Of a stretch of 64,000 nt of DNA, positions 1-64,000 are shown one piece after another. The notes under the pieces were generated by a model that was not told the origin of the DNA, ran no database searches, and was given only the letters and a program-made list of their open reading frames with translations. Numbering within the stretch: the first letter of the stretch is position 1; each line of letters opens with the position of its first letter. The DNA comes from Sulfurospirillum sp. SCADC (GTDB taxonomy: Bacteria > Campylobacterota > Campylobacteria > Campylobacterales > Sulfurospirillaceae): the NCBI RefSeq assembly GCF_000743525.1, contig NZ_JQGK01000001.1:186001-250000 (forward strand). The letters are read 5' to 3'. The translations under genes and the position numbers were made by a program.

Positions 1-416
1 CCATTGTTGAGCAACGTCGCAATATTGTGGAGTTGGTCCTCTTTTTCATCGGCTAAAGGAGCGCTCATATGCAGATTGACTTTGGCTTGATCGATCTTAA
101 ATTTTACCAACTCCAAAAGAGTCGCACTCTCAAGACGTGGGCTAAAATCAGACATCACCACCGCTGTGGTAACACCCCCTTTAAGACAACTGTTGGAGAG
201 TTTATCGATGTATTCTTGATTGAGACAACTGTTGGAAAAGCGCACGTTAAGATCAATGAGACCTGGAAGCACATAAAGTCCATCAGCATCGATCACTTCA
301 TCATTTGCTGCTGCATCAAGCGCTTTGCCAACGGCAACAATTTTACCCTCTTGGATCAATACATCGTGGCGAACCACTCCCTCTTGGGTTGACACCAAAG
401 CATTTTTAATTAACAT
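1..416 (-). CDS. pyrC2: Dihydroorotase-like protein (PyrC2/PyrC' type), N-terminal part only
   Basis: The reading frame begins at an ATG at 414-416 and runs off the left window edge, giving 138 codons. The start resembles amidohydrolase dihydroorotases: a beta-rich N-terminal domain followed by the segment PGLIDLNVR at residues 51-59. In active enzymes this segment is PGLIDxHVH and carries two metal-binding histidines; here they are Asn57 and Arg59. By analogy with noncatalytic PyrC' proteins, which support aspartate transcarbamoylase assembly, this is probably a structural or divergent homologue; that role is inferred. The start overlaps the stop of the upstream glycosidase gene by 11 nt, so the two are probably cotranscribed. 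In Campylobacter pyrC2 also lies beside gpsA and gatB. Confidence 0.8.
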   Translation of the reverse strand, partial: MLIKNALVSTQEGVVRHDVLIQEGKIVAVGKALDAAANDEVIDADGLYVLPGLIDLNVRFSNSCLNQEYIDKLSNSCLKGGVTTAVVMSDFSPRLESATLLELVKFKIDQAKVNLHMSAPLADEKEDQLHNIATLLNN

Positions 417-1503
417 GGCTTCCTCTTTTGGATAATTTTTGTTTGAAACGCACAATGCGCTCATAAGAGAGTGCAATTCGCTCAGAGCTCAACTCCCCAT
501 TGTGAATTGCTTCTTTAATAATTTTATTCACCGTAAAGGTCATACTTGTACTCTCTGCAAAATAGTTGGTAAAGACCAAAATATCAGCCCCTGCATCGAT
601 ACTGCGAATCACGCGTTGCTTAAAATCAAGACTACTGGCAATCGAGTGGGTGCGTAAATTATCGGCAAACACAACCCCTTCAAAGTGCATTTTATCTCTG
701 AGCAAGCCTTGGATGATGCGCTTTGAAAAGAGTGTTGGATTTTGGGGATCAAGCTCTTGGTGCATCGCATGAGAGATCAAAACTGCGTCCATTTTACCAA
801 ACGCGATCAGATCATAATAGGGTTTTAACTGCTCAAAACGCCATGTTTTGGTGACGTCTTCTTCGCTAGAGAAGTTATTCCAAAGATTGGCACCTGCTGT
901 GGGAAAATACTTGACAACCGGCATCACACCTTCGGCTTTCAGGGCATTGATAAACAGCATCGCATAGGTCGTCACCATCTCTTCGTATGCAGCATAACTG
1001 CGCTGTAATTTTGAGCTATCAAGTACATCGTATTTGGGTTGAAGATCAAGAACCGGTGCAAAATTGACATTAATGCCACTTTTAGCAAGATCTAAACTGA
1101 GTGCTTGATAAAGCGCTTCACTTTCTGCAATATTTTTACTTTGAAACAGTTCATGCGCAGAAGGAGCTTCACTAAAGCCATTTTTAGCATTGAACAGACT
1201 GTTTCCACCCTCTTGTTCAACCGCCACGATCAAGGGAAGCGCTTTGGGGACTTGTGCCTTTAAATACTCATTCAGTTTTTTAAGCTGTACTGGGTTTTGA
1301 ACATTTTTTTCGGTGATAAACACCCCACCAATTTTTTCACGTTTAATATCTTTTGCGATCTGTTCAACCCATTTGTCACCCTCTTTTACGCCATCAAAGC
1401 CGATGATGATCATCTGAGCAATCATATCTTCTAAGGGTGGTGTTTTGGCGTGCACAAGAGAAGTGAAGAGTAAGCAAGAGAAAAAGAACTTAAGCATCAT
1501 CAA
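406..1503 (-). CDS. Exported glycoside hydrolase family 3 (NagZ-like) protein, degenerate active site
   Basis: This 365-residue protein has a signal peptide (hydrophobic residues 4-17, then LVHA before KTPP) and a GH3 barrel. Family landmarks include VEQEGG at 95-100 and NFAPVLDL near 147-154. The usual KHFPGHG motif reads KYFPTAG at 198-204, and the following loop lacks the Asp-Ser-His that supplies the acid/base in NagZ. The likely nucleophile Asp281 remains in FADN, where the family usually has SDD. It may be a periplasmic amino-sugar hydrolase with altered specificity or an inactive relative. Its ATG overlaps the gpsA stop (ATGA arrangement), so it belongs to the gatB-gpsA operon. Confidence 0.75.
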   Translation of the reverse strand: MMMLKFFFSCLLFTSLVHAKTPPLEDMIAQMIIIGFDGVKEGDKWVEQIAKDIKREKIGGVFITEKNVQNPVQLKKLNEYLKAQVPKALPLIVAVEQEGGNSLFNAKNGFSEAPSAHELFQSKNIAESEALYQALSLDLAKSGINVNFAPVLDLQPKYDVLDSSKLQRSYAAYEEMVTTYAMLFINALKAEGVMPVVKYFPTAGANLWNNFSSEEDVTKTWRFEQLKPYYDLIAFGKMDAVLISHAMHQELDPQNPTLFSKRIIQGLLRDKMHFEGVVFADNLRTHSIASSLDFKQRVIRSIDAGADILVFTNYFAESTSMTFTVNKIIKEAIHNGELSSERIALSYERIVRFKQKLSKRGSHVN

Positions 1504-2393
1504 TCCGACAACAGGTCTTTCACGCTGATGCGTGGCTCTTTACCCTTTAAAATCAGTGCTATTTCGTGAGCAATGGGTGTATAAATCGCATGTTTTTTAG
1601 AAAGCTCAAAAATGGCTTCAGAGGTAAAAACACCCTCTGCCACTTCGCCAAGAGCGACTAAGATGTCTTCTAGTTTTTTGCCTTCTGCTAAAAAAAGTCC
1701 CACACGATAGTTGCGCGAAAGGGTACTAGACGCCGTTAAAAAGAGATCGCCTGCACCACTGAGCCCCAAAAAGGTCTCATCGTGCGCACCAAAATATTTT
1801 CCAAAACGGCGCATCTCCACTAGCCCTCTAGCTATCAAACTCGCACGTGCGTTATTGCCAAGTTTCAGTCCATCACAAATGCCACTGGCAATCGCCAACA
1901 CGTTTTTATACGCCCCACATACCTCTGCACCCATCACATCTTTTGAGGTATAGGTTTTGATAAACGAAGGGAAAAAGGCGGCGAACTCTTTGGAGAGTCC
2001 TTCGTTGGTTGAATTAATCACAAGCGCCGTAGGCAGTCCTTGCATCACCTCAGAGGCAAACGAAGGGCCCGATAAAAAACTGAGATTTTCTTCTGGCACA
2101 TGCTGCGCAAAAATTTCATTTAAAAAAGCGCCACTGCCCTGCTCGATTCCTTTGGCAGCAACCAGAATTTTTTGCCCCTTAAAGCTAAAATGCGCTTCCA
2201 ACCAATGGCGCACCACTTGAGCAGGCAGTGCAAAAATAAGGTACTCACACGCGAGCGCTTCTTCAAGGCTTACAAAATTTTGAATGGCTTTGGGTTGGCG
2301 TGAAGTGATCTTACATGTAAAGTTAAACGAGAGTGCAAACTGAAGCGCTTGCCCCCATTTTCCCGCTCCAATGACTGCTATACTCACGCCCAT
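1500..2393 (-). CDS. gpsA: NAD(P)H-dependent glycerol-3-phosphate dehydrogenase
   Basis: GpsA reduces dihydroxyacetone phosphate to sn-glycerol 3-phosphate for phospholipid synthesis. At 297 residues it is slightly short for the family. The Rossmann motif GAGKWGQAL sits at residues 9-17, the GPSFA motif lies in the middle, and the helical C-terminal domain has the catalytic lysine region GAYKNVLAI followed by GNNARASLI. The gene starts 6 nt after the gatB stop and its own stop overlaps the next start, indicating tight translational coupling. The gatB-gpsA order matches Campylobacter. Identification is secure. Confidence 0.95.
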   Translation of the reverse strand: MGVSIAVIGAGKWGQALQFALSFNFTCKITSRQPKAIQNFVSLEEALACEYLIFALPAQVVRHWLEAHFSFKGQKILVAAKGIEQGSGAFLNEIFAQHVPEENLSFLSGPSFASEVMQGLPTALVINSTNEGLSKEFAAFFPSFIKTYTSKDVMGAEVCGAYKNVLAIASGICDGLKLGNNARASLIARGLVEMRRFGKYFGAHDETFLGLSGAGDLFLTASSTLSRNYRVGLFLAEGKKLEDILVALGEVAEGVFTSEAIFELSKKHAIYTPIAHEIALILKGKEPRISVKDLLSD

Positions 2394-2399
2394 AACCGT

Positions 2400-3830
2400 T
2401 TAAACATCGAGTCTGGATTTTAAAAGTTCATTCACTTTAGCAGGATTGGCAGCACCTTTGCTCTCTTTCATCGTTTGCCCGACAAAGAAACCAAAGAGTT
2501 TATCTTTTCCACTTCTGTATTCTGCTACTTTATCGGCATTGGAACTGATGATCGCATCGATAATCGCTAAAATAGCGCCATCATCACTCACTTGTTTCAG
2601 ACCCAATGTTTCAATGGCATCATCCACACTTGCATTATTTTCCATCAAATAATCCAACACCTCTTTGGCCGCTTTTCCACTAATGGTTCCATCTTCAATG
2701 CGTTTGACAATGGCTGCTAATTTAATCGCATCCACAGGTGAGGTCATAAGCGTCATACCATTGTTCAGACGTGCAAGAAGCTCAACCGTAAGCCACGTTA
2801 CAGAGTTTTTAGCACCAGCTCCCTCATTGATCATCATTTCATAAAAATGTGCCATTTCAACACTGGAGGTAATCACATTGGCATCGTACTCTTTAATGCC
2901 GTACTCTTTGAGGAAACGATCACGTTTTTGGTCAGGAAGCTCTGGAATTTGGATGCACTCTGCTAACATATCATCCGGAATCAAAACAGGCAGCAAGTCA
3001 GGATCGGGGAAATAGCGATATTCAGCGCTATCTTCTTTACCTCGCATGCTTCTCGTTTCATTTTTCTCGGTATCGTACAGACGTGTCTCTTGTACGACTT
3101 CCCTTTCATAAACGCCATCTTCCCATGCGTTACTTTGACGCTCTACTTCGTAGTCAATCGCTTTTTGGATAAATTTAAACGAGTTGAGGTTCTTGATCTC
3201 CGCTCTGGTATAAAGCTTGGTCTCACCTTTTGGGCGAATCGAAACGTTTGCATCACAGCGAAAACTTCCCTCTTGCATATTGGCATCGCTGATGTCGAGG
3301 TAGCGCAAAATGGCATGCAGTTTCTTAAGGTATAAAATCGCCTCTTCGCTGCTTCGCATATCGGGTTCACTCACGATCTCAAGCAGCGGTGTTCCTGCGC
3401 GGTTTAAGTCCACATGCGAGACACTTCCATGGTGAATGTTTTTACCCGCATCCTCTTCAAGGTGCGCCCTTGTGACACCAATGCATTTTGTTGATCCGTC
3501 TTCAAAATCGATGTAAATTTCACCTGCTTCAACAATGGGTATCTCAAATTGACTGGTCTGATACCCTTTTGGAAGATCAGGATAGAAGTAGTTTTTTCGG
3601 TTGAAAATGGATTTTTGATTGATCGTTGCATTGATAGCAGTGCCAAGTGCAATCGCTTTTTTGACAACCTCTTTGTTTAAAACAGGCAAAGCGCCAGGAA
3701 GTCCCAAACAGACTTCACACACGTTGGTATTGGGTTCGTCGCCAAAACTGGTTGGACAACTGCAAAAAATCTTGGTTTTTGTGTTTAACTGAGCATGAAC
3801 CTCAAGTCCAATAACAACTTCAAATTGCAT
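2400..3830 (-). CDS. gatB: Aspartyl/glutamyl-tRNA(Asn/Gln) amidotransferase subunit B
   Basis: GatB is the kinase/transamidase subunit of GatCAB, which converts mischarged Glu-tRNA(Gln) and Asp-tRNA(Asn) to their amide forms. The 476-residue length is typical. The N-terminus carries [16 protein letters not shown], a CxxC-type metal site continues with CEVCLGLPG, and [14 protein letters not shown] follows. The C-terminal third is the helical YqeY-like tail that contacts tRNA. Campylobacterota generally lack GlnRS and AsnRS or use this route, so the gene is expected to be essential. It is followed within 6 nt by gpsA. Confidence 0.96.
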
Positions 3831-3846
3831 TAAATACCCTTTGGGA

Positions 3847-4404
3847 TTAATCTAAAAAAAAACGAATTGAGGCAAAACCGTATACGCCAACCTCTTCACA
3901 CGCTTGTACGTGTTCAGCGTTGATGATGCCACCAAGCGCGAAACATTTAATGTTGATTTTATCATTTATTTCTTTTAACTTCTCTAAACCAAGTGGTTCG
4001 CCCTTGTTGGGCGTCGCAAAAATGGGACTAAAGGTGATCGCATCGGCGCCTCGTTTTTGGGCTTCAAAAGCTTCTTCAAACGTATGCGTACTTGCAATGA
4101 CGTCTAAACCTAACGCTTTAGCTTTTTGGATTACATGTAACGCATTGGAAGGTAGATGCACGCCATCGCAGCCAAGTTCACTTGCGAGTTGAAAATCGGT
4201 ATGTAAATAGAGTTTCGTTCGATTATCGGAAATACCAGCATTGACAACAGCTTTGGCAATGGAAGCATAATCAGAGGTGATTTTATCGCGCAAGCAGATG
4301 TAATCAGGCTGATATTTTGCCTTTACATGTAAAAGTGTTTGAACGACTTCGGTTGGATGGGAAGTATAAAATGAGGGATCAGTGATGAGATAGCGTTTGA
4401 TCAT
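3847..4404 (-). CDS. TenI/ThiE-family protein (thiazole tautomerase or thiamine phosphate synthase-like)
   Basis: A 185-residue TIM-barrel protein of the ThiE/TenI family, shorter than the usual ThiE. Visible family signatures are LRDK near residue 38, [10 protein letters not shown] in the middle, [15 protein letters not shown] and the phosphate-binding ALGGI near the C-terminus. In true ThiE the middle motif is DGVHLGQxD; here the Gln-x-Asp part is replaced by Ser-Asn-Ala, which favours a TenI-like thiazole tautomerase over a synthase. This is an inference from residues. The start overlaps the 3' end of the preceding membrane-protein gene by 26 nt. The gene is separate from the riboswitch-controlled thi operon. 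Confidence 0.8.
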
Positions 4405-4663
4405 TGAGGCTAAGTTTTTCTAAAAGGTGCGTCTGCTTTTTCAGCTCTTCATATTTATCCAGCTGCAACTGTGCCATTTCAAAGATAATGGCAAAAAAAC
4501 ACCCTGCTAGAAAAAAGAAAAGTGCAATGATCGAAGCGATAATCAAACCAAAAGGGAGAAAAAGAAGGAACGTATAGCCTCCACCAGCCAATGCAAGTGC
4601 CCAAGAGGCACCGTGCAAAAAGCTGAGGAGTTTTTCAAAACGCGTTTGTTGGTGTTGCAACAA
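4379..4663 (-). CDS. Small membrane protein downstream of atpB
   Basis: A 94-residue protein with two predicted membrane helices (about residues 17-35 and 40-62), followed by a charged, probably coiled-coil C-terminus rich in Glu, Lys and Leu. I do not recognise a named family. It starts 11 nt after the atpB stop and overlaps the next gene, so it is part of that transcript. Small membrane proteins of unknown function also follow atpB in Campylobacter. A role near ATP synthase is possible but is suggested only by position. Confidence 0.75.
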   Translation of the reverse strand: MLQHQQTRFEKLLSFLHGASWALALAGGGYTFLLFLPFGLIIASIIALFFFLAGCFFAIIFEMAQLQLDKYEELKKQTHLLEKLSLNDQTLSHH

Positions 4664-4674
4664 GGGAGTACTTT

Positions 4675-5352
4675 TTAGTGCTCTTCGCTAATTAAAACAG
4701 CACCTGCAAGATATACATAGGTTAAGATCATAAAAATAAATGTCTGCAAAAATGCAGAGAATGTTAAAAGCGCATACGCAGGAAGTGGGGCAACCCAAGG
4801 AGCCAGCATCAAGACTACGGCTAAAAACAGATCATCACCTTTGATGTTACCGAAAAGTCGGAAAGACAAAGAGACGATACGAGAAAGATGTGAAACAATC
4901 TCGATAGGGAACATGAGTGGAGCCAAAACTTTCAAGGGTCCCATAAAATGCGCAAAGTAATGCACGACACCGTTCACACGGATACCTTCAAAGTTATAGT
5001 AAACAAAGACCATAAGTGCTAACGCTAATGTCATGTTGAGGTTGCTTGAAGGAGCTTCAAACCCAGGAATAATACCGATAACGTTTGCAATAAACACCAT
5101 CAAACCAAGGGTTGCTACCAGTGGTAGATATTTACGCGCTAATTCTTCACCAATGACATCTTTACCCATGGAGACAACACTCTCAAGATACGCTTCCATG
5201 ACATTTTGAACACCACTTGGTACCAGTTGCATTTTAGACGTTGCAAGTTTTGCCAAAACAAAACTGATAACGCCGACTAAAACAATGTGTGATACAAAGA
5301 TGAAGTCATGGGAGTGATTAATAAGACCTAAAAATGTAAACATTTCGCCCAT
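4675..5352 (-). CDS. atpB: F0F1 ATP synthase subunit a
   Basis: Subunit a forms the proton half-channels of F0 and faces the c-ring. The 225-residue protein has five or six hydrophobic helices and the essential arginine in [15 protein letters not shown] (about residues 163-177). The C-terminal helix [17 protein letters not shown] is typical. It stands apart from other ATP synthase genes, as in Campylobacter, where atpB is separate from the main atp operon. The ATG follows a GAAGGAAA-like ribosome binding site and an AT-rich upstream gap with promoter potential. Confidence 0.97.
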
Positions 5353-5413
5353 TACACATTTCCTTCGTTAATTAATTTTGCGTGATTGTAGCTATAAATC
5401 ATTTAATAGTAGT

Positions 5414-5620
5414 TTAAGGCTTCGGTTTTTTACGAAGTTCGCTGACCTGTTGCCCACCTATTCCCCAATTATCCATATCCACTTCGTCAATCGTAACAAC
5501 CGTTGTGGCTGGATTTTTACCTAAAACACTCACTAAAAGGTTTGTTACGCCCTCAATAAGCTCAGCTTTTTGCTCTTTGGTCGCACCCTCTTTGGTGATT
5601 TTGATATTAACATAAGGCAT
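5414..5620 (-). CDS. 4-oxalocrotonate tautomerase family protein
   Basis: A 68-residue protein beginning Met-Pro, so the catalytic amino-terminal Pro is exposed after Met removal. The fold-defining stretch NWGIGGQQ near residues 51-58 matches the family. The two arginines used by classical 4-oxalocrotonate tautomerase (Arg11 and Arg39) are not evident: the equivalent positions read Ala and a hydrophobic residue. The natural substrate is therefore probably not oxalocrotonate. The gene starts 2 nt downstream of the SulP gene stop and is likely cotranscribed with it. Confidence 0.88.
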   Translation of the reverse strand: MPYVNIKITKEGATKEQKAELIEGVTNLLVSVLGKNPATTVVTIDEVDMDNWGIGGQQVSELRKKPKP

Positions 5621-5622
5621 CT

Positions 5623-7317
5623 TTACTCCTTCATTAAAAGTCGATGAGCACGTGAAAGTGCCATATCGATATTGTCGGTAATGTTTTCTAGCCCTATTTT
5701 TTTCTCAAAACCAAGACGTCGCATTTTAAGCTTGATGTGCTCATTGACTCCAGAGAGTACAAGAATCGTTCCGTTACTTTGGCAAAGATCAAAAAACTCC
5801 TCTAACGCATGAAGTCCCGTCGCATCGACCATAGGCACATGACGCATACGCAGTATAAAGACTTTGGGAGGGTTACTCACTTCACCCAAGACATTTTTAA
5901 GCCGATCAGCAACACCAAAGAAAAACGGTCCATCGATCTCATACACTTCCACATCTTTAGGAACAATTTTCTTGGAAATAGCGTTCGCATCATCCACTTC
6001 AAGGGGCTCATCGTCTTCATCCAAAGGCATACCAATCGTATTTTTGGTATCCACAATGCCTGTTACGTCTATCATTCGTTTGATAAACAAAAGACCTGCT
6101 AGCATAATACCTGTTTGAACACCGGTGTTAAGATCGATTAAAACGGTTAGGAAAAAAGTCATTAACAACACAACCATATCGTTACGTTCAGACTTAAGGG
6201 CAATGGCTTTAAAGTGGTGAAACTCACTCATATTCCATGCCACAACGATCAAGATAGCCGCCAGAGTCGCTAAGGGAATCAGCACAATGAGTTTTGAAAA
6301 TAAAAACATAAAAATAAGCAACATAAGGGCATGAATAACACCTGCAACAGGACTATAGGCACCGGCTTTAATGTTCGTAGCCGTTCGTGCAATTGCACCT
6401 GTGGCGGCAATGCCCCCAAAAAGTACCGAAGCGATATTGGCAACACCTTGTGCCATAAGCTCTTTGTTGGAGTGGTGGCGATCTCCCGTCATACCATCGG
6501 CTACAACGCAGGAGAGCAGGGATTCGATGGCGCCTAGGAGGGCAATCGTTATCGCATCAGGAAAAACCGCTCGCACTTTTTCCAATGAAAATGCAGGTAT
6601 GGAAGGGTATGGTAACGTCGATGGTAAAGTGCCAAATTTAGAACCAATCGTCTCAACAGGAAGTTTAAACAGATAAACTGCTAAGGCTGAGAGAATAATG
6701 ACAATAATGGGTGCAGGAATATGCGGAAAACGGTGGCGCAATTTAAGTAAAAGACCCATACTCACCACACCAATCGCCATAGCATAATAGTTTACATGTA
6801 AAAGCTCTGTCGAGTAAAGTTTCCACTGATCGACAAACTCTGCTGGCATTTTGGCAATAGGAAGCCCAAAAAAATCTTTAATCTGCGAAGAGAAGATAAT
6901 AAGCGCGATACCGGTTGTAAAACCCACTGTAACAGGATAAGGAATGTACTTGATGATGTTACCAAGCTTAAAAACACCCATTAAAAAGAGCATAATGCCT
7001 GCCATAAATGTGGCAATGACTAGACCATCGTATCCGTGTTTTAAAATAACCGCATAGAGTACCACAACAAAAGCCCCTGTAGGACCTCCAATCTGGTACC
7101 TACTCCCACCAAAGAGAGAGATAATAAGCCCAGCGACAACCGCTGTAAAAAGCCCTTTTTCAGGACTAACACCACTGGCTATGGCAAATGCCATCGCTAA
7201 AGGTAAGGCGATAATCGCAACTGTAGAGCCTGCTACAATATCGGACGATAACTTTGCAACATCATACCCTTCCCTCAAAACCATAAAGCTCCTAGGGAGC
7301 CAATACTTCACATTCAT
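5623..7317 (-). CDS. SulP family inorganic anion transporter with STAS domain
   Basis: A 564-residue inner-membrane transporter. The N-terminal region has the SulP signature AGSTVAIIALPLAMAFAIASG (about residues 30-50) and GLFTAVVAGLIISLFGGSRYQIGGPTGAF. About a dozen membrane segments follow, ending near residue 430. The C-terminal 130 residues form a cytoplasmic STAS domain, including VDATGLHALEEF. Substrate is likely sulfate, bicarbonate or another anion and cannot be set from sequence. The gene follows the DUF2400 gene by 8 nt and precedes the tautomerase gene by 2 nt. Confidence 0.93.
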   Translation of the reverse strand: MNVKYWLPRSFMVLREGYDVAKLSSDIVAGSTVAIIALPLAMAFAIASGVSPEKGLFTAVVAGLIISLFGGSRYQIGGPTGAFVVVLYAVILKHGYDGLVIATFMAGIMLFLMGVFKLGNIIKYIPYPVTVGFTTGIALIIFSSQIKDFFGLPIAKMPAEFVDQWKLYSTELLHVNYYAMAIGVVSMGLLLKLRHRFPHIPAPIIVIILSALAVYLFKLPVETIGSKFGTLPSTLPYPSIPAFSLEKVRAVFPDAITIALLGAIESLLSCVVADGMTGDRHHSNKELMAQGVANIASVLFGGIAATGAIARTATNIKAGAYSPVAGVIHALMLLIFMFLFSKLIVLIPLATLAAILIVVAWNMSEFHHFKAIALKSERNDMVVLLMTFFLTVLIDLNTGVQTGIMLAGLLFIKRMIDVTGIVDTKNTIGMPLDEDDEPLEVDDANAISKKIVPKDVEVYEIDGPFFFGVADRLKNVLGEVSNPPKVFILRMRHVPMVDATGLHALEEFFDLCQSNGTILVLSGVNEHIKLKMRRLGFEKKIGLENITDNIDMALSRAHRLLMKE

Positions 7318-7325
7318 TGTGAACC

Positions 7326-8081
7326 TTAAAGAAGAATTTTCTCTTGTCCTAAGCGATAGAGTGCAAAATCATATTTGACAGGATCACTTGGATCAATCTT
7401 TTGGAGTGCGCGACTCAACTCTAAGACAGCCTTAAAATCATACGATTTTCGCTGAATCAAGCCCAGTTTTTTACCCAATGCGAACGTATGTGTATCGAGT
7501 GGAACGAGCAGATCTTTGGTATCAACACCCTTCCAAAGACCAAGATCAAGATGATCTTTTCTAACCATCCATCTAAGATACATATGCCATCGTTTATAAG
7601 GAGAGTGAGGGTTTGCTGGAGGTATTGTACCCAATAAAAACTGATAGCCACGTGAGCGGTAAGGATTAATATCGTACAACAATGCGATCAGTGCGCGTAA
7701 ACCATCCATCACATCTGATTTTTTTTGGTACGCAGGGAGAAAAACGGACTCGAATGAGCCAATGTCATGTTTAACACGTCCAAACGTTGTAAAAAGTGCT
7801 TGAATATCTTTGGCATTTTGAAAGCGGTAATAGTGATGCGCTAATGCCTGTTCAATCGTGCTTTCATCCGCATCTAAAAGTGAAAAATCCAAGCTCTCTA
7901 AAAACTTGATGATGGCTGGAACATTCCCGTACGCAAACAGTGCACAAATGAGTGCGCTAAATTCATCATTATACCGTGAAGCAATCATGAGAGGGTCAGG
8001 ACGATTTAAACTGATCTCATCGGCATGATTACGTTTAGTTGCCTCTTCGTTTAAACGTTTTGCAATAGTTTCAAACGTCAT
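7326..8081 (-). CDS. DUF2400/TIGR02757 family protein
   Basis: A 251-residue protein matching the TIGR02757 family, conserved in Campylobacterota and Bacteroidetes with unknown function. Characteristic segments are DPLMIASRYND, ALFAYGN, the central NPYRSRGYQFLLG and MYLRWMVRKDHLDLGLW, followed by PLDTHTF. The last elements resemble helix-hairpin-helix base-excision folds (TH near a conserved Asp), so a nucleic-acid role has been a natural guess, but this is not established. The start overlaps the 3' end of the permease gene by 11 nt. Confidence 0.85.
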   Translation of the reverse strand: MTFETIAKRLNEEATKRNHADEISLNRPDPLMIASRYNDEFSALICALFAYGNVPAIIKFLESLDFSLLDADESTIEQALAHHYYRFQNAKDIQALFTTFGRVKHDIGSFESVFLPAYQKKSDVMDGLRALIALLYDINPYRSRGYQFLLGTIPPANPHSPYKRWHMYLRWMVRKDHLDLGLWKGVDTKDLLVPLDTHTFALGKKLGLIQRKSYDFKAVLELSRALQKIDPSDPVKYDFALYRLGQEKILL

Positions 8082-8883
8082 TTAAGACATCTTTTTCGTT
8101 ACTTTTTGATTGAAGATAATCAGAGAGATTAATCAAAGAGAACGTGACGAGAAAGATAAGAAGACCAGGGAAAAAACTCAGCCACCATGCAATATCGATC
8201 ACTTCCTTCCCCTCACTGATAATCACACCCCAACTCATCTGTGGAGGCGTAATCCCAATACCTAAAAAACTCAGCCCACTCTCTGCCAAAATCGCGCCAC
8301 TCACCCCAAAGGTAAAGCTGATAAAAAAGATAGGTGCTAGCAGAGGAGCGAAGTACTTGAAGATGATTTTGAAGGTATTGACATCGGAGAGTTTAAGAAT
8401 TTTAATAAAGGGTGCGTTTGAAATGGCAAAGCTCTCACTTCGTATCATTCTCGCCATTCCCATCCATCCAGTAATGGAGATAATCAAAACAAGCACCCAT
8501 ACGGAGGCATTCATATAGCTAATTAATGCTAAAAGGAGAAAAAATGTCGGAAAGGTTAAAAAAAGATCAATCACAACAATCACAAGTTTATCAATACCCC
8601 GTTGAAAATAGCCTGCACTAATCCCAATCATAAGCCCGACAATACTCGAAATCAAAGCACTTAAAACACCAATGGTTAACGAAACTTGCCCCCCGATCAT
8701 CAAACGCCTCAAAAGATCACGCCCTAGTCTATCCGTTCCTAAAAGATGCTCAAAACTTGGAGGCAATAAAATAGTATTCGGATTGATTTCATACGCTGAT
8801 CCAGCATAAAAAGAGGGCAATGCAAAGCAAAAAAAGAAGATGAGCACCAAAAGAGTGGTGCTCACAAACGGAAATCGTTTCAC
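8071..8883 (-). CDS. ABC transporter permease, DppC/OppC type
   Basis: A 270-residue inner-membrane permease. The N-terminal segment includes the LLGTDRLGRDLLRRLMIGG motif that opens the DppC permease core (about residues 48-66), and the EAA-type loop is ESGLSFLGIGITPPQMSWG near residues 200-219. It starts with GTG, its first base overlapping the flgK stop (TAGTG). No partner DppB permease, ATPase or binding protein is adjacent, so the rest of the transporter must be encoded elsewhere. Likely substrates are peptides or nickel-like ligands. Confidence 0.88.
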   Translation of the reverse strand: MKRFPFVSTTLLVLIFFFCFALPSFYAGSAYEINPNTILLPPSFEHLLGTDRLGRDLLRRLMIGGQVSLTIGVLSALISSIVGLMIGISAGYFQRGIDKLVIVVIDLFLTFPTFFLLLALISYMNASVWVLVLIISITGWMGMARMIRSESFAISNAPFIKILKLSDVNTFKIIFKYFAPLLAPIFFISFTFGVSGAILAESGLSFLGIGITPPQMSWGVIISEGKEVIDIAWWLSFFPGLLIFLVTFSLINLSDYLQSKSNEKDVLNDV

Positions 8884-10730
8884 TAGGATTTCATGCCTAA
8901 AAGGGTATCTAACATCTCATCAATGGTTGTGATAATTTTAGCCGCAGCCGTATAAGAGGCTTGATACATAATCAAGTTCGCAAGCTCCTCATCTTCATTC
9001 ACACCGCTCGTCGATTGAAATTCGGTATACGCCGTATTATAAAGTGTTGAGTTGGTTGAAAGACTCGAATCTGCAGCATTTGCTTCTGAAGCAATATGCG
9101 TTGTCAAGCTAGTGTAATATCCATCCAGTGTTCCACTGGTGACAAGCCCATTATTGTAAAAGCTGAGTGAATCGTATTGCAGTTGCACCATGGCATTCGC
9201 AACCGTATTATCTCCTGAGGTGGGGGCTGCAAATCCTGCCATCGAAGAAGGATCTTTTTGATATTGCGTTGCGACGCTAATGTCAGAGGCATCCGTTCCC
9301 GTTAAAAACTGACTAATACCAATAGCACCTGGAAAATTCGTTCCATTATCTTCTATGGCAATAGTGTATCCGCTGTTATTGGTCGTAGGAGAGAGTGAAA
9401 AGGTTCCATCTTCCATATAAATAGCTGTAAAGTAATCATCTACGTCGTTTAATGAGTTATTATCGCTATTGTCATCGGTACTGGAGTTAATTTGAGAGAC
9501 AATACTATCAGAGAAGGTATTGTCGGTCATGGTTGTTGTACTTCCAATCGTAATCGTTTTACGACCCACTTCAAGACCGCTACTATCATAAACAATGACA
9601 TCAAAGGTGCCCGATTCAATATTTTCATAGGCATTTTTTAAAGAGGTATTCCCTGAAATATCTAAAATCGGTGATTGCATACTTGATTGTGCACTTTGCG
9701 CATAAATGTTGTTCGTTGCGGTAATCAGTGTTTGCGCAAAGGTATCTAATTCATCGATATAATCTTGGATCGTTCCATCGGTAGGATACCCATTCTCACC
9801 ATTGAGAGCACGACCACGAAGATCGAGCATAGCGCCGACTTTACCCCCTGAAATTTTTCCTGTCAAATCATACTGTTTGCCATCTTGTGTTTCGTAGTAA
9901 ACAGAGTAATAACCACTTGTATTCGAGCTATTACTTGCCACAAGGGGGTGGTACGTCGATCCATCAATAATCGTATACCCAGCAATATTCAAGCTATACT
10001 CTGTGCTACTTGATTCAGAAGAGCTGAGGTCTGCTGAAACTGAGGAGGTGTAACTGCTCGTACTGCCTTTAGAAACCGAAATATCCACTAGATTTGCTAA
10101 AGTCAGTTCAAGCTCATCACGCGCATCCCTTAAATCATTGGCATAATTACCCGCTTCTGATTCTATCGCATTGATTTGTTTATTAATATCGGCAATTTGT
10201 GAGGCAATACTGTTAATTTCATCAATAGATGTTTTAAGCTGTGAATTCACAGAATCTTGAAGATCCCGTAAGGATTCACGCGTGGATTGAATATCACTTG
10301 TCATCGTTAAAGCCGATTGAACCAAAGCGATTTTTTGAGAACCTTCTGTTGCATTGGAAGCCAAATCACTCCAAGCAGCAAAATACTCTTCAAGATCAAC
10401 CGCAATGCCTGACTCGTCCAAGTCAGGAAAATACGTTGAAACTTCTTCTAATGTTTGTGTTGTGTAGGTATCATACGAAACAGCCGTGGCTGCTTTTTTT
10501 AATTGTGCATATGTAAATTCATCGTGCACACGTGTCACAGAAGTCACCGTAACGCCAGTCCCAACGCTAACACCACCCGAACTTACCGCAGAACTTGCTG
10601 CTAAATTAACGCGTTGTCTGGTGTACGAAGTATTATCTTGATTAGCAATATTTTGACTGGTAGTGGCAACAGCAACTTGAGAGGCATTGAGAGCCGATGT
10701 TCCTGTGTTGAGTGTGCTAAAAAGTCCCAT
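8883..10730 (-). CDS. flgK: Flagellar hook-associated protein 1
   Basis: FlgK joins the hook to the filament. The 615-residue protein has the conserved axial N-terminus MGLFSTLNTGTSALNASQ with SQNIANQDNTSYTRQRV, and the C-terminal helix with ANLIMYQASYTAAAKII and IDEMLDTLLGM. The Ser/Thr/Asn-rich middle is variable. It lies 2 nt downstream of flgN, its chaperone gene, in the order flgM-flgN-flgK seen in Campylobacter. Expression is probably late, from the sigma28-type promoter upstream of flgM. Confidence 0.97.
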   Translation of the reverse strand: MGLFSTLNTGTSALNASQVAVATTSQNIANQDNTSYTRQRVNLAASSAVSSGGVSVGTGVTVTSVTRVHDEFTYAQLKKAATAVSYDTYTTQTLEEVSTYFPDLDESGIAVDLEEYFAAWSDLASNATEGSQKIALVQSALTMTSDIQSTRESLRDLQDSVNSQLKTSIDEINSIASQIADINKQINAIESEAGNYANDLRDARDELELTLANLVDISVSKGSTSSYTSSVSADLSSSESSSTEYSLNIAGYTIIDGSTYHPLVASNSSNTSGYYSVYYETQDGKQYDLTGKISGGKVGAMLDLRGRALNGENGYPTDGTIQDYIDELDTFAQTLITATNNIYAQSAQSSMQSPILDISGNTSLKNAYENIESGTFDVIVYDSSGLEVGRKTITIGSTTTMTDNTFSDSIVSQINSSTDDNSDNNSLNDVDDYFTAIYMEDGTFSLSPTTNNSGYTIAIEDNGTNFPGAIGISQFLTGTDASDISVATQYQKDPSSMAGFAAPTSGDNTVANAMVQLQYDSLSFYNNGLVTSGTLDGYYTSLTTHIASEANAADSSLSTNSTLYNTAYTEFQSTSGVNEDEELANLIMYQASYTAAAKIITTIDEMLDTLLGMKS

Positions 10731-10732
10731 AA

Positions 10733-11161
10733 TTATGCCTCAATTTTGAGTAACGAAGCTGGCTTGTGATTGGCTATTTTATAACCATCCATCTCTCTTG
10801 GAAAGATATTATCGAGTAAGACATTGTAAAATTGACTAATGGTAACCACATATTTTGCATACTGCTTATTGCAAACTTTAAGTGCTGTGAGCTTTGATTT
10901 CATTTGAGTGAGGAGCTCTTTTTGAGTCGCGTCCAATAACTCTTCAAGTGATTTTTTACCACTCTCTTTCAGCATTTTGGAAAGTTCATTGTCCAAAAGA
11001 GACTTTTTGGTCTCAAAGGAGTGAATCAAATCTTCTTTAATTTTAGATCGTTCAGCTACATCTCCATGCTGTGCAGCTTTGATAGCAACAATATCTTTTT
11101 CAGTCTGCTCTATAAGGCTATCAATATCTTTAATCGCATTGTGCAAATAGTGTGTTAACAT
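10733..11161 (-). CDS. flgN: FlgN-like flagellar export chaperone
   Basis: A 142-residue, largely helical protein with long charged heptad-like stretches and little sequence conservation, as expected of FlgN, the chaperone for hook-associated proteins FlgK and FlgL. Assignment rests on its helical nature and position between flgM and flgK, where Campylobacter has an equivalent gene. It starts 26 nt after flgM; a copy of the palindrome TTACATGTAA lies in the gap between the two genes. Confidence 0.82.
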   Translation of the reverse strand: MLTHYLHNAIKDIDSLIEQTEKDIVAIKAAQHGDVAERSKIKEDLIHSFETKKSLLDNELSKMLKESGKKSLEELLDATQKELLTQMKSKLTALKVCNKQYAKYVVTISQFYNVLLDNIFPREMDGYKIANHKPASLLKIEA

Positions 11162-11187
11162 CGTTTGATCCTTTTACATGTAAGGAT

Positions 11188-11388
11188 TTAGAGCAACTCT
11201 TCCGCGACAGCTTGAGCCGTTTTTGCTAGATCGAAGGTGTACGTTCCATTTTCGATTCCAGCTTTAAGCGCGGAGACTTTGTCTACCCCTTCACTTTTTT
11301 CTGTTTTTAAGACGCCTTTGGAGGCATCTTCTTTCAGACTGTTTTGTTGTACATACACCACATTGGACGATTGAACGGTTGAAATCAT
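11188..11388 (-). CDS. flgM: Anti-sigma28 factor FlgM
   Basis: FlgM binds FliA (sigma28) until the hook is complete and it is exported. This 66-residue protein has the disordered polar N-terminus and the C-terminal segment KVSALKAGIENGTYTFDLAK followed by TAQAVAEELL, matching the FlgM sigma-binding region. A sigma28-like promoter lies 40-66 nt upstream, so it is likely autoregulated as part of the late class. It sits between flgJ and flgN. Confidence 0.92.
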   Translation of the reverse strand: MISTVQSSNVVYVQQNSLKEDASKGVLKTEKSEGVDKVSALKAGIENGTYTFDLAKTAQAVAEELL

Positions 11389-11427
11389 TTTAGAACCTTT
11401 ACAGTTAAATTAGTATCGCTTGCAACT

Positions 11428-11454
11428 ATATCGTCTAAAATGATAAAACTTTAA
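11428..11454 (-). promoter_or_regulatory. Putative sigma28 (FliA) promoter of flgM-flgN-flgK
   Basis: On the minus strand a TTAAAG box is followed after 15 nt by CGATAT, matching the epsilonproteobacterial FliA pattern (an A-rich -35 region and CGATWT at -10). The TTAAAG part overlaps the end of flgJ. It would drive the late genes flgM, flgN and flgK. This is a motif match read by eye. Confidence 0.5.
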
Positions 11455-11750
11455 CGTTCCTCTTTTAAATAGTTAAATAACATTTCACTTAAACCCAAAT
11501 TACCACTCAAAGCATTACTCATTGTGTCGTTATACATCGATTTATAAATTTTATCACCCGCATCTTTCTCATAAAGTCCACCCTCTTCATCACTGCTAAG
11601 CGCAATATCCAAGATCTGTTTTAAGAAAAATGCTTCAAACTTGTCGGTTTGCTCTTTCAGCAACGCATCATTTTGCTCTGTACTGCCTACGGGAGTGGGC
11701 GTTGGATTATAATTCGCATTTAAAAGAGCTATGCTGCTATCAGTTTGCAT
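11451..11750 (-). CDS. flgJ: FlgJ-like flagellar rod-binding protein (no muramidase domain)
   Basis: A 99-residue protein matching the N-terminal rod-binding domain of Flg[21 protein letters not shown], then [16 protein letters not shown] and [10 protein letters not shown]. The C-terminal peptidoglycan hydrolase domain found in enteric FlgJ is absent, as is usual in Campylobacterota. The ATG overlaps the flgI stop by one base (TAATG), so the pair is translationally coupled. Its role is scaffolding of rod assembly in the periplasm. Confidence 0.9.
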
Positions 11751-12805
11751 TAGATGATCTCCAACGGAGCCGTAATGGCGCCTGCACGCTTGATATTTTC
11801 TAAAATAGAGATAATATCTTTAGGCCTAGCTCCTAATTTATTGAGGGCACGTGCAATGTTTGCAACCGTCATACTCTCTTGTTTGATTTTAATGCGATTT
11901 TCCGCTCCAGCGATCTTAACATTACCACCAATATCAATATTTCGCTCATCGGCTAACACATCTTCGGCTTCAATCTTGATCGTAATATCCCCATGGGTCA
12001 CCACAACAGGATCAACCCTGACATTGACACCTGAAACAATCGTTCCCGTACGCTCATCGATCACAATTTTTTCTTCTTTTTCGTACCGCACATCGACATC
12101 CAATGTTTTCGCTAAAAACTCAACGGTGGAGTGACCTTCAGGCTTCATCAAACGAACGGTTCGTGAATCCGTTGCTACGGCAATTTTTTTACCAAATTTT
12201 TTATTGAGTTCATTTTGCACGGAAACGGCAGTATTAAAATTGGCTTCTTTTAAGGAAAGATCCACAAATTCTTGTTCATGGAGATTGTTTTCAATTTCAC
12301 GCTCCACCAAAGCACCATTAAAGATGTTCGCAGAAGCGGGGTGATTGAGTTGTCCTTTCTCTTTACCGTTCATACCACCAATGGTGAGTGAGCCTTGTGC
12401 TAAAGAGTAGATTTTTCCATCCACACCTTTGAGCGGTGTCAAAAGCAGATTGCCACCTTGCAAAGACTTTGCATCACCAATGGACGAGACCGAGACATTG
12501 ATTGTATCACCTTGTCTAGCAAAGGCTGGAAGTTTTGCGGTCACCACCACAGCGGCGATATTTTTAGACTTAATATCCGCAGGATCAATTTTAACGTTGA
12601 CCGTTTGCAAAAGATTGGAGAGTGATCGTAGTGTAAATTCGGACGATGAACCATCTCCCGTGCCGTTAAGTCCCACGACAAGACCATAACCGATAAGTTG
12701 GTTTTCCCTCACTCCAATGACATTGGCAATATCACCAAGCCTTTGAGCATAGAGTGTGCTGAGTGCTGAGATCAGTACGAAAGAGAGTGTAACAAGCTTC
12801 ATCAA
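11750..12805 (-). CDS. flgI: Flagellar P-ring protein
   Basis: FlgI forms the periplasmic P-ring around the distal rod. The 351-residue protein has a signal peptide ending near LYAQR (about residues 1-20) and the conserved start of the mature chain, [19 protein letters not shown], with GLNGTGDGS. The C-terminus has [13 protein letters not shown]. It heads flgI-flgJ, and a strong sigma54-type promoter lies 34-49 nt upstream, which fits RpoN control of middle flagellar genes in this phylum. Confidence 0.97.
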
Positions 12806-12838
12806 TTCCCTTTAAATTTAGCGTTCTTGCCAATTTAA

Positions 12839-12854
12839 AGCAATTAATGTTCCA
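12839..12854 (-). promoter_or_regulatory. Sigma54 (RpoN) promoter upstream of flgI
   Basis: The minus strand reads TGGAACATTAATTGCT, an excellent match to the TGGCACGNNNNTTGCW consensus with correct spacing of the GG and GC elements. It lies about 34 nt upstream of the flgI ATG. RpoN with FlgSR controls rod, ring and hook genes in Campylobacter, so the location is as expected. Confidence 0.75.
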
Positions 12855-12859
12855 CGTTC

Positions 12860-13435
12860 TTACATGTAAAAGGAGAGTGAACTGTTTCCAAATTTTTTAC
12901 GCTTTGCTAACGTATACGAACCAATCGCTTCTGGAAGGACAAGGGTGCTCATATGTTCAATGACAATTAAATGTGCCTTTTCAGCGGGAATCGAAGCAAT
13001 TAAGCGTATCACTTTTTCATACACATCTTCCATCCCTTCACGAATGGAAAAAGGCGGATCGAAATAGAAATACGCTTTACATGTAAGCTTTCCTAGCAGT
13101 GTAGGAAAAAGGATAAAACTGTCACCTTCAAGAGGCGTTGTGTGTGCTTCATCGATTGCTTTACAGTTACGTTTGAGTGTTTGAAACGCGGCTCTATCTT
13201 TTTCTATAAAATAGGCGTGTTTAGCACCACGACTCAGTGCTTCAAGCCCCATTGAACCACTACCACCAAATACTTCGACAAAGAGTTCATCGATGATGTC
13301 GTATTGGAGGCTATCAAAAAGAGACCCTTTTAAGATGGCTTTGGTACTTCGAGTGCTCTCTAAAGAGGGAAGAAAAATCTTTTTTCCCTTGTATTTGCCT
13401 ACACTAATGGTTGAAGAAAGGGGCTTAGTTGCCAT
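12860..13435 (-). CDS. rsmD: 16S rRNA (guanine966-N2)-methyltransferase RsmD
   Basis: A 191-residue SAM-dependent methyltransferase. The SAM-binding segment VEVFGGSGSMGLEALSRGA lies at about residues 52-70 and the catalytic motif is DPPF in FYFDPPFS, the family's usual N/DPPF/Y. The substrate is the 2-amino group of a guanine in 16S rRNA. The C-terminus ends in Phe-Tyr-Met because a TTTACATGTAA palindrome forms the last codons and stop. The start overlaps the upstream small gene by 11 nt. Confidence 0.92.
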   Translation of the reverse strand: MATKPLSSTISVGKYKGKKIFLPSLESTRSTKAILKGSLFDSLQYDIIDELFVEVFGGSGSMGLEALSRGAKHAYFIEKDRAAFQTLKRNCKAIDEAHTTPLEGDSFILFPTLLGKLTCKAYFYFDPPFSIREGMEDVYEKVIRLIASIPAEKAHLIVIEHMSTLVLPEAIGSYTLAKRKKFGNSSLSFYM

Positions 13436-13787
13436 AATAGGCTCGAATCGTCTGGATCAGTTCTGCTCTAAATTTTTCAGTCAAGGCAGTGATTTTTTCT
13501 TCAAGAAGAAGGGTGTGCCTAGAAGCAGATACCCCTTCATCCATCGTATCTTGACGTAAAAGAAGGTGTTGAAAAAATTTATCCAGTTCCAAAAGCAGTG
13601 AAGATTTAGAAAAGGGAATCATCAAATTACCCTCATGAGAAGAGATATAGAAAATAGGTTTATCGAGTTCAATTTTTTTATCGCTTATGACAAAATCACA
13701 CTGTTTATAAGGCACAACCCTATCGCCTAAAAAACTCTTGAGTGCTCGACTTAACAGCAACGATTGACACACTAACGCTATTTTCAT
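13425..13787 (-). CDS. Hypothetical protein upstream of rsmD
   Basis: I do not recognise the family. The start is chosen at the ATG at 13785-13787 because GAGGAAT lies just upstream; the open frame extends 23 codons further without a comparable ribosome binding site. The resulting 120-residue protein starts MKIALVCQSLLLSRAL, has a mixed alpha/beta N-terminus, and ends in a helical region with KITALTEKFRAELIQ. It overlaps rsmD and is presumably coexpressed. A position next to flagellar genes does not by itself indicate a motility role. Confidence 0.7.
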   Translation of the reverse strand: MKIALVCQSLLLSRALKSFLGDRVVPYKQCDFVISDKKIELDKPIFYISSHEGNLMIPFSKSSLLLELDKFFQHLLLRQDTMDEGVSASRHTLLLEEKITALTEKFRAELIQTIRAYYGN

Positions 13788-13862
13788 CTTATTCCTCTGC
13801 TTGTAATCATGAAATAGTAACACACTCAATCTTAATCCTCTTTTGTCTTCTTTCACACGGTG

Positions 13863-13890
13863 TTAAAGAGAAAAATAGATCTGTCGATCT
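13863..13890 (+). promoter_or_regulatory. Putative sigma28 (FliA) promoter of flaG-fliD-fliS
   Basis: TTAAAG and CGATCT are separated by 16 nt, 30-57 nt upstream of the flaG ATG. The TTAAAG box is identical to that upstream of flgM on the other strand. Late filament genes are sigma28-dependent in this group, so the match is sensible but unproven. Confidence 0.45.
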
Positions 13891-13919
13891 TGTTGTTATA
13901 AAAGTTATGGAGGGCAATT

Positions 13920-14285
13920 ATGGACATTTTTAGCACGACCAGTAAGCAAGCCGAAACTGCAACTACTCCTAAAGTCGCAACGACGCCACAAGTCAATGAG
14001 ATTAAACAAAGCAGTGATGCTAATTTGAAAAACCAACAAAATCAACGAAACCAAGATGAAACCACTGCCATCCTCGAACAAACGGTTAATGAACTGAATG
14101 ACCAAATGGATCTTTTAGAGACCAATATTGCTTTTGGTTTTAACAAAGAGTTGAGTAGAATGTATGTCAGTGTTATTGAGAAAAGCAGTGGCGATACCAT
14201 TCGTCAAATTCCCACAGAAGAGGCGATGGCACTTTCTGTAAAGATGAAAGAAATTGTCGGAATGATTTTCGACAAAAAAGGATAA
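13920..14285 (+). CDS. flaG: Flagellar protein FlaG
   Basis: A 121-residue protein with a polar Gln/Thr/Asn-rich N-terminus (about 1-55) and the conserved FlaG C-terminal domain: NIAFGFNKELSRMYVSVIE, then GDTIRQIPTEEAM. FlaG influences filament length in Campylobacter and other genera. The ATG follows a GGAGGGCAATT ribosome binding site. It heads flaG-fliD-fliS-chaperone, the same order as in C. jejuni. Confidence 0.94.
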   Translation: MDIFSTTSKQAETATTPKVATTPQVNEIKQSSDANLKNQQNQRNQDETTAILEQTVNELNDQMDLLETNIAFGFNKELSRMYVSVIEKSSGDTIRQIPTEEAMALSVKMKEIVGMIFDKKG

Positions 14286-14288
14286 CCT

Positions 14289-15995
14289 ATGGCAACCTCT
14301 AGTTTAAGCTCACTCGGACTTGGTAGTGATAGCGTTTTAAGTTATGATGTTATTGATAGCTTGCGTGCAGTGGATGAAGAAGCACTGCTTGATCCAATTG
14401 ATACAGATTTAGCAACCAATTCAACACAACAGACAGACTTAGAAACACTCACAACACTAGCATCAGCACTTTCAACATCAGCAAGTGCCTTGGCAGATGA
14501 TACCTATTACCTACAACGCACAACCACTGTTTCCAATGATGCGGTGAGCGTTACGGTTGATGGTGGTACCAATGTTCAAGAGTTCACGTTACATGTAGAT
14601 CAACTCGCACAGCAAGATATTTACCAAAGTACTGGATTTAGTTCCGAAACCAGTGCGGTTACCACAGCATCTGATACATTAACAATTGAAGTGAATGGCA
14701 CTTCATACGCTTTGGCTGTCTCTTCCTCCACAACACTCAGTGATCTTGCAAGCATGATTAATGATAAGTTTGATGGCAGCATTACCGCATCTCTTTTAAA
14801 CACAGGTGGAACCACACCGTATAAACTCGTTTTAAAATCAGACAACACCGGGGCAGATTATGATATTACTCTAACATCCGCTAATTATGAGAGCGATCCC
14901 ACGTCAACCAATATTCTTACGAGCTTAGGCTGGGATGATACAGACAACCACGTGCAAACAGCACAAGATGCAAAGTTTACCTACAATGGTATTAGCATTA
15001 CCCGCTCTTCAAATACGATTGATGACTTAGTAACAGGTGCGACGATTACACTGAACGAAGTCCAAAGTAGTGGTGTAACAACTAAAGTATCCATCGAACA
15101 AGATTGGAGTGATGTTAAAACACAAATTGAATCTTTTGTCTCTGCGTTTAACAGCTTAGTGGAAAACTTAGATACGGCCACCAGTTATAATTCAGAGGAA
15201 GAGACAGCAGGTGTTTTTCAAGGCGTGAGTCAACTTACAGGCTTTTTCTCTAGCTTAAAAAGGCAGATACAAAGTATTGATAGCCTAGGACGTAGCCTTG
15301 TGGATTATGGTCTTTCCTTTGAAGATGGGGAACTTACCTTTGATGAAGATACTTTCAATACAATGGTAGAAGATGATGCTACCGATGTACAAGACTTTTT
15401 TATGGGATCAAAAACTTACGAAACAACAACAGCCTATTCAGGAACTAGCGTTGCATCTGGCGCTTTAGATATTACCTATAAAGGGTTGTATATTAATGAG
15501 ACCAGTATTCGTTTTACAACCGATGCAGGCTCCACCTCAGAAGAAAATGCCTTGGCACTTCAAAATGCCATTAATAAAGCAGGTGTTGAGGGGGTTACCG
15601 CAACGGTTGGAGATGATGGAAACATCATTTTAAAAAGTACGACAGGCGAAGATATTGCCATTACCGGCGATGCAACCGCTTTAGCAACGCTTGGTTTAAA
15701 AGCGACAACTGTAAACGGACAGAGCACCACGAACAATGGATTTTTTACCGATTTTAGTGATCTGTTAACAACGTATACAAAAAGCAGTACTGGTACTTTG
15801 GCAATCTACTCTACGTATCTTGACACCAAAGCAGATTCCTTAACCGAACAAAGAGAAAAAAGTGTAACGATGTTAGATAAACGATATGAAATTATGGCAT
15901 CAAAATTTGCGGCATACGATAGTATTATAAGCTCAATGACAACAGCGTTTAATACACTCTCTATGATGATTGATTCAGCAAGTAGTAGCGATTAA
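14289..15995 (+). CDS. fliD: Flagellar filament cap protein
   Basis: FliD caps the growing filament and folds incoming flagellin. At 568 residues it matches the family. The N-terminal coiled region and LDPIDTDLATNSTQQTDLE are followed by the FliD_N domain with FTLHVDQLAQQDIY near residue 100. The C-terminal helices contain LTEQREKSVTMLDKRYEIMASKFAAYD. It starts 3 nt after flaG and its middle is Ser/Thr-rich like the neighbouring flgK product. Confidence 0.96.
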   Translation: MATSSLSSLGLGSDSVLSYDVIDSLRAVDEEALLDPIDTDLATNSTQQTDLETLTTLASALSTSASALADDTYYLQRTTTVSNDAVSVTVDGGTNVQEFTLHVDQLAQQDIYQSTGFSSETSAVTTASDTLTIEVNGTSYALAVSSSTTLSDLASMINDKFDGSITASLLNTGGTTPYKLVLKSDNTGADYDITLTSANYESDPTSTNILTSLGWDDTDNHVQTAQDAKFTYNGISITRSSNTIDDLVTGATITLNEVQSSGVTTKVSIEQDWSDVKTQIESFVSAFNSLVENLDTATSYNSEEETAGVFQGVSQLTGFFSSLKRQIQSIDSLGRSLVDYGLSFEDGELTFDEDTFNTMVEDDATDVQDFFMGSKTYETTTAYSGTSVASGALDITYKGLYINETSIRFTTDAGSTSEENALALQNAINKAGVEGVTATVGDDGNIILKSTTGEDIAITGDATALATLGLKATTVNGQSTTNNGFFTDFSDLLTTYTKSSTGTLAIYSTYLDTKADSLTEQREKSVTMLDKRYEIMASKFAAYDSIISSMTTAFNTLSMMIDSASSSD

Positions 15996-16012
15996 TTTTA
16001 AAGGATTTTTAC

Positions 16013-16390
16013 ATGTATACCAATCTAGCCTATGCAACCTATTCACAAAATAATGCCTCTATTGAATCTCCTGAGAAGTTAATTAAGATGCTTTATGAAG
16101 GTATTTTACGTTTTGCATCGCAGGCAAAAAAAGCCATTGAAAAAAGAGATATTGAAAAAAGAACCTATTGGATCAATCGCACATCTGCTATTTTTGCGGA
16201 ACTCATTCATTCCCTCAATTACGATGGCGGGCAAGTTGCCTATTATCTTCGTGGGCTTTACACGTATCAACTCAAACTTCTCTCAGAGGCCAATCTTAAA
16301 AATGATGCTACAAAATTAGACGAGGTCATCAATGTTGCGCTTGGACTTTTAGAGGCGTGGAAAGAGGAGACAGAAAATGAGCTGGAGTGA
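16013..16390 (+). CDS. fliS: Flagellin-specific export chaperone FliS
   Basis: FliS binds the C-terminus of flagellin in the cytoplasm and prevents premature assembly. This 125-residue helical protein has the family's NNASIESPEKLIKMLYEG (about residues 11-28) and the later LNYDGGQVAYYLRGLYTYQL. It overlaps the next gene by 14 nt. The start codon lies in a TTACATGTAT sequence, a one-base variant of the repeated palindrome seen through the window. Confidence 0.95.
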   Translation: MYTNLAYATYSQNNASIESPEKLIKMLYEGILRFASQAKKAIEKRDIEKRTYWINRTSAIFAELIHSLNYDGGQVAYYLRGLYTYQLKLLSEANLKNDATKLDEVINVALGLLEAWKEETENELE

Positions 16391-16634
16391 CGCTTTTACC
16401 ATTGCAATCATTGAAAAAAATCCTATCAAACTGGGTAAACTCATCGCTGAAATGCCAAAAATAAGCGATATTCAAGAAGCAAAACATGCACAAGCCCTTA
16501 TTCAAGAAGCATTACATATCATGAAAAACGAACAGGCTCAACTGCATGATTCTATGGAAAAACTCAAAAAAACAAGAGCCTTTATTACCTCTGCTGCTAT
16601 TATTGCATCTCATAAAAAAGAGTACTTGGGATAA
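16377..16634 (+). CDS. Small helical flagellar chaperone, FliT-like
   Basis: An 85-residue, all-helical protein overlapping the fliS 3' end. Campylobacter has a small gene (the Cj0550 type) in the same place. Size, helical content and linkage to fliD and fliS suggest a FliT-like chaperone for FliD, but sequence similarity to enteric FliT is not evident by eye. The last codons lie inside a long hairpin that probably terminates transcription. Confidence 0.7.
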   Translation: MSWSDAFTIAIIEKNPIKLGKLIAEMPKISDIQEAKHAQALIQEALHIMKNEQAQLHDSMEKLKKTRAFITSAAIIASHKKEYLG

Positions 16635-16654
16635 TTTTATCCCCACGTACTCTT
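16618..16654. terminator. Bidirectional hairpin between convergent flagellar and symporter genes
   Basis: AAGAGTAC pairs with GTACTCTT and the inner GGGATAA pairs with TTATCCC, giving a long interrupted stem with a TT loop. It covers the stop of the fliT-like gene and the stop of the convergent symporter gene, so it can serve both. Confidence 0.65.
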
Positions 16655-18293
16655 AATTCTCAAAACACTTCTTAAGCAATGTTGAACTCTCTGGCTTCGT
16701 TAGCAAAGAGACAACCACCGCGGTTAAAGCAGAAAGTGGCAATGCCACGATCATCGCATCGACAAAAATAATTTTTCCACTTAAAAGTGAGTTCACACCA
16801 AAAAGCATTTTACACAGACCCAACTCTTTTGCCTCTTGAAAGTGAACAAATAAGAGCCAAAAAGTGGTAATGACCGTACCCACAACCATTGATGCAATCG
16901 CTCCTTTTTGTGTCATGCGCTTCCAAAAAAGCCCACCAAAATAGACCGGTAAAAAGATGCTCGCACACAGAGCAAAAAAGATAGCTGTACTTCGAGCAAT
17001 GATCGCTGGCTGTTTATCAAACAGATACGCCAAGGAGACCGAGATCACGATCATGATAACAATGCCTGTACGGGTAATCAGCAGTGAATTTGACGTGTGT
17101 TTTCCAACAATCTGCTCAAACACATCGCGACCAATTGCCGTTCCCATCGCATGAAATTGACTTGAAAGTGTACTCATCGCCGCTGAAATCAATGCAAACA
17201 AGAAGATAAAAGCAAACCATTTTGGCATCGCAGCGTTAATGAAATGTGGAATCACTTTTCCCACGCCACCTGCACTTTGGAGTGCATTTTTCCCTTCATT
17301 AAACTCATAATACCACACATTGGTCAGTGAACCTACGATAAACACAATTCCCGTCATCGCAATGATAAAAACACCCCCAATCAAAACAGCGCGATTGAGC
17401 TCATTTTTACTTTTAACCGTCATAAAGCGAACGACCAACTGAGGTTGTGCTAAAACACCAATACCAACGCCCATCGTAATCGTTGTAATCACAAAAAGCC
17501 ATCCCTCAGAGAGAAAAATAGGCATCTTGTTCCAGCCTTGAAAACCCCAATTCATAGAGAGTTTCATCATAAAATCAGGACTTCCTGCTTTGAGATCTTT
17601 AAGGTTAGCACTTCCAAGCGATGCAACCGTTTTGTTCCACACCATTTCCAGTTTTGAAAATCCTGCATCAATGCCACCCACAGCATCAAAAACCATGACC
17701 AACAGAATCATCATCGCCACAAACATGATGACCCCTTGCAGGGCATCGGTCAGCATCACCCCTTTTAATCCACCGGCTAAGACATAGCCTGTAATGATGA
17801 TTGAAAAGACTAAAAGCGCCATATGATAATCCACTTTAAAATACGCCACAATGAACTCTGTCCCACCAATCAAAACCGCTGAAGCATACAATGGCATAAA
17901 AAATGCGATCAAAATACCCCCAAATACTTGAATAAACTTAGAATTAAAACGTCGTCCTAGTAATTCAGGAAAGGTGTGTGCATTAAGGCGAATGCCCATT
18001 TTACGCGTAGGATTGCCCAAAAAGACAAAGGCGATGAATACACCCACAAAAATGTTACAAAACGTAAGCCATAACAGTGAATTTCCAAGCCACGCTGCCA
18101 CACCGCCAAACCCAACAATCGCGGCTGTAGAGATAAAGGTAGCTCCGTAGCTGAGTGCCATCACAAACGGATGCGTGTTGCCTCCTGCGATTAAGTAATC
18201 GGCAGAGCTTTTTGTCTGTTTATAGCCCACAAACCCAAGATACCCCAATACCGCAAGGTAAATAATGATGATGATATTTTCAAGCATATTCAT
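16653..18293 (-). CDS. Sodium:solute symporter (SSS family)
   Basis: A 546-residue inner-membrane protein with about 13 hydrophobic segments and the SSS fold. Family features include ADYLIAGGNTHPFVMALSYG (residues about 31-50) with the small-residue-rich helix after it, and YVLAGGLKGVMLTDALQG near 170-187. Close functional groups include acetate, proline and pantothenate carriers, and the substrate cannot be assigned. The ATG overlaps the stop of a 55-residue gene by one base (TAATG), so the two proteins are made together. Confidence 0.92.
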   Translation of the reverse strand: MNMLENIIIIIYLAVLGYLGFVGYKQTKSSADYLIAGGNTHPFVMALSYGATFISTAAIVGFGGVAAWLGNSLLWLTFCNIFVGVFIAFVFLGNPTRKMGIRLNAHTFPELLGRRFNSKFIQVFGGILIAFFMPLYASAVLIGGTEFIVAYFKVDYHMALLVFSIIITGYVLAGGLKGVMLTDALQGVIMFVAMMILLVMVFDAVGGIDAGFSKLEMVWNKTVASLGSANLKDLKAGSPDFMMKLSMNWGFQGWNKMPIFLSEGWLFVITTITMGVGIGVLAQPQLVVRFMTVKSKNELNRAVLIGGVFIIAMTGIVFIVGSLTNVWYYEFNEGKNALQSAGGVGKVIPHFINAAMPKWFAFIFLFALISAAMSTLSSQFHAMGTAIGRDVFEQIVGKHTSNSLLITRTGIVIMIVISVSLAYLFDKQPAIIARSTAIFFALCASIFLPVYFGGLFWKRMTQKGAIASMVVGTVITTFWLLFVHFQEAKELGLCKMLFGVNSLLSGKIIFVDAMIVALPLSALTAVVVSLLTKPESSTLLKKCFEN

Positions 18294-18460
18294 TATAAAT
18301 CCTTATTGATTCGCGCTTCATCTTTGTCCCAAGATTTCGTGTTTAAGACCTTCTCCTCTTTGTCTTTGTTCCAGTTGATGACACCGTAAACCACGCATAA
18401 AAGTGTACTCGCATTCATTAGCCAAAATGCCGATCCTACACCTAGATCAAATGTTTCCAT
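18293..18460 (-). CDS. Small symporter accessory protein (55 residues)
   Basis: A short frame from ATG at 18458-18460 with AAGGAG upstream. The product starts METFDLGVGSAFWLMNAST, has one membrane helix at about residues 9-30 and a charged cytoplasmic tail rich in Lys, Asp and Glu. Its stop overlaps the start of the SSS symporter gene by one base. Small one-helix proteins encoded directly upstream of SSS symporters are known as symporter small accessory proteins; this one fits in size, topology and coupling. Function, such as stabilising or targeting the carrier, is inferred. Confidence 0.8.
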   Translation of the reverse strand: METFDLGVGSAFWLMNASTLLCVVYGVINWNKDKEEKVLNTKSWDKDEARINKDL

Positions 18461-18612
18461 GCCTATATCTCCTTTTAAATGTTTCCCAAAGTAATATAAA
18501 TTGCTTTAACGAAACGTTAGTTTTATTCTTAATCCGTTCTAAAAAAATAATTTAGTTTCAAATTTGCTCACTTTACATGTAAGGATTTTGCCAAACTATC
18601 TTAGATAAGTAA

Positions 18613-18619
18613 TTTATAA
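18613..18619 (+). promoter_or_regulatory. Putative -10 element upstream of iorA
   Basis: TTATAAT about 41 nt upstream of iorA is a good -10 box. The surrounding gap (18461-18659) separates two divergent operons, is AT-rich, and contains one TTACATGTAA palindrome plus an AACGAAACGTT repeat. No clear -35 is needed in this phylum. Confidence 0.4.
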
Positions 18620-18659
18620 TCTTAGTTTCAATACCCTTTAAAATTACAATGCAGAAGCG

Positions 18660-20486
18660 ATGGAGCACAACGATATGAAACAGATTTTGATGGGGAATGA
18701 AGCGATTGCCTTGGGGCTGATTCATTCGGGTGTGGATATGCTCTCAGGCTATCCAGGGACACCTTCGAGTGAGATTTTGGGGAATTTTCAAAAATTTCGT
18801 GATAAATTTAAACTGAACGCCTATGCACAGTGGGCGACCAATGAAAAAGTAGGTTTTGAAGTCGCCTATGCAGGCGCCATTTCGGGCAAACGAACGTGTG
18901 CGACAATGAAACAAGTCGGACTCAATGTAGCGAGTGACCCTTTAATGAGCGCTTCGTACATCGGACTTAAGGGTGCAATGTTGCTCATCTCCTGTGATGA
19001 TCCGGGCTTTTACTCCTCTCAAACCGAGCAAGACAGCCGCAGTTTCGCCAAGTTCGCGCGTATTCCCGTGCTTGATCCTTCAACGCCGCAAGAGGCGTAC
19101 GACATGGTCAAACTAGGCATTGAACTCTCGCATCAATTTGAGTCGATCGTTATGCTTCGCCCCGTCATGCGCGTTAGCCATGCCAGAGAGATTTGCGAGG
19201 TCGATGATGCTTTACATGTAAAGGCAAATCAAGGCAATTTTGAGCGCAACATTCCACGTTGGGGCGCTGTGCCACCTGCGGGAAGATTTCGCCAAGGGTT
19301 GGAGCAGATTGAGCGTTTGGAAGCGATCAAGCTGTGGAACTGGGAACATCTAATAGAACCTAAAACGCATGCACTGAAAGGTTCACGCGTACTCTGCCTC
19401 ACGAGTGGAACGGGAGATGGTTATGTGAAAGAAGCCATCGAAGAGCTTAGCATAGAAGCCGATATTTTAAAACTTGATATGCCCTACCCACTTCCCAAAG
19501 AAAACCTTGAAGCGCTATTTACCAACTACGATAAAGTGATCGTCTTTGAAGAGAGTTTTCCCTGTATCGAAGAGCAGTTAAGCTCACCAAAACTCTACGG
19601 CAAACTGACCAAACACGTTCATCTCATCGATGAATTTTCAAAAGACAAAGTCCTCTCCACCTTCGCAAAAGCAGGTGTCATTGAGCCAAGCCATGCGTAC
19701 CAAAGTGAAAAATACGATAAAGAACTCCCCAAACGCCCACCCAATATGTGTCCAGGTTGTCCGCACCGCGATGTGCATTATGCCATCACTAAAACCTTTA
19801 AAAAGAAAAAGTCCATCTACACATCCGACATCGGCTGTTACACGCTAGGACTCAATCAAGCGGCAATTGACACCATTTTGTGTATGGGGGCAAGCATCTC
19901 GATGGCGAGTGGTTTTAGCATCTCTGATCCCGATAAAACGGTCGTAGCGACGATTGGGGATAGTACCTTTATGCACTCAGGTGTCGCACCGCTCATTAAC
20001 GCCGTCTATCAAAACCATAAGTTTGTTCTCATCATTTTAGACAACTCCACCACCGCGATGACGGGTCGTCAAACCACGCCTGAGCGAACCAATCCGAACC
20101 AAATCGACATCAAACGCATCATTGAAGGCTGTGGTGTCACGTGTCACGAATACGTTTACGAGCAAGACTTGAACAAAACCGTTGACTTTATGAAATCGCT
20201 CCAAGAGGCGTATAAAACTGCCACGGCACCTGTGGTTGCCGTTGTGCGCGAATTTTGTGTGCTCGATAAAGAGAACGCCTCAGGTCGTCTTGGCAATGTC
20301 GTCGTTGAAGTCAATGAGGACAAATGCGTTGCCTGTGATTCGTGTATCACCAACTACAAATGTCCACCGATGCACTACAACGATGCAGGCAAGATGGAAA
20401 TCGATCCGTTCTTATGCGCAGGATGCGGTTCGTGCCTTGATGTGGTCTGTCCGACCGATGCGTTTGTGAAAAGAGAGGAGAACTAA
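18660..20486 (+). CDS. iorA: Indolepyruvate:ferredoxin oxidoreductase, alpha subunit
   Basis: IorA carries thiamine diphosphate and oxidatively decarboxylates aryl pyruvates to aryl-acetyl-CoA with ferredoxin as acceptor. The 608-residue protein has the N-terminal pyrimidine-binding domain (GNEAIALGL, GYPGTPSSE), the TPP domain with MCPGCPHRD near residue 362 and GDSTFMHSG, and a C-terminal 2[4Fe-4S] domain with CVACDSC and CAGCGSC. An internal ATG five codons later is an alternative start with GGAG about 10 nt upstream. iorB follows after 1 nt. Confidence 0.96.
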   Translation: MEHNDMKQILMGNEAIALGLIHSGVDMLSGYPGTPSSEILGNFQKFRDKFKLNAYAQWATNEKVGFEVAYAGAISGKRTCATMKQVGLNVASDPLMSASYIGLKGAMLLISCDDPGFYSSQTEQDSRSFAKFARIPVLDPSTPQEAYDMVKLGIELSHQFESIVMLRPVMRVSHAREICEVDDALHVKANQGNFERNIPRWGAVPPAGRFRQGLEQIERLEAIKLWNWEHLIEPKTHALKGSRVLCLTSGTGDGYVKEAIEELSIEADILKLDMPYPLPKENLEALFTNYDKVIVFEESFPCIEEQLSSPKLYGKLTKHVHLIDEFSKDKVLSTFAKAGVIEPSHAYQSEKYDKELPKRPPNMCPGCPHRDVHYAITKTFKKKKSIYTSDIGCYTLGLNQAAIDTILCMGASISMASGFSISDPDKTVVATIGDSTFMHSGVAPLINAVYQNHKFVLIILDNSTTAMTGRQTTPERTNPNQIDIKRIIEGCGVTCHEYVYEQDLNKTVDFMKSLQEAYKTATAPVVAVVREFCVLDKENASGRLGNVVVEVNEDKCVACDSCITNYKCPPMHYNDAGKMEIDPFLCAGCGSCLDVVCPTDAFVKREEN

Positions 20487-20487
20487 G

Positions 20488-21024
20488 ATGAAATATCAAA
20501 TCGTTATTGCAGGTATCGGCGGACAAGGTGCGGTCTTTTTGGTCAAAGTGCTTAGCATCGCCTCAGCCCTTGCCAAACAAAAATGTTTAGGAACTGAAAA
20601 CCACGGCATGAGCCAACGTGGCGGTTCGGTTTCGTGTTACGTTAAAATCGGCGATTTTTACGCCCCTGCGATTGATGAAGGGCAAGCCGATCTTCTCATC
20701 GCACTTGAGGGCAATGAAGCCCTTCGCAACATCCAATATTTGAGCAAAGACAAAGGTGTCATCGTGATGAATGCACCTAAAAATTTTCCCAAAGTCAGCT
20801 TTGAAACCCACAGCATCGACGCGTTTAAAAAAGCGAAATCCAAAGAGTTTCCCATTGATGCGCTCAACGTCTATATGTTAGGTGTTACGCTCGCTTTAGA
20901 TGCACGTTTCCCGTTTACATGTAAAGAGATCGAAGAGGCGATAACCGCGATGAATGCAAAAGTGGCAGAGAAAAATATCGCGGTGCTTCATCAAGGCATG
21001 AACGACGCAAAGGCACAAAAATGA
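20488..21024 (+). CDS. iorB: Indolepyruvate:ferredoxin oxidoreductase, beta subunit
   Basis: The 178-residue gamma-type domain partner of IorA. It shows the family motif [14 protein letters not shown] at residues 9-22 and the SQRGGSV segment near 42-48, which contribute to the CoA-binding domain. It starts 1 nt after iorA and overlaps the following ligase gene by 4 nt (ATGA), so subunits and ligase are coexpressed. Confidence 0.95.
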
Positions 21025-22319
21025 TCTGGTCAAAAGAGGAGACATTACCACGTCATAAACTGAGCGAACTTCAAACCACAAGGCTTCAAGACACCGTTGC
21101 GCGCGTCTATGCGCATGTGCCTTTTTACCAAAAAAAGTTTGCGGAACTGGGCATCACACCCTCTGACATCAACTCCATTGATGACATCGCAAAATTGCCG
21201 TTTACCAAAAAACAAGATCTGCGTGACAACTACCCTTTTGGGCTTTTTGCCGTGAAAAAAGATGCGGTCGTGCGCATTCACAGCAGTAGTGGAACGACAG
21301 GAAAACCCACCGTTGTCGGCTACACCAAAGCCGATTTGGATACATGGAACGAAGTGATGGCGCGCGTCTTTACAATGGCAGGTGTCACGAGCGAAGACAC
21401 CTCGCACAATGCTTACGGCTATGGGCTTTTCACGGGCGGTCTTGGGCTTCATTATGGGGCTGAAACCGTCGGTGCGACCGTTGTACCAAGCTCAGGTGGT
21501 TTTACTTCACGCCAACTGATGCTCATGAAAGACTTTGAAGCAACCGTTTTAACCTCTACACCTTCTTTTGCCCTGCATATGGCGGAAGCCGCAGTGGCTG
21601 AGGGCTATGACATAAAAAAAGATTTCAAACTCAAATGCGGCATCTTTGGAGCCGAACCGACCAGTTTGGGGCTCAAAGAAGAGGTCGCACGCGTTTGGGG
21701 CATTCACTACTGTGAGATTTACGGGCTCTCAGAGATCATAGGACCTGGCGTGTCGTCTAACTGTTTTGAAAGCAATGATCTGCACGTCTTTGAAGATCAT
21801 TTCTATCCTGAAATTATCGACCCTAAAACCTTGGAAGTCCTGCCGTACGGCGAAAAAGGCGAACTGGTCATCACGAGTTTGACCAAACAAGCCTTTCCAA
21901 TCATTCGCTACCGAACGGGCGACATTACCTCGCTGGATAGAACCCCATGCAAGTGTGGTAGAACACATGTGCGCATGAAAAGCGTGATGGGACGTGTCGA
22001 TGATATGCTGATCGTCAATGGCGTCAATGTCTTTCCATCGCAAGTCGAACACGTGCTTTCCAACATCGAGGGCATTACGCTCAACTACCAAATCATCGCC
22101 GATAAAAAAGGCTACCTCGATAAACTCGAAATCATGGTCGAAGTCACCGAAGCGATGCCACTGGATAGCATCGGAGCCCTCGAAGCCTTGAAAAAGAAAA
22201 TCCAACACGAACTGCTCAACAACCTCTACATTAACGCCGAGATCAAACTTGTAGAGCCTCGTACCATAGAACGCAGTGTCGGCAAAGCCGTCCGCGTCAT
22301 CGACAAAAGGAGTCTGTAA
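21021..22319 (+). CDS. paaK: Phenylacetate-CoA ligase family protein (first copy)
   Basis: An AMP-forming acyl-CoA ligase of 432 residues. The ATP-binding loop SSSGTTGKP is at residues 88-96, the acidic motif [11 protein letters not shown] near 233-243, and YRTGD near 300. Beside iorAB the likely substrates are phenylacetate or indoleacetate-type acids. In the fermentative direction, running in reverse, it would release aryl acetate and form ATP. A second copy of equal length lies 450 nt downstream. Confidence 0.93.
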
Positions 22320-22753
22320 TGAAATGCAACATTAAACAACTAACGATTTTTTTGGAAAATAAGGCGGGCGAGCTCTCGGTACTGACCAGCGTGCTTTCCA
22401 AAAATGGCATCTCAATCAAGTCGATTTTACTCGCGGATTCGACCGATTTTGGTTTGGTTCGCACCATCGTGGACAATCCCGAAAAAGCCAAAGCCGTACT
22501 TGAAGATGAAGGCTTTAGTGTGCGTTTTACCGACGTTTTTGGCGTGAAGATCGAAGATGTTGTGGGAAGTTTCGACAAAGCCGTGAGCGCGCTTTCACGT
22601 GCGGGCATCAACATTCTCTACACCTACAGCTTTTACGAAGCGAGTACGGGCATTTTTATTTTCAGTGTCGATAAAGACCGTTTTGATGACGCCATTGCCG
22701 CACTTCAAGCTCAAAATATCGAGATCGTTCAAGCCAAACACTTTTACATGTAA
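22319..22753 (+). CDS. ACT domain protein between the two CoA ligases
   Basis: A 144-residue protein with two tandem ACT-like domains: the first starts IKQLTIFLENKAGELSVLTS and the second around GSFDKAVSALSRAGINILYTYS. ACT domains bind amino acids and small metabolites. The position between two aryl-acetate ligase genes and after iorAB suggests it senses an aromatic amino acid or its product; similar genes accompany paaK in other anaerobes. The start shares one base with the paaK stop (TAATG). The C-terminus ends Phe-Tyr-Met because a TTTACATGTAA palindrome supplies the last codons. Confidence 0.88.
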   Translation: MKCNIKQLTIFLENKAGELSVLTSVLSKNGISIKSILLADSTDFGLVRTIVDNPEKAKAVLEDEGFSVRFTDVFGVKIEDVVGSFDKAVSALSRAGINILYTYSFYEASTGIFIFSVDKDRFDDAIAALQAQNIEIVQAKHFYM

Positions 22754-22768
22754 AGGCTGGATAGAGCG

Positions 22769-24067
22769 ATGACATTCAGTAAAAACGAAAGTTTGTGTAA
22801 AGACGAACTTCAAGCGTGGCAACTCAAACACCTCAAAGAGACCTTGCTTCGCGTGTATCATCTTGTGCCGTTTTATAAGAAAAAGTTTGATGAACATGGC
22901 GTCTTGCCACAAGATATTAAAACGCTTGAGGACATCGCCAAACTCCCTTTTACCCAAAAACACGACCTTCGCGACAACTACCCTTTTGGCATGTTCTCCG
23001 TCGATATGGACCAAATCGTGCGCATTCACAGCAGTAGTGGAACCACGGGTAAACCGACCGTCGTAGGCTACACCGAGCACGATATGGACATCTGGGCGGA
23101 AGTGATGGGGCGCGCGTTTACGATGGGTGGTGTGACGTGTCAAGACATCATGCAAAACTCGCACGGATACGGACTTTTTACGGGCGGTCTTGGCTTTCAT
23201 AACGCCGCAGAACGCATGAAAATTGCCGTCATTCCAAGCTCCACGGGCTTTACTTCTCGCCAACTGTTGTTACTCAAAGACTTTGGAGCGACTGTGCTCA
23301 CCGCAACGCCTTCGTTTGCGTTACACATGGCAGAAGTCGCGAAAGCAGAGGGCTATGACATCCAAAAAGATTTCAAACTACGTGTGGGATTTTTTGGTGC
23401 AGAGCCTACGAGTGAAGGGCTTAAAAACGAGATCGCGCATATTTGGGGTATTGATTACCACGAGATTTATGGACTCTCCGAGATCATCGGACCGGGCGTG
23501 GCGTGTAACTGCAAACACTCCAATCTTTTGCATATTCACGAAGACCATTTCTACCCTGAGATCATCGACCCCAAAACGGGCGAAGTTCTACCAGAAGGCA
23601 CACGAGGCGAACTGGTCATCACGACACTGACCAAACAAGGCTTGCCGATCATTCGCTACCGAACGGGCGACATTACTTCTCTGACACGCATTCCATGTCG
23701 TTGTGGCAGAACCATCGGCAGAATCGAAAGCATTGTAGGACGAAGCGACGATATGCTCCTCATCAACGGCGTCAACGTCTTTCCATCGCAAATCGAACAC
23801 GTACTCTCCAAACAAGAAGGCATCATGCTCAACTACCAAATCATCGCCGACAAAAAAGGCTACCTCGATAAACTTGAGATCGATGTAGAACTCGATGAAC
23901 ACTTAATCAGCGATGATGTCAGCTACCTCGGAAACCTCAAAAAAGAGCTTCAACATGCTCTTTTAAATAACCTCTACATCAACGTCGAAGTTAAGCTTGT
24001 TGCACCCAAATCTTTGCAAAGAAGTGAGGGGAAAGCCACTCGCGTGGTGGATAAACGAGCGAAATAA
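22769..24067 (+). CDS. Phenylacetate-CoA ligase family protein (second copy)
   Basis: A 432-residue paralogue of the ligase at 21021, very similar over its whole length, with the same SSSGTTGKP loop, [11 protein letters not shown] and YRTGD. Differences cluster at the N-terminus and in regions that line the acyl pocket, so the two may divide substrates (for example phenylacetate versus indoleacetate or 4-hydroxyphenylacetate); that is inference. It is the last gene of the ior operon and is followed by a hairpin formed from two copies of the iterated palindrome. Confidence 0.92.
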   Translation: MTFSKNESLCKDELQAWQLKHLKETLLRVYHLVPFYKKKFDEHGVLPQDIKTLEDIAKLPFTQKHDLRDNYPFGMFSVDMDQIVRIHSSSGTTGKPTVVGYTEHDMDIWAEVMGRAFTMGGVTCQDIMQNSHGYGLFTGGLGFHNAAERMKIAVIPSSTGFTSRQLLLLKDFGATVLTATPSFALHMAEVAKAEGYDIQKDFKLRVGFFGAEPTSEGLKNEIAHIWGIDYHEIYGLSEIIGPGVACNCKHSNLLHIHEDHFYPEIIDPKTGEVLPEGTRGELVITTLTKQGLPIIRYRTGDITSLTRIPCRCGRTIGRIESIVGRSDDMLLINGVNVFPSQIEHVLSKQEGIMLNYQIIADKKGYLDKLEIDVELDEHLISDDVSYLGNLKKELQHALLNNLYINVEVKLVAPKSLQRSEGKATRVVDKRAK

Positions 24068-24070
24068 TTG

Positions 24071-24104
24071 TTTACATGTAAAGTCTTTGGGCTTTACATG
24101 TAAA
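24071..24104. terminator. Hairpin built from two copies of the iterated palindrome
   Basis: TTTACATGTAAAG and CTTTACATGTAAA are exact reverse complements around an 8-nt loop. The hairpin lies just after the ior operon and before the convergent rhuM gene. It may terminate both, although each arm is itself palindromic. Confidence 0.45.
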
Positions 24105-24118
24105 ATTCTTTTAGTGCA

Positions 24119-25147
24119 TTATGACTTGGCTTTTTTAAGCATCTTCTCCGTTGTATCAATATACGCTATAAAATCTTGCTCAACTCGTGAAAGTTCATCT
24201 TTGGTTTTTTCTCTGTATTTTTCATATTCATCGTATGCTTTTAGAATGGCTTTGTCGTGGCTTATTTTTCCCGCATTTTTAAGTATATCTTTGCCTGTCA
24301 TTTTCAAAAAATCATCCAATCTTGCTATCCAATCGCTCATATACATAGGCGTTTTATCCATCGCTTGGATTTCAGCAATTTCGATGTATGCCGTAATCAT
24401 GCGATTTAAAAGGTTGAGTTCATCTTCACTAAGATAATTCTTGGCGACACTGATTTCTTGCCTTGTAGGGTGTGTGCCTTTGAAATTGGTAAGCCCCATA
24501 TGTGGCTTGGCACTATCCGCCCTTTCATAGACAAGTTCAGCCGCCGTGTTACCATGAACCGCCCAGTGCATTTTATTTTGTACCGTTTGAAAGAAGAGAA
24601 TGCTTTGCTCTGCTTTTGGGTCATAGTCTATGCTCGTAGCATAGATGTCAAGCACCTTGCGCCAAAAAATCTTTTCACTGCTTCGTATATCGCGGATGCG
24701 TGCTAAAAGCTCTTCAAAGTAGTTTCCACCACCTGCACGTTTAAGCAGTTCATCGTTCATCGTAAAACCTTTAACGATGTACTCTTTGAGCCTCGCCGTT
24801 GCCCATTGGCGAAACTTCGTACCTTGGAGCGACTTTACACGATACCCTACGGAAATGATGACATCAAGATTAAAATATTTTGTATATGAAATCTGTGTTT
24901 TGTTTTCTATCGCACCGTGCTTAGTGGTATGTGCACAATGTGCACATACCACTGTTTCATCAAGCTCTCCCTCTTGAAAAATATTTTTGATGTGTTTGGA
25001 TATGACCGTTCTATCTCTTTGAAAAAGCTCCGCCATTTGCTCAATATTGAGCCAAACCGTCTCATTTTCAAGCCTTGTTTCTATCTTTGTTTTGCCATCT
25101 TCACTTTGGTAAATAAGGATATTTGATATTGGTGTGGTGTTGGTCAT
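24119..25147 (-). CDS. rhuM: RhuM family protein
   Basis: A 342-residue protein of the RhuM family, named from Salmonella pathogenicity island 3 and common on genomic islands and near restriction genes; its biochemical function is unknown. The N-terminal part has a helix-turn-helix look (WLNIEQMAELFQRDRTVISK, about residues 32-51), then SYTKYFNLDVIISVGYRVKS and the conserved FRQWA. The C-terminal half has ILFFQTVQNKMHWA and MGLTNFKGTHPTRQE. Residues near 65-75 (VVCAHCAHTT) come from a perfect DNA palindrome. It marks the start of an accessory region. Confidence 0.88.
   Translation of the reverse strand: MTNTTPISNILIYQSEDGKTKIETRLENETVWLNIEQMAELFQRDRTVISKHIKNIFQEGELDETVVCAHCAHTTKHGAIENKTQISYTKYFNLDVIISVGYRVKSLQGTKFRQWATARLKEYIVKGFTMNDELLKRAGGGNYFEELLARIRDIRSSEKIFWRKVLDIYATSIDYDPKAEQSILFFQTVQNKMHWAVHGNTAAELVYERADSAKPHMGLTNFKGTHPTRQEISVAKNYLSEDELNLLNRMITAYIEIAEIQAMDKTPMYMSDWIARLDDFLKMTGKDILKNAGKISHDKAILKAYDEYEKYREKTKDELSRVEQDFIAYIDTTEKMLKKAKS
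24923..24953. repeat. Perfect 14-bp inverted repeat inside rhuM
   Basis: AGTGGTATGTGCAC and GTGCACATACCACT flank a 3-nt AAT spacer. The repeat codes for the Cys/His/Ala-rich stretch at a position where RhuM homologues differ in sequence and length. It could be an insertion scar, a recombination site or a cruciform. Confidence 0.85.
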
Positions 25148-25186
25148 TTTAAGTTACCTGTCCTCATTTTTATTGTGTCTTTGCAT

Positions 25187-25621
25187 TTAATAATCTAAAA
25201 TTACAAATACACTTTTTGCGGTATCATACAAAATTCTTAATGCGTAAATAAACGTTCCTATTAATAATGCTTCGACAAGTATTTTATATTCTTGGTGATT
25301 TTTTATGAAAGTTGAATCTATAATCATGAACAGTACTATGGCAAGAAGTATTAAGATAATTTGCTCTTGTATTGATAAAATCATCTGATCTTTTGTAGCG
25401 GAAAAATTTCCCGTCCCCTTTTTATCAATTAATTCTCTAATTTTTGTTAAAACAATACTTAAAGTTGCAGAATTAATTGCAATTAATGCAACTAAAAGTG
25501 TTATTAAATTACTTTTTAAAAATTCAAATAGAAATTTTGTATCACAAAGTAATTGTAATTGAGCCAGAAAAAATCCTAATCCTATTGAAAAAAAGGTATT
25601 TACAAAAATATTATTTTTCAT
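25187..25621 (-). CDS. Unrecognised integral membrane protein, partner of the next gene
   Basis: I do not recognise the family. The preferred start is the ATG at 25619-25621, 11 nt inside the 3' end of the preceding gene; a further 19 codons are open upstream but overlap more. The 144-residue product has four predicted membrane helices (about residues 5-22, 32-55, 85-105 and 112-132) and a short cytoplasmic loop with KIRELIDKKGTG. Base composition is much more AT-rich than the flanking core genes. The overlap with the 288-residue gene indicates a two-gene unit; a membrane effector role is speculative. Confidence 0.65.
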   Translation of the reverse strand: MKNNIFVNTFFSIGLGFFLAQLQLLCDTKFLFEFLKSNLITLLVALIAINSATLSIVLTKIRELIDKKGTGNFSATKDQMILSIQEQIILILLAIVLFMIIDSTFIKNHQEYKILVEALLIGTFIYALRILYDTAKSVFVILDY

Positions 25622-26477
25622 TAATAACTCTTTGTAATAAATTTGCAATATTTTGAAAATTACCACTTTTAATTTCAAGTTCTTTAATTTCTAATGATTT
25701 AATAGATTTTGAAGTTTGAATTCTTTTTTTAAGCCCTTTAATTTTGATTGATATATTTCCACCGCCCTCACTAGCATAATCAACAAGGCTATTAATTTGT
25801 TTATCTTCATGTGTAATATGTAATTTCGAATCATCTGCATCAATTTCTAAGAAAGTTTTTGCTGTATTTGTTCCTTTAGCTAAATTTTTCAAATCTTCGC
25901 TTAAAGTAGCTGATATGTTAGCCATATTAGGAGTAATAAGCTCAAATTTAATATTTTTTATCGTACTTGGATATTCATTAATAATATTCCAAAATGCTTC
26001 TTTATAAAATATAGGTTCAGCATAAAATTTGAGTTGTTTATCGCCAAGAACTCCATTAATTGACTGAAGAAAAGTATTAAGAACTGATTTTGTATCTGCA
26101 AATGCTTGTTTTCTATCTTGAATTAAAATATATTGTTTATCAGGTTGATTCCAAATAGCCACAAGAATTGATGGCCAATTTTCATATTGTTCTTCTTCAA
26201 AAGTTTGACTTTCCAACTTTACTGTTTTTTTGGATGCAAACCTATAAATTAAAAAATTATCTTGGTTATAAACCAATTTTCCATTTATCATAGTTCTTTT
26301 ATTTTTCCATTCTTTAATTGAAATAAGTTGTTCAGCAAAAATATCATTTTTTTTAGCTATTAAGTCTTCAATATTTATAATTTCACCAAATAATGCACCT
26401 TGAAAATGTCTATCTTTCGGTAAAATTTGAAACCTATATAAATTAAAATTTACATTTTTGATACTCTTCACTTCCAT
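25611..26477 (-). CDS. Unrecognised AT-rich soluble protein, first gene of a two-gene unit
   Basis: A 288-residue protein with no signal peptide and no membrane helix. It is rich in Ile, Lys and Asn. Features that may help a search are LPKDRHFQGALFGEI (about residues 19-33), a central WNQPDKQYILIQDRKQAF, and a C-terminal VDYASEGGGNISIKIKG. The long alpha/beta pattern recalls DUF4747-type proteins that also occur beside small membrane proteins, but I cannot show homology. ATG follows AGGAGAAG. It overlaps the membrane-protein gene by 11 nt and lies next to rhuM, so a mobile-island or defence origin is plausible. Confidence 0.65.
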   Translation of the reverse strand: MEVKSIKNVNFNLYRFQILPKDRHFQGALFGEIINIEDLIAKKNDIFAEQLISIKEWKNKRTMINGKLVYNQDNFLIYRFASKKTVKLESQTFEEEQYENWPSILVAIWNQPDKQYILIQDRKQAFADTKSVLNTFLQSINGVLGDKQLKFYAEPIFYKEAFWNIINEYPSTIKNIKFELITPNMANISATLSEDLKNLAKGTNTAKTFLEIDADDSKLHITHEDKQINSLVDYASEGGGNISIKIKGLKKRIQTSKSIKSLEIKELEIKSGNFQNIANLLQRVINEK

Positions 26478-26597
26478 TTTCTTCTCCTAATTTGATGTTT
26501 TTAACCATTTCAACTCAAAACTTTTTTAAATATATTATCTCATATATTCTGATTAATCTAATACTTTTCCAATAAGCCTTTTATCAAAAGTACGAGC

Positions 26598-26603
26598 TAT
26601 AAT
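26598..26603 (+). promoter_or_regulatory. Putative -10 box upstream of the DUF523 gene
   Basis: TATAAT lies about 28 nt before the start of the DUF523/DUF1722 gene, and AAAGGA serves as its ribosome binding site. The rest of the gap from 26478 is AT-rich with no further feature that I can see. Confidence 0.45.
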
Positions 26604-26630
26604 AGTCATAGCTTTTCGCAAAGGAACTCC

Positions 26631-27578
26631 ATGCTAAAAATAGCCGTTTCAGCCTGTTTACTGGGCGAACCTATTCGTTACGACAAAACAGGTCAACGGG
26701 ATCGCTTTATAACCGACAAACTTGGCAAATACGCTTCGTTTATTCCGTTTTGTCCTGAACATTTAGCCTTTGGAACACCGCGTGAGACGATACGCATTGT
26801 GCTTGAAGAGGGGCATAAAAACGTCATCACTGTCTTTTCCAAAAACGATGTCACGCAAGCGATGAATGATGCGGTGGCGCATGAACTACACAAAATTCAA
26901 AACGAAGAGATTTGTGGCATTATCCTCAAATCAAAATCACCCAGTTGTGGGCTTGGCAGTACTAAGTACTACATGAAAGAGATGAGTAAAGGGAAAAAAG
27001 ATGGGCTTTTTGCGCTTACATGTAAAGAACATTTTGTGGATTTCCCCATCGAAGATGAGGCGCGTTTGATCGACCCTTGGCTTCGGGAAAACTTTGTGAT
27101 GCAACTCTTTGCGTATGAAGATGCGATACTCCTTCACAAAAACATCCAAACCATGCAAGAGCTTGTGGCATTTCATACCGCGTATAAGTTTCTGCTGCAA
27201 AGCAAACATGAGACGAACTACCGCCTTTTGGGCAAAATCGTTGCCAATCACGACAAAAAAAGTTTGCAAGAAATAACAGAAGCGTACCTCGCGCTGTTTA
27301 AAAAAACGATCACCTGCAAAGGGACGATTGGTAAAACGGTCAATGTCCTGCAACACATGGTCGGCTTTTTCAAAAAAGAGCTGAGCAGCAGTGAAAAGCA
27401 AGAGCTACATCTGCAAATTGAGGAGTTTCGTGACGAGATCACTCCGCTGATTGCGGTGATGAGTACCATCGAATTTTTGGCTAAAAAGTACAACACAACC
27501 TACCTTTTAGGGCAGAAGTTTTTAAACCCCTACCCTAAAGACCTCTCCCTTCGCTCCATGATCCAAGAAGGCAAATAA
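26631..27578 (+). CDS. DUF523 (TudS-like) and DUF1722 two-domain protein
   Basis: A 315-residue fusion. The N-terminal half is DUF523, related to the thiouracil desulfidase TudS, with SACLLGEPIRYDKTGQ near residues 7-22 and KSKSPSCGLGST near 102-113, supplying conserved cysteines that can hold an iron-sulfur cluster. The C-terminal half is DUF1722 (YbgA), helical, beginning near residue 180. In E. coli ybgA also neighbours the photolyase gene, which follows here after 2 nt, suggesting a shared stress or nucleotide-repair role. Confidence 0.88.
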   Translation: MLKIAVSACLLGEPIRYDKTGQRDRFITDKLGKYASFIPFCPEHLAFGTPRETIRIVLEEGHKNVITVFSKNDVTQAMNDAVAHELHKIQNEEICGIILKSKSPSCGLGSTKYYMKEMSKGKKDGLFALTCKEHFVDFPIEDEARLIDPWLRENFVMQLFAYEDAILLHKNIQTMQELVAFHTAYKFLLQSKHETNYRLLGKIVANHDKKSLQEITEAYLALFKKTITCKGTIGKTVNVLQHMVGFFKKELSSSEKQELHLQIEEFRDEITPLIAVMSTIEFLAKKYNTTYLLGQKFLNPYPKDLSLRSMIQEGK

Positions 27579-27580
27579 GC

Positions 27581-28939
27581 ATGAAAAAAGTCCTCTGGTT
27601 TAGGCGCGATTTGCGTGTTCATGACTCGATGCTTTTAGCGACTGAGGGCGAGGTTTTGCCCATTTTTATTTTCGATACGAACATTTTAAATGCTCTTGAA
27701 AAAAACGATAAAAGAGTCTCGTTTATTTTTGAGCAGGTACTTAAACTCAAAGACGATCTGAAAGCGATGGGGCTTGATCTTGCGCTCTTTTATGGCACGC
27801 CTTTGGAAGTGTTTACCTACCTCAAAACATTAGGGTTTAGTGAGGTTTATGCCAGTGTGGATTATGACAGCTATGCCAAAGAGCGTGATGCTAAAATTGC
27901 GGAGCACTTAAACTTTCATGCACTGAACGATTGCTACCTTTTTGAGCCAAACGAAGTGTTAAAGAAAGACGGCACTCCTTACCTTGTTTTCACCCCTTAT
28001 TACCGTGCTTGCCAAGCACTTTACACACAATTTTACGCATTAGAGTACAAAAAAGCCGAACAATGCCTTGTAAACTTCGACTACAGAGCACTTTGGTGCA
28101 TTCAAGATGGGGACAAAAAACCTTTACATGTAAAGCTAGAAAGCATGGGGTTTGAGCCTTTACATGTAAACAGTTTAGAGCCTCAAAAAGCGTTGAAGTT
28201 TTTTACATGTAAAGTCGATTTGTATGATGCAAAACGTGATTTTTTAGACGAAGATGCTACGTCTCATTTGAGCGTTCATCTGCGGTTTGGCACACTTTGC
28301 ATTCGTGAAGTCGTGCGTTTTTTAGTGAACCTCAAACAGCAAGGTCACGCCACAGAGCCTTTTTTCAGACAGCTTATGTTTCGTGAATTTTATGCTTATT
28401 TGCTCTTTCATTTTCCCAAACTCGCATGGGAAAATTACAAATATTCGCCACCCATTTCCAATGACAAAGATGCGTATGCGCGTTTTAGTAGAGCTCAAAC
28501 GGGCTATCCATTGATTGACGCTGCGGTTACGGAACTACTCACAACTGGCTTGATGCACAACCGCGCTCGTATGGTCGTGGGGTCATTTTTTACCAAGCAT
28601 TTGATGTTGCCATGGCAAAGGGGCGAGGCGTTTTTTGCGAAGCATCTTTTGGATTATGACGCGTCAGCGAACATCCTTTCATGGCAGTGGTGTGCAGGAA
28701 CGGGCATCGATCCGCAGCCCTATTTTCGCATCTTTAACCCTTATGCGCAGTCGTTGAAGTTTGACAAAGAAGCTGGTTATATCAAACGCTATCTTCCGCT
28801 TTTACGCGACGTTCCAGCCTCGTGTTTGCACAAAGAAGCGTATCTGATGAGCCATGACATCACAGGGTATCCAAAGCCGATGATTGAGCATGAACGTGCG
28901 CGAAAACGGTTTTTAAGTGAGTTTACGCGCGACCATTAA
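27581..28939 (+). CDS. phrB: Deoxyribodipyrimidine photolyase
   Basis: Class I cyclobutane pyrimidine dimer photolyase of 452 residues. The antenna domain starts VLWFRRDLRVHDS; the FAD domain includes LRFGTLCIREV, FFRQLMFREFYAYLLF and TGYPLIDAAVTELLTTGLMH near residues 307-326, with NILSWQWCAGTGIDPQPYFR and FNPYAQSLKFD after it. It uses blue light to reverse UV dimers. Three TTTACATGTAA-type palindromes occur within about 90 bp near residues 180-215, coding for LHVK, LHVN and FTCK in a weakly conserved linker. Confidence 0.95.
   Translation: MKKVLWFRRDLRVHDSMLLATEGEVLPIFIFDTNILNALEKNDKRVSFIFEQVLKLKDDLKAMGLDLALFYGTPLEVFTYLKTLGFSEVYASVDYDSYAKERDAKIAEHLNFHALNDCYLFEPNEVLKKDGTPYLVFTPYYRACQALYTQFYALEYKKAEQCLVNFDYRALWCIQDGDKKPLHVKLESMGFEPLHVNSLEPQKALKFFTCKVDLYDAKRDFLDEDATSHLSVHLRFGTLCIREVVRFLVNLKQQGHATEPFFRQLMFREFYAYLLFHFPKLAWENYKYSPPISNDKDAYARFSRAQTGYPLIDAAVTELLTTGLMHNRARMVVGSFFTKHLMLPWQRGEAFFAKHLLDYDASANILSWQWCAGTGIDPQPYFRIFNPYAQSLKFDKEAGYIKRYLPLLRDVPASCLHKEAYLMSHDITGYPKPMIEHERARKRFLSEFTRDH
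28123..28212. repeat. Cluster of three TTACATGTAA palindromes within phrB
   Basis: Three exact copies lie near 28123, 28160 and 28203. They are translated in two different frames, as Leu-His-Val and as Phe-Thr-Cys-Lys, which indicates that the DNA sequence and not the peptide is being kept. This is the densest cluster in the window. Confidence 0.85.
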
Positions 28940-29001
28940 ATGTGTTTACTCTGTGTTGCTCAAATCGTGTTAAACTATCCTCAAAACAAAAGGAGTATCG
29001 T

Positions 29002-29265
29002 ATGTTAAAAGAATTTTTACATGTAAGCTTAGGCGGAATGGTTGTCCTTAAAGAGAAGATCGAAGAAGAGCTCAAAGTGCTTGAAGAAAAAGGCAAAATC
29101 AGCACGAGCGATGCGAAGAGTTTCATCGAGTCTATTAGCCAAAGAGGCAAAGATGAAGATGAGCGCGTGAAAGCAAAAATCAAAGAGATGATTAAAGAGG
29201 TGGTCGGCGAATTAGGTCTTGCCACCAAAAGCGACATCGAGGAGCTTAAATCAAAACTCTCTTAG
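29002..29265 (+). CDS. Phasin-like small helical protein
   Basis: The start is placed at the ATG at 29002 because AAAAGGAGTATCGT precedes it; a longer frame from 28942 has no such site. The 87-residue product is helical and charged, with LKEKIEEELKVLEEKGKIS and the C-terminal TKSDIEELKSKL, resembling the poly(hydroxyalkanoate) granule-associated/regulatory (phasin-like) family. Proteins of this family are often encoded upstream of ubiB/aarF genes, as here. A role in granules has not been shown for such short members. Confidence 0.8.
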   Translation: MLKEFLHVSLGGMVVLKEKIEEELKVLEEKGKISTSDAKSFIESISQRGKDEDERVKAKIKEMIKEVVGELGLATKSDIEELKSKLS

Positions 29266-29333
29266 TCTATTGGCATCTTTTCAACCCAAAAAGGGTTTAT
29301 GATGTTTTTTATTTTTTACTGAGTGTCTATTTA

Positions 29334-30800
29334 TTGCTCAAAAAAAAGGAGCGATTTCTCTTTTTAAAACCGCTCTCTCCTGTCAACTTACGCCGTACGA
29401 TTGTCAATTTGGGTGCTAGTTTTATTAAGCTAGCGCAAGTGCTAGCCACTCGGGCGGACTTTTTTAGCACGGAGTATTTGGATGAGCTCAAATCACTGCA
29501 TGACCAACTTCCGCCCATGTCTGAAGCACAGTTAAATGTGGTGCTCTCTCGTGCGTTTACGCCCATGCCTTTTGAGCATTTTGACCCTTCACCTCTTGCT
29601 TCGGCTTCCATTGGTCAAGTGCATGAAGCACGCATTGATGGCATCAAAGTTGCTGTTAAGATTAGGCGTTTGGACATTGAAAAACGCGTCCGTGCCGATA
29701 TTGTCATTATCTCGTTTTTCAACCGACTGTTTAGACCTCTGTTTTCACACTACACGAAAAATTCCATTGAAGCAGTCATCGTTGAGTTTTCAAAGATGAT
29801 TCTTCAAGAGGTCAATATGACCACCGAGCTTCACAATCTTCAAAAATTCTCTACCATGTACGCGCGTTCAGGCATTCTTTTTCCCACACCTTTTGTGGAG
29901 TATTGCAGTGAAGATGCGCTGGTGATGAGTTATGAAGAGGGTTTTCGTTTTGATGATAAAGAGCGTTTGCAAAAAGAGAAAATTGATTTTATAGCGATTA
30001 TTGCAAAGCTTATCTCTTTTTACACCGAGCAAATGCTCCTTCGTGGCTATTTCCACGCAGATCCACACCCTGGCAATCTGCTCATTACGACCAAAGGGGA
30101 GTTGGTTTTACTTGATTTTGGCATGGTGAAGTCCATCCCAAATCAGACCCGTATTGCTATCATTGAGCTTCTAAAAGCTGCCAATGAGAAGGATTATGAG
30201 CTGTACATTAGTGCGAGTAAACGACTTGGAACCGTTGCATATGAAGCGCCTGTAAGTGAATTGGCACTGTTAAGTGAGCGCATGTTTGAGATCTTTGGCA
30301 ATGAAAATCTAAGCTCTGAGAGTATGCAAAAACTTGCCTTAGATGTACTAGGTTCCACCCGTGATTTGCCGTTTAAACTGCCACAAGAGGCGATTTATAT
30401 TTTACGTGTGAGTGCGATTATTGAAGGATTGGGGACAACGTACATTGAAAATTTTAACGGCATTAAAGATATTTTGCCCGTTTTGCAAGAGAATATTCCC
30501 AAAGCGTTAGGCATGGATGGGGGGATTTTGGAGAGCTTGATCAAAGAGTTTAAGTCACTTCCACTGACGCTTCACCATCTCAAATCGTCTATCAAACAGA
30601 TCAGCGATGGCGAGGTTAAAGTTGAACTCTCTCTTTCGCAGTTAGAGTGGCTCAAAAAAGAGTTAAAACAGTACCTAAAACCTTTTATGTTTGGAATGGT
30701 ACTGCTACTCAGCGCACTGTTTACGCTGATGTACGACCCCGAACTCAAAGAGGTCGCACTGGTTTTATTTACGCTAGGATTGGCGCGAATTATTTTTTAA
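29334..30800 (+). CDS. UbiB/AarF (ABC1) family atypical kinase
   Basis: A 488-residue protein kinase-like ATPase of the UbiB family. The KxGQ-type motif reads GASFIKLAQVLATRADFFS near residues 27-45; ATP-binding motifs include ASIGQVHEA, VAVKIRR, the GYFHADPHPGN catalytic loop near 238-248 and LDFGMVKS. Two C-terminal membrane helices end the protein. The only in-frame start near the family's usual N-terminus is TTG at 29334. An ATGATG at 29299 is in another frame and meets a stop, but one added T in the T6-A-T6 run would join it to this frame, so a frameshift at the 5' end is possible. Confidence 0.87.
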   Translation: MLKKKERFLFLKPLSPVNLRRTIVNLGASFIKLAQVLATRADFFSTEYLDELKSLHDQLPPMSEAQLNVVLSRAFTPMPFEHFDPSPLASASIGQVHEARIDGIKVAVKIRRLDIEKRVRADIVIISFFNRLFRPLFSHYTKNSIEAVIVEFSKMILQEVNMTTELHNLQKFSTMYARSGILFPTPFVEYCSEDALVMSYEEGFRFDDKERLQKEKIDFIAIIAKLISFYTEQMLLRGYFHADPHPGNLLITTKGELVLLDFGMVKSIPNQTRIAIIELLKAANEKDYELYISASKRLGTVAYEAPVSELALLSERMFEIFGNENLSSESMQKLALDVLGSTRDLPFKLPQEAIYILRVSAIIEGLGTTYIENFNGIKDILPVLQENIPKALGMDGGILESLIKEFKSLPLTLHHLKSSIKQISDGEVKVELSLSQLEWLKKELKQYLKPFMFGMVLLLSALFTLMYDPELKEVALVLFTLGLARIIF

Positions 30801-30930
30801 AGATTAGGTTACGCAGTTTGCGTAACGGTATCTTAAACAATGCGTAAAACCCATTGCTTAAGGTCAGGGATAAATCCCCGACACCCCCTAAAGCTTCATA
30901 AAACAAGTTTTATGAGAATTATTTTTTAAA
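30787..30930. repeat. 15-bp direct repeats flanking a 114-bp intergenic segment
   Basis: GAATTATTTTTTAAA occurs at 30787-30801 and 30916-30930. The segment between carries two perfect hairpins: GTTACGCA/TGCGTAAC at 30808-30826 and CATAAAAC/GTTTTATG at 30897-30914. The second may terminate transcription of the convergent genes. The arrangement could be a small insertion with target duplication or chance similarity of two AT-rich gene ends. Confidence 0.5.
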
Positions 30931-31542
30931 CTCTACAACTTCGTCAAAACTCAAGCGGTGTTTGCCTCTTTGCTCTAACGCGCGATACCCAAAAGGAATC
31001 ACTAAAGCACTTTGGTACACAGCTGTATCAATGCCCAAAAGCGCATCGACTTTTTGGTACTCAAAGCCTTCAATCGGGCATGAATCAATGCCGATGCTCG
31101 CCGCGGCAGTCATCATGTTTCCTGCCGCGATGTAGCACTGTTTTTCGCTCCACATCTCAATCGTATGGTCATCTCTGCCATCGACCCACCCTTTGTAAAT
31201 ACCCATAAACCCTTTAAACGCATCTTCTGCTAAACCCCAGCGTTTTATCTGTGTTTGGGTGTACGCGTCACTGCTTCGCACATCTTTGCGCGCTAGGATG
31301 ATGAGAAGATCGCTGCACGTTGAGATCTGTTTTTGATTCCATGAGACGTTTTCGATCTCTTTTTTGAGGGCTTGATTTTGTACGACAACAAATTTCCACT
31401 GCTCAACCCCAAACGAACTAGGACTCAAACGCCCTGCTTCTAAAATAAATTCTAAATCTTCTGTGGGGATTTTTTTCTCAGTGAAAAGCTTGCATGCGTG
31501 ACGAAAGTTCATAGCGTCTAAAAAAAGTTCTTTTTTATCCAT
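30919..31542 (-). CDS. Nitroreductase family protein (first)
   Basis: An FMN-dependent NAD(P)H oxidoreductase of 207 residues related to RdxA/NfsB. Signatures are FRHACKLFTEKKIP near residues 13-26, SPSSFGVEQWKFVVVQN (37-53), and CYIAAGNMMTAAASIGIDSCPIEGFE near 135-160. It starts with ATG after AAGGAGATTTCC. It is divergent from a paralogue at 31741 with about 200 bp between. Likely substrates are quinones or nitroaromatics; the physiological one is unknown. Confidence 0.92.
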   Translation of the reverse strand: MDKKELFLDAMNFRHACKLFTEKKIPTEDLEFILEAGRLSPSSFGVEQWKFVVVQNQALKKEIENVSWNQKQISTCSDLLIILARKDVRSSDAYTQTQIKRWGLAEDAFKGFMGIYKGWVDGRDDHTIEMWSEKQCYIAAGNMMTAAASIGIDSCPIEGFEYQKVDALLGIDTAVYQSALVIPFGYRALEQRGKHRLSFDEVVEFKK

Positions 31543-31740
31543 CGGAAATCTCCTTGTAATTTTGGTAAATTATAATATAACTCGAACACGCTTTGCGTTA
31601 AGCTAAAAATGAAGGTCATTTTGTTAAGGAATATCTTAATAAAATGAAATAAAACACTATTACATACAAAAAATATCGTAAGAGAAATTAAAGTAAATTA
31701 TTTCTATAATTATCTTACTATTTAAAAAAAAGGATTACGA

Positions 31741-32370
31741 ATGCAAAACGACTTTACCAAAGCGATGGACTTTCGCCACGCGTGCAAGATTTTTGATGAG
31801 ACGAAGAAAATCAGCGATGATCAAATGCACTTCATTCTAGAAGCTGGTCACACATCGCCCTCTTCGTTTGGCATGGAGCCGTGGAAATTTTTAGTCATCA
31901 CGAACGATGAACTTCGAGCTAAACTTCGCCCTGTCTGTTGGGATCAACCCCAAGTGACGACATGCTCACACCTCGTTGTCATTCTAGCGGCGATTGATGC
32001 GGTTAAAGTCGAGAGTGGCATACCAATGATGCGTTTTGCACGACGTGAAATGCCCCAAGAGAAAAAAGATTTTTACATCAATTTGTACGCCAATCATCTT
32101 AAAGAGACGCTTAGTTCAGATGCCAATGTCTACGCATGGACGGCGCGTCAATGCTACATCGCAGCGGGAAACATGATGACCGCAGCGGCGTTTATTGGCA
32201 TCGATTCTTGCCCGATTGAAGGCTTTGAAAAAGAGAAAGTCGAGGCCGTTTTAGAATTGGATACGAGCAAATACCAAGTGGCGATGGTGCTTCCTTTTGG
32301 ATATCGCATCAACCCACAATCCACACAACTTCGCGTGCCGTTTAACGAAGCCGTAGAATTTATTAAGTAA
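31741..32370 (+). CDS. Nitroreductase family protein (second)
   Basis: A 209-residue paralogue of the divergent gene at 30919, with DFRHACKIFDETKKI, SPSSFGMEPWKFLVIT and the nearly identical CYIAAGNMMTAAAFIGIDSC block. Both share the pocket-forming Cys-Pro-Ile-Glu-Gly-Phe. The middle (around residues 85-120) differs from the first copy, so substrate preference probably differs. Start ATG follows AAAAAAAGGATTACGA. A clear terminator hairpin follows. Confidence 0.92.
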   Translation: MQNDFTKAMDFRHACKIFDETKKISDDQMHFILEAGHTSPSSFGMEPWKFLVITNDELRAKLRPVCWDQPQVTTCSHLVVILAAIDAVKVESGIPMMRFARREMPQEKKDFYINLYANHLKETLSSDANVYAWTARQCYIAAGNMMTAAAFIGIDSCPIEGFEKEKVEAVLELDTSKYQVAMVLPFGYRINPQSTQLRVPFNEAVEFIK

Positions 32371-32378
32371 TCCACTTT

Positions 32379-32401
32379 CAGAGCCTAGATATTAGGCTCT
32401 G
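32379..32401 (+). terminator. Terminator after the second nitroreductase
   Basis: CAGAGCCTA and TAGGCTCTG form a 9-bp stem with a GATAT loop, followed by a pyrimidine-rich CCCTCTTTC. It lies 8 nt after the stop codon. Confidence 0.7.
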
Positions 32402-32467
32402 CCCTCTTTCACATTTCATTTTGAAATATTTTAGCCTTTACATGTAAAAAAATTCTATCATGCTTGC

Positions 32468-33700
32468 ATGAAACTTACAACAGAAGATAAACTATCACTC
32501 TTAGCAGGCAGTGCCAAGTATGACGTCTCATGCTCGTCGAGTGGCAGTGAGAACAACTACAAAACAGGCGAACTTGGCTGTGCTCATAACAGCGGTATTT
32601 GCCACAGTTTTACGAGCGATGGACGGTGTGTTTCGCTTTTAAAAGTTCTGCTTACCAATGTCTGCATTTACGACTGTGCGTACTGCATCAATCGCGTGAG
32701 CAATGACACGCCAAGGACGGCATTTACCCCACGAGAACTCGCCGATCTTACGATCAACTTTTACAAACGAAACTACATTGAAGGGCTCTTTTTAAGTTCT
32801 GGAATCATTAAAAATGAAGACCATACAATGAGTTTATTACTTCAAACGTTGCGCATTTTACGGCACGAGTACCGCTTTAACGGCTACATTCATGTCAAAC
32901 TCATCCCCGGAGCTTCTAAAGAGCTCATCGAAGAAGCAACCCTTTTAGCACATCGTGTCAGCTCCAATATCGAACTTCCAAGTTCTAAAAGCCTTGCCCT
33001 ACTCGCACCCGATAAAACCAAAGAGAAGCTTCTCTCCCCGCTCAAACACGCACGTGGCATCAGCCTGCAACGAAGTGCCAAGCCTATTTCCATGAGCACG
33101 CAGATGATTATTGGAGCTACCAGCGAGAGCGATTTTGAGATCCTCAAACTCTCTTCAGCACTCTATGATAAAGCGTTATTAAAACGGGTTTATTACTCCG
33201 CGTACATTGCGGTCAACAACCACAAGCATCTACCCGTTCCTGAACTATCTAAACCGCCTTTGCTTCGAGAACATAGACTCTATCAAGCCGATTGGTTGTT
33301 GCGCTTTTACGGCTTTTCGTACGATGAGATTTTGAGTGAAAATCAAAACCTCGACATCCAATTTGACCCAAAAACCTTTTGGGCGCTTTCCAATCTTCAT
33401 CTGTTTCCCATCGATGTCAACCATGCACCCCAAGAGATTTTAGTACGCATTCCGGGCATTGGCATCCGTGGAGCGCTGAAAATTTTGCAAGCAAGACGCT
33501 TTAAGAAGCTCTGCTTTGAAGACCTTGTCAATCTTAAAATATCGCTCAAAAAAGCACGTTATTTCATTATCGCAGGTAAAGATTTTCACAGAAGTTCCTC
33601 TCTTTATACCGAAAAAATCAAACTCGCCCTCATTCATCAAGGCTCTAACATCATTCAACCAACGCTGTTCGACACTTCTATCTACACGGGAGAGCTGTGA
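32468..33700 (+). CDS. Putative DNA modification/repair radical SAM protein (TIGR03916 type)
   Basis: A 410-residue radical SAM protein. The cluster motif CIYDCAYC is near residues 67-74, preceded by a cysteine-rich N-terminal section (CSSSGSE, CAHNSGICHSF). The C-terminus has a helix-hairpin-helix DNA-binding motif, VRIPGIGIRGALKILQARRF, near residues 328-347. This family is consistently linked with the DUF4130 protein that follows, overlapping by 4 nt (ATGA-type), and in some genomes with uracil-DNA glycosylase. The reaction is unknown; a base-modification or lesion-repair role is inferred from domains. Confidence 0.92.
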   Translation: MKLTTEDKLSLLAGSAKYDVSCSSSGSENNYKTGELGCAHNSGICHSFTSDGRCVSLLKVLLTNVCIYDCAYCINRVSNDTPRTAFTPRELADLTINFYKRNYIEGLFLSSGIIKNEDHTMSLLLQTLRILRHEYRFNGYIHVKLIPGASKELIEEATLLAHRVSSNIELPSSKSLALLAPDKTKEKLLSPLKHARGISLQRSAKPISMSTQMIIGATSESDFEILKLSSALYDKALLKRVYYSAYIAVNNHKHLPVPELSKPPLLREHRLYQADWLLRFYGFSYDEILSENQNLDIQFDPKTFWALSNLHLFPIDVNHAPQEILVRIPGIGIRGALKILQARRFKKLCFEDLVNLKISLKKARYFIIAGKDFHRSSSLYTEKIKLALIHQGSNIIQPTLFDTSIYTGEL

Positions 33701-34431
33701 TGATCTTGCTCTATGATGGAAGTTTTGAAGGGTTTTTATCCTTGGTGTATGAGGTCTATTATGAGAAGTTACATGTAAGCTCGATTGTCAAAAAAATTCC
33801 AGAAACGCTTCTGTTTGAGAGGTTTCATGAAATTTTTACCGATGAGTCAAAAGCGCGCAAAGTGTTGGATGCCATCTCCAAACACTTTACTAAAGAGCAA
33901 CAACGCACGATTATTAACATTGTTTTATGCGACACGAGGGAGTATGAGATGGCGCTTTTGGAGTATCTTCGCATTGGGTTTAAAAGCCCCAAAGAGCTTC
34001 GAAACATTAATAATACCAACCTTTTTTACATTCAAAATCTTGAAAAAGAGCTCTTGTCTTTGGTACATAAAATGTACGGGTTTACCCGCTTTGAGGAGTT
34101 AGAAGATGGAACACTCTATGCCAAAATCGAAACGAAGTTTAACATCGTCCCTTTTTTGGGTGAGCATTTTTGCAAACGTTTGGGAAACATTCCTTTTATT
34201 ATTCACGATGTCAAGCGTTCTCTTGCCTTTGTCAAAAACGATACACTTCGAGAAATTCGCTCTATCGCCTCTTTTGATGCCCCAACTTTTTCAAGCGAAG
34301 AGGAAAATTTTAAAGCATTATGGAAGAGCTTTTTTAAAGCAGCCGCCGTTGAGAGTAGATACAATCCAAAGCTTCAGCAAAGCTGGGTTCCACTGCTGTA
34401 TCGTACGTATATGAGTGAATTTCAAGTGTAG
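33697..34431 (+). CDS. DUF4130 (TIGR03915) probable DNA metabolism protein
   Basis: A 244-residue protein of the TIGR03915 family, the constant partner of the radical SAM protein at 32468. It starts ILLYDGSFEGFLSLVYE and has the conserved RFEELEDGTLYAKIETKFN near residue 135, VPFLGEHFCKRL, and the C-terminal SWVPLLYRTYMSEF. No catalytic motif is obvious. In other bacteria this domain can be fused to a uracil-DNA glycosylase domain, which is absent here. Confidence 0.92.
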   Translation: MMILLYDGSFEGFLSLVYEVYYEKLHVSSIVKKIPETLLFERFHEIFTDESKARKVLDAISKHFTKEQQRTIINIVLCDTREYEMALLEYLRIGFKSPKELRNINNTNLFYIQNLEKELLSLVHKMYGFTRFEELEDGTLYAKIETKFNIVPFLGEHFCKRLGNIPFIIHDVKRSLAFVKNDTLREIRSIASFDAPTFSSEEENFKALWKSFFKAAAVESRYNPKLQQSWVPLLYRTYMSEFQV

Positions 34432-34455
34432 AAAAAGCTTACATGTAAAGCAGGT

Positions 34456-34489
34456 GTAAACGCCCAAAGATAAAGTTTTGGACGTTTAC
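34456..34489. terminator. Hairpin between the DUF4130 and efflux operons
   Basis: GTAAACG pairs with CGTTTAC, then after one mismatch CCAAA pairs with TTTGG, with a short loop. TTACATGTAA copies sit on both sides. It separates convergent operons and can act in either direction. Confidence 0.5.
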
Positions 34490-34499
34490 ATGTAAAGAC

Positions 34500-35924
34500 T
34501 TAGAGCGTATCCGCGTGGCGTTCAAAGACCTCTTTGTCCCAGCCACCGCCGAGGGATTTGTACAGCGAAACGCCTGAACTGATCAGAGCTTGTTTCGTTT
34601 GAGACGTTGCGAGTTTGGCGGAGAGCAAATTACGCTTCGCATCTAAAAGCGTTAGATAATCGCCATAGCCATTCTCATACTGTTTTTGAGCCAAAAGATA
34701 GACTTGCTCAATGTTTTTCTCGTAAGAGAGTTGATGTTCAAGCTTTTGAGTGAGCGTATGACGTTTGTTAAGTGCGTCATAGGCATCTTGAAACGCTTGT
34801 TGCACGGTTTGCGCGTAAGCGATCTCTGCAAGCTCTTTGTTCGCTCTTGCACTTGCAACATTGGAACTTGTTTTGCCCATGTTGAACAGTGGTGAGGCAA
34901 GACTTCCACCAAAACTGTTCATCGCTGATTTGGACTTCATCAGATTGGAAAGCTGTGTGCTCTCAAACCCAAGGGCACCCGAGAGACTAATGCTGGGGAA
35001 ATACGCCGCTCTGGCTACGCCAATGTTCGCATTCGCCGCTTTGAGATTCTCTTCGGCTTGTTTAATGTCAGGACGTTTGGTTAAAAGCTCAGATGGCAAA
35101 TTCGCTGGTACTTTCACATCAGCAGGTAACACACGTGGCAATCCATCGTTGCTAAAGTTCGCAATCGCTTCGGGTGATTTGCCCACCAAGACGGCTAACG
35201 CACTTTGTTGCGTTAAAATAGATTGCTCTAACGCATCTTTGGTGATTTGAGCACTGTTAAGCTCGGCACGTTCTGACAAAAGCGTTCCTTTTGAAATGGC
35301 GCCAACGGAGTACTTAAACTCATTGCGCTTAAGCCCTTCTTCACGTGCTTTGATCGTATCATTGGTGATGTCGAGTTGCTCATAGAGGCTAATCAGCGTA
35401 AAGTAACTGTCTGCCACACTGGATGCAAGGGAGATCTTAACGGTATCTTTTGCCGCGTATGTCGCAACTAAAGAAGCGCGTGAAGAGGTTTCAGCCTCTT
35501 TGTATTTTCCCCAGAGATCAAGCTCGTAACTGAGCACCGCACTCAATGAAAAATCATTGTACGTGTTGTGCGCTTTTGAGGTAAAGGTATCGGCACTGCT
35601 TCTGATGCGCTGACCTGAACCTTGAAGATCAAGGCTTGGGTAACGATCCGATGTGCTACTTGAGAGCGTTGCACGCGCCAAAGAAATATTTGCCATCGCT
35701 GTTTGAAGATCATAATTATTTGCCAATGCCTCTTCAATCAAAGCGGTCAGCTTTTCATCATGATAATTGCTCCACCAAGCCGCGTCCACATAGGTTGTTT
35801 CTTTTTTTACATCGGCACGGTAGGCTTCTGGAAACTGGGTGGTGGGGACGTTCAGCTCTGGAGAGAGCGAACATCCACTAAAGATTAACGTTGCCAATGA
35901 GAGGGCATAGAGATTACGCATCAT
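34500..35924 (-). CDS. cmeC: RND efflux outer-membrane channel lipoprotein (CmeC/OprM-like)
   Basis: A TolC-type channel of the NodT group. The start at 35924 is preferred because AAGGAGAGCGTC precedes it and it overlaps the pump gene stop by 11 nt; ten further upstream codons are open. The 474-residue product has a lipoprotein signal with LIFSGC lipobox near residues 8-13, then two outer membrane efflux repeats (about 60-260 and 270-455) with helical hairpins. It forms the outer-membrane exit of the tripartite pump encoded by the preceding two genes. Confidence 0.93.
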   Translation of the reverse strand: MMRNLYALSLATLIFSGCSLSPELNVPTTQFPEAYRADVKKETTYVDAAWWSNYHDEKLTALIEEALANNYDLQTAMANISLARATLSSSTSDRYPSLDLQGSGQRIRSSADTFTSKAHNTYNDFSLSAVLSYELDLWGKYKEAETSSRASLVATYAAKDTVKISLASSVADSYFTLISLYEQLDITNDTIKAREEGLKRNEFKYSVGAISKGTLLSERAELNSAQITKDALEQSILTQQSALAVLVGKSPEAIANFSNDGLPRVLPADVKVPANLPSELLTKRPDIKQAEENLKAANANIGVARAAYFPSISLSGALGFESTQLSNLMKSKSAMNSFGGSLASPLFNMGKTSSNVASARANKELAEIAYAQTVQQAFQDAYDALNKRHTLTQKLEHQLSYEKNIEQVYLLAQKQYENGYGDYLTLLDAKRNLLSAKLATSQTKQALISSGVSLYKSLGGGWDKEVFERHADTL

Positions 35925-38900
35925 GACGCTCTCCTTTTTTACTAAATTTTGCATTAAGCTGCGCTAACCAGTTGTAAAAGAGTGGAATGAAAAAGATCGC
36001 AATCGTCGTTGCTGCGATCATTCCACCAATAACACCTGTACCAATGGCGTGGCGACTTCCCGCACCTGCACCAGAACTTAAAGCCAATGGTAAAACACCA
36101 ATCGTAAAGGCGAGTGATGTCATAACAATCGGACGGAAACGAAGTCGTGCTGCTTCGAGGGTTGCATCAAAGATTGATTTGCCTCGCTCTTGGGCTTGCA
36201 TCGCAAATTCAACGATCAAAATTGCATTTTTAGCCGATAAGGCTATAAGTACCAATAGACCGATTTGGAAGTAGATGTCATTACTAAGACCGCGTAAATA
36301 AACTGCCACAATCGCTCCAAATACGGCAAATGGAACCGATGTTAAAACAGCAAGTGGCATCAACCATCTTTCATACTGCGCGGCTAAAATCAAAAAGATA
36401 AAGACAAGACCAAAGATAAAGGCTTGTGAACCACTACCTTCCATCTCTTTTTCTTGGAACGATGTTCCCGCCCATCCCGTACTATATCCCTCAGGTGACA
36501 CTTCTTTCACCACTTCTTCAATGGCTTTAATCGCGTCACCAGACGTATACCCAGGACTTGGTTCACCTACAATTTTCGATGCCGTAAAAATGTTAAAACG
36601 ATCAACGATATCCGGTCCAATAGTACGCTCATACGTTACTAACGCACTCATAGGAATCAATTTTCCACTACTTGATTTCACAAAAACATTTTGCATATCT
36701 TCAGGTTTTTCTCTAAAGTCTGTTTCAGACTGAACATTCACTTGATAGGTTCGCCCAAAAAGGTTAAAGTCATTGACATAGTACGCACCAAACGTTGATT
36801 GTAAAGTCGTAAAAGCATCTTTAATCGAAATACCCAGCGCCTTAGTTTTTTCACGATCAAGGGTGATTCGATACTGAGGTACAGCTGTATCAAACGTACT
36901 TCGCACCATCGTAAGTTCAGGTCTTTGTCTCGCTTTGGCAACAATCTGATTCGTAATATTACCAAGCTCTTCTAATGAGCCACCTGTTTTATCTTGCAAG
37001 TACATCTCAAATCCACCTGAGATACTTAGACCCATAATCGGTGGAGGATTGAGTGCAAAGATCGTTGCATCAGGGATACCAAAAAATGCACCATTTAAAG
37101 CGCCACTCATCGCTTCGGAGTGTTGATTAGGCTCTTTGCGCTTATTCCAATCATGTAAAGAGATGAACGTCGTTGCCGCATTGGTTTTTGCTGCACCACT
37201 AATGAGATCATACCCTGTAATAGAAATGGTATATTCAATCTCAGGAATTTTTGCTGTGATAGCATTCAATTCATCACTAACAGCACCTGTTCTATTCAAC
37301 GAAGAGGCTGGTGGCAAAGCAGTTATAGCAAGTAAAAAGCCCTTATCTTCCATAGGTACAAGGCTTGAAGGCACTTTTTGGAAAAGCTCATACGTAACGC
37401 CCATGAGTGCTGCAAAAATGATAATACTAATGACTCCATGTCGAACAACTAAACTAACGCCACTTGTAAACCAGTTGGTTGAGGCATCAAAGAATTCATT
37501 AAACTTTCGGACAAACCAAAACGGTTTTGGCTCTTTCTTTTGAAGAAAAATGGCACACAAGGCAGGTGTTAGCGTTAAGGCTACCATACCTGAAATGATG
37601 ACCGAAATAACAATCGTAATCGCAAATTGTTGGTACATTTGCCCTGTAAATCCACCCATAAACGAAACGGGAATAAATACGGCACAAAGTACCAAAACAA
37701 TAGCAACAACCGGGCCTGTGACCTCTTGCATTGCTTTAATGGTCGCATCTTTGACGCTAATATCTTTTTCGGAATGCAAAATACGCTCAACGTTTTCAAT
37801 AACAATAATGGCATCATCCACAACGATACCAATGGCAAGCACCAATCCAAAAAGTGTTAAAAGGTTGATGGAGTAGCCAAGCGCATACATCCCTGCAAAC
37901 GTTCCAATGATCGAAACAGGAATTGCAAGAATTGGAATAATCGTTGCACGCATATTTTGCAAGAACATATAAACAATAATAACAACGAGGAGTAACGCTT
38001 CAATAAGAGTTTTTACCACTTCGTTTACAGAAATTTGAATAAATTTCGTTGTATCGTATGGCGTTAGATAAGCCATATTTTCAGGGAATGATTTTGAAAG
38101 TTTCACCATCGCTGCATCGACTTTTTTAGCCGTTTCCAACGCATTAGCACCTGATTGCAAATAGATTCCAATAGGAGCCATCGTTTGACCATTTAACTTT
38201 GCTGTTACATCATAAGACTCAGCTCCAAGTTCCAATCGTGCTACATCTTTAAGGCGTAAGGTTGAGCCATCTTTGTTTGATTTTAAAATAATATTTTCAA
38301 ACTCATCGACTTTATCAAACCGTCCTTGTGTTGTAACTGTATACGTATATGCTTGAGAGGTTTTTGTAGGAGATTGATTAAAACGCCCTGTTGCAAACTG
38401 CGCATTTTGCTCACTAATGGCATTAATCACATCGGTTGGAGTGAGATTGTATTTTGATAGTTGATCGGGTTTCATCCACACACGCATGGAGTAATCTTGA
38501 TTGCCAAACAAAGAAGCATCACCGACACCATCAACACGTTTAAGTTCATCAATGACATTCACAAGCGCATAGTTTGCCATATAAATTTCATCATACGTGT
38601 TATTGGGAGAAATAATCGAGACAACCTTCAAAATAGTCGATGATTGCTTTCGTACCGTCACACCTTGGGCTTGTACTTCACTTGGAAGACTACTCAAAGC
38701 TGCTTGAACACGGTTATTGACGTTAATCGTCGCTTGATCGGCATCGGTTCCAATTTTAAAATAGACATTAATCGTTAATGAACCTGTTGAAGAAGCGGTG
38801 GAAGACATATAGATCATATCTTCAACACCGTTGATCTGTTGCTCTAGGGGGGCTGCTACTGTTTTAGAGATAGTTTCTGCACTTGCTCCCGCATAAGTAG

Positions 38901-39042
38901 CTTTCACACTGACTTGAGGAGGCGTGACTTCAGGGTATTCTTCAATAGGCAAGCCGCGAATAGCCATCAAACCCGCAATAATCACAACAATCGAAAGAAC
39001 GGTTGCGAAAATAGGTCTGTTGATAAAAAATTTAGAAAACAT
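35914..39042 (-). CDS. cmeB: RND multidrug efflux pump inner-membrane transporter (CmeB/AcrB-like)
   Basis: A 1042-residue HAE1-family proton/drug antiporter. The N-terminus FINRPIFATVLSIVVIIAGL is typical. Helix 4 carries the proton-relay pair in GIVVDDAIIVIENVERIL near residues 402-419, and GLVLLIALSAKNAILIVEFA near the C-terminus gives the lysine partner. Two large periplasmic loops occupy about 40-330 and 560-860. Gene order adaptor-transporter-channel and the upstream TetR gene match CmeRABC of Campylobacter. No TTACATGTAA copy occurs inside this gene. Confidence 0.95.
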   Translation of the reverse strand: MFSKFFINRPIFATVLSIVVIIAGLMAIRGLPIEEYPEVTPPQVSVKATYAGASAETISKTVAAPLEQQINGVEDMIYMSSTASSTGSLTINVYFKIGTDADQATINVNNRVQAALSSLPSEVQAQGVTVRKQSSTILKVVSIISPNNTYDEIYMANYALVNVIDELKRVDGVGDASLFGNQDYSMRVWMKPDQLSKYNLTPTDVINAISEQNAQFATGRFNQSPTKTSQAYTYTVTTQGRFDKVDEFENIILKSNKDGSTLRLKDVARLELGAESYDVTAKLNGQTMAPIGIYLQSGANALETAKKVDAAMVKLSKSFPENMAYLTPYDTTKFIQISVNEVVKTLIEALLLVVIIVYMFLQNMRATIIPILAIPVSIIGTFAGMYALGYSINLLTLFGLVLAIGIVVDDAIIVIENVERILHSEKDISVKDATIKAMQEVTGPVVAIVLVLCAVFIPVSFMGGFTGQMYQQFAITIVISVIISGMVALTLTPALCAIFLQKKEPKPFWFVRKFNEFFDASTNWFTSGVSLVVRHGVISIIIFAALMGVTYELFQKVPSSLVPMEDKGFLLAITALPPASSLNRTGAVSDELNAITAKIPEIEYTISITGYDLISGAAKTNAATTFISLHDWNKRKEPNQHSEAMSGALNGAFFGIPDATIFALNPPPIMGLSISGGFEMYLQDKTGGSLEELGNITNQIVAKARQRPELTMVRSTFDTAVPQYRITLDREKTKALGISIKDAFTTLQSTFGAYYVNDFNLFGRTYQVNVQSETDFREKPEDMQNVFVKSSSGKLIPMSALVTYERTIGPDIVDRFNIFTASKIVGEPSPGYTSGDAIKAIEEVVKEVSPEGYSTGWAGTSFQEKEMEGSGSQAFIFGLVFIFLILAAQYERWLMPLAVLTSVPFAVFGAIVAVYLRGLSNDIYFQIGLLVLIALSAKNAILIVEFAMQAQERGKSIFDATLEAARLRFRPIVMTSLAFTIGVLPLALSSGAGAGSRHAIGTGVIGGMIAATTIAIFFIPLFYNWLAQLNAKFSKKGERHDA

Positions 39043-39045
39043 ACT

Positions 39046-40206
39046 TTATTCCTTTGCTTCTGCAACAACAACGGCAGACCCTGGACGTAGTTTGGTCAGA
39101 TTGTTTGTAATGACAAGATCGTTTACATGTAAACCACTCTCAATGATATAGGTATCATTATGAACCGTACCTGCCTTAACAGGCACTTTTTCAGCCTTAC
39201 CCTCTTTGGCTACATAGACAAATGAGCCAATGGCTTCTTGTAAAAGAGCCTTTTGAGGAATGCTAATGGCATCTTTATAGACTAAACCCTCAACATTGAC
39301 ACGAACAAAAAGTCCTGGTATTAAAATATTGTTTGGATTTGAAAAAGTTGCACGTGCTTTAATCGTAGAGGTTTCACCATCCACATAACTGTCTAAAAAG
39401 TCCAATGTACCCATTTTGGCATATTTTGTACCATCGGGTGTAGAGAGTTGTACAGGAAGTTTCGCTTGAGCGATACTATTCCAATTACCTTGCCCCATCA
39501 CATAACGTTTTTTCAAAAGCTCAATATCTGGTAAGGAAAATTCAACATAGACAGGATCAGTTTGAGTAATGGTCGTAAGTGTCATCGTGTCACTGCTTGA
39601 TCCTACGTAACTTCCAACGTCTTGGGCATTGAGGCTGGTCATCCCTGAGATGGTCGCTTTTACTTTTGTATAGTTGAAATCAATCGTCGCTTTTTTAAGA
39701 GCCGCCTGTGAAGCTTTAAGTGAAGCGCCTGCTGATTCATACGCTGAAAGGGCTGAATCTCTCTCTTTTTGAGAAACGGCATCTTGTTCAAACAACACTT
39801 TCGTTCGATCCCAATCGCGTGTGGCTTGTTTGAGGGTAGCTTCTTTAATACCTACATCTGCCACAGCTTCTTGCATCAATGCTTCATAACGATCCGAGTC
39901 GATTTGATACAGCATATCGCCCGCTTTGACGAAACTGCCTTCGGTGAAGAGTTTTTTCTCTAAAACACCACTCACACGTGCAACGATGCCCACTTGCTGC
40001 ATACTTTTCACTTTTGCTGGGTATTCCAAAGAGACAGGCACATCGTTTGAGACAACTTTATACGTTGCAACGGATAAAGGTGGCATAGCGGGCATTCCTG
40101 CTGCTTTGTTACCTGATTCATTTGAGCATCCTGAGACCAAAAAAGCCCCCAATGTCGCTACTAATGCGTATGTGGCATACGTCATGTATCCTTTGTTTTT
40201 AGTCAT
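39046..40206 (-). CDS. cmeA: RND efflux periplasmic adaptor lipoprotein (CmeA/AcrA-like)
   Basis: Membrane fusion protein of 386 residues linking the inner-membrane pump to the channel. It has a lipobox LVSGC near residues 23-27, the lipoyl-like part with PAKVKSMQQVGIVARVSGVL near 60-79, a helical hairpin (about 100-170), and a beta-barrel. It is the first gene of the pump operon and starts about 20 nt downstream of a CmeR-like operator, on the same strand as the regulator gene. Confidence 0.94.
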   Translation of the reverse strand: MTKNKGYMTYATYALVATLGAFLVSGCSNESGNKAAGMPAMPPLSVATYKVVSNDVPVSLEYPAKVKSMQQVGIVARVSGVLEKKLFTEGSFVKAGDMLYQIDSDRYEALMQEAVADVGIKEATLKQATRDWDRTKVLFEQDAVSQKERDSALSAYESAGASLKASQAALKKATIDFNYTKVKATISGMTSLNAQDVGSYVGSSSDTMTLTTITQTDPVYVEFSLPDIELLKKRYVMGQGNWNSIAQAKLPVQLSTPDGTKYAKMGTLDFLDSYVDGETSTIKARATFSNPNNILIPGLFVRVNVEGLVYKDAISIPQKALLQEAIGSFVYVAKEGKAEKVPVKAGTVHNDTYIIESGLHVNDLVITNNLTKLRPGSAVVVAEAKE

Positions 40207-40226
40207 TTTTCAGCTCCATAAATTAG

Positions 40227-40247
40227 TGTAATGTATATTACATTACA
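40227..40247. promoter_or_regulatory. CmeR-like operator upstream of the RND operon
   Basis: The site contains TGTAAT-N4-ATTACA, the same arms and spacing as the inverted repeat bound by CmeR in front of cmeABC in C. jejuni. A wider palindrome TGTAATGT-N5-ACATTACA overlaps it, giving a site of 21 bp. It lies between the TetR gene and cmeA, where repression of the pump would be expected. Confidence 0.75.
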
Positions 40248-40318
40248 TTTTGTAGGCGAATTATAGTCGCAAAAGGTAAATAAGTCAAGCTTTTTTACTT
40301 TAACCGTAAAAAATGTAA

Positions 40319-40975
40319 TTATTGATTTCTCAGCAACCCTTTGCAAAAAATAGTCACGACTTGTTTGGACGCTTTTAAGTACGTTTCTTCTGAAATATCA
40401 ATCGTAACACCCATGATACGTGGAAAGATAAACGGATCTTTTAGGGCATTTAAAAATTGCTGCGCACATAAGGCTGTATTTTCAACATCAATACGTCCAC
40501 TTTTTTTCTCATTTTCCAAATACTCTGCAATAATAAACACAGGGCGCATCATGAGATTTAAAATCGTCTCCTTCTGCAACTTCGTTTCATCAAGATAACC
40601 AATAGAGATAATTAAACGGTGAAATAATACCGCATCTTCTGTACAAATCACATCAAAAAAGAGCTTTCCGATCTCTGCCAAAAACTCTTCAAGTCGTCCT
40701 TCATAGCAGTGACTACGTCGCCCCCACTCACCAAATAGCTCTTCTGATTTTTCCTCAAGGATATAAATCAACAGCTGCTCTTTATTTCCAAAATGTTTAT
40801 ACAACGTTGCCAGTGAGCCCCCTGCTTCTTTCACAATATCATTCATACTGACTTTTTCATACCCATTATCCAAAAAAAGACGATACGCAACATCAACGAT
40901 TTTTTGACACCGCGATTCTGCTTTTCCGCTTAATCGTTCAGATAAAGTACTGATGCAACATTTATGATCATTCAT
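40319..40975 (-). CDS. cmeR: TetR family repressor of the RND pump (CmeR/AcrR-like)
   Basis: A 218-residue TetR regulator. The N-terminal helix-turn-helix is KIVDVAYRLFLDNGYEKVSM followed by NDIVKEAGGSLATLYKHFGNKE (about residues 25-66). The C-terminal part forms the ligand pocket and dimer interface. It lies upstream of cmeABC on the same strand, separated by 112 bp that hold the operator. Repression relieved by substrates such as bile-like or aromatic compounds is known for CmeR; here it is inferred. Confidence 0.92.
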   Translation of the reverse strand: MNDHKCCISTLSERLSGKAESRCQKIVDVAYRLFLDNGYEKVSMNDIVKEAGGSLATLYKHFGNKEQLLIYILEEKSEELFGEWGRRSHCYEGRLEEFLAEIGKLFFDVICTEDAVLFHRLIISIGYLDETKLQKETILNLMMRPVFIIAEYLENEKKSGRIDVENTALCAQQFLNALKDPFIFPRIMGVTIDISEETYLKASKQVVTIFCKGLLRNQ

Positions 40976-41162
40976 TACGCTTTTCCTCCTTTTACATCAT
41001 TGTCTGTAATTATACACTAAATCAATTTTTATGCTTTAAGAGAGCCAATAGTACCATCTTGTCTAAGGAATAATGTTATATCATTGCTTTACATGTAAAG
41101 TTTTTCATCTTTTAACCGATAATGCTTGCAACTGTTTGAATACTATTTTTGGAGCTGACTTT

Positions 41163-41939
41163 ATGGACTTAACCGTCATTTTGGGCATGGTCATTGCCAT
41201 TACCACCATTTCCGTAGGCGATATTATGGAAGGTGGGAATCCTCTTCATATTTTGCATATCACTTCCTTTATTATTGTTATTCCGACTGCGATGGCAGCA
41301 GCGATGACGGCAACACCTCAAGAGTATGTCAAGGGTGCGTTCAAAGAGTTTAAAGTGATTATGAAAAAATCTCCTGTTGATTTTCATGCACGCATCAAAC
41401 AAATTGTTGATTTTGCTATTATCGCAAGACGCGATGGTATTTTAGCATTGGAATCACATGCGAACATTATGGAAGATGAGTTCTTTAAAAAAGGGCTGAG
41501 CATGGCGGTGGATGGTGTCGAAGCGCATGAAATTGAAGAGACGCTTGAAATCCTGATTAAAGAGACCGAAGAGTATTACCATGGATCAGCGCATTACTGG
41601 ATTCATGCCGGTGAGACGTGTCCTGTTATGGGACTCATTGGTGCAGTTTTGGGTCTTATTTTGGCACTTCAAAAATTGGACAATCCTGCTGAAATGGCGA
41701 TGGGTATTGGTGGTGCGTTTACAGCAACCGTTTTTGGTATTGCCGGTTCATACATCTTTCTAGGGCCTTGGGGACATAAGCTCAAAGGAAAATCAAAAGA
41801 TATTATTAAAGAAAAACATGTCATCTTAGCGGGCATTTTAGGCATTTCACATGGTGACAATCCTCGTACACTCGAGATGAAACTTCTCAATTATCTCTCA
41901 CCACTTGAAGAGAAAAAAAGCCAATTTGATAAATCATAA
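41163..41939 (+). CDS. motA: Flagellar motor stator protein MotA
   Basis: The start at 41163 is chosen because TTTGGAGCTGACTTT precedes it and the product begins MDLTVILGMV as in homologues; 30 more codons are open upstream. The 258-residue protein has four membrane helices: two at the N-terminus and two near residues 150-200, with GLIGAVLGLILALQKLDNP and GGAFTATVFGIAGSY. The large cytoplasmic loop (60-145) holds charged residues that interact with FliG. It pairs with MotB, encoded 11 nt downstream, in the proton-driven stator. Confidence 0.95.
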   Translation: MDLTVILGMVIAITTISVGDIMEGGNPLHILHITSFIIVIPTAMAAAMTATPQEYVKGAFKEFKVIMKKSPVDFHARIKQIVDFAIIARRDGILALESHANIMEDEFFKKGLSMAVDGVEAHEIEETLEILIKETEEYYHGSAHYWIHAGETCPVMGLIGAVLGLILALQKLDNPAEMAMGIGGAFTATVFGIAGSYIFLGPWGHKLKGKSKDIIKEKHVILAGILGISHGDNPRTLEMKLLNYLSPLEEKKSQFDKS

Positions 41940-41950
41940 GGAACGACACC

Positions 41951-42748
41951 GTGGGTAAGAAATGTAAAAAAGTAGTCTGTGAAGCCGGTGAAAAATGGGC
42001 AGTACCCTTTGCTGACTTTTTTAGCCTTTTACTCGCACTTTTCATTGCCCTTTTTGCCATTGCCTCAACCAATACTGAAAAAATGAAAGCGCTCAAAGAA
42101 GAGTTTGTCAAAATCTACGACTACAGTGCCAAGCCTGAAGAGGCGACACCTGTTATGAATATGGCGGTTAAATCAGGGGATGCTTCCAAAGATCAAGATA
42201 AAGACAAAGGCAATGCAGGGGGAAGTTCTGCACAACTTGAAGAGATCGCGAGAATGGCTCAAATGATTGAGAAAATGAACATCGGTGAAGGCTCTTTGGA
42301 GCAAAAAATTGACGGTGCCATCATCAAACTCCCCACCAAAATGCTTTTTGCACCCGGTTCTGCTGACATTATTAACAGTGATTCAATGCTTTTCTTAAAA
42401 CGTGTTTCAGACATTATCGCGATGCTTCCTAAAAATGTTGAAGTGATCGTTAAAGGCTACACTGACACGACACCGCCACCAAGTGGTTCTAAATTTCAAG
42501 ACAATCTAGAACTCTCCAGTGCTAGAGCTAACGCAGTCATTCGCGTACTGGTGCGCAATGGCATCGCCAAAGATCGCTTAAGCTCCGCAGGCTATGGTGA
42601 CACTAAACCACTTGCGAGCAACGATACGGCAGAAGGTCGTGAGAAAAATGGACGCGTTGAGTTTACCATGCGCATTTCAGGACCTGATAACGCTGCTAAA
42701 AAATCTATTTTAGACACACTGAACACACTCAATAAAAATGCAGAATAG
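41951..42748 (+). CDS. motB: Flagellar motor stator protein MotB
   Basis: A 265-residue protein starting with GTG after AAGGAACGACACC. The single membrane helix (about residues 22-42) begins with the proton-binding Asp22 in PFADFFSLL. A linker rich in Lys, Asp and Gly follows, then the OmpA-like peptidoglycan-binding domain (about 130-245) with VIVKGYTDTTPP and LSSARANAVIRVLV, and NGRVEFTM. It anchors the stator to the cell wall. Confidence 0.95.
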   Translation: MGKKCKKVVCEAGEKWAVPFADFFSLLLALFIALFAIASTNTEKMKALKEEFVKIYDYSAKPEEATPVMNMAVKSGDASKDQDKDKGNAGGSSAQLEEIARMAQMIEKMNIGEGSLEQKIDGAIIKLPTKMLFAPGSADIINSDSMLFLKRVSDIIAMLPKNVEVIVKGYTDTTPPPSGSKFQDNLELSSARANAVIRVLVRNGIAKDRLSSAGYGDTKPLASNDTAEGREKNGRVEFTMRISGPDNAAKKSILDTLNTLNKNAE

Positions 42749-42780
42749 CCTTCTAACAAAATTTTTTTGCAAGCAGAAAA

Positions 42781-42859
42781 AGTACCGAGGTGCGTGGGCT
42801 TTCTGCTCAAGATTACGCAGTGTTAACGTAGTTTTTAAAGCTTTGCTTTAAAAACGTGT
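42781..42859. repeat. Structured intergenic repeat, copy A
   Basis: A 79-bp sequence that recurs at 48854-48933. The two copies share identical runs of 17 and 41 bases. The longest hairpin is GTTTTTAAAG/CTTTAAAAAC with a 5-nt loop. A second small hairpin has compensatory change between copies (GTACC against GCACC, both pairing with GGTGC). It lies after motB and before the ABC-F gene. Confidence 0.8.
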
Positions 42860-42970
42860 AAAAAGTTCTGTAAGAACTCTAATAGTTAATCTAGTTCTTG
42901 TAAAACTTTTTTTATAATACCACTCGCCTCTTTGAAGGCAAAAAATCTTTACATGTAATGAGCTTTCACC

Positions 42971-44803
42971 ATGATTCAAGTTATCAATCTATCCAAACAC
43001 TTTGGGGCACAAACCCTTTTTGAAAACATTAGTTTTACCCTAGCCCATGGCAATAAAATAGGCTTTGTCGGACGCAATGGCTCGGGGAAATCGACCCTTT
43101 TTAAAATTCTTTTGGGTGAAGAAGAAGCCGATGCTGGCGATATTCTGATTCCAAAGAACTATACGATTGGCGCCCTTCGTCAGCATATTGAGTTCACTCA
43201 TAAAACCGTGCGTGCGGAGTGTGCTTCGGCACTACAAGGCGATGAAGTCTTTGATGTCTACAAGATCGAAAAGATGCTTTTTGGGCTTGGTTTTTCACTC
43301 GACGATTTAGACAAAGATCCGATAAGCTTTTCAGGAGGCTATCAAATTCGTCTCAATCTTGTCAAACTCCTTGCGACCAACCCTTCCCTTTTGCTGTTAG
43401 ATGAACCGACCAACTACCTTGACATCGTCTCAATGCGTTGGCTTCAAAACTTTTTGAGAGAGTTTAAAGGCGAAATCATTCTTATCACCCATGATCGTGA
43501 CTTTATGGATGCCGTTACCACACACACGATGGGGCTCAGGCGTCAAAGCTTGATGATGATAGAGGGAAACAGCCATAAATACTATGCAAAACTTGAAGAA
43601 GATGATGAGCGTTACCTTAAAACCAAAGCCAATTTAGATAAAAAACGAGCCGAACTCGAAGACTTCGTGACACGGCAAAAAGCACGCGCGTCCAAAGCGG
43701 TGATGGCACAAAGCAAAGCCAAACAGCTTGAAAAAATGGGCGAAATGGATGATCTTGAAGAAGAAAGCAATCTCTCATTTTCGTTTAACTACAAAAAAAC
43801 ACCTGCCAAAATCGTGCTCGATGCTCACGATGTCCGCTTTGGGTATGACCCAGAACGACCTTTGTTTCAAAACCTCTCGTTTAAACTTGAAAAAGGAAAA
43901 TGCCTTGCGATCATTGGTAAAAATGGCAAAGGAAAATCAACCCTTCTCAACGTTTTAGCAGGCGAACTGCCACTGCAACACGGAAGCCTGAACTATCATC
44001 CTGAGACTGCGTTTGCACACTTTGGACAAACGAACATTCAACGACTCAATCTTAAAAATAACGTTATGGATGAAATTTACGAGGTTGACCCACTGCTAGG
44101 CATCACCAAAGTGCGTGCCATTTGCGGTGGTATGATGTTCAGTGGCAAGATGGCAGAAAAAGAGATCAACATTCTCTCAGGAGGTGAGCGCAGTCGCGTC
44201 ATGTTGGGTAAAATCATCGCGACACCTGCAAATCTTCTTTTCTTGGATGAGCCGACCAACCACCTCGATATGTACTCCATCGACTCTTTGTGTGAGGCGA
44301 TCAAAAGCTTTGAAGGCTCTACCATTTTGGTCACTCACTCGGAGATGATGCTTCGAGAACTTGCCGATGCACTCATTATCTTTCATCACGACAAAGCTGA
44401 ATTTTTTGAGGGCAATTACACGGAGTTTTTAGAGAAAATTGGCTGGGAAGAAGAGAGCGAAAGCGCTCCTAAAAAAGTGGTTTCCAATGACTACAATGAG
44501 AGTAAAAAACTGCGCGCCAAACTGATTCAAGAGCGAAGTTCCAAACTCTCACCGCTTAAAAAACAGATCGAGCAGTGCGAAGCGAAGATCATGACGCTTG
44601 AAGAAGCAATGAAAACAAACAATGAAGCGCTGATCGCGTGTTCATCGGGAAATGAGATCGGCGAATTGCATCGCCTCTCTAAAGCATTAAAAGACGATGA
44701 AGCGCTGCTTGAAAAACTCTACGAGCAGTTTGAATGCTTACATGTAAACCATGACACACTCTTTGAAAGCTATGAAACGCAATTGAAAAACATTCAAAAT
44801 TAG
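42971..44803 (+). CDS. ABC-F family ATPase (translation factor-like)
   Basis: A 610-residue soluble ATPase with two ABC domains and no membrane part. Walker A motifs are GRNGSGKST (about residues 35-43) and GKNGKGKST (about 316-324); signatures are FSGGYQIRL and LSGGERSRV; Walker B motifs LLLDEPTNYLD and LFLDEPTNHLD. The interdomain linker (about 195-275) is charged and helical, and a C-terminal coiled coil follows residue 500. Members such as Uup and EttA act on ribosomes; which subgroup this belongs to is not decided here. Confidence 0.93.
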   Translation: MIQVINLSKHFGAQTLFENISFTLAHGNKIGFVGRNGSGKSTLFKILLGEEEADAGDILIPKNYTIGALRQHIEFTHKTVRAECASALQGDEVFDVYKIEKMLFGLGFSLDDLDKDPISFSGGYQIRLNLVKLLATNPSLLLLDEPTNYLDIVSMRWLQNFLREFKGEIILITHDRDFMDAVTTHTMGLRRQSLMMIEGNSHKYYAKLEEDDERYLKTKANLDKKRAELEDFVTRQKARASKAVMAQSKAKQLEKMGEMDDLEEESNLSFSFNYKKTPAKIVLDAHDVRFGYDPERPLFQNLSFKLEKGKCLAIIGKNGKGKSTLLNVLAGELPLQHGSLNYHPETAFAHFGQTNIQRLNLKNNVMDEIYEVDPLLGITKVRAICGGMMFSGKMAEKEINILSGGERSRVMLGKIIATPANLLFLDEPTNHLDMYSIDSLCEAIKSFEGSTILVTHSEMMLRELADALIIFHHDKAEFFEGNYTEFLEKIGWEEESESAPKKVVSNDYNESKKLRAKLIQERSSKLSPLKKQIEQCEAKIMTLEEAMKTNNEALIACSSGNEIGELHRLSKALKDDEALLEKLYEQFECLHVNHDTLFESYETQLKNIQN

Positions 44804-44837
44804 TGTAGAATTGCAAAAAAAGCAAAGGTGAAAAAGT

Positions 44838-45140
44838 ATGCGTGACTTGAAAGAACTTCTTTTAGAGAGCGGTTGCTCTAGCGAATTTATCCTCGATGCG
44901 ATGCGCTTTGAGCATCTCTTTACCGGAGATATTGATGCGTTTCTTGACAAAGTGGAAGATATTTTAATGAACGAAGAGGACTATGAAGAAGGGTTAAACG
45001 AAGACGAAGACGATTTTGATGAAGAGGAAGACGATCCGATTTATCAAAGTGATTATAACTACGATGGTAATGAAGACAACATCTACTTTGAAGACGAAGA
45101 CGGTGAAGAAGCTTTTGAAGACGACGAGGATGAAGAGTAA
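44838..45140 (+). CDS. Small protein with extremely acidic C-terminus
   Basis: A 100-residue protein. Residues 1-45 look like a small folded helical domain (LKELLLESGCSSEFILDAM), while residues 46-100 are mostly Asp and Glu with scattered Tyr and Asn. I do not recognise a family. Such tails occur in DNA mimics, chaperone-like and metal-binding proteins, but none is specifically indicated. ATG follows AAAGGTGAAAAAGT, 34 nt after the ABC-F gene, suggesting cotranscription. Confidence 0.7.
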   Translation: MRDLKELLLESGCSSEFILDAMRFEHLFTGDIDAFLDKVEDILMNEEDYEEGLNEDEDDFDEEEDDPIYQSDYNYDGNEDNIYFEDEDGEEAFEDDEDEE

Positions 45141-45143
45141 TCT

Positions 45144-45884
45144 TCACACCTCGATTGAAAAACCCTTCTTTATGTAAGGATATTTCAGCCTTATTTTTTT
45201 TACATGTAAAGGAAGTAAGGTTTTACAACTCGCATGAATCAAATAACCCTTTTTAGGGGAAATCTCATCAATATACGCCCCAGCACTCTCCCAGTTCAAA
45301 TGCTTTTTCGACTCAAACCACAGTGTATATGCTGCGTCTAAAAAAAGATGATCAATGTTTTGCGTTTTTAAATACGCCAGCGATACCTCAGGAATGCTCT
45401 CACAATCGGTCAAATACGCCACAACACCTTTACATGTAACGATCATATATCCATGCGTTGGCTTGGAGTGAAAGAGCGGTACTGCAACGATTTTAACCCC
45501 CTCAATTTCAATGGATGAAAAGGGTTCAAGCACGAGGTAGTCAATGGAATCTTTATACAGGAAAAGATCGCCAAATCCCTGCTCGTCGTTGGGAATATAA
45601 CACGTTATGGACTCTGTAGATTTGCGCAAACGCAGCAATCCCAAGCAGTGATCGGCATGAAAATGGGTGAGAAAAACCGCGCGAATTTTTGTCGTATTGA
45701 ACCGCTCACACAACAGATCATAGCCTGCATCAAACAAAATGACACTGCCATCGTCTAGCTCTAAATAAGCACTCGTGGAGCGATTGCTCACCCCTTCAAC
45801 ACGTGCTGTTTCACAGATCGCACAATGACACTGATGCAATGGAATGCCGCCCGTATCGGCGGTTCCTAAAAATTCAAATTTCAA
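45144..45884 (-). CDS. MBL-fold metallohydrolase (PhnP-like)
   Basis: A 246-residue metallo-beta-lactamase fold protein with the metal motif LTHFHADHCLGLLRL (about residues 72-86), preceded by ILFDAGYDLL. The N-terminus FLGTADTGGIPLHQCHCAIC carries the extra Cys/His zinc site typical of PhnP-like phosphodiesterases and related RNase Z-like proteins. No phosphonate genes are near, so the substrate may be a cyclic nucleotide or phosphodiester. It is convergent with the acidic protein gene, 3 nt apart. Confidence 0.88.
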   Translation of the reverse strand: MKFEFLGTADTGGIPLHQCHCAICETARVEGVSNRSTSAYLELDDGSVILFDAGYDLLCERFNTTKIRAVFLTHFHADHCLGLLRLRKSTESITCYIPNDEQGFGDLFLYKDSIDYLVLEPFSSIEIEGVKIVAVPLFHSKPTHGYMIVTCKGVVAYLTDCESIPEVSLAYLKTQNIDHLFLDAAYTLWFESKKHLNWESAGAYIDEISPKKGYLIHASCKTLLPLHVKKIRLKYPYIKKGFSIEV

Positions 45885-45893
45885 AAATGCTTC

Positions 45894-46997
45894 CTATGCG
45901 TTTTGTTGTTTTTCATTGAGCATTTGATTGAGCAAACCAAAGAGCGTTTTCGATGCCTCTTCGGCTTTGACAAAATGGTTAATGACGACACTGATATCGT
46001 TCAAACAGGTGCCCTCTTTAACGCATTTGATCGCTTGATTGATCTCACCATGAACAATTTTATGCGGTTCATCCAACGCTTTAAACGCAGATGTCGCGCT
46101 AAAATTCTCTTTGCCAACCCCTGCATACCATTTGCCCAAACGGCAATTGGTATGATCGCTCAGCTCTTTATGCTCTTTATCAAACACAGAGCCATACCCA
46201 GCAACTTTAAAAAGAACATGATCCAGTTTTGCCAAAGCCGTAAAGACTTCGAAACTGATATTTTGAGAGTCATCTTTAATGGTGGTCGCACTGTGTTGCA
46301 ACGCGCCAAATTCAACTTTAAAATTTTCAATGTGTTGGTTAGACTCTACCGCAACACTTTCAACCTCTTCGTTTTGTTTAAACATCAAATTGGCATTTTG
46401 TTTGAGCACATTGATGTTCATCTCAACTTCAGCCGTTGCTTTTTGCGTTCGCTCAGCCAATTTGCGCACTTCATCTGCAACGACCGCAAAACCACGTCCA
46501 TGCTCCCCTGCCCTAGCAGCTTCGATCGCGGCATTGAGCGCCAGCAGATTCGTTTGATCGGAAATATCTTTGATCAGATTGATCACACTGGCGATTTCAT
46601 CGACACTGCGGTGAAGGTTTTCCGCCATATGACGTGATTCGACCGCAGAGTGTGAGATGTTTGACAGTGAGCCTAAAAGGTTGTTGGAGATCATATTAAG
46701 ATTCGTGATGCTCTCTACGGTCGAAACACTGATCTGCACGATCTCTTTGGAAGCTTCAAGGTTTTGTTCGATGTCATGCTGAATCTCTTTCACACTGTTA
46801 CCACAACCACTCAACATACTGTTAATAAGCTCGGTTTTTAGGCGATTTTCACTAAGAGTTCTGTGGGTGTTTTCTTCAGATTGTAGGAGTTTTTCCAGTT
46901 GAGCCTGTAAAGCCGTTGCTTCGTGTTTTAAGCGTTCATTTTCAGCGCGTAAACCTACATTTTCTTCATGAAGTAAGGCTTTATTTCGTCCAAACAT
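45894..46997 (-). CDS. Cytoplasmic methyl-accepting chemotaxis protein with CZB domain
   Basis: A 367-residue soluble receptor with no membrane helix. An N-terminal coiled coil (1-60) leads to the signalling hairpin with [35 protein letters not shown] (about residues 146-180). The C-terminal zinc-binding CZB domain has the metal ligands in [14 protein letters not shown] and later H residues (HKIVHGEI). CZB receptors in Campylobacterota respond to redox or oxidant signals such as hypochlorite. Ten nt separate it from the MBL gene. Confidence 0.93.
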
Positions 46998-47074
46998 ATG
47001 ATTCCTTTTTGTATAGATAGGTTAGATTTTACCGTAAGCTATCCCTAAGAATGCTTACATGTAAAGGTTACTTT

Positions 47075-47182
47075 TTACTGAAATTGCCCAAGTTTGATAT
47101 TGAGATTTTCCGCCAGCTTCGAGAGATGATCGGCTGCACTTGCGATCTCTTCCACGCTTCTGGCATTCTCACTCTAATAGCT
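47075..47182 (-). pseudogene. C-terminal remnant of a chemoreceptor gene
   Basis: The minus strand encodes ENARSVEEIASAADHLSK and then LAENLNIKLGQFQ before a stop, a perfect match to the usual C-terminus of a methyl-accepting chemotaxis protein. Immediately upstream in the frame is a TAG stop, and no start or signalling domain precedes it. It therefore is a relic of a second mcp gene upstream of the CZB receptor, perhaps left by deletion or recombination between receptor genes. Confidence 0.75.
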
Positions 47183-47241
47183 GTTTGGATAGACGCATAT
47201 TCAACTCCTTTTGTTAATTTGATTTTTGTGTAATCCATACT

Positions 47242-48366
47242 TTAATTATGCTTATTATACTGATCTTCAATGGAGCATGGTTGTGAGTGCGTTAGAAAGT
47301 TTTCAAAATTTTCCCAGGCATCTAAGCTAAAATCTTTTAAAGCAAAATGCTTCATACTGACATCAATACCATTAAAGCCAACGCTAATTTTCTCCTTAAC
47401 TTGCGATTCATCAATCTCTACATGTAAAGCATTGAGAACCACAAAATCATCACCAAAAATTCGAAAAACAAAAGGTGTGTGGAAGAGTATTTTTAAGCGT
47501 AGTGCAACTTCACTGAGCAGTTTATCACCTAGCTTCCAACCAAAATTTTGATTGTATGTGTGAACATGGTGCAGTTGAATAAAATAGCAACACCGAAATC
47601 GTTTGCTGGTATGATTGTCATGCAAAAAATGACTAAGATACTCTCCGCTGTATGCAGAGGTCAATGTGTCTTTGTAAAAGTAGGCAAATCGCTCTTCTTG
47701 AACATCTGTCTCTGGTAATTGATGAATAAAAGAGAGCTCTTGATAGGTGCTAAAAACGTTGATGGCACTGCTGATTATCAAAGGATCAAACTGCGTTCCA
47801 CTGCATTTTTGCAACTCTTTAATGGCACTCGCGATACTTTTACGTGGTTTGTAAATGCGGTTCGTGGTCATTGCATCAAACGCATCGGCAATCGCAATAA
47901 TGCGCGAGAGAAAAGGGATGCAGTCGCCTTTAAGACCATCGGGGTACCCAGATCCGTCGAAATACTCATGATGGTGGCGAACAAGAGGCATATACGGTTT
48001 AAACGCAGAGATAAAACTGAGCATTTTTTCACCATCCGTTGAATGATTTTTAATGATAGCATACTCAGTACGATTGAATTTTCGAGGTTTCAGTAAAATG
48101 GATTCAGGGGTTAGAAGTTTTCCAATATCATGCAACAGCCCTGCTTGATACACCAAACTTTGTTCATCTTCACTGCATCCCATCGCTTCAGCAATTTTAG
48201 TGCTGTACATTGCCACACGTTTGGAATGACCCGCAGTATAGGCATCTTTCTCTTCAATAATGGTTGTAAACATCTCAACAATTTCTTGCTCAATGATCGA
48301 AAAAGTATTCACATCAGACTCTTTTTTATGTTTTAAGCAGACGTAATAAGGGGTCAAATGAATCAT
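47242..48366 (-). CDS. HD-GYP phosphodiesterase with degenerate GGDEF-like C-terminal domain
   Basis: A 374-residue soluble protein. The HD-GYP domain (about residues 30-205) has HSKRV, LLHDIGKLLTPESIL and HHHEYFDGSGYPDGLKG, all residues expected for c-di-GMP hydrolysis. Residues about 225-350 resemble a GGDEF fold with FRIFGDDFVVL in place of RxGGDEF, so it is probably a sensor or regulatory domain. The start may lie further in (a GTG at codon 19 has AAAGAG upstream). The gene is divergent from a small XRE regulator gene; an operator-like palindrome overlaps its likely -10 region. Confidence 0.87.
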   Translation of the reverse strand: MIHLTPYYVCLKHKKESDVNTFSIIEQEIVEMFTTIIEEKDAYTAGHSKRVAMYSTKIAEAMGCSEDEQSLVYQAGLLHDIGKLLTPESILLKPRKFNRTEYAIIKNHSTDGEKMLSFISAFKPYMPLVRHHHEYFDGSGYPDGLKGDCIPFLSRIIAIADAFDAMTTNRIYKPRKSIASAIKELQKCSGTQFDPLIISSAINVFSTYQELSFIHQLPETDVQEERFAYFYKDTLTSAYSGEYLSHFLHDNHTSKRFRCCYFIQLHHVHTYNQNFGWKLGDKLLSEVALRLKILFHTPFVFRIFGDDFVVLNALHVEIDESQVKEKISVGFNGIDVSMKHFALKDFSLDAWENFENFLTHSQPCSIEDQYNKHN

Positions 48367-48393
48367 ACATGATTAAATATTAAAAAAAGATAA

Positions 48394-48410
48394 TCTATTA
48401 TAATAGAGTA
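48394..48410 (+). promoter_or_regulatory. Operator-like site 1 (XRE/HD-GYP module)
   Basis: TCTATTATAATAGAGTA, whose first 14 bases are a perfect palindrome. It lies 28 nt upstream of the HD-GYP start and contains TATAAT in both directions, so a bound regulator would cover that promoter. Confidence 0.65.
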
Positions 48411-48463
48411 TTTAAAATGAAATGGTTTCATCAGAATACGATAAAAACGTTTCAGTAAGTATC

Positions 48464-48480
48464 TACTCTACGATAATAGA
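48464..48480 (-). promoter_or_regulatory. Operator-like site 2 (XRE/HD-GYP module)
   Basis: On the minus strand it reads TCTATTATCGTAGAGTA, identical to site 1 at 15 of 17 positions, in the opposite orientation. It lies midway between the divergent genes. Confidence 0.65.
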
Positions 48481-48525
48481 TTGTAATGAAGTTTCAAGAA
48501 TACTAGACTTCATCGTTCTTAAAAA

Positions 48526-48542
48526 TCTATCATAATAGAGTA
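48526..48542 (+). promoter_or_regulatory. Operator-like site 3 (XRE/HD-GYP module)
   Basis: TCTATCATAATAGAGTA, identical to site 1 except for one base. It ends 6 nt before the XRE start codon and occupies the place of the ribosome binding site, which is otherwise missing, consistent with autorepression. Confidence 0.65.
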
Positions 48543-48548
48543 AATGGC

Positions 48549-48821
48549 ATGAGAAAAAAATTTAATGATATTAATATTTCGGCAGTAGAGTGTAGCGTTG
48601 AAGAGACGAAACTCTTCTATCAAAAGATTGGGCGCACGGTTCAACAAATACGAAAAAAAAGGGGACTAAGCCAACTTGAACTCTCCTATCTTATAGGCTT
48701 TAAATCGACATCGCTTGTAGCAGGTGCAGAAGCGGGGTACAGCAATATCCGTTTCTCGTTAGAACACCTCTATAAAATTGCCAAAGTTTTGCAAGTAGAT
48801 GTTAAAGAATTTTTCGAATAA
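48549..48821 (+). CDS. Small XRE-family regulator next to the HD-GYP gene
   Basis: A 90-residue protein that is little more than one helix-turn-helix domain: QIRKKRGLSQLELSYLIGFK (about residues 35-54) then EHLYKIAKVLQVDVKEFFE at the end. It is a clear paralogue of the 90-residue protein at 54383; both share the FYQKIG/FYRRIA lead-in and the HLYKIA-VL-VD-EFF end. Three similar sites surround its promoter. Divergent placement from the HD-GYP gene suggests it represses itself and that gene. No ribosome binding site is evident. Confidence 0.85.
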   Translation: MRKKFNDINISAVECSVEETKLFYQKIGRTVQQIRKKRGLSQLELSYLIGFKSTSLVAGAEAGYSNIRFSLEHLYKIAKVLQVDVKEFFE

Positions 48822-48853
48822 AATTTTTAAAAACCAATGTTGCAAAACATAAA

Positions 48854-48933
48854 AGCACCAAGGGTGCGTGGGCTTTCTGCCTAAGAAAACCTAGTGTTAA
48901 CGTAGTTTTTAAAGCTTTGCTTTAAAAACGTGT
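48854..48933. repeat. Structured intergenic repeat, copy B
   Basis: The second copy of the repeat at 42781-42859, lying between the convergent XRE and ZIP transporter genes. It keeps the 41-base identical run that holds the GTTTTTAAAG/CTTTAAAAAC hairpin, while the linker between the two conserved runs has changed. Confidence 0.8.
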
Positions 48934-48944
48934 CAAAATTCAAA

Positions 48945-49790
48945 TCAGATCAATTTCAAAACAACCAAACTCACTGCCATCACCATCATTCCAAGCACTA
49001 TTCCTAAGATCGTCGTATGGGCATTTCCATAGACTCTCGCCGAAGGCAAGAGTTCATCAAACGAGATATACACCATAATACCTGCTACGATGCCAAAGGT
49101 AATGCCTAGTGTCAGTTCTCCCATGATGGGAAGCAGCAGAAAAAAACCGACCAAAGCACCAACAGGCTCTGCCAAACCTGAGATAAACGCATACCAAAAC
49201 GCACTCTTGCGATTTCCTGTGGCGTGGTAAATAGGCAAAGAGACCGCCATCCCCTCTGGTATATTGTGAATAGCGATCGCAAGGGCGATGGTTAAACCAA
49301 TGTGAATATTATCAAGTGCCGCAATAAATGTGGCAAAACCTTCGGGGAAATTGTGAATCCCAATCGCAAGTGCCGTAAAAATACCGGTACGTTTTAGAGC
49401 AGAGTCTTTCAGTAAAGAGTGTTGACTGCCCTCTTTGAGCACACTGAGTTCTTTGTTGGATTTTGGCTCATGAGGATTAACATCATCAGGGATAAGCCGA
49501 TCAATCAGGGCACTGATACTAATACCTCCGAAAAAGCAGACTAACGCCAAAGATTCTCCGATGATGGGACTTTCATAGATTGTACTAAACGCTATTTTGG
49601 ACTTAGAAAGAATCTCAACAAATGAGACGTAAACCATCACACCTGCTGAAAATCCTAGACCAATGGATAAAAACGTATGACTTTTATTTTTGGAGAAAAA
49701 GGCGATCAGAGCGCCAAATCCTGTGCTTAAACCTGCAAAAAGCGTGAGAAGAAACGCAGGTATGAACTGCTCTAGCGTGACATCGATCAT
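48945..49790 (-). CDS. ZIP family metal transporter (ZupT-like)
   Basis: A 281-residue membrane protein with eight predicted helices. The metal pathway motifs are IHNFPEGFATF (about residues 142-152) and IHNIPEGMAVSLP (about 172-184). Likely substrates are zinc, iron or manganese. The cytoplasmic loop near 90-125 is polar and contains several His and Glu. It lies 13 nt downstream of a ferritin-like gene, suggesting a shared link to metal handling. Confidence 0.92.
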   Translation of the reverse strand: MIDVTLEQFIPAFLLTLFAGLSTGFGALIAFFSKNKSHTFLSIGLGFSAGVMVYVSFVEILSKSKIAFSTIYESPIIGESLALVCFFGGISISALIDRLIPDDVNPHEPKSNKELSVLKEGSQHSLLKDSALKRTGIFTALAIGIHNFPEGFATFIAALDNIHIGLTIALAIAIHNIPEGMAVSLPIYHATGNRKSAFWYAFISGLAEPVGALVGFFLLLPIMGELTLGITFGIVAGIMVYISFDELLPSARVYGNAHTTILGIVLGMMVMAVSLVVLKLI

Positions 49791-49803
49791 ACCTGTTTCC
49801 TTG

Positions 49804-50319
49804 TTACTTCATTGATTTTTTGAGATCACTGATAAATTCGGTAATGTCATCGTGTAAGTTTTGAAGATCCTCTTCGTGCATGACTTCATCGGCTAAGATT
49901 TGAGAGACCATATCATAGGTAACGATGTCTTTATTGCGTGTCAGATCAACAATGCTTGAATAGGTTGCAATCGCACACTGTTCACCTTTAATCGCATCGT
50001 TTAAGACTGCAACCACATCAAAATCAGTGGGTGCGTCGTAACCACAGTTGGTCTGTTTGAGCCAATCGGCTGGGTGTAAGAGTGGAGCGCCTCCTAATTG
50101 AATGATACGATCAGCAACCATCGTTGCATGGCGTAATTCATCGGCTGCATGTTGTACAAGCTCTGCAATGGCAGCGTCTTTCATCAACCCTTTCACAACT
50201 TTTGATTCAATAAAATATTGATAGTACGCCAACCACTCATCGGCATATGCACGATTTAGCGTTGTAATGATCTCTTGAACCTCGATACCTTTAATAATAG
50301 AATTTCCGACTCTTGCCAT
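49804..50319 (-). CDS. Ferritin-like (Dps/bacterioferritin-type) protein
   Basis: A 171-residue four-helix-bundle protein. Di-iron ligands are visible in ADEWLAYYQYFIESK (helix A), AADELRHATMVADRI (helix B), GEQCAIATYSSI (helix C) and ADEVMHEEDLQNL (helix D), so the ferroxidase centre looks intact. It is the same kind as archaeal and anaerobe Dps-like ferritins. It starts with ATG after AAGGAGACAATC and precedes the ZIP transporter gene; both may be iron- or oxidant-controlled. Confidence 0.88.
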   Translation of the reverse strand: MARVGNSIIKGIEVQEIITTLNRAYADEWLAYYQYFIESKVVKGLMKDAAIAELVQHAADELRHATMVADRIIQLGGAPLLHPADWLKQTNCGYDAPTDFDVVAVLNDAIKGEQCAIATYSSIVDLTRNKDIVTYDMVSQILADEVMHEEDLQNLHDDITEFISDLKKSMK

Positions 50320-50374
50320 GATTGTCTCCTTATATGGTAATGAGTTATCTTACTCTATCAAAACTAAAGTCTAT

Positions 50375-50401
50375 ATTAAATAATAATTTTTATTATTTAA
50401 T
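50375..50401. terminator. A/T-only hairpin between thiM and the ferritin-like gene
   Basis: ATTAAATAATAA and TTATTATTTAAT form a perfect 12-bp stem with a TTT loop across the thiM stop codon. It has no GC pairs, so its strength as a terminator is doubtful. Confidence 0.4.
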
Positions 50402-51196
50402 GAAGTCGATCTTGGCGCTACTCATGATACGTTTCGCATCCATTTGGCTTATCGCATCGATCAGTGACGTGCGAAAGGTTCCCATTCCTTGGCTTTTATC
50501 GGCTAGTTCACCTGCAATGGACATGGTTAAAATACCTGCAATCGCACTTGCAAGGGCATGGTTTGAAGCGCCTAAAAAACTGCCAATGAGTGAACTGCTC
50601 ATGCACCCTGTTCCTGTCAGTTTAGTCAGAGCCACATCTCCATTGTCAAGCGCATACGTGCTGTCACCATCCGAGACAATGTCTATTTTGCCCGTAATCG
50701 CAATCACACAACCCAATTTTTTAGCTAAATTCAAAGCGATTTTAGCGCCATCACTCTCCTCTTCCAACGAATCAACCCCTGCACTTTTGGCTTCAAGCCC
50801 TGCGATGGTTTTGATCTCCGCCATATTGCCCCTAATAACGCTAAAAGAGATCGCCTCCATGAGTTTTGCAACGCTTTGGCGACGAAATGGTGTTGCACCC
50901 ACACCAACAGGATCAAGTACTACGGGAATACCTTTGGCATTCGCTGCTTTTCCTGCTTTAAGCATCGAAACGATGGTGCGCTCATTCGCCGTTCCAATGT
51001 TTAAAACCAGCGCAGCGCAAATACCGACCATCTCTTCCACTTCGCTTTGTTCATCTGCCATAATCGGCGAAGCACCAATGGCTAAAACCACATTGGCGCA
51101 ATCATTGACTGTGACATAATTCGTGATATGATGGATTAAAGCGCATTTGTTGTGTAAGGCTTCAAAAACTTCATTTAATTGCGCTTGAATGTCCAT
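50393..51196 (-). CDS. thiM: Hydroxyethylthiazole kinase
   Basis: ThiM phosphorylates 4-methyl-5-(2-hydroxyethyl)thiazole for thiamine salvage. The 267-residue protein has HHITNYVTVNDCANVVLAIG near residues 21-40, DPVGVGATPFRR in the middle, and the catalytic GTGCMSSSLIG near 195-205. It overlaps the 3' end of cytX by 22 nt and is the last gene of thiD-cytX-thiM. Expression should respond to thiamine diphosphate through the riboswitch upstream of thiD. Confidence 0.95.
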   Translation of the reverse strand: MDIQAQLNEVFEALHNKCALIHHITNYVTVNDCANVVLAIGASPIMADEQSEVEEMVGICAALVLNIGTANERTIVSMLKAGKAANAKGIPVVLDPVGVGATPFRRQSVAKLMEAISFSVIRGNMAEIKTIAGLEAKSAGVDSLEEESDGAKIALNLAKKLGCVIAITGKIDIVSDGDSTYALDNGDVALTKLTGTGCMSSSLIGSFLGASNHALASAIAGILTMSIAGELADKSQGMGTFRTSLIDAISQMDAKRIMSSAKIDFIK

Positions 51197-52386
51197 GATG
51201 CAATTGCCTTTTTTGAAATGATAAAAAGAATGCTCGTTGCAAGCATCGTCGGAAGGGTTGAACCTAAAGGAAGATCAAGCGTAATGAACTGATAATAAAG
51301 CACTACACCTATAGCCCAAACAAGGAGTGATCCTACATGTAAAATTAATGTAGGTTCTATCTGCTCTTTTTTGAAGATAAAATAATCGCTCAGCACAATC
51401 GCAAACAGTGGTCCAAAGACCGAACCTATCGCATACAGAAAATTCTCATACTGTTCTATGGGTGTAAACAGCGCGACCAAAAGACCAACCACCGCCATCG
51501 CAAATGCGATCTTTCGCTCATTGATCTGTGGGAAAATATTGGTAAACGTCACGCCTGCAGAATACGCATCTAAAAACGTCGTCGTAATGGTGGAAAGCAA
51601 CACAATGCCAAGTGCTACAAAGCCCAAATGCAGTGCCATCATCATCGTTCCCAAACTCGCATCTTTGGCATAAAGCGCGATGGCAAGACCAATGGCATAC
51701 ATCAAAGAACTACCAACAAAATAACCCGTAAAACTGCCGATGAGTCCGCCTTTTTTACTCTTCGCAAAACGGGTATAATCCGAAATCAACGGCAACCACG
51801 AAAGTGGCATAATGATGCTAAGCTCTAACGCTGAGCCAAAACTCATCTCACCCGTAGGCTTTACATGTAAAATGCTTCCTTCTTGAAACACCACGCCACA
51901 CAACACCAACGTAAGCGCAAAAAGGAGGATGACGGCGATAAGATTGAGCTTTTGAAAGCCCACTTTTCCAAGCCAAATCCACAGCGCTATCAAGACACCA
52001 ATGGCTATCGCCCACGTGTTGATACTATCAAATTCAAAAAGATTGATGCCAAGCTCATTGGCGGCGCGCCCACCAGAGATGATCATCACCGCCGTCCAAC
52101 CGATGAGTTGGAGCACATTGAGAAGTGAAAAAAGATACGAGCCATAACGCCCAAAAGAGATGCGTGTGGACATGATGGCAGGAAGCTTGCTATGTGCGCC
52201 GATATAACCACCCAAAAGGAGAATAATGCCACCAATCAGATGCCCTAAAAGAATTGCTTTTAACCCTTCACTAAAGCCAAGGGGAGCTAAAAGCCCGCCT
52301 GTAAATATCTCTGCCATTGAGACTGCCGCACCAAACCAGAGTGCGAACAATCCAAAACTACTTAAACTCGTTTTTTCTTCCATCAT
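51175..52386 (-). CDS. cytX: Putative hydroxymethylpyrimidine transporter CytX
   Basis: A 403-residue NCS1-family carrier with about 12 membrane segments. The N-terminus contains WFGAAVSMAEIFTGGLLAP (about residues 17-35), followed by GHLIGGIILLLGGYIGA. CytX transporters are linked with TPP riboswitches and import the thiamine precursor HMP or related pyrimidines. The gene overlaps thiD by 4 nt and thiM by 22 nt. With ThiD and ThiM it completes a salvage set for both halves of thiamine. Confidence 0.93.
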   Translation of the reverse strand: MMEEKTSLSSFGLFALWFGAAVSMAEIFTGGLLAPLGFSEGLKAILLGHLIGGIILLLGGYIGAHSKLPAIMSTRISFGRYGSYLFSLLNVLQLIGWTAVMIISGGRAANELGINLFEFDSINTWAIAIGVLIALWIWLGKVGFQKLNLIAVILLFALTLVLCGVVFQEGSILHVKPTGEMSFGSALELSIIMPLSWLPLISDYTRFAKSKKGGLIGSFTGYFVGSSLMYAIGLAIALYAKDASLGTMMMALHLGFVALGIVLLSTITTTFLDAYSAGVTFTNIFPQINERKIAFAMAVVGLLVALFTPIEQYENFLYAIGSVFGPLFAIVLSDYFIFKKEQIEPTLILHVGSLLVWAIGVVLYYQFITLDLPLGSTLPTMLATSILFIISKKAIASWTFKRN

Positions 52387-53186
52387 GATTCCATTCCTGC
52401 TTTGGTGTAAAGTGCGTAAAAATGATGCACTGGACCCACGCCATGCCCCAGTTTAAATCCATGTGTAATCGCTTCGGTAATATACGCTTTGGCTTCCTCA
52501 ACTGCACGCTTTACATGTAAACCTTTTGCGAGGTTGGCAGCAATGGCAGAAGAGAGCGTACAGCCCGTTCCATGCGTGTTTATCGTTTCTAGTCGTTTGG
52601 AGTGTAAAAGATGAAACGCTTTGCCATCGTAAAGTACATCGGTGGCATCATTTTCCAGATGCCCACCTTTGAGCAACACATACTTACACCCCAGTTTATG
52701 CAGATTAAGCGCGGCTTTTTGCATCAATTCAATCGTGTCGATCTTATAGCCTACGATCACTTCGGCTTCCGGAAGATTGGGCGTGATGAGTGTTGCCATC
52801 GGTAAAAGGATTTCGATGAGTGCTTTTTTGGCTTCGGGTTGCAACAGGTCATACCCACTTTTAGAGATCATCACAGGGTCGATGACAAGCGGTGGTAAGG
52901 GGTATTTTTTAAGGGTTTGAGCGATGATCTCAATCGTTTGAGGTCGCGAAACCATACCAATTTTAATGGCATCCACACGAATGTCATCAAAAATCGCTTC
53001 GATTTGATGCTCAATGACGGAAGAGTTAATGTCTTGTACATCAAAAACACCCTGTGTATTTTGTGCCGTAATCGCGGTAATAACGCTCATGCCATAGGTA
53101 CCGTTCGCGCTAAACGCTTTAAGATCGGCTTGGATGCCAGCACCACCACAGCTGTCTGAGCCTGCTATGGTTAAACAATGTTTCAT
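52383..53186 (-). CDS. thiD: Hydroxymethylpyrimidine (phosphate) kinase
   Basis: ThiD phosphorylates HMP and HMP phosphate. The 267-residue protein starts CLTIAGSDSCGGAGIQADLK (family motif) and has IDPVMISKSGYDLL and the ATP/anion-hole GTGCTLSSAIAANLA near residues 212-226. ATG follows ACGAGGACAATAT. It heads the salvage operon and lies 88 nt downstream of the 3' half of the TPP riboswitch. A TTCCTC stretch in that leader could pair with the GAGGA of the ribosome binding site. Confidence 0.96.
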   Translation of the reverse strand: MKHCLTIAGSDSCGGAGIQADLKAFSANGTYGMSVITAITAQNTQGVFDVQDINSSVIEHQIEAIFDDIRVDAIKIGMVSRPQTIEIIAQTLKKYPLPPLVIDPVMISKSGYDLLQPEAKKALIEILLPMATLITPNLPEAEVIVGYKIDTIELMQKAALNLHKLGCKYVLLKGGHLENDATDVLYDGKAFHLLHSKRLETINTHGTGCTLSSAIAANLAKGLHVKRAVEEAKAYITEAITHGFKLGHGVGPVHHFYALYTKAGMES

Positions 53187-53273
53187 ATATTGTCCTCGTA
53201 AAATGTATTTACATGTAAAGATGATAAAGGTCGTGTAAGGGGATCAAAAAGAGGAAAATGTGTGGGTTTGATT

Positions 53274-53310
53274 GAGCTTTCCTACGCTGGCATTACCCAG
53301 ATCAGGTAGA
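53274..53310 (-). promoter_or_regulatory. TPP riboswitch, 3' half (P4/P5 arm and P1 strand)
   Basis: On the minus strand this reads ACCTGATCTGG, GTAATGCCAGCG and TAGGAA in order, the most conserved half of the thiamine diphosphate aptamer. It contains the pyrophosphate-binding arm. Its partner half lies 265 bp upstream in the transcript, beyond the inserted element. Confidence 0.9.
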
Positions 53311-53575
53311 TACCAAGCGCATCTATCTATCACGTCAATAGAACTTTTTAAAAATTGTGTTTGGTAGGCAAAGATGCGCAACCTTGCTAAGTGCAAGGCA
53401 AGTATCTTTAACGCCCCAAAGATGATTTTTAAAAAGTTCTCATAGGGCTTGTCAATCACACGGCGTCTCATTTCGTTGACACTTTTGAGTGTAGTTTGAC
53501 TACACTTTCAAAGTGTCGCCTCATGAGACTTGGTGCTTGACAAGCTATTGATGCGATAGATAGATGCGCTTGGTA
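53311..53575. mobile_element. 261-bp MITE-like element inserted in the TPP riboswitch
   Basis: The element (53313-53573) is flanked by TA on each side, the target duplication of IS630/Tc1-mariner-type transposition. The ends are inverted repeats: 19 perfect bp (starting CCAAGCGCATCTATC), a 3-base mismatch, then 7 more bp. Inside are two further foldback arms: AGAACTTTTTAAAAAT with its exact complement, and GCTTGTCAA/TTGACAAGC enclosing GTCTCAT/ATGAGAC, GACACTTT/AAAGTGTC and GTGTAGT/ACTACAC. It has no credible coding capacity. No second copy is seen in this window, so mobility is inferred from structure. Confidence 0.8.
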
Positions 53576-53636
53576 TAAGGATCAAAGAATCACCATTCTT
53601 TATCTCAGCTGGTTTACCAGCCCTCCTAGCACGAAC
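53576..53636 (-). promoter_or_regulatory. TPP riboswitch, 5' half (P1, P2, P3 arm)
   Basis: The minus strand begins GTTCGTGCTAGGAGG and contains the P3 hairpin GCTGG-TAAA-CCAGC followed directly by TGAGA, the pyrimidine-sensing sequence. An additional hairpin AAAGAAT/ATTCTTT follows, then GATCC, the P2 return strand. CTA at its 5' side can pair with TAG in the 3' half to form P1. Confidence 0.88.
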
Positions 53637-53672
53637 TATTAAGGACAATTGTACTCTGATTTATTGGTTTTT

Positions 53673-54278
53673 TCAAGATGAATGAAATTCAATGCGATTA
53701 CGCCCTTTACTCTTGGCTGCATAAAGAGCATTATCGGCATATTCAATGACATTTTGGAGTGTGAGTGAAGTGCTAAAAAGGCATATTCCTATGCTGAGTG
53801 TTACAGGTAAGGTATAGGTTGAATCTTCAAAAAGTTTTGATTGAATTCTTAACGCAATATTGTTAATATCTTTTTGTGAAATTGAGGGGAAAAATACGAT
53901 AAACTCGTCGCCACCATAACGTGCAAAAATATCGCTTTCACGTAAATGTTCGCTGATGAGCTTCACAACATACTGCAAAACATCGTCGCCCAAAATATGC
54001 CCATGGGTATCGTTAATCTGTTTAAAATGATCAATATCAATCATCATAATGGCAGAAGGTTTTTGATAATGCGGTTTTGTAAAATGATACTGCACAATTT
54101 CGAGGAAATAACGTCGATTAAAAATTTGGGTCAAATCATCGTACCGACTTAGCAACTCTAATTGACCATTATGTAACTTTAATTCACATAGGCGTTTTTG
54201 ATAGTAATAAAGCAATAGAAGTATGCCAACAATCAATATTACAATAACAAGCTTATAAAGTGTCTCTTGATCCATCAT
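53673..54278 (-). CDS. Membrane-anchored GGDEF diguanylate cyclase
   Basis: A 201-residue protein with one N-terminal membrane helix (about residues 9-27), a short linker and a complete GGDEF domain: LTQIFNRRYFLEI, DIDHFKQINDTHGHILGDDVL and RYGGDEFIVFF. The active-site motif is intact, so it should synthesise c-di-GMP. No clear inhibitory RxxD site is visible just before GGDEF. It is divergent from a small XRE gene, with an operator-like site 34 nt upstream. Confidence 0.92.
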   Translation of the reverse strand: MMDQETLYKLVIVILIVGILLLLYYYQKRLCELKLHNGQLELLSRYDDLTQIFNRRYFLEIVQYHFTKPHYQKPSAIMMIDIDHFKQINDTHGHILGDDVLQYVVKLISEHLRESDIFARYGGDEFIVFFPSISQKDINNIALRIQSKLFEDSTYTLPVTLSIGICLFSTSLTLQNVIEYADNALYAAKSKGRNRIEFHSS

Positions 54279-54311
54279 TACATTTTTGCCAGGAGTTTTA
54301 TTTTTAGAATG

Positions 54312-54325
54312 TTCACTATAGGGAA
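54312..54325 (+). promoter_or_regulatory. Operator-like site 1 (XRE/GGDEF module)
   Basis: TTCACTATAGGGAA, an imperfect palindrome around CTATAG. It is repeated exactly at 54365. It lies near the divergent GGDEF gene start. Confidence 0.6.
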
Positions 54326-54364
54326 TTTAAAAATGATTCTAACCATTATAAACTTAAATCATAC

Positions 54365-54378
54365 TTCACTATAGGGAA
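54365..54378 (+). promoter_or_regulatory. Operator-like site 2 (XRE/GGDEF module)
   Basis: The second exact TTCACTATAGGGAA, 53 bp (about five helical turns) from the first. It ends 4 nt before the XRE start codon and includes AGGGA, the likely ribosome binding site. Confidence 0.6.
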
Positions 54379-54382
54379 ATAT

Positions 54383-54655
54383 ATGTTGCTGTACAAAGAG
54401 TTTTCAAATGCAGAAATTAAAGATTTTTATCGACGAATTGCATACAATGTATACTGTATTCGAAAGCTAAAAAGGATTACACAGCTGGATTTAGCACTGA
54501 CCATTGGACACAAATCGGTCAGCACCATTGCAAAAATTGAAGCTGGATTGGAAAATAAGCATTATAACATCGAGCATCTTTATAAAATTGCGTCCGTTTT
54601 AGAAGTTGATATTTGTGAGTTTTTCAAGCCCAGTATTCTTCCAAATAGAGGTTAG
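54383..54655 (+). CDS. Small XRE-family regulator between two c-di-GMP genes
   Basis: A 90-residue helix-turn-helix protein: CIRKLKRITQLDLALTIGHK (about residues 28-47), SVSTIAKIEAG, and EHLYKIASVLEVDICEFFK near the end. It is paralogous to the protein at 48549 across nearly the whole length. Genes on both sides make or degrade c-di-GMP: a GGDEF protein (divergent) and a GGDEF-EAL protein (convergent, 2 nt away). It probably controls its own expression and that of the GGDEF gene through the two repeated sites. Confidence 0.85.
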   Translation: MLLYKEFSNAEIKDFYRRIAYNVYCIRKLKRITQLDLALTIGHKSVSTIAKIEAGLENKHYNIEHLYKIASVLEVDICEFFKPSILPNRG

Positions 54656-54657
54656 AT

Positions 54658-57618
54658 TTAAAATTTCTGAATCCATGTTTTAAGATTTTTTAGACTCATC
54701 GGCTTTGCGTACAAATACCCCTGCCCTTGCTCACATCCGTGTTCGGCAAGGTACGCTTCTTGGTCTTTGTGCTCAATGCCCTCTGCTAAGGTGGTGATTT
54801 TCATATTTTGGGCTAAATTAATAATGGAATTGACAATAGCGCATGCGTCTTCAAGTTTGGGGATGTCTTTGACAAAGGACATATCGATTTTCAGTTTGTT
54901 AATCGGCAGTTTACGCAAATAACTGAGCGAAGAGTAACCGGTACCAAAATCATCGATGGCAATGCTCATACCTAAATGTTGCATCTCTTTTAAAAGCACG
55001 ATCCAACGCTCAGGATCGTGCATGATGAACGATTCAGTCACTTCAATCTCCAACATCGAAGGATCGACTTTCGTTTCAGCAATCGTCTCTTTGAGCGTGG
55101 TTAAAAAATCACTAAACTCAATCTGAACACCTGAAATGTTGACCGAAACCGTACCATGAAATAGTCCCTCTTGATGCAAGGAGACCAGATCAATGCAGGT
55201 CTGTTTGAGTATCCATGCACCGATTTCAACGATTAAGTGCGTCTCTTCTGAAAATGCGATAAACCGTCCAGGAGGCAAGATGCCCTCAAGGGGATGGTTC
55301 CATCGCAAAAGTGCTTCAAGTCCAATGAGTTTCGCCGTTTTAAGATCGATTTGAGGCTGATAATAGACCACAAATTGCTTCTCTTTAATCGCCTCTCTAA
55401 GCGCATTTTCCATACCGATGCGCTCATAGGAAGCTATCGTCATGTCGAGTGTGTAAAACGTATAGGTGTTTTTACCCGCCTCTTTGGCTTTATACATCGC
55501 CGTATCTGCATTTTTAATCAGAGTCTCTCCATCGGTACCATGATCGGGATAAACACTCACCCCAATGCTAGCAGAGAGAAAGAATTTTTGCGCCTTGTTG
55601 ATAAATGGTTCCTCAAAAATCGCTTGAATTTTCGCAATGATAACTTCAATCTCGTGTTTCTCTTTGATGTTTTCCACCAATAAAATAAACTCATCACTCC
55701 CAATGCGAGAGAGTGTGTCACAATGGCGAATTCTTCCTTGCAGTCTGAGGGCAAGCTGTTTGAGAATCTCATCACCATACGAGTGACCGTAACTGTCGTT
55801 AATTTTTTTAAAGTTATCCAGATCAAGAAAACAGACGGCGATCATGCCGCCTTGGCGCTTACTGTTCTCAATTGCATGGGCGATACGATCCGTGAGCAGC
55901 AAACGATTGGGAAGTCCTGTGAGGGTGTCATTGTGCGCTAAAAACTCCAGCTCTTTCTCCGAAGCTAACAAACGCTCTTCGTTCGCCTTTTTCTCGGTAT
56001 TATCACGTGCTGAAACCACATACGCCATCGGCAATGGATCATCTTCATTTTCATAATACGGAAAATATTTGGTATGTAAAAAACGCTTACCGAAAGACGC
56101 AAGCGCCCAAAATTCATGCTCAAAGGTCTCTCCAGAGAGTACGCGATCGCTAAGATGTTTTAAGTTTTCAACAAAATACTGCGCACCATACAGTTCTGGC
56201 ATACTGTGCCCTAGAATCTCCTCTTTACGTTTATTAAAAAACTTTTGATACGCTTCGCTGATCGCCAAATAGATGTAGTTACGGTCAATCAAAGCTAAAA
56301 AATCATCGGAACTTGAGACAATTTTTTTATACTGCTCTAAATGTTTGTTGCTAAAAATTTTAGCCCTCAACATTGCATTGGCATGGTTAGCAAGCTCTTC
56401 AAACTCTTTAAATTTGACGTTTGACGTGTCGATGAGTTGATCTTGATTGACCAAAGAGTCAAAAAAAGTGATAAAAAGATCAAAATCCTTCCGAATTTTA
56501 CGGCTAATGATAAGATAAAACCCTCCTACAACGACACTAAACATAAGCATCCAAAATAGAATCGAGTAGAGTGTTCGCTTTAACTCTTCATCAATGCTCA
56601 TTTTTAATTCATAGAGCTCATGGTTGAGATCATCCAGATAAATTCCCGCACCTACATACCATTGCCAATCATCAATCGATTCGACATAGCTCATCTTAGG
56701 AAGTGCCTGCTGTCCTTTGAAGGAAGGCATCATATACTCCACAAAACCGCCACCTTTTTTTGCCTTCTCAATCAACTCTTGAACAATAAATTTACCATTG
56801 CTATCTTGCAGAGCATACATGTTTTTATTTTTAGCTGGGTAACTCAAAGAGATGCCATCCCACGTCCCAATAAAAAGATAAGTACCACTCTCCCTCTCAA
56901 CCAAAAGACGTTTTTCATCGTTTAAAATCTTCTCTTGAACGTTGCGCTCTAGATCATCAAGGTAAAATCCTGTACCAATCATCCAATTTAAAGGTTCAAA
57001 GAGCTTCACATACGCAACTTTTTTAAAGGTATCTTTGCTCTCAAATGGTTTACTCCATGCGTAGTCGTAAAATCCCTCTTTGGTCGATTGAATCACATCC
57101 AACATCCCTTTAACGATATACGCACCTTCACTGTTCGCCATTGTGAGCATATTTTGCCCTTCCAGTTCAGGACGATCTGCAAAAAGAATCTCCGTTCCAT
57201 CAAGATGGGTGATAAAGTAGTAGCCTTGATTGTTTTCATAGCGCAATAGTCGCAATGTATCAACGATCATCGTCGCAATTTGGGCATCACTGTGTGTTCT
57301 ATGATAGGTTTGGTAGAGTTTATTGGCGATTTCATAAGCTTCGTAAACACGCGCTTTCACCAGTTGTTGTCTCTGTGCATAGGCTTCTTGACGTTTCTCT
57401 TCGATATGTTCAATAAACCGATCCACTTCAGTAATGAGCATCTTTTTTTTAGAACCGCTATACTCTTTTTGAAGTCGCTGTGACTCTTTTTCAAACTTAA
57501 CCGTGGCGTTGTAGAAACTAAGCGCAACAAAGATACTCGCAAAGGTTAAAAAAAGAATAAAGGCTACGATGTGAAAATAATGGAAAAGGCTTAACTTTTT
57601 GTGCAAGTTCATACGCAC
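54658..57618 (-). CDS. Double Cache-PAS-GGDEF-EAL membrane sensor
   Basis: A 986-residue c-di-GMP enzyme. A membrane helix (about 13-33) precedes a periplasmic double Cache_2 sensor (about 95-345, with GYYFITHLDG and WMIGTGFYLDD in the first repeat and WYVGAGIYLDD in the second), then a second helix (348-370), a PAS domain (about 430-550), GGDEF (about 565-715) and EAL (about 735-980). The cyclase motif is GSDEF instead of GGDEF. The phosphodiesterase motifs EALLRW, NISG, EVTES and IDDFGTGYSSL look intact, so net hydrolysis is likely. Confidence 0.93.
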   Translation of the reverse strand: MRMNLHKKLSLFHYFHIVAFILFLTFASIFVALSFYNATVKFEKESQRLQKEYSGSKKKMLITEVDRFIEHIEEKRQEAYAQRQQLVKARVYEAYEIANKLYQTYHRTHSDAQIATMIVDTLRLLRYENNQGYYFITHLDGTEILFADRPELEGQNMLTMANSEGAYIVKGMLDVIQSTKEGFYDYAWSKPFESKDTFKKVAYVKLFEPLNWMIGTGFYLDDLERNVQEKILNDEKRLLVERESGTYLFIGTWDGISLSYPAKNKNMYALQDSNGKFIVQELIEKAKKGGGFVEYMMPSFKGQQALPKMSYVESIDDWQWYVGAGIYLDDLNHELYELKMSIDEELKRTLYSILFWMLMFSVVVGGFYLIISRKIRKDFDLFITFFDSLVNQDQLIDTSNVKFKEFEELANHANAMLRAKIFSNKHLEQYKKIVSSSDDFLALIDRNYIYLAISEAYQKFFNKRKEEILGHSMPELYGAQYFVENLKHLSDRVLSGETFEHEFWALASFGKRFLHTKYFPYYENEDDPLPMAYVVSARDNTEKKANEERLLASEKELEFLAHNDTLTGLPNRLLLTDRIAHAIENSKRQGGMIAVCFLDLDNFKKINDSYGHSYGDEILKQLALRLQGRIRHCDTLSRIGSDEFILLVENIKEKHEIEVIIAKIQAIFEEPFINKAQKFFLSASIGVSVYPDHGTDGETLIKNADTAMYKAKEAGKNTYTFYTLDMTIASYERIGMENALREAIKEKQFVVYYQPQIDLKTAKLIGLEALLRWNHPLEGILPPGRFIAFSEETHLIVEIGAWILKQTCIDLVSLHQEGLFHGTVSVNISGVQIEFSDFLTTLKETIAETKVDPSMLEIEVTESFIMHDPERWIVLLKEMQHLGMSIAIDDFGTGYSSLSYLRKLPINKLKIDMSFVKDIPKLEDACAIVNSIINLAQNMKITTLAEGIEHKDQEAYLAEHGCEQGQGYLYAKPMSLKNLKTWIQKF

Positions 57619-57626
57619 TCCTTCAT

Positions 57627-58811
57627 TTAGCGTTGTTCTTCACTCTTTCCATCGGCACGTTTAAAAAGAAACATCAAAAATTGAATCAATGTCATAATCA
57701 CAATACCTTCCATCAAAGCTGCCACAATAAAGGAAGCGTACTCTTCTTGTCCAATCGCACCATTTTTAACCGCAATCGTTGCAATGGCAACCAAAAAGGT
57801 CAGTGGCATCGAATCACCCAAACTAAAAAGAATCGTTCCGCGAAAGCCTAGATAGCTGTGGTATGCAGCAAAAGAGCTCGCCATTCGTGCACTTACCATC
57901 GCGATCACAATCCAAAGCGCATGCGTTAAAATTTGCGTTGTAAAGATCAAATTGAGATCAAGGGTTGTGCCTACAAAGATAAAAAAGAGCGGTACCAAAA
58001 AGCCAAAACCAAACATAGAGAGTTGATGCGGAAGCTCTTTTTTATGCGCAAAAAAGTTCGAGATGAAAATACCGGCGATAAAAGCACCCAAAACCATATC
58101 GATCTCAAGCCATTGCATGGTTGCAATCAGTACAAAAAAGAGTGCCATACTAAATCGTAAACTTTGGTGCATTGTATCGTTATGTGGCATAATAATGCGT
58201 TTTAAATTTGGGTACCACCAAAAAATAATTTTGAGTAAGCGGTAGAGAAAATAGGACGAGAAAAGAACTGCGATCAGCATGACAATACTTTTAGCAAACT
58301 GCCACCCCAAACCATGCGTAATCGCCCCATCAAAAATAACCAGAGCACCTATGCTAATGAGCTCTCCAATCACACCAATAATCAAAGAGAGCTCTAACCA
58401 TTTGTGCTCACGACCGTGTTGATTAATCAGTGCCATAATCATCCCCAAAGAGACGATAGGAATCGCGACGATATACACAGGTGAGAGTCCAAATACAATG
58501 TAGAGAATAAAAGAGATGCTGTACAAGCAGAGAAAATACAATAATGCTTTTTTTAAAAAACGATCACGGTAATGTAAAAAACGTTGAATGTCGATCTCTA
58601 AACCAGCTAAGAACATGAGGTAGAAAAAGCCTATTTTTGCGAGGTTTCGAAAGACTTCATTGTCTACATGTAACAGTCCAAGCCAAACCGCAAACGAGCC
58701 TAATAAAATTTCAACAACGGGCGTAGGCACACGAAAAAGGCGCGAAAGAATCGGAGAGAGAACCATCAAAAGCACAACATGCGCTAAAAAGATAAGATTT
58801 TCCAAAAACAT
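57627..58811 (-). CDS. CPA2-family cation:proton antiporter (KefB-like membrane domain)
   Basis: A membrane protein of about 394 residues with 11-12 helices: LENLIFLAHVVLLMVLSPIL at the start, then FYLMFLAGLEIDIQRFL near residues 63-79 and MVLGAFIAGIFISNF. No C-terminal TrkA-N nucleotide-binding domain follows. The ATG at 58811 is preferred; an in-frame TTG at 58835 lies inside the P1 helix of rnpB and is unlikely. It probably exchanges K+ or Na+ for protons. The 8-nt gap to the sensor gene suggests cotranscription. Confidence 0.85.
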   Translation of the reverse strand: MFLENLIFLAHVVLLMVLSPILSRLFRVPTPVVEILLGSFAVWLGLLHVDNEVFRNLAKIGFFYLMFLAGLEIDIQRFLHYRDRFLKKALLYFLCLYSISFILYIVFGLSPVYIVAIPIVSLGMIMALINQHGREHKWLELSLIIGVIGELISIGALVIFDGAITHGLGWQFAKSIVMLIAVLFSSYFLYRLLKIIFWWYPNLKRIIMPHNDTMHQSLRFSMALFFVLIATMQWLEIDMVLGAFIAGIFISNFFAHKKELPHQLSMFGFGFLVPLFFIFVGTTLDLNLIFTTQILTHALWIVIAMVSARMASSFAAYHSYLGFRGTILFSLGDSMPLTFLVAIATIAVKNGAIGQEEYASFIVAALMEGIVIMTLIQFLMFLFKRADGKSEEQR

Positions 58812-58837
58812 CCTTTTTTTAGGCTTTGTTGACAAAA

Positions 58838-59235
58838 GGTACAGCGATAAGCCGGGTTCTGTCGTGGGTGATTATTTATCTACGATCTATCTTACGATAG
58901 ACCTCTAGCGAAGGGTTTATCGTGTGTGAGACCAAAACCATCCCTTCTTGCTGCAGGTTGGGTTTACATAGCTGCCTTAATTACTTAAAGCACTGGTGGG
59001 CTCTTACCCCACCGTTTCACCTTTTCCATTAAACTGTCTTCTTGGAGACAAGCAAAGCTCGTCACCAATTCCTCTCACTAAAGCTATGCTTTCGCAAGAG
59101 AGGCATAATGGTAGTTTACTCTCTGTTGCACTAATCCCTTAGGTTACCCTAGCCGTCCGTTAGACGGAACCATGTCTCACATGCAGCCCGGACTTTCCTC
59201 TTAAGCGAAACGCTCAAGCAATCACCTACTGTACC
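58838..59235 (-). ncRNA. rnpB: RNase P RNA, bacterial class A
   Basis: The minus strand begins GGTACAG, continues with GAGGAAAGTCCGGGCTGCA near the 5' end, and ends with ACAGAACCCGGCTTATCGC before CTGTACC. These are the universal P1 and P4/CR-I and CR-V sequences of RNase P RNA. P1 can extend to 12 bp (58833-58844 with 59229-59240). The internal GCTAGGGTAACCTAAGGGA and multiple stems fit type A. It processes tRNA 5' ends with RnpA. Confidence 0.96.
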
Positions 59236-59249
59236 TTTTGAAGGAGAGA

Positions 59250-60335
59250 TTATAGCGAAACTTTTATTAGCTCTTCTATAATTACCGTTGCATACGAGCC
59301 TTTAGGCAAAGAAAAGTGCATTTCAAACCATGCCTCTTCCTCTTTATAAACGCCCTCAACCTCTTCCGCAAAGCTCCATGCAAAACGTCGGCTTCCATTG
59401 AGTTTGTCCAAAAAAGGTTCACACTCTTCAAAGATTTGCTTTTCAATGACACCTGCTTCATACTCTGCTCGAATGTTTTTACCACCCAGCAACCAACCGG
59501 CAATCGTAATGCCATGTTCTAAAAAGCGCGCTAACTCTTCTGCCACATCTTCACAGACAAACGCTTTTCCTGCAGGGTAATGATGCAACACATCGCCATG
59601 AAGGAGTTTGAAAAATTGCGGCTGTTTTTTAAGGCTATCGACCATCTCTTTAGGTAAGTTGGTTGCGCGTGTTGCATCCGCTAAGTTAAACTCTTCGATT
59701 AAACGGCTGATTTCGATGCGTTTAGAGAGCCAGTTATTAAAAAGATAACTTTGATAAGCATTGATATAAAACTCTTTCATTTTAGGATTGCGCTCTTTTC
59801 GTTTTCCCTCTAAGATGGCTTTTCCTTTAATATAATTATCGCCATCGATACCAAAGCGTTGATACCCAAAAAAGTTTGGAAAACCCTCTTTGCTGATTTT
59901 TTTAAGTCCATCTTGCAGTTTTTTGGCGTCAATCGGGTTGACTTTTTTCAGACGCACAAAAAAGCGGTTGCCTTTGAGATGTCCTGTGCGAATTTTGTTG
60001 TTATGGTACGTTGTGTCCAGTATTTTGATCTTTTCATGTGTAAAATTAGCAAGCTTTGGCTCAAAATTTTTATGCAATGAAATGTACTGTGTCGTCATGC
60101 CGTCTTTATCTTTAAGCCCTGCATAACCAAAATCACGCACTTTACACCCTGTGACTTCGCTTAAGTACTGCAACATATCCCAGGTTGTCATATCTTTTTT
60201 CCTTACATGTAAAACGAGATGCTCGCCCTCACCGCTGAAAGGATAGAGTGGAATTTCGCTGACGACGAAGTCACTGCTGTTTTTGGTAAACATCACATTA
60301 ATCGGCGAATGGGTGAGAAAAAATTGTCGAGTCAT
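59250..60335 (-). CDS. truD: tRNA pseudouridine(13) synthase
   Basis: TruD isomerises U13 in tRNA-Glu and others. The 361-residue protein has the catalytic Asp motif GYAGLKDKDGMTTQYISL (about residues 73-90, Asp80 likely catalytic), NFFGYQRFG near 155-163, and the TruD-specific insertion. ATG follows AAGGATATTTT. It is 19 nt downstream of thiL, probably in one operon, and ends just before rnpB on the same strand. Confidence 0.94.
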   Translation of the reverse strand: MTRQFFLTHSPINVMFTKNSSDFVVSEIPLYPFSGEGEHLVLHVRKKDMTTWDMLQYLSEVTGCKVRDFGYAGLKDKDGMTTQYISLHKNFEPKLANFTHEKIKILDTTYHNNKIRTGHLKGNRFFVRLKKVNPIDAKKLQDGLKKISKEGFPNFFGYQRFGIDGDNYIKGKAILEGKRKERNPKMKEFYINAYQSYLFNNWLSKRIEISRLIEEFNLADATRATNLPKEMVDSLKKQPQFFKLLHGDVLHHYPAGKAFVCEDVAEELARFLEHGITIAGWLLGGKNIRAEYEAGVIEKQIFEECEPFLDKLNGSRRFAWSFAEEVEGVYKEEEAWFEMHFSLPKGSYATVIIEELIKVSL

Positions 60336-60354
60336 AAAATATCCTTAAATATGG

Positions 60355-61179
60355 TTAAAAGTGGTGTTCTTTGCAACGGCATTTATAATGCTTACGTACC
60401 GTTTTTCCTACAATCGTTATCTTCGTGCGTGTCTGCTTGGCAATGCGCTCTATCACCTTTTTTTTATGGGCATCAAAGCTAAACAGCATTTCATACTCTT
60501 CGCCACTGCAAAGCGTTCGTTTGGGCATTTGATGCTTTACATGTAAACCTAAATTGCCACTGGATTTGAGCAGTCTTGAAAGATCTTTTGACAGACCATC
60601 GGAGATGTCCATACCTGCATGTAAATGTTTAGCGGCTTTGGAGACAAACGCTACTTTTAACACGGGCTTCATAAAGCGTGCGTTTTGACTAACACGTCCG
60701 CCACGCATGAGCCGTGTCAACTCTTTGTGTGAATTTCCAAGCGTTCCCGTATACGCAACCCAATCCCCCAACTTTGCGCCACTTCGGTAAAGCACTTTGG
60801 AAGGGCGTTTGGCGATGATCGTGATGGAGATCATCAGCTTTTCGCCTGCAGTGGTATCGCCACCGATGATCTCGACACCGTAATCCTGTGCTACTTTTTG
60901 AAACCCAACGCCTAATTCGCGCAATTGTTCATACGAAAACGATTTGGGTATCACGACGCCAATGAGAGCTAACGTCGGTTTGGCATTCATCGCAATCGCA
61001 TCGGAGATGTTAACCAACATGCTTTTGTGCGCGATCTGCGTTAAACTCATCCACGAACGCTTAAAGTGAATACCTTCGCAAAACAGATCTTTTGAATAGA
61101 CAAAATCCCCCATAACCGCACCATCATCGCCAATACGCTTACTAGAAAATTCTGAGATAAAAAATGCCTCTTTTGACAT
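60355..61179 (-). CDS. thiL: Thiamine-monophosphate kinase
   Basis: ThiL makes thiamine diphosphate, the last biosynthetic step and the ligand of the riboswitch at 53.5 kb. The 274-residue protein is somewhat short. It has IGDDGAVMGDFVYSKDLF near residues 17-34, VNISDAIAMNAKPTLALIG near 56-74, GGDTTAGEKLMISIT, and MDISDGLSKDLSRLL near 190-204, all metal and ATP ligands of the family. The N-terminal Asp pair is present. It lies apart from thiD-cytX-thiM and has no riboswitch of its own. Confidence 0.93.
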   Translation of the reverse strand: MSKEAFFISEFSSKRIGDDGAVMGDFVYSKDLFCEGIHFKRSWMSLTQIAHKSMLVNISDAIAMNAKPTLALIGVVIPKSFSYEQLRELGVGFQKVAQDYGVEIIGGDTTAGEKLMISITIIAKRPSKVLYRSGAKLGDWVAYTGTLGNSHKELTRLMRGGRVSQNARFMKPVLKVAFVSKAAKHLHAGMDISDGLSKDLSRLLKSSGNLGLHVKHQMPKRTLCSGEEYEMLFSFDAHKKKVIERIAKQTRTKITIVGKTVRKHYKCRCKEHHF

Positions 61180-61335
61180 GGTGCCTCGCTCATTGAATTA
61201 CTCTATTGTATGATGTTGTGCATTAAGAAGCCATTAGAGGGCTTAATAGTGGGCAAAATCACTTTAAAATTGAGAGTTACACTTAAGTAAAGATGCGCTA
61301 GAATAGATTCATAATCTCATAAGGAGTCCCCAATT

Positions 61336-62013
61336 ATGGAGTGTAAGCTTGAATTGAGCGTCTTTCGATTTGACGCTAAAACGGATTTTTTGCCTTACTA
61401 TACAAAACATTTTATTACCATCGACCGAAACCTGAATCTCAACGATCTTTTAGCACAGATCAAAGCCGAAGATGTCAGTTTTGACTACCCAAAAGGGGAT
61501 TTGGCTGCTTTGAAAATTAATGGAAAAGCACTTTTTAGCAACGTCTCTTTGGACGGACTTATCAACTCCTTTGGAAAATCACTCACCCTAGAGCCACTCT
61601 CAACCAAGCGTGCTATCAAAGATATGATCATCAATACGGACGATTTTTACCAACGTTTTGATCTTTTGGATGCCTTTGTGGATGGCAAAGACAGACCGCT
61701 TTATGAGCACTACATCATCTACCACTACGCGTCAAGTGTGCTTGATTTATGTGAAAATTATCAAGGCGATGCCCTGTTTGCGTTTGCCTACGACATGATT
61801 CAAAAACACCCTGAGCGTAAACGTGAAATTTTGGAAGTCATTGCAAACGATCAAACCGGAATCTTTTTACATGTAAGATTGTGCAAGAAAATTTACCCGT
61901 GTGGCGCGGATGTCGAAAAGAAAATCACCGAGCTTAAAAACGACGTGATGAAACACCGACCCTTTGCGAACCCTCTTGTGGAAAAATTTTCACACCACAT
62001 CGATCTTTTGTAA
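61336..62013 (+). CDS. DUF5644-type Campylobacterota protein
   Basis: A 225-residue cytoplasmic protein that I match, with moderate certainty, to the DUF5644 family found in Campylobacterota. The N-terminus (KLELSVFRFDAKTDFLPYYTK) resembles the ubiquitin-like start of succinate/fumarate reductase iron-sulfur subunits, but no cluster cysteines follow. Two cysteines occur near the end (LCKKIYPCG). ATG follows AAGGAGTCCCCAATT. The next gene starts 9 nt downstream and encodes an HdrB-like protein, so the pair may descend from a fumarate-reductase or Hdr-type complex. Confidence 0.72.
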   Translation: MECKLELSVFRFDAKTDFLPYYTKHFITIDRNLNLNDLLAQIKAEDVSFDYPKGDLAALKINGKALFSNVSLDGLINSFGKSLTLEPLSTKRAIKDMIINTDDFYQRFDLLDAFVDGKDRPLYEHYIIYHYASSVLDLCENYQGDALFAFAYDMIQKHPERKREILEVIANDQTGIFLHVRLCKKIYPCGADVEKKITELKNDVMKHRPFANPLVEKFSHHIDLL

Positions 62014-62022
62014 GGAGAAACC

Positions 62023-62868
62023 ATGAAAAACTATTTTCTTTTTGAATCCCTCGTTGAGCGTGAAAAAACAGCCCCGATGATCACGGCTGCGCGTAAACTC
62101 ATAGAATTTTTAGGCATAGATGCACCCTCATTTAAAGGGGCAAAAAATGATCTTGGAAGCGAATTTATGGGACTGAATCGTCTTAAATTTTTAGAGCATT
62201 ATGCCTACAATCTTACCCTTGCTTCGACGCAAAAGCGTGACATTCTCTGCATCGAGCAGAGCTCCTTCATTTGCCATGCACACACCAAAGAGATCCTTTT
62301 AGGCGATGACAAACTCCGATTTGAGATCGCTGAGCGCTTAGCAAAACAGAATCTTTCTCTTAATTTGGATGTCAATGTTCTATCCTTAGAGCAACTGCTG
62401 CTTGAAGAAATTGGTGCGCAAAGGCTAGCAAGTTTGGTGAAAAATCCTTTTTCAAACTTCCAAACAGCCCTTTTCTTCGGCTCAAACGCATGCCGTGCTC
62501 AAAAATATTGTAAAGATGAGCTGGTTTTAACCCTGCTTGATCTTATCACACTAAAAAGGGTTCAATACGAAAGTGCCTATGAGAGCGATGGCTTTGAAGT
62601 CTATCCTGCTTCGCCTTTACTTGCAAAAAGACTCGCCTCCAAAACAATGCTAGATATGTTCGATAATGCTGCAGATTTTGTACTGACCAGTGATGCACGA
62701 AGCTTTATCATGTTTGATTTTTACCAAAAAGAGCTTGAAAAAATTGCAGGGCGTGAGATTGGGCTGAGTGTGCTAAGCCTTGCAGAACTACTCCTCTTAG
62801 CCTTTGGAGAGACGAATAAAAAAAGTATTGGACTGGATCAGCACAAAGTCGCGATTACCCTTCTTTAA
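62023..62868 (+). CDS. HdrB-like (CCG-domain-derived) protein, degenerate
   Basis: A 281-residue protein whose layout recalls heterodisulfide reductase subunit B and SdhE/MfrE: an initial part with LNRLKFLEHYAYNLTLAS, then CIEQSSFICHAHTKE and a second part with FFGSNACRAQKYCKDE. True CCG domains have CX(n)CCGxxxxC; here only scattered cysteines remain (for example in CIEQSSFIC and CRAQKYC), so a noncubane cluster is unlikely to be complete. It is coupled with the preceding DUF5644 gene. Function unknown. Confidence 0.6.
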   Translation: MKNYFLFESLVEREKTAPMITAARKLIEFLGIDAPSFKGAKNDLGSEFMGLNRLKFLEHYAYNLTLASTQKRDILCIEQSSFICHAHTKEILLGDDKLRFEIAERLAKQNLSLNLDVNVLSLEQLLLEEIGAQRLASLVKNPFSNFQTALFFGSNACRAQKYCKDELVLTLLDLITLKRVQYESAYESDGFEVYPASPLLAKRLASKTMLDMFDNAADFVLTSDARSFIMFDFYQKELEKIAGREIGLSVLSLAELLLLAFGETNKKSIGLDQHKVAITLL

Positions 62869-62883
62869 ATACCCCATCATGTA

Positions 62884-62903
62884 GGAGCAACACCGTTTGC
62901 TCC
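62884..62903 (+). terminator. Terminator after the HdrB-like gene
   Basis: GGAGCAA and TTGCTCC pair around a 6-nt loop, 15 nt after the stop codon. The following T-run is weak. The rest of the gap up to 63004 holds a possible -10 (GTAATAT) for the next gene. Confidence 0.5.
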
Positions 62904-63004
62904 TTAAATCAATCTAAATCAGACTTATTTTATCCCTTTCTTAAGAGAGCTTTGCGTGAGAATGTAATATCATTTCAAAACTTAATATTAAAAAGGAGTT
63001 CTAA

Positions 63005-63397
63005 ATGCCAAAAATCAATCGTTATGTTGATATTGACACTGTTGAGAGAGAAGCGAAAAAAGATTATATCGATAGACACTCTCCGTTTATCACCTGTGCT
63101 GATACGGCAAAACAAAATGCGCCGTTTAAAGTGACTGTAAAAGTCGGTAATGCCTATACGCATCCTGATGATTTTGACCACTATATCGCCAATATCCAAC
63201 TCTATACCGGTGATGCCCTTTTAGCACGTGCTGATTTTGTCTCAGGTACGCTTGGTGGACAAGATAAAAAAGGACAAGCAGAAGTCACATTTACCATCGT
63301 TCCAACGGGTAAAAAACTGAACCTCGTGGCGCAAAGTTACTGTACAAAACACGGTGTTTGGGAAAGTGATCCTGTTGAAGTGAGTGTCGAAGAGTAG
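63005..63397 (+). CDS. Superoxide reductase (neelaredoxin, class II)
   Basis: A 130-residue protein with only the catalytic desulfoferrodoxin domain. The Fe(His)4(Cys) ligands are visible: His25 in RHSPFI, the two histidines in YTHPDDFDHYI (about residues 51-60), and Cys and His in YCTKHGVWES near the end. It reduces superoxide to peroxide without making oxygen, suiting a microaerobic or anaerobic life. No N-terminal rubredoxin-like centre is present. ATG follows AAAAAGGAGTTCTAA. Confidence 0.9.
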   Translation: MPKINRYVDIDTVEREAKKDYIDRHSPFITCADTAKQNAPFKVTVKVGNAYTHPDDFDHYIANIQLYTGDALLARADFVSGTLGGQDKKGQAEVTFTIVPTGKKLNLVAQSYCTKHGVWESDPVEVSVEE

Positions 63398-63408
63398 ATT
63401 TTTAAACA

Positions 63409-63430
63409 GCTCAGAGCTTTAGCTCTGAGC
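63409..63430. terminator. Bidirectional terminator after the superoxide reductase gene
   Basis: GCTCAGAGCT and AGCTCTGAGC form a 10-bp stem with a TT loop between two convergent genes. T-rich sequence follows on both sides. Confidence 0.75.
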
Positions 63431-63440
63431 CTTTACATAC

Positions 63441-64000
63441 TTATTCTGTTCCCTTTATAAAACCCTCAAGCGACATTTCAAGTTTTTCAATCTTATGACC
63501 ACTTAAAAACTTCTCCTCTTTCTTGCTGATCTTCTCTTTATCGTTGACCAAATAGCCATCTTTTAATCCTAACGTCACTTCATTCGCCACCATTCGGTAC
63601 GTATCGCGATCAAAATCAATCCCTAAGAAGAGATAACTTTTCTCATTTTTAAATGTTTTCAAAAAGGGAGGAAGCGCGTAACCACCCATCGCTTCGGTCA
63701 ACCAATCGACAAAATCGGCATCACTGATGATAAAGCTTTTTTCAGGCACCGTACAGCCTAGAGGCTTAAAAAGAATCGGCAACATTGGGCTTAAAAGCTC
63801 TTTTTCCACACGCTGATATTCACCCGTCGAAACGGTGTACATGTAAACAAGAAAACGATCATACCCTGCCATAATACGGCTCACACCTGTGATCAGAAAA
63901 TGGTCCTGATCGGCATAAAGATTTAAGAGCGAATCGTCCAAATTGAGATCAACCACGTAACGAGGCATTAATGTTTTAAGCCACGTATACACCTTCGGCA
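63441..64000 (-). CDS. Probable SIR2-like domain protein, C-terminal part (runs off the window)
   Basis: The frame is open to the right edge; 183 residues follow a GTG, but the sequence before it also reads through, so the true start is probably outside. Visible features are PRYVVDLNLDDSLLNLY, then LFKPLGCTVPEKSFIISDADFVDWL and LFLGIDFDRDTYRMVA. This order (a TTNYDD-like loop, a LHG-like strand and an LFIGxSxxD-like strand) resembles the second half of SIR2-like NAD-binding domains. That reading is by eye and not certain. It is convergent with the superoxide reductase gene. Confidence 0.55.
   Translation of the reverse strand, partial: PKVYTWLKTLMPRYVVDLNLDDSLLNLYADQDHFLITGVSRIMAGYDRFLVYMYTVSTGEYQRVEKELLSPMLPILFKPLGCTVPEKSFIISDADFVDWLTEAMGGYALPPFLKTFKNEKSYLFLGIDFDRDTYRMVANEVTLGLKDGYLVNDKEKISKKEEKFLSGHKIEKLEMSLEGFIKGTE

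Follow-up and report, generated by a model that had tools for sequence, protein, structure and literature searches.

Can a TPP riboswitch remain functional when a long foldback occupies its J2/4 strand? The question is raised by the leader of thiD-cytX-thiM in the window, i.e., the whole 64,000-nt stretch of Sulfurospirillum sp. SCADC DNA analysed here. A sequence-only reading had placed both halves of a TPP aptamer upstream of these genes, in the right order and on the right strand, with a 5′ half that should score as an aptamer part, and we find that two RF00059 matches and the gene assignments bear this out. The covariance model gives one partial match to the 5′ half (53554-53637, minus strand, 26.8 bits) and another to the 3′ half (53262-53325, minus strand, 34.5 bits), which lie on the same strand in the right order and jointly cover the model, confirming that a split aptamer is present. 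Both scores are under the RF00059 gathering score of 54.3 bits, and a scan of the window at that threshold misses the switch altogether. Uninterrupted orthologues return a single match at or above the gathering score and the filled leader does not; the proposed comparison with and without the insert thus exists in natural form, with 71-75 bits in the five congener leaders (G004, G005, G007, G008 and G009) that carry a short J2/4, TGTG. The low scores arise because the insert disturbs the model and not from absent core segments, since P2, P3, CUGAGA, P4 and P5 occur in order on one strand and are identical to the segments of intact congeners.

The architecture is otherwise that of RF00059, with P1, P2, P3, CUGAGA, P3a, P4 and P5 in order upstream of thi genes, but the usual few nucleotides of J2/4 are replaced by an extra branched helix, so that 270 nt separate the P2 3′ strand from P4 and the switch drops below the family threshold. 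The initial description, 261 bp with a TA on each side, was right that a foldback splits J2/4; its extent is refined here, the element itself measuring 267 nt (Table 1).

Table 1. Features of the thiD-cytX-thiM leader and genes; coordinates are positions in the window.
Feature	Position	Strand	Basis or remark
Foldback element (267 nt) occupying J2/4	53310..53576	-	same base in G006, G011, G017
Basal element helix, 5′ strand	53547..53576	-	fold; pairs with 53310-53339; outermost 12 pairs invariant in four species
Basal element helix, 3′ strand	53310..53339	-	fold; pairs with 53547-53576
Inner arm A of foldback, three stacked helices	53447..53545	-	fold; most variable sites here
Inner arm B of foldback	53340..53440	-	fold; few variable sites
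TPP aptamer, 5′ half: P1 5′ strand, P2 5′ strand, P3, CUGAGA core, P3a, P2 3′ strand	53577..53636	-	RF00059 partial match; 60/60 identical in four filled species
TPP aptamer, 3′ half: P4, P5, P1 3′ strand	53267..53307	-	RF00059 partial match; 41/41 identical in four species
Sigma-70-like promoter of thi leader (TTGAAA, 17-nt spacer, TACAAT)	53648..53676	-	consensus scan
Putative expression platform: UCCUC (53251-53255) able to sequester thiD Shine-Dalgarno GAGGA (53193-53197)	53193..53255	-	pairing in fold of most congeners; role inferred
thiD, hydroxymethylpyrimidine/phosphomethylpyrimidine kinase	52383..53186	-	TIGR00097, 355.5 bits
cytX, putative hydroxymethylpyrimidine transporter	51175..52386	-	TIGR02358, 400 bits
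thiM, hydroxyethylthiazole kinase	50393..51196	-	NF006830 and TIGR00694

We consider it likely that this is a TPP riboswitch that still functions, in which a foldback able to fold on its own has extended J2/4 to 270 nt. The spacer is predicted to adopt a Y-shaped fold of -120 kcal/mol (z = -13.3 relative to shuffles), closed by a terminal helix that runs from A53576-U53310 inwards for 24 uninterrupted pairs in this strain; the sequence-only reading had the termini closing such a helix, as in this predicted fold, but counted 22 bp including the TA. As the ends of the element are self-complementary, the aptamer halves are brought together, and when the whole leader is folded to minimum energy, the element helix forms alongside the aptamer arms in all four species that carry the element, consistent with the earlier expectations for a full-leader fold and for a linker compatible with the aptamer. 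The ViennaRNA probability of P2 is low in every allele and slightly lower in the filled ones, a measure that does not decide function. We propose that the element ends close a helix that would rejoin the P2 3′ strand and the P4 5′ strand, and that the three-way k-junction (P1/P2/P4) would become a four-way junction around the extra helix; TPP binding would then pack P2-P3 against P4-P5 as usual, and bound TPP would control thiD-cytX-thiM, probably at translation via a sequestered Shine-Dalgarno sequence.

What is known of the junction indicates how such a helix might be accommodated. In the TPP k-junction, J2/4 serves as the bulged strand (PMC4005666, PMC10573300). The E. coli k-junction has an A at 1b; between its 1b and 2b adenines lies a UC without intramolecular contacts, whose deletion lowers affinity by less than twofold (PMC4005666). 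The filled leader reads CUU-A-[UACCAAG...CUUGGUA]-UCU-A-CCUGAU, and by alignment it has the 2b and 1n adenines, with 1b, a G or A in k-junctions, ambiguous because of the helix. The G that immediately precedes P4 in short alleles is missing from it; 1b would then come from A53576 or there is none. A53576 could take the place of 1b, with the helix leaving from the tolerant bulge, or the helix could form a plain four-way junction. This is recognizably the junction of the E. coli and Arabidopsis switches, retaining the A2b and A1n adenines, but with a helix in the bulged J2/4 strand, four helices in all and a 1b that is not clearly present. Stem-loop variable insertions are common in riboswitches and include the optional P3a of TPP switches (Barrick and Breaker, PMC2258182); the element resembles these in being a peripheral helix beside an intact aptamer core, and differs from them in lying at J2/4 rather than P3a and in being far larger. 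An incomplete literature search returned no published J2/4 insertion in a TPP riboswitch.

A promoter-like TTGAAA-17-TACAAT motif lies just upstream of the aptamer, which should place the insert inside the transcribed leader. The consensus scan finds one such motif versus 1.4 expected in shuffles, and our sigma-70-like call is based on position and conservation and not on the scan score; the motif is kept in 9/10 congeners of the clade, with altered spacing in G011. In leader folds of most congeners, from which G008 was left out because its segment was too long, the Shine-Dalgarno sequence is paired with a probability of 0.96-1.0. A scan of the transcribed strand of the insert finds no terminator. 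The flanks of the region also encode two 90-residue proteins of similar layout (48549-48821 and 54383-54655, plus strand) that look like small helix-turn-helix regulators.

Comparison of the same leader in relatives, as proposed at the outset, reveals the element in the thiD leader of three more species, G006, G011 and G017, always inserted at the identical base and with 96, 97 and 95% identity, respectively. It is a single copy in each of these and in its own genome, and further copies are found neither in its own genome, the genus and the family, nor in 397 genomes of the class or in phage or plasmid records; a search of viral contigs with exact pieces of the element was likewise negative. 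Low-scoring stretches of 23-25 nt that matched in G022, G026, G029 and G041 were taken as chance. Six other close congeners have a 4-nt J2/4 (the five above) or, in G001, a 24-nt mini-hairpin, ATACCAAGC-GTATGT-GCTTGATAT, with the same ends as the element, a J2/4 of 27 nt and an RF00059 score of 46.3 bits. The matching thiD loci of the genus include those of S. cavolei (G010), with a J2/4 of 27 nt, and S. diekertiae, with one of 4 nt; the thiD switches of S. cavolei and G014 carry small J2/4 hairpins unrelated in sequence to the element (60.2 and 52.7 bits), and more distant congeners have a 2-nt J2/4, one of them a bare TA linker. The natural empty J2/4, TGTG or TG/TA, is thus shorter than the approximately 8 nt predicted by excising the element.

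These small hairpins are part of a wider pattern. The Sulfurospirillum genomes examined contain a second TPP switch upstream of a thiC-like gene starting MSKVLDNLEKIDAS, whose product we take to be ThiC. Its P2 3′ strand, ACCC, directly follows the CUGAGA segment, as in E. coli thiM, and its J2/4 holds an 8-pair hairpin with a UAAU cap that is present throughout these genomes. Two pairs of this hairpin have changed on both sides (G-C to A-U and A-U to G-C), giving 7 double-changed cells with 98.4% of cells paired; in 500 shuffles neither the share of paired cells, nor the number of double-changed ones, nor the covariation score is ever matched, and pairing falls to 28-56% in slid controls. In these switches (L209:241-357, i.e., G000:C7:1940-2056, and its Sulfurospirillum equivalents) the hairpin has an invariant UUAAUG apical segment. 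The RF00059 score of the thiC switch falls slightly short of the threshold, and the model assigns the J2/4 hairpin to P3a, as it also does that of S. cavolei.

Pattern searches find the thiC-type J2/4 hairpin throughout the genus and in G361, a genome from a different family, and a short J2/4 in G035 and G146, of the same phylum; among 299 Pseudomonadota genomes they return seven matching switches, all with the same short spacing of 5 nt, too few to gauge how rare a J2/4 helix is. The matched 48 nt of G361 (G361:C16:54135-54182) is identical, letter for letter, to a thiC-type hairpin of G021, a Sulfurospirillum species (G021:C7:221725-221772), a possible case of transfer. In another genus of the family, G033 has two TPP switches with apparent J2/4 hairpins (L220:238-364 and L221:225-341). 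With hairpins at this position in the thiC switch, S. cavolei, G014, G001 and apparently G033, J2/4 has repeatedly carried a helix in this lineage and is a natural expansion point. A large helix at the site thereby gains in plausibility; the large insert enlarges an existing theme.

We next consider whether the foldback is recent and has simply broken the aptamer, so that thiD-cytX-thiM expression no longer depends on TPP and regulation falls to the intact thiC switch. That the whole aptamer is no longer recognized by RF00059, that a second TPP switch exists elsewhere in the genome and that close relatives without the element are common would all fit, as would the low divergence of the element, which may be young. 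We nevertheless find inactivation improbable, as the aptamer halves are variable at 0/101 sites among the four filled species and the element at 21/267 (Fisher p = 0.0016). Halves free to change at the mean divergence of the element would be expected to show ≈8.7 changes, with a probability of about 2e-4 for none, and between filled species the adjacent thiD differs at 41-45% of its fourfold silent sites; this clock fails, and the rate argument weakens, if element copies diverged elsewhere before insertion. The promoter motif and the UCCUC/GAGGA platform are also kept in filled leaders, the self-complementary ends reunite the halves, and the same junction bears helices in other switches of the lineage. 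The invariant halves, with the promoter and platform, point to continuing selection on the aptamer after insertion. The sequence-only reading left open a broken switch or a tolerated, even adapted, insertion; conservation of the halves in four species favors tolerance, while adaptation of the insert finds no such backing, its fold evolving no better than chance with a conservative ancestor.

A second alternative, about as doubtful, is that the element is a miniature inverted-repeat transposable element (MITE), TA-duplicating and IS630-like, that hopped into J2/4, in line with the transposon origin first suggested for the helix. Long perfect terminal inverted repeats, a TA at both outer ends and patchy presence among close species are what a MITE would show, and like MITEs and other bacterial foldbacks the element is a palindromic non-coding foldback in a regulatory leader. 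Unlike them, it is a single copy at one locus in each of four genomes, with no detectable family among the 397 genomes of the class, phages, plasmids and viral contigs, and always inserted at the same base; the repeats are there, but neither multiple dispersed copies nor a target-site duplication verifiable against an empty site is found. The close natural empty allele, TGTG, has no TA, which at empty sites occurs only as the bare linker of one distant congener, and the TA-TA pairs, which the G001 mini-hairpin keeps, are explained equally well as the base of the RNA helix.

The history of the site suggests exchange between species. The four filled species are scattered on the rpoB and thiD-cytX trees, and the well-supported branches require a minimum of three to four changes: G006 pairs with the short-allele G007 on the trees, and G011 with the short-allele G005 on rpoB. 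Element copies differ by 3-5% whereas silent sites differ by >40%, an element divergence of about a tenth of that at silent sites; this low divergence, together with the patchy distribution on the trees, indicates that the element probably spread horizontally between species. The clade has five short alleles, every one of them TGTG, a uniformity not expected from independent imprecise deletions. G011 and G005 are nearly identical in rpoB (branches of ~0.004 each) yet differ by 13.5% in thiD, which makes interspecies recombination of the leader the simplest account; congeners probably exchanged the element, found at one site only, through recombination across the aptamer sequences that flank it, which are identical. 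The G001 mini-hairpin may be a deletion remnant, or the ancestor into whose loop the rest was inserted. A bolder proposal, for which we see only a slim chance, is a site-specific RNA-structured cassette confined to J2/4 of the Sulfurospirillum thiD TPP riboswitch, which would move by recombination in the invariant flanks and rebuild the aptamer as a four-way junction with an altered ligand response.

Least probable of all is that the element is selected at this site for a function of its own, as a regulatory RNA domain, small RNA or short protein: its 3′ part (53310-53423, minus strand) has 2 variable sites in 114 nt versus 19 in 153 in the preceding part (post hoc p = 0.001), all four filled species keep open an ORF of 74-90 codons, and two pairs in arm A are changed on both sides, but the ORF has no Pfam match and 4 non-synonymous to 3 synonymous substitutions, the element has no significant Rfam match, 53/500 shuffles reach the two double-sided changes of arm A and an energy test with a conservative ancestor detects no selection on the fold. 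Double-sided changes in a palindrome could also arise by template switching. Selection on the insert fold finds no support on this basis, as a signal that is strong with a majority-rule ancestor is gone with the most stable one (0.80 of simulations at least as stable), and a coding role was likewise set aside, the substitutions being not clearly synonymous and no Pfam family recognized. A 75-codon ORF (53244-53471, minus strand) starts inside the element and runs through the 3′ aptamer half.

A working TPP riboswitch with an enlarged J2/4 therefore remains the reading we favor. Riboswitch searches go blind to such aptamers, which the covariance model cuts into sub-threshold halves. Among close relatives, the J2/4 of a single riboswitch takes lengths of 2, 4, 24, 27 and 270 nt, a natural series in which the cost or benefit of a helix in the k-junction is directly measurable, and the split switch bears on how riboswitches gain peripheral domains.
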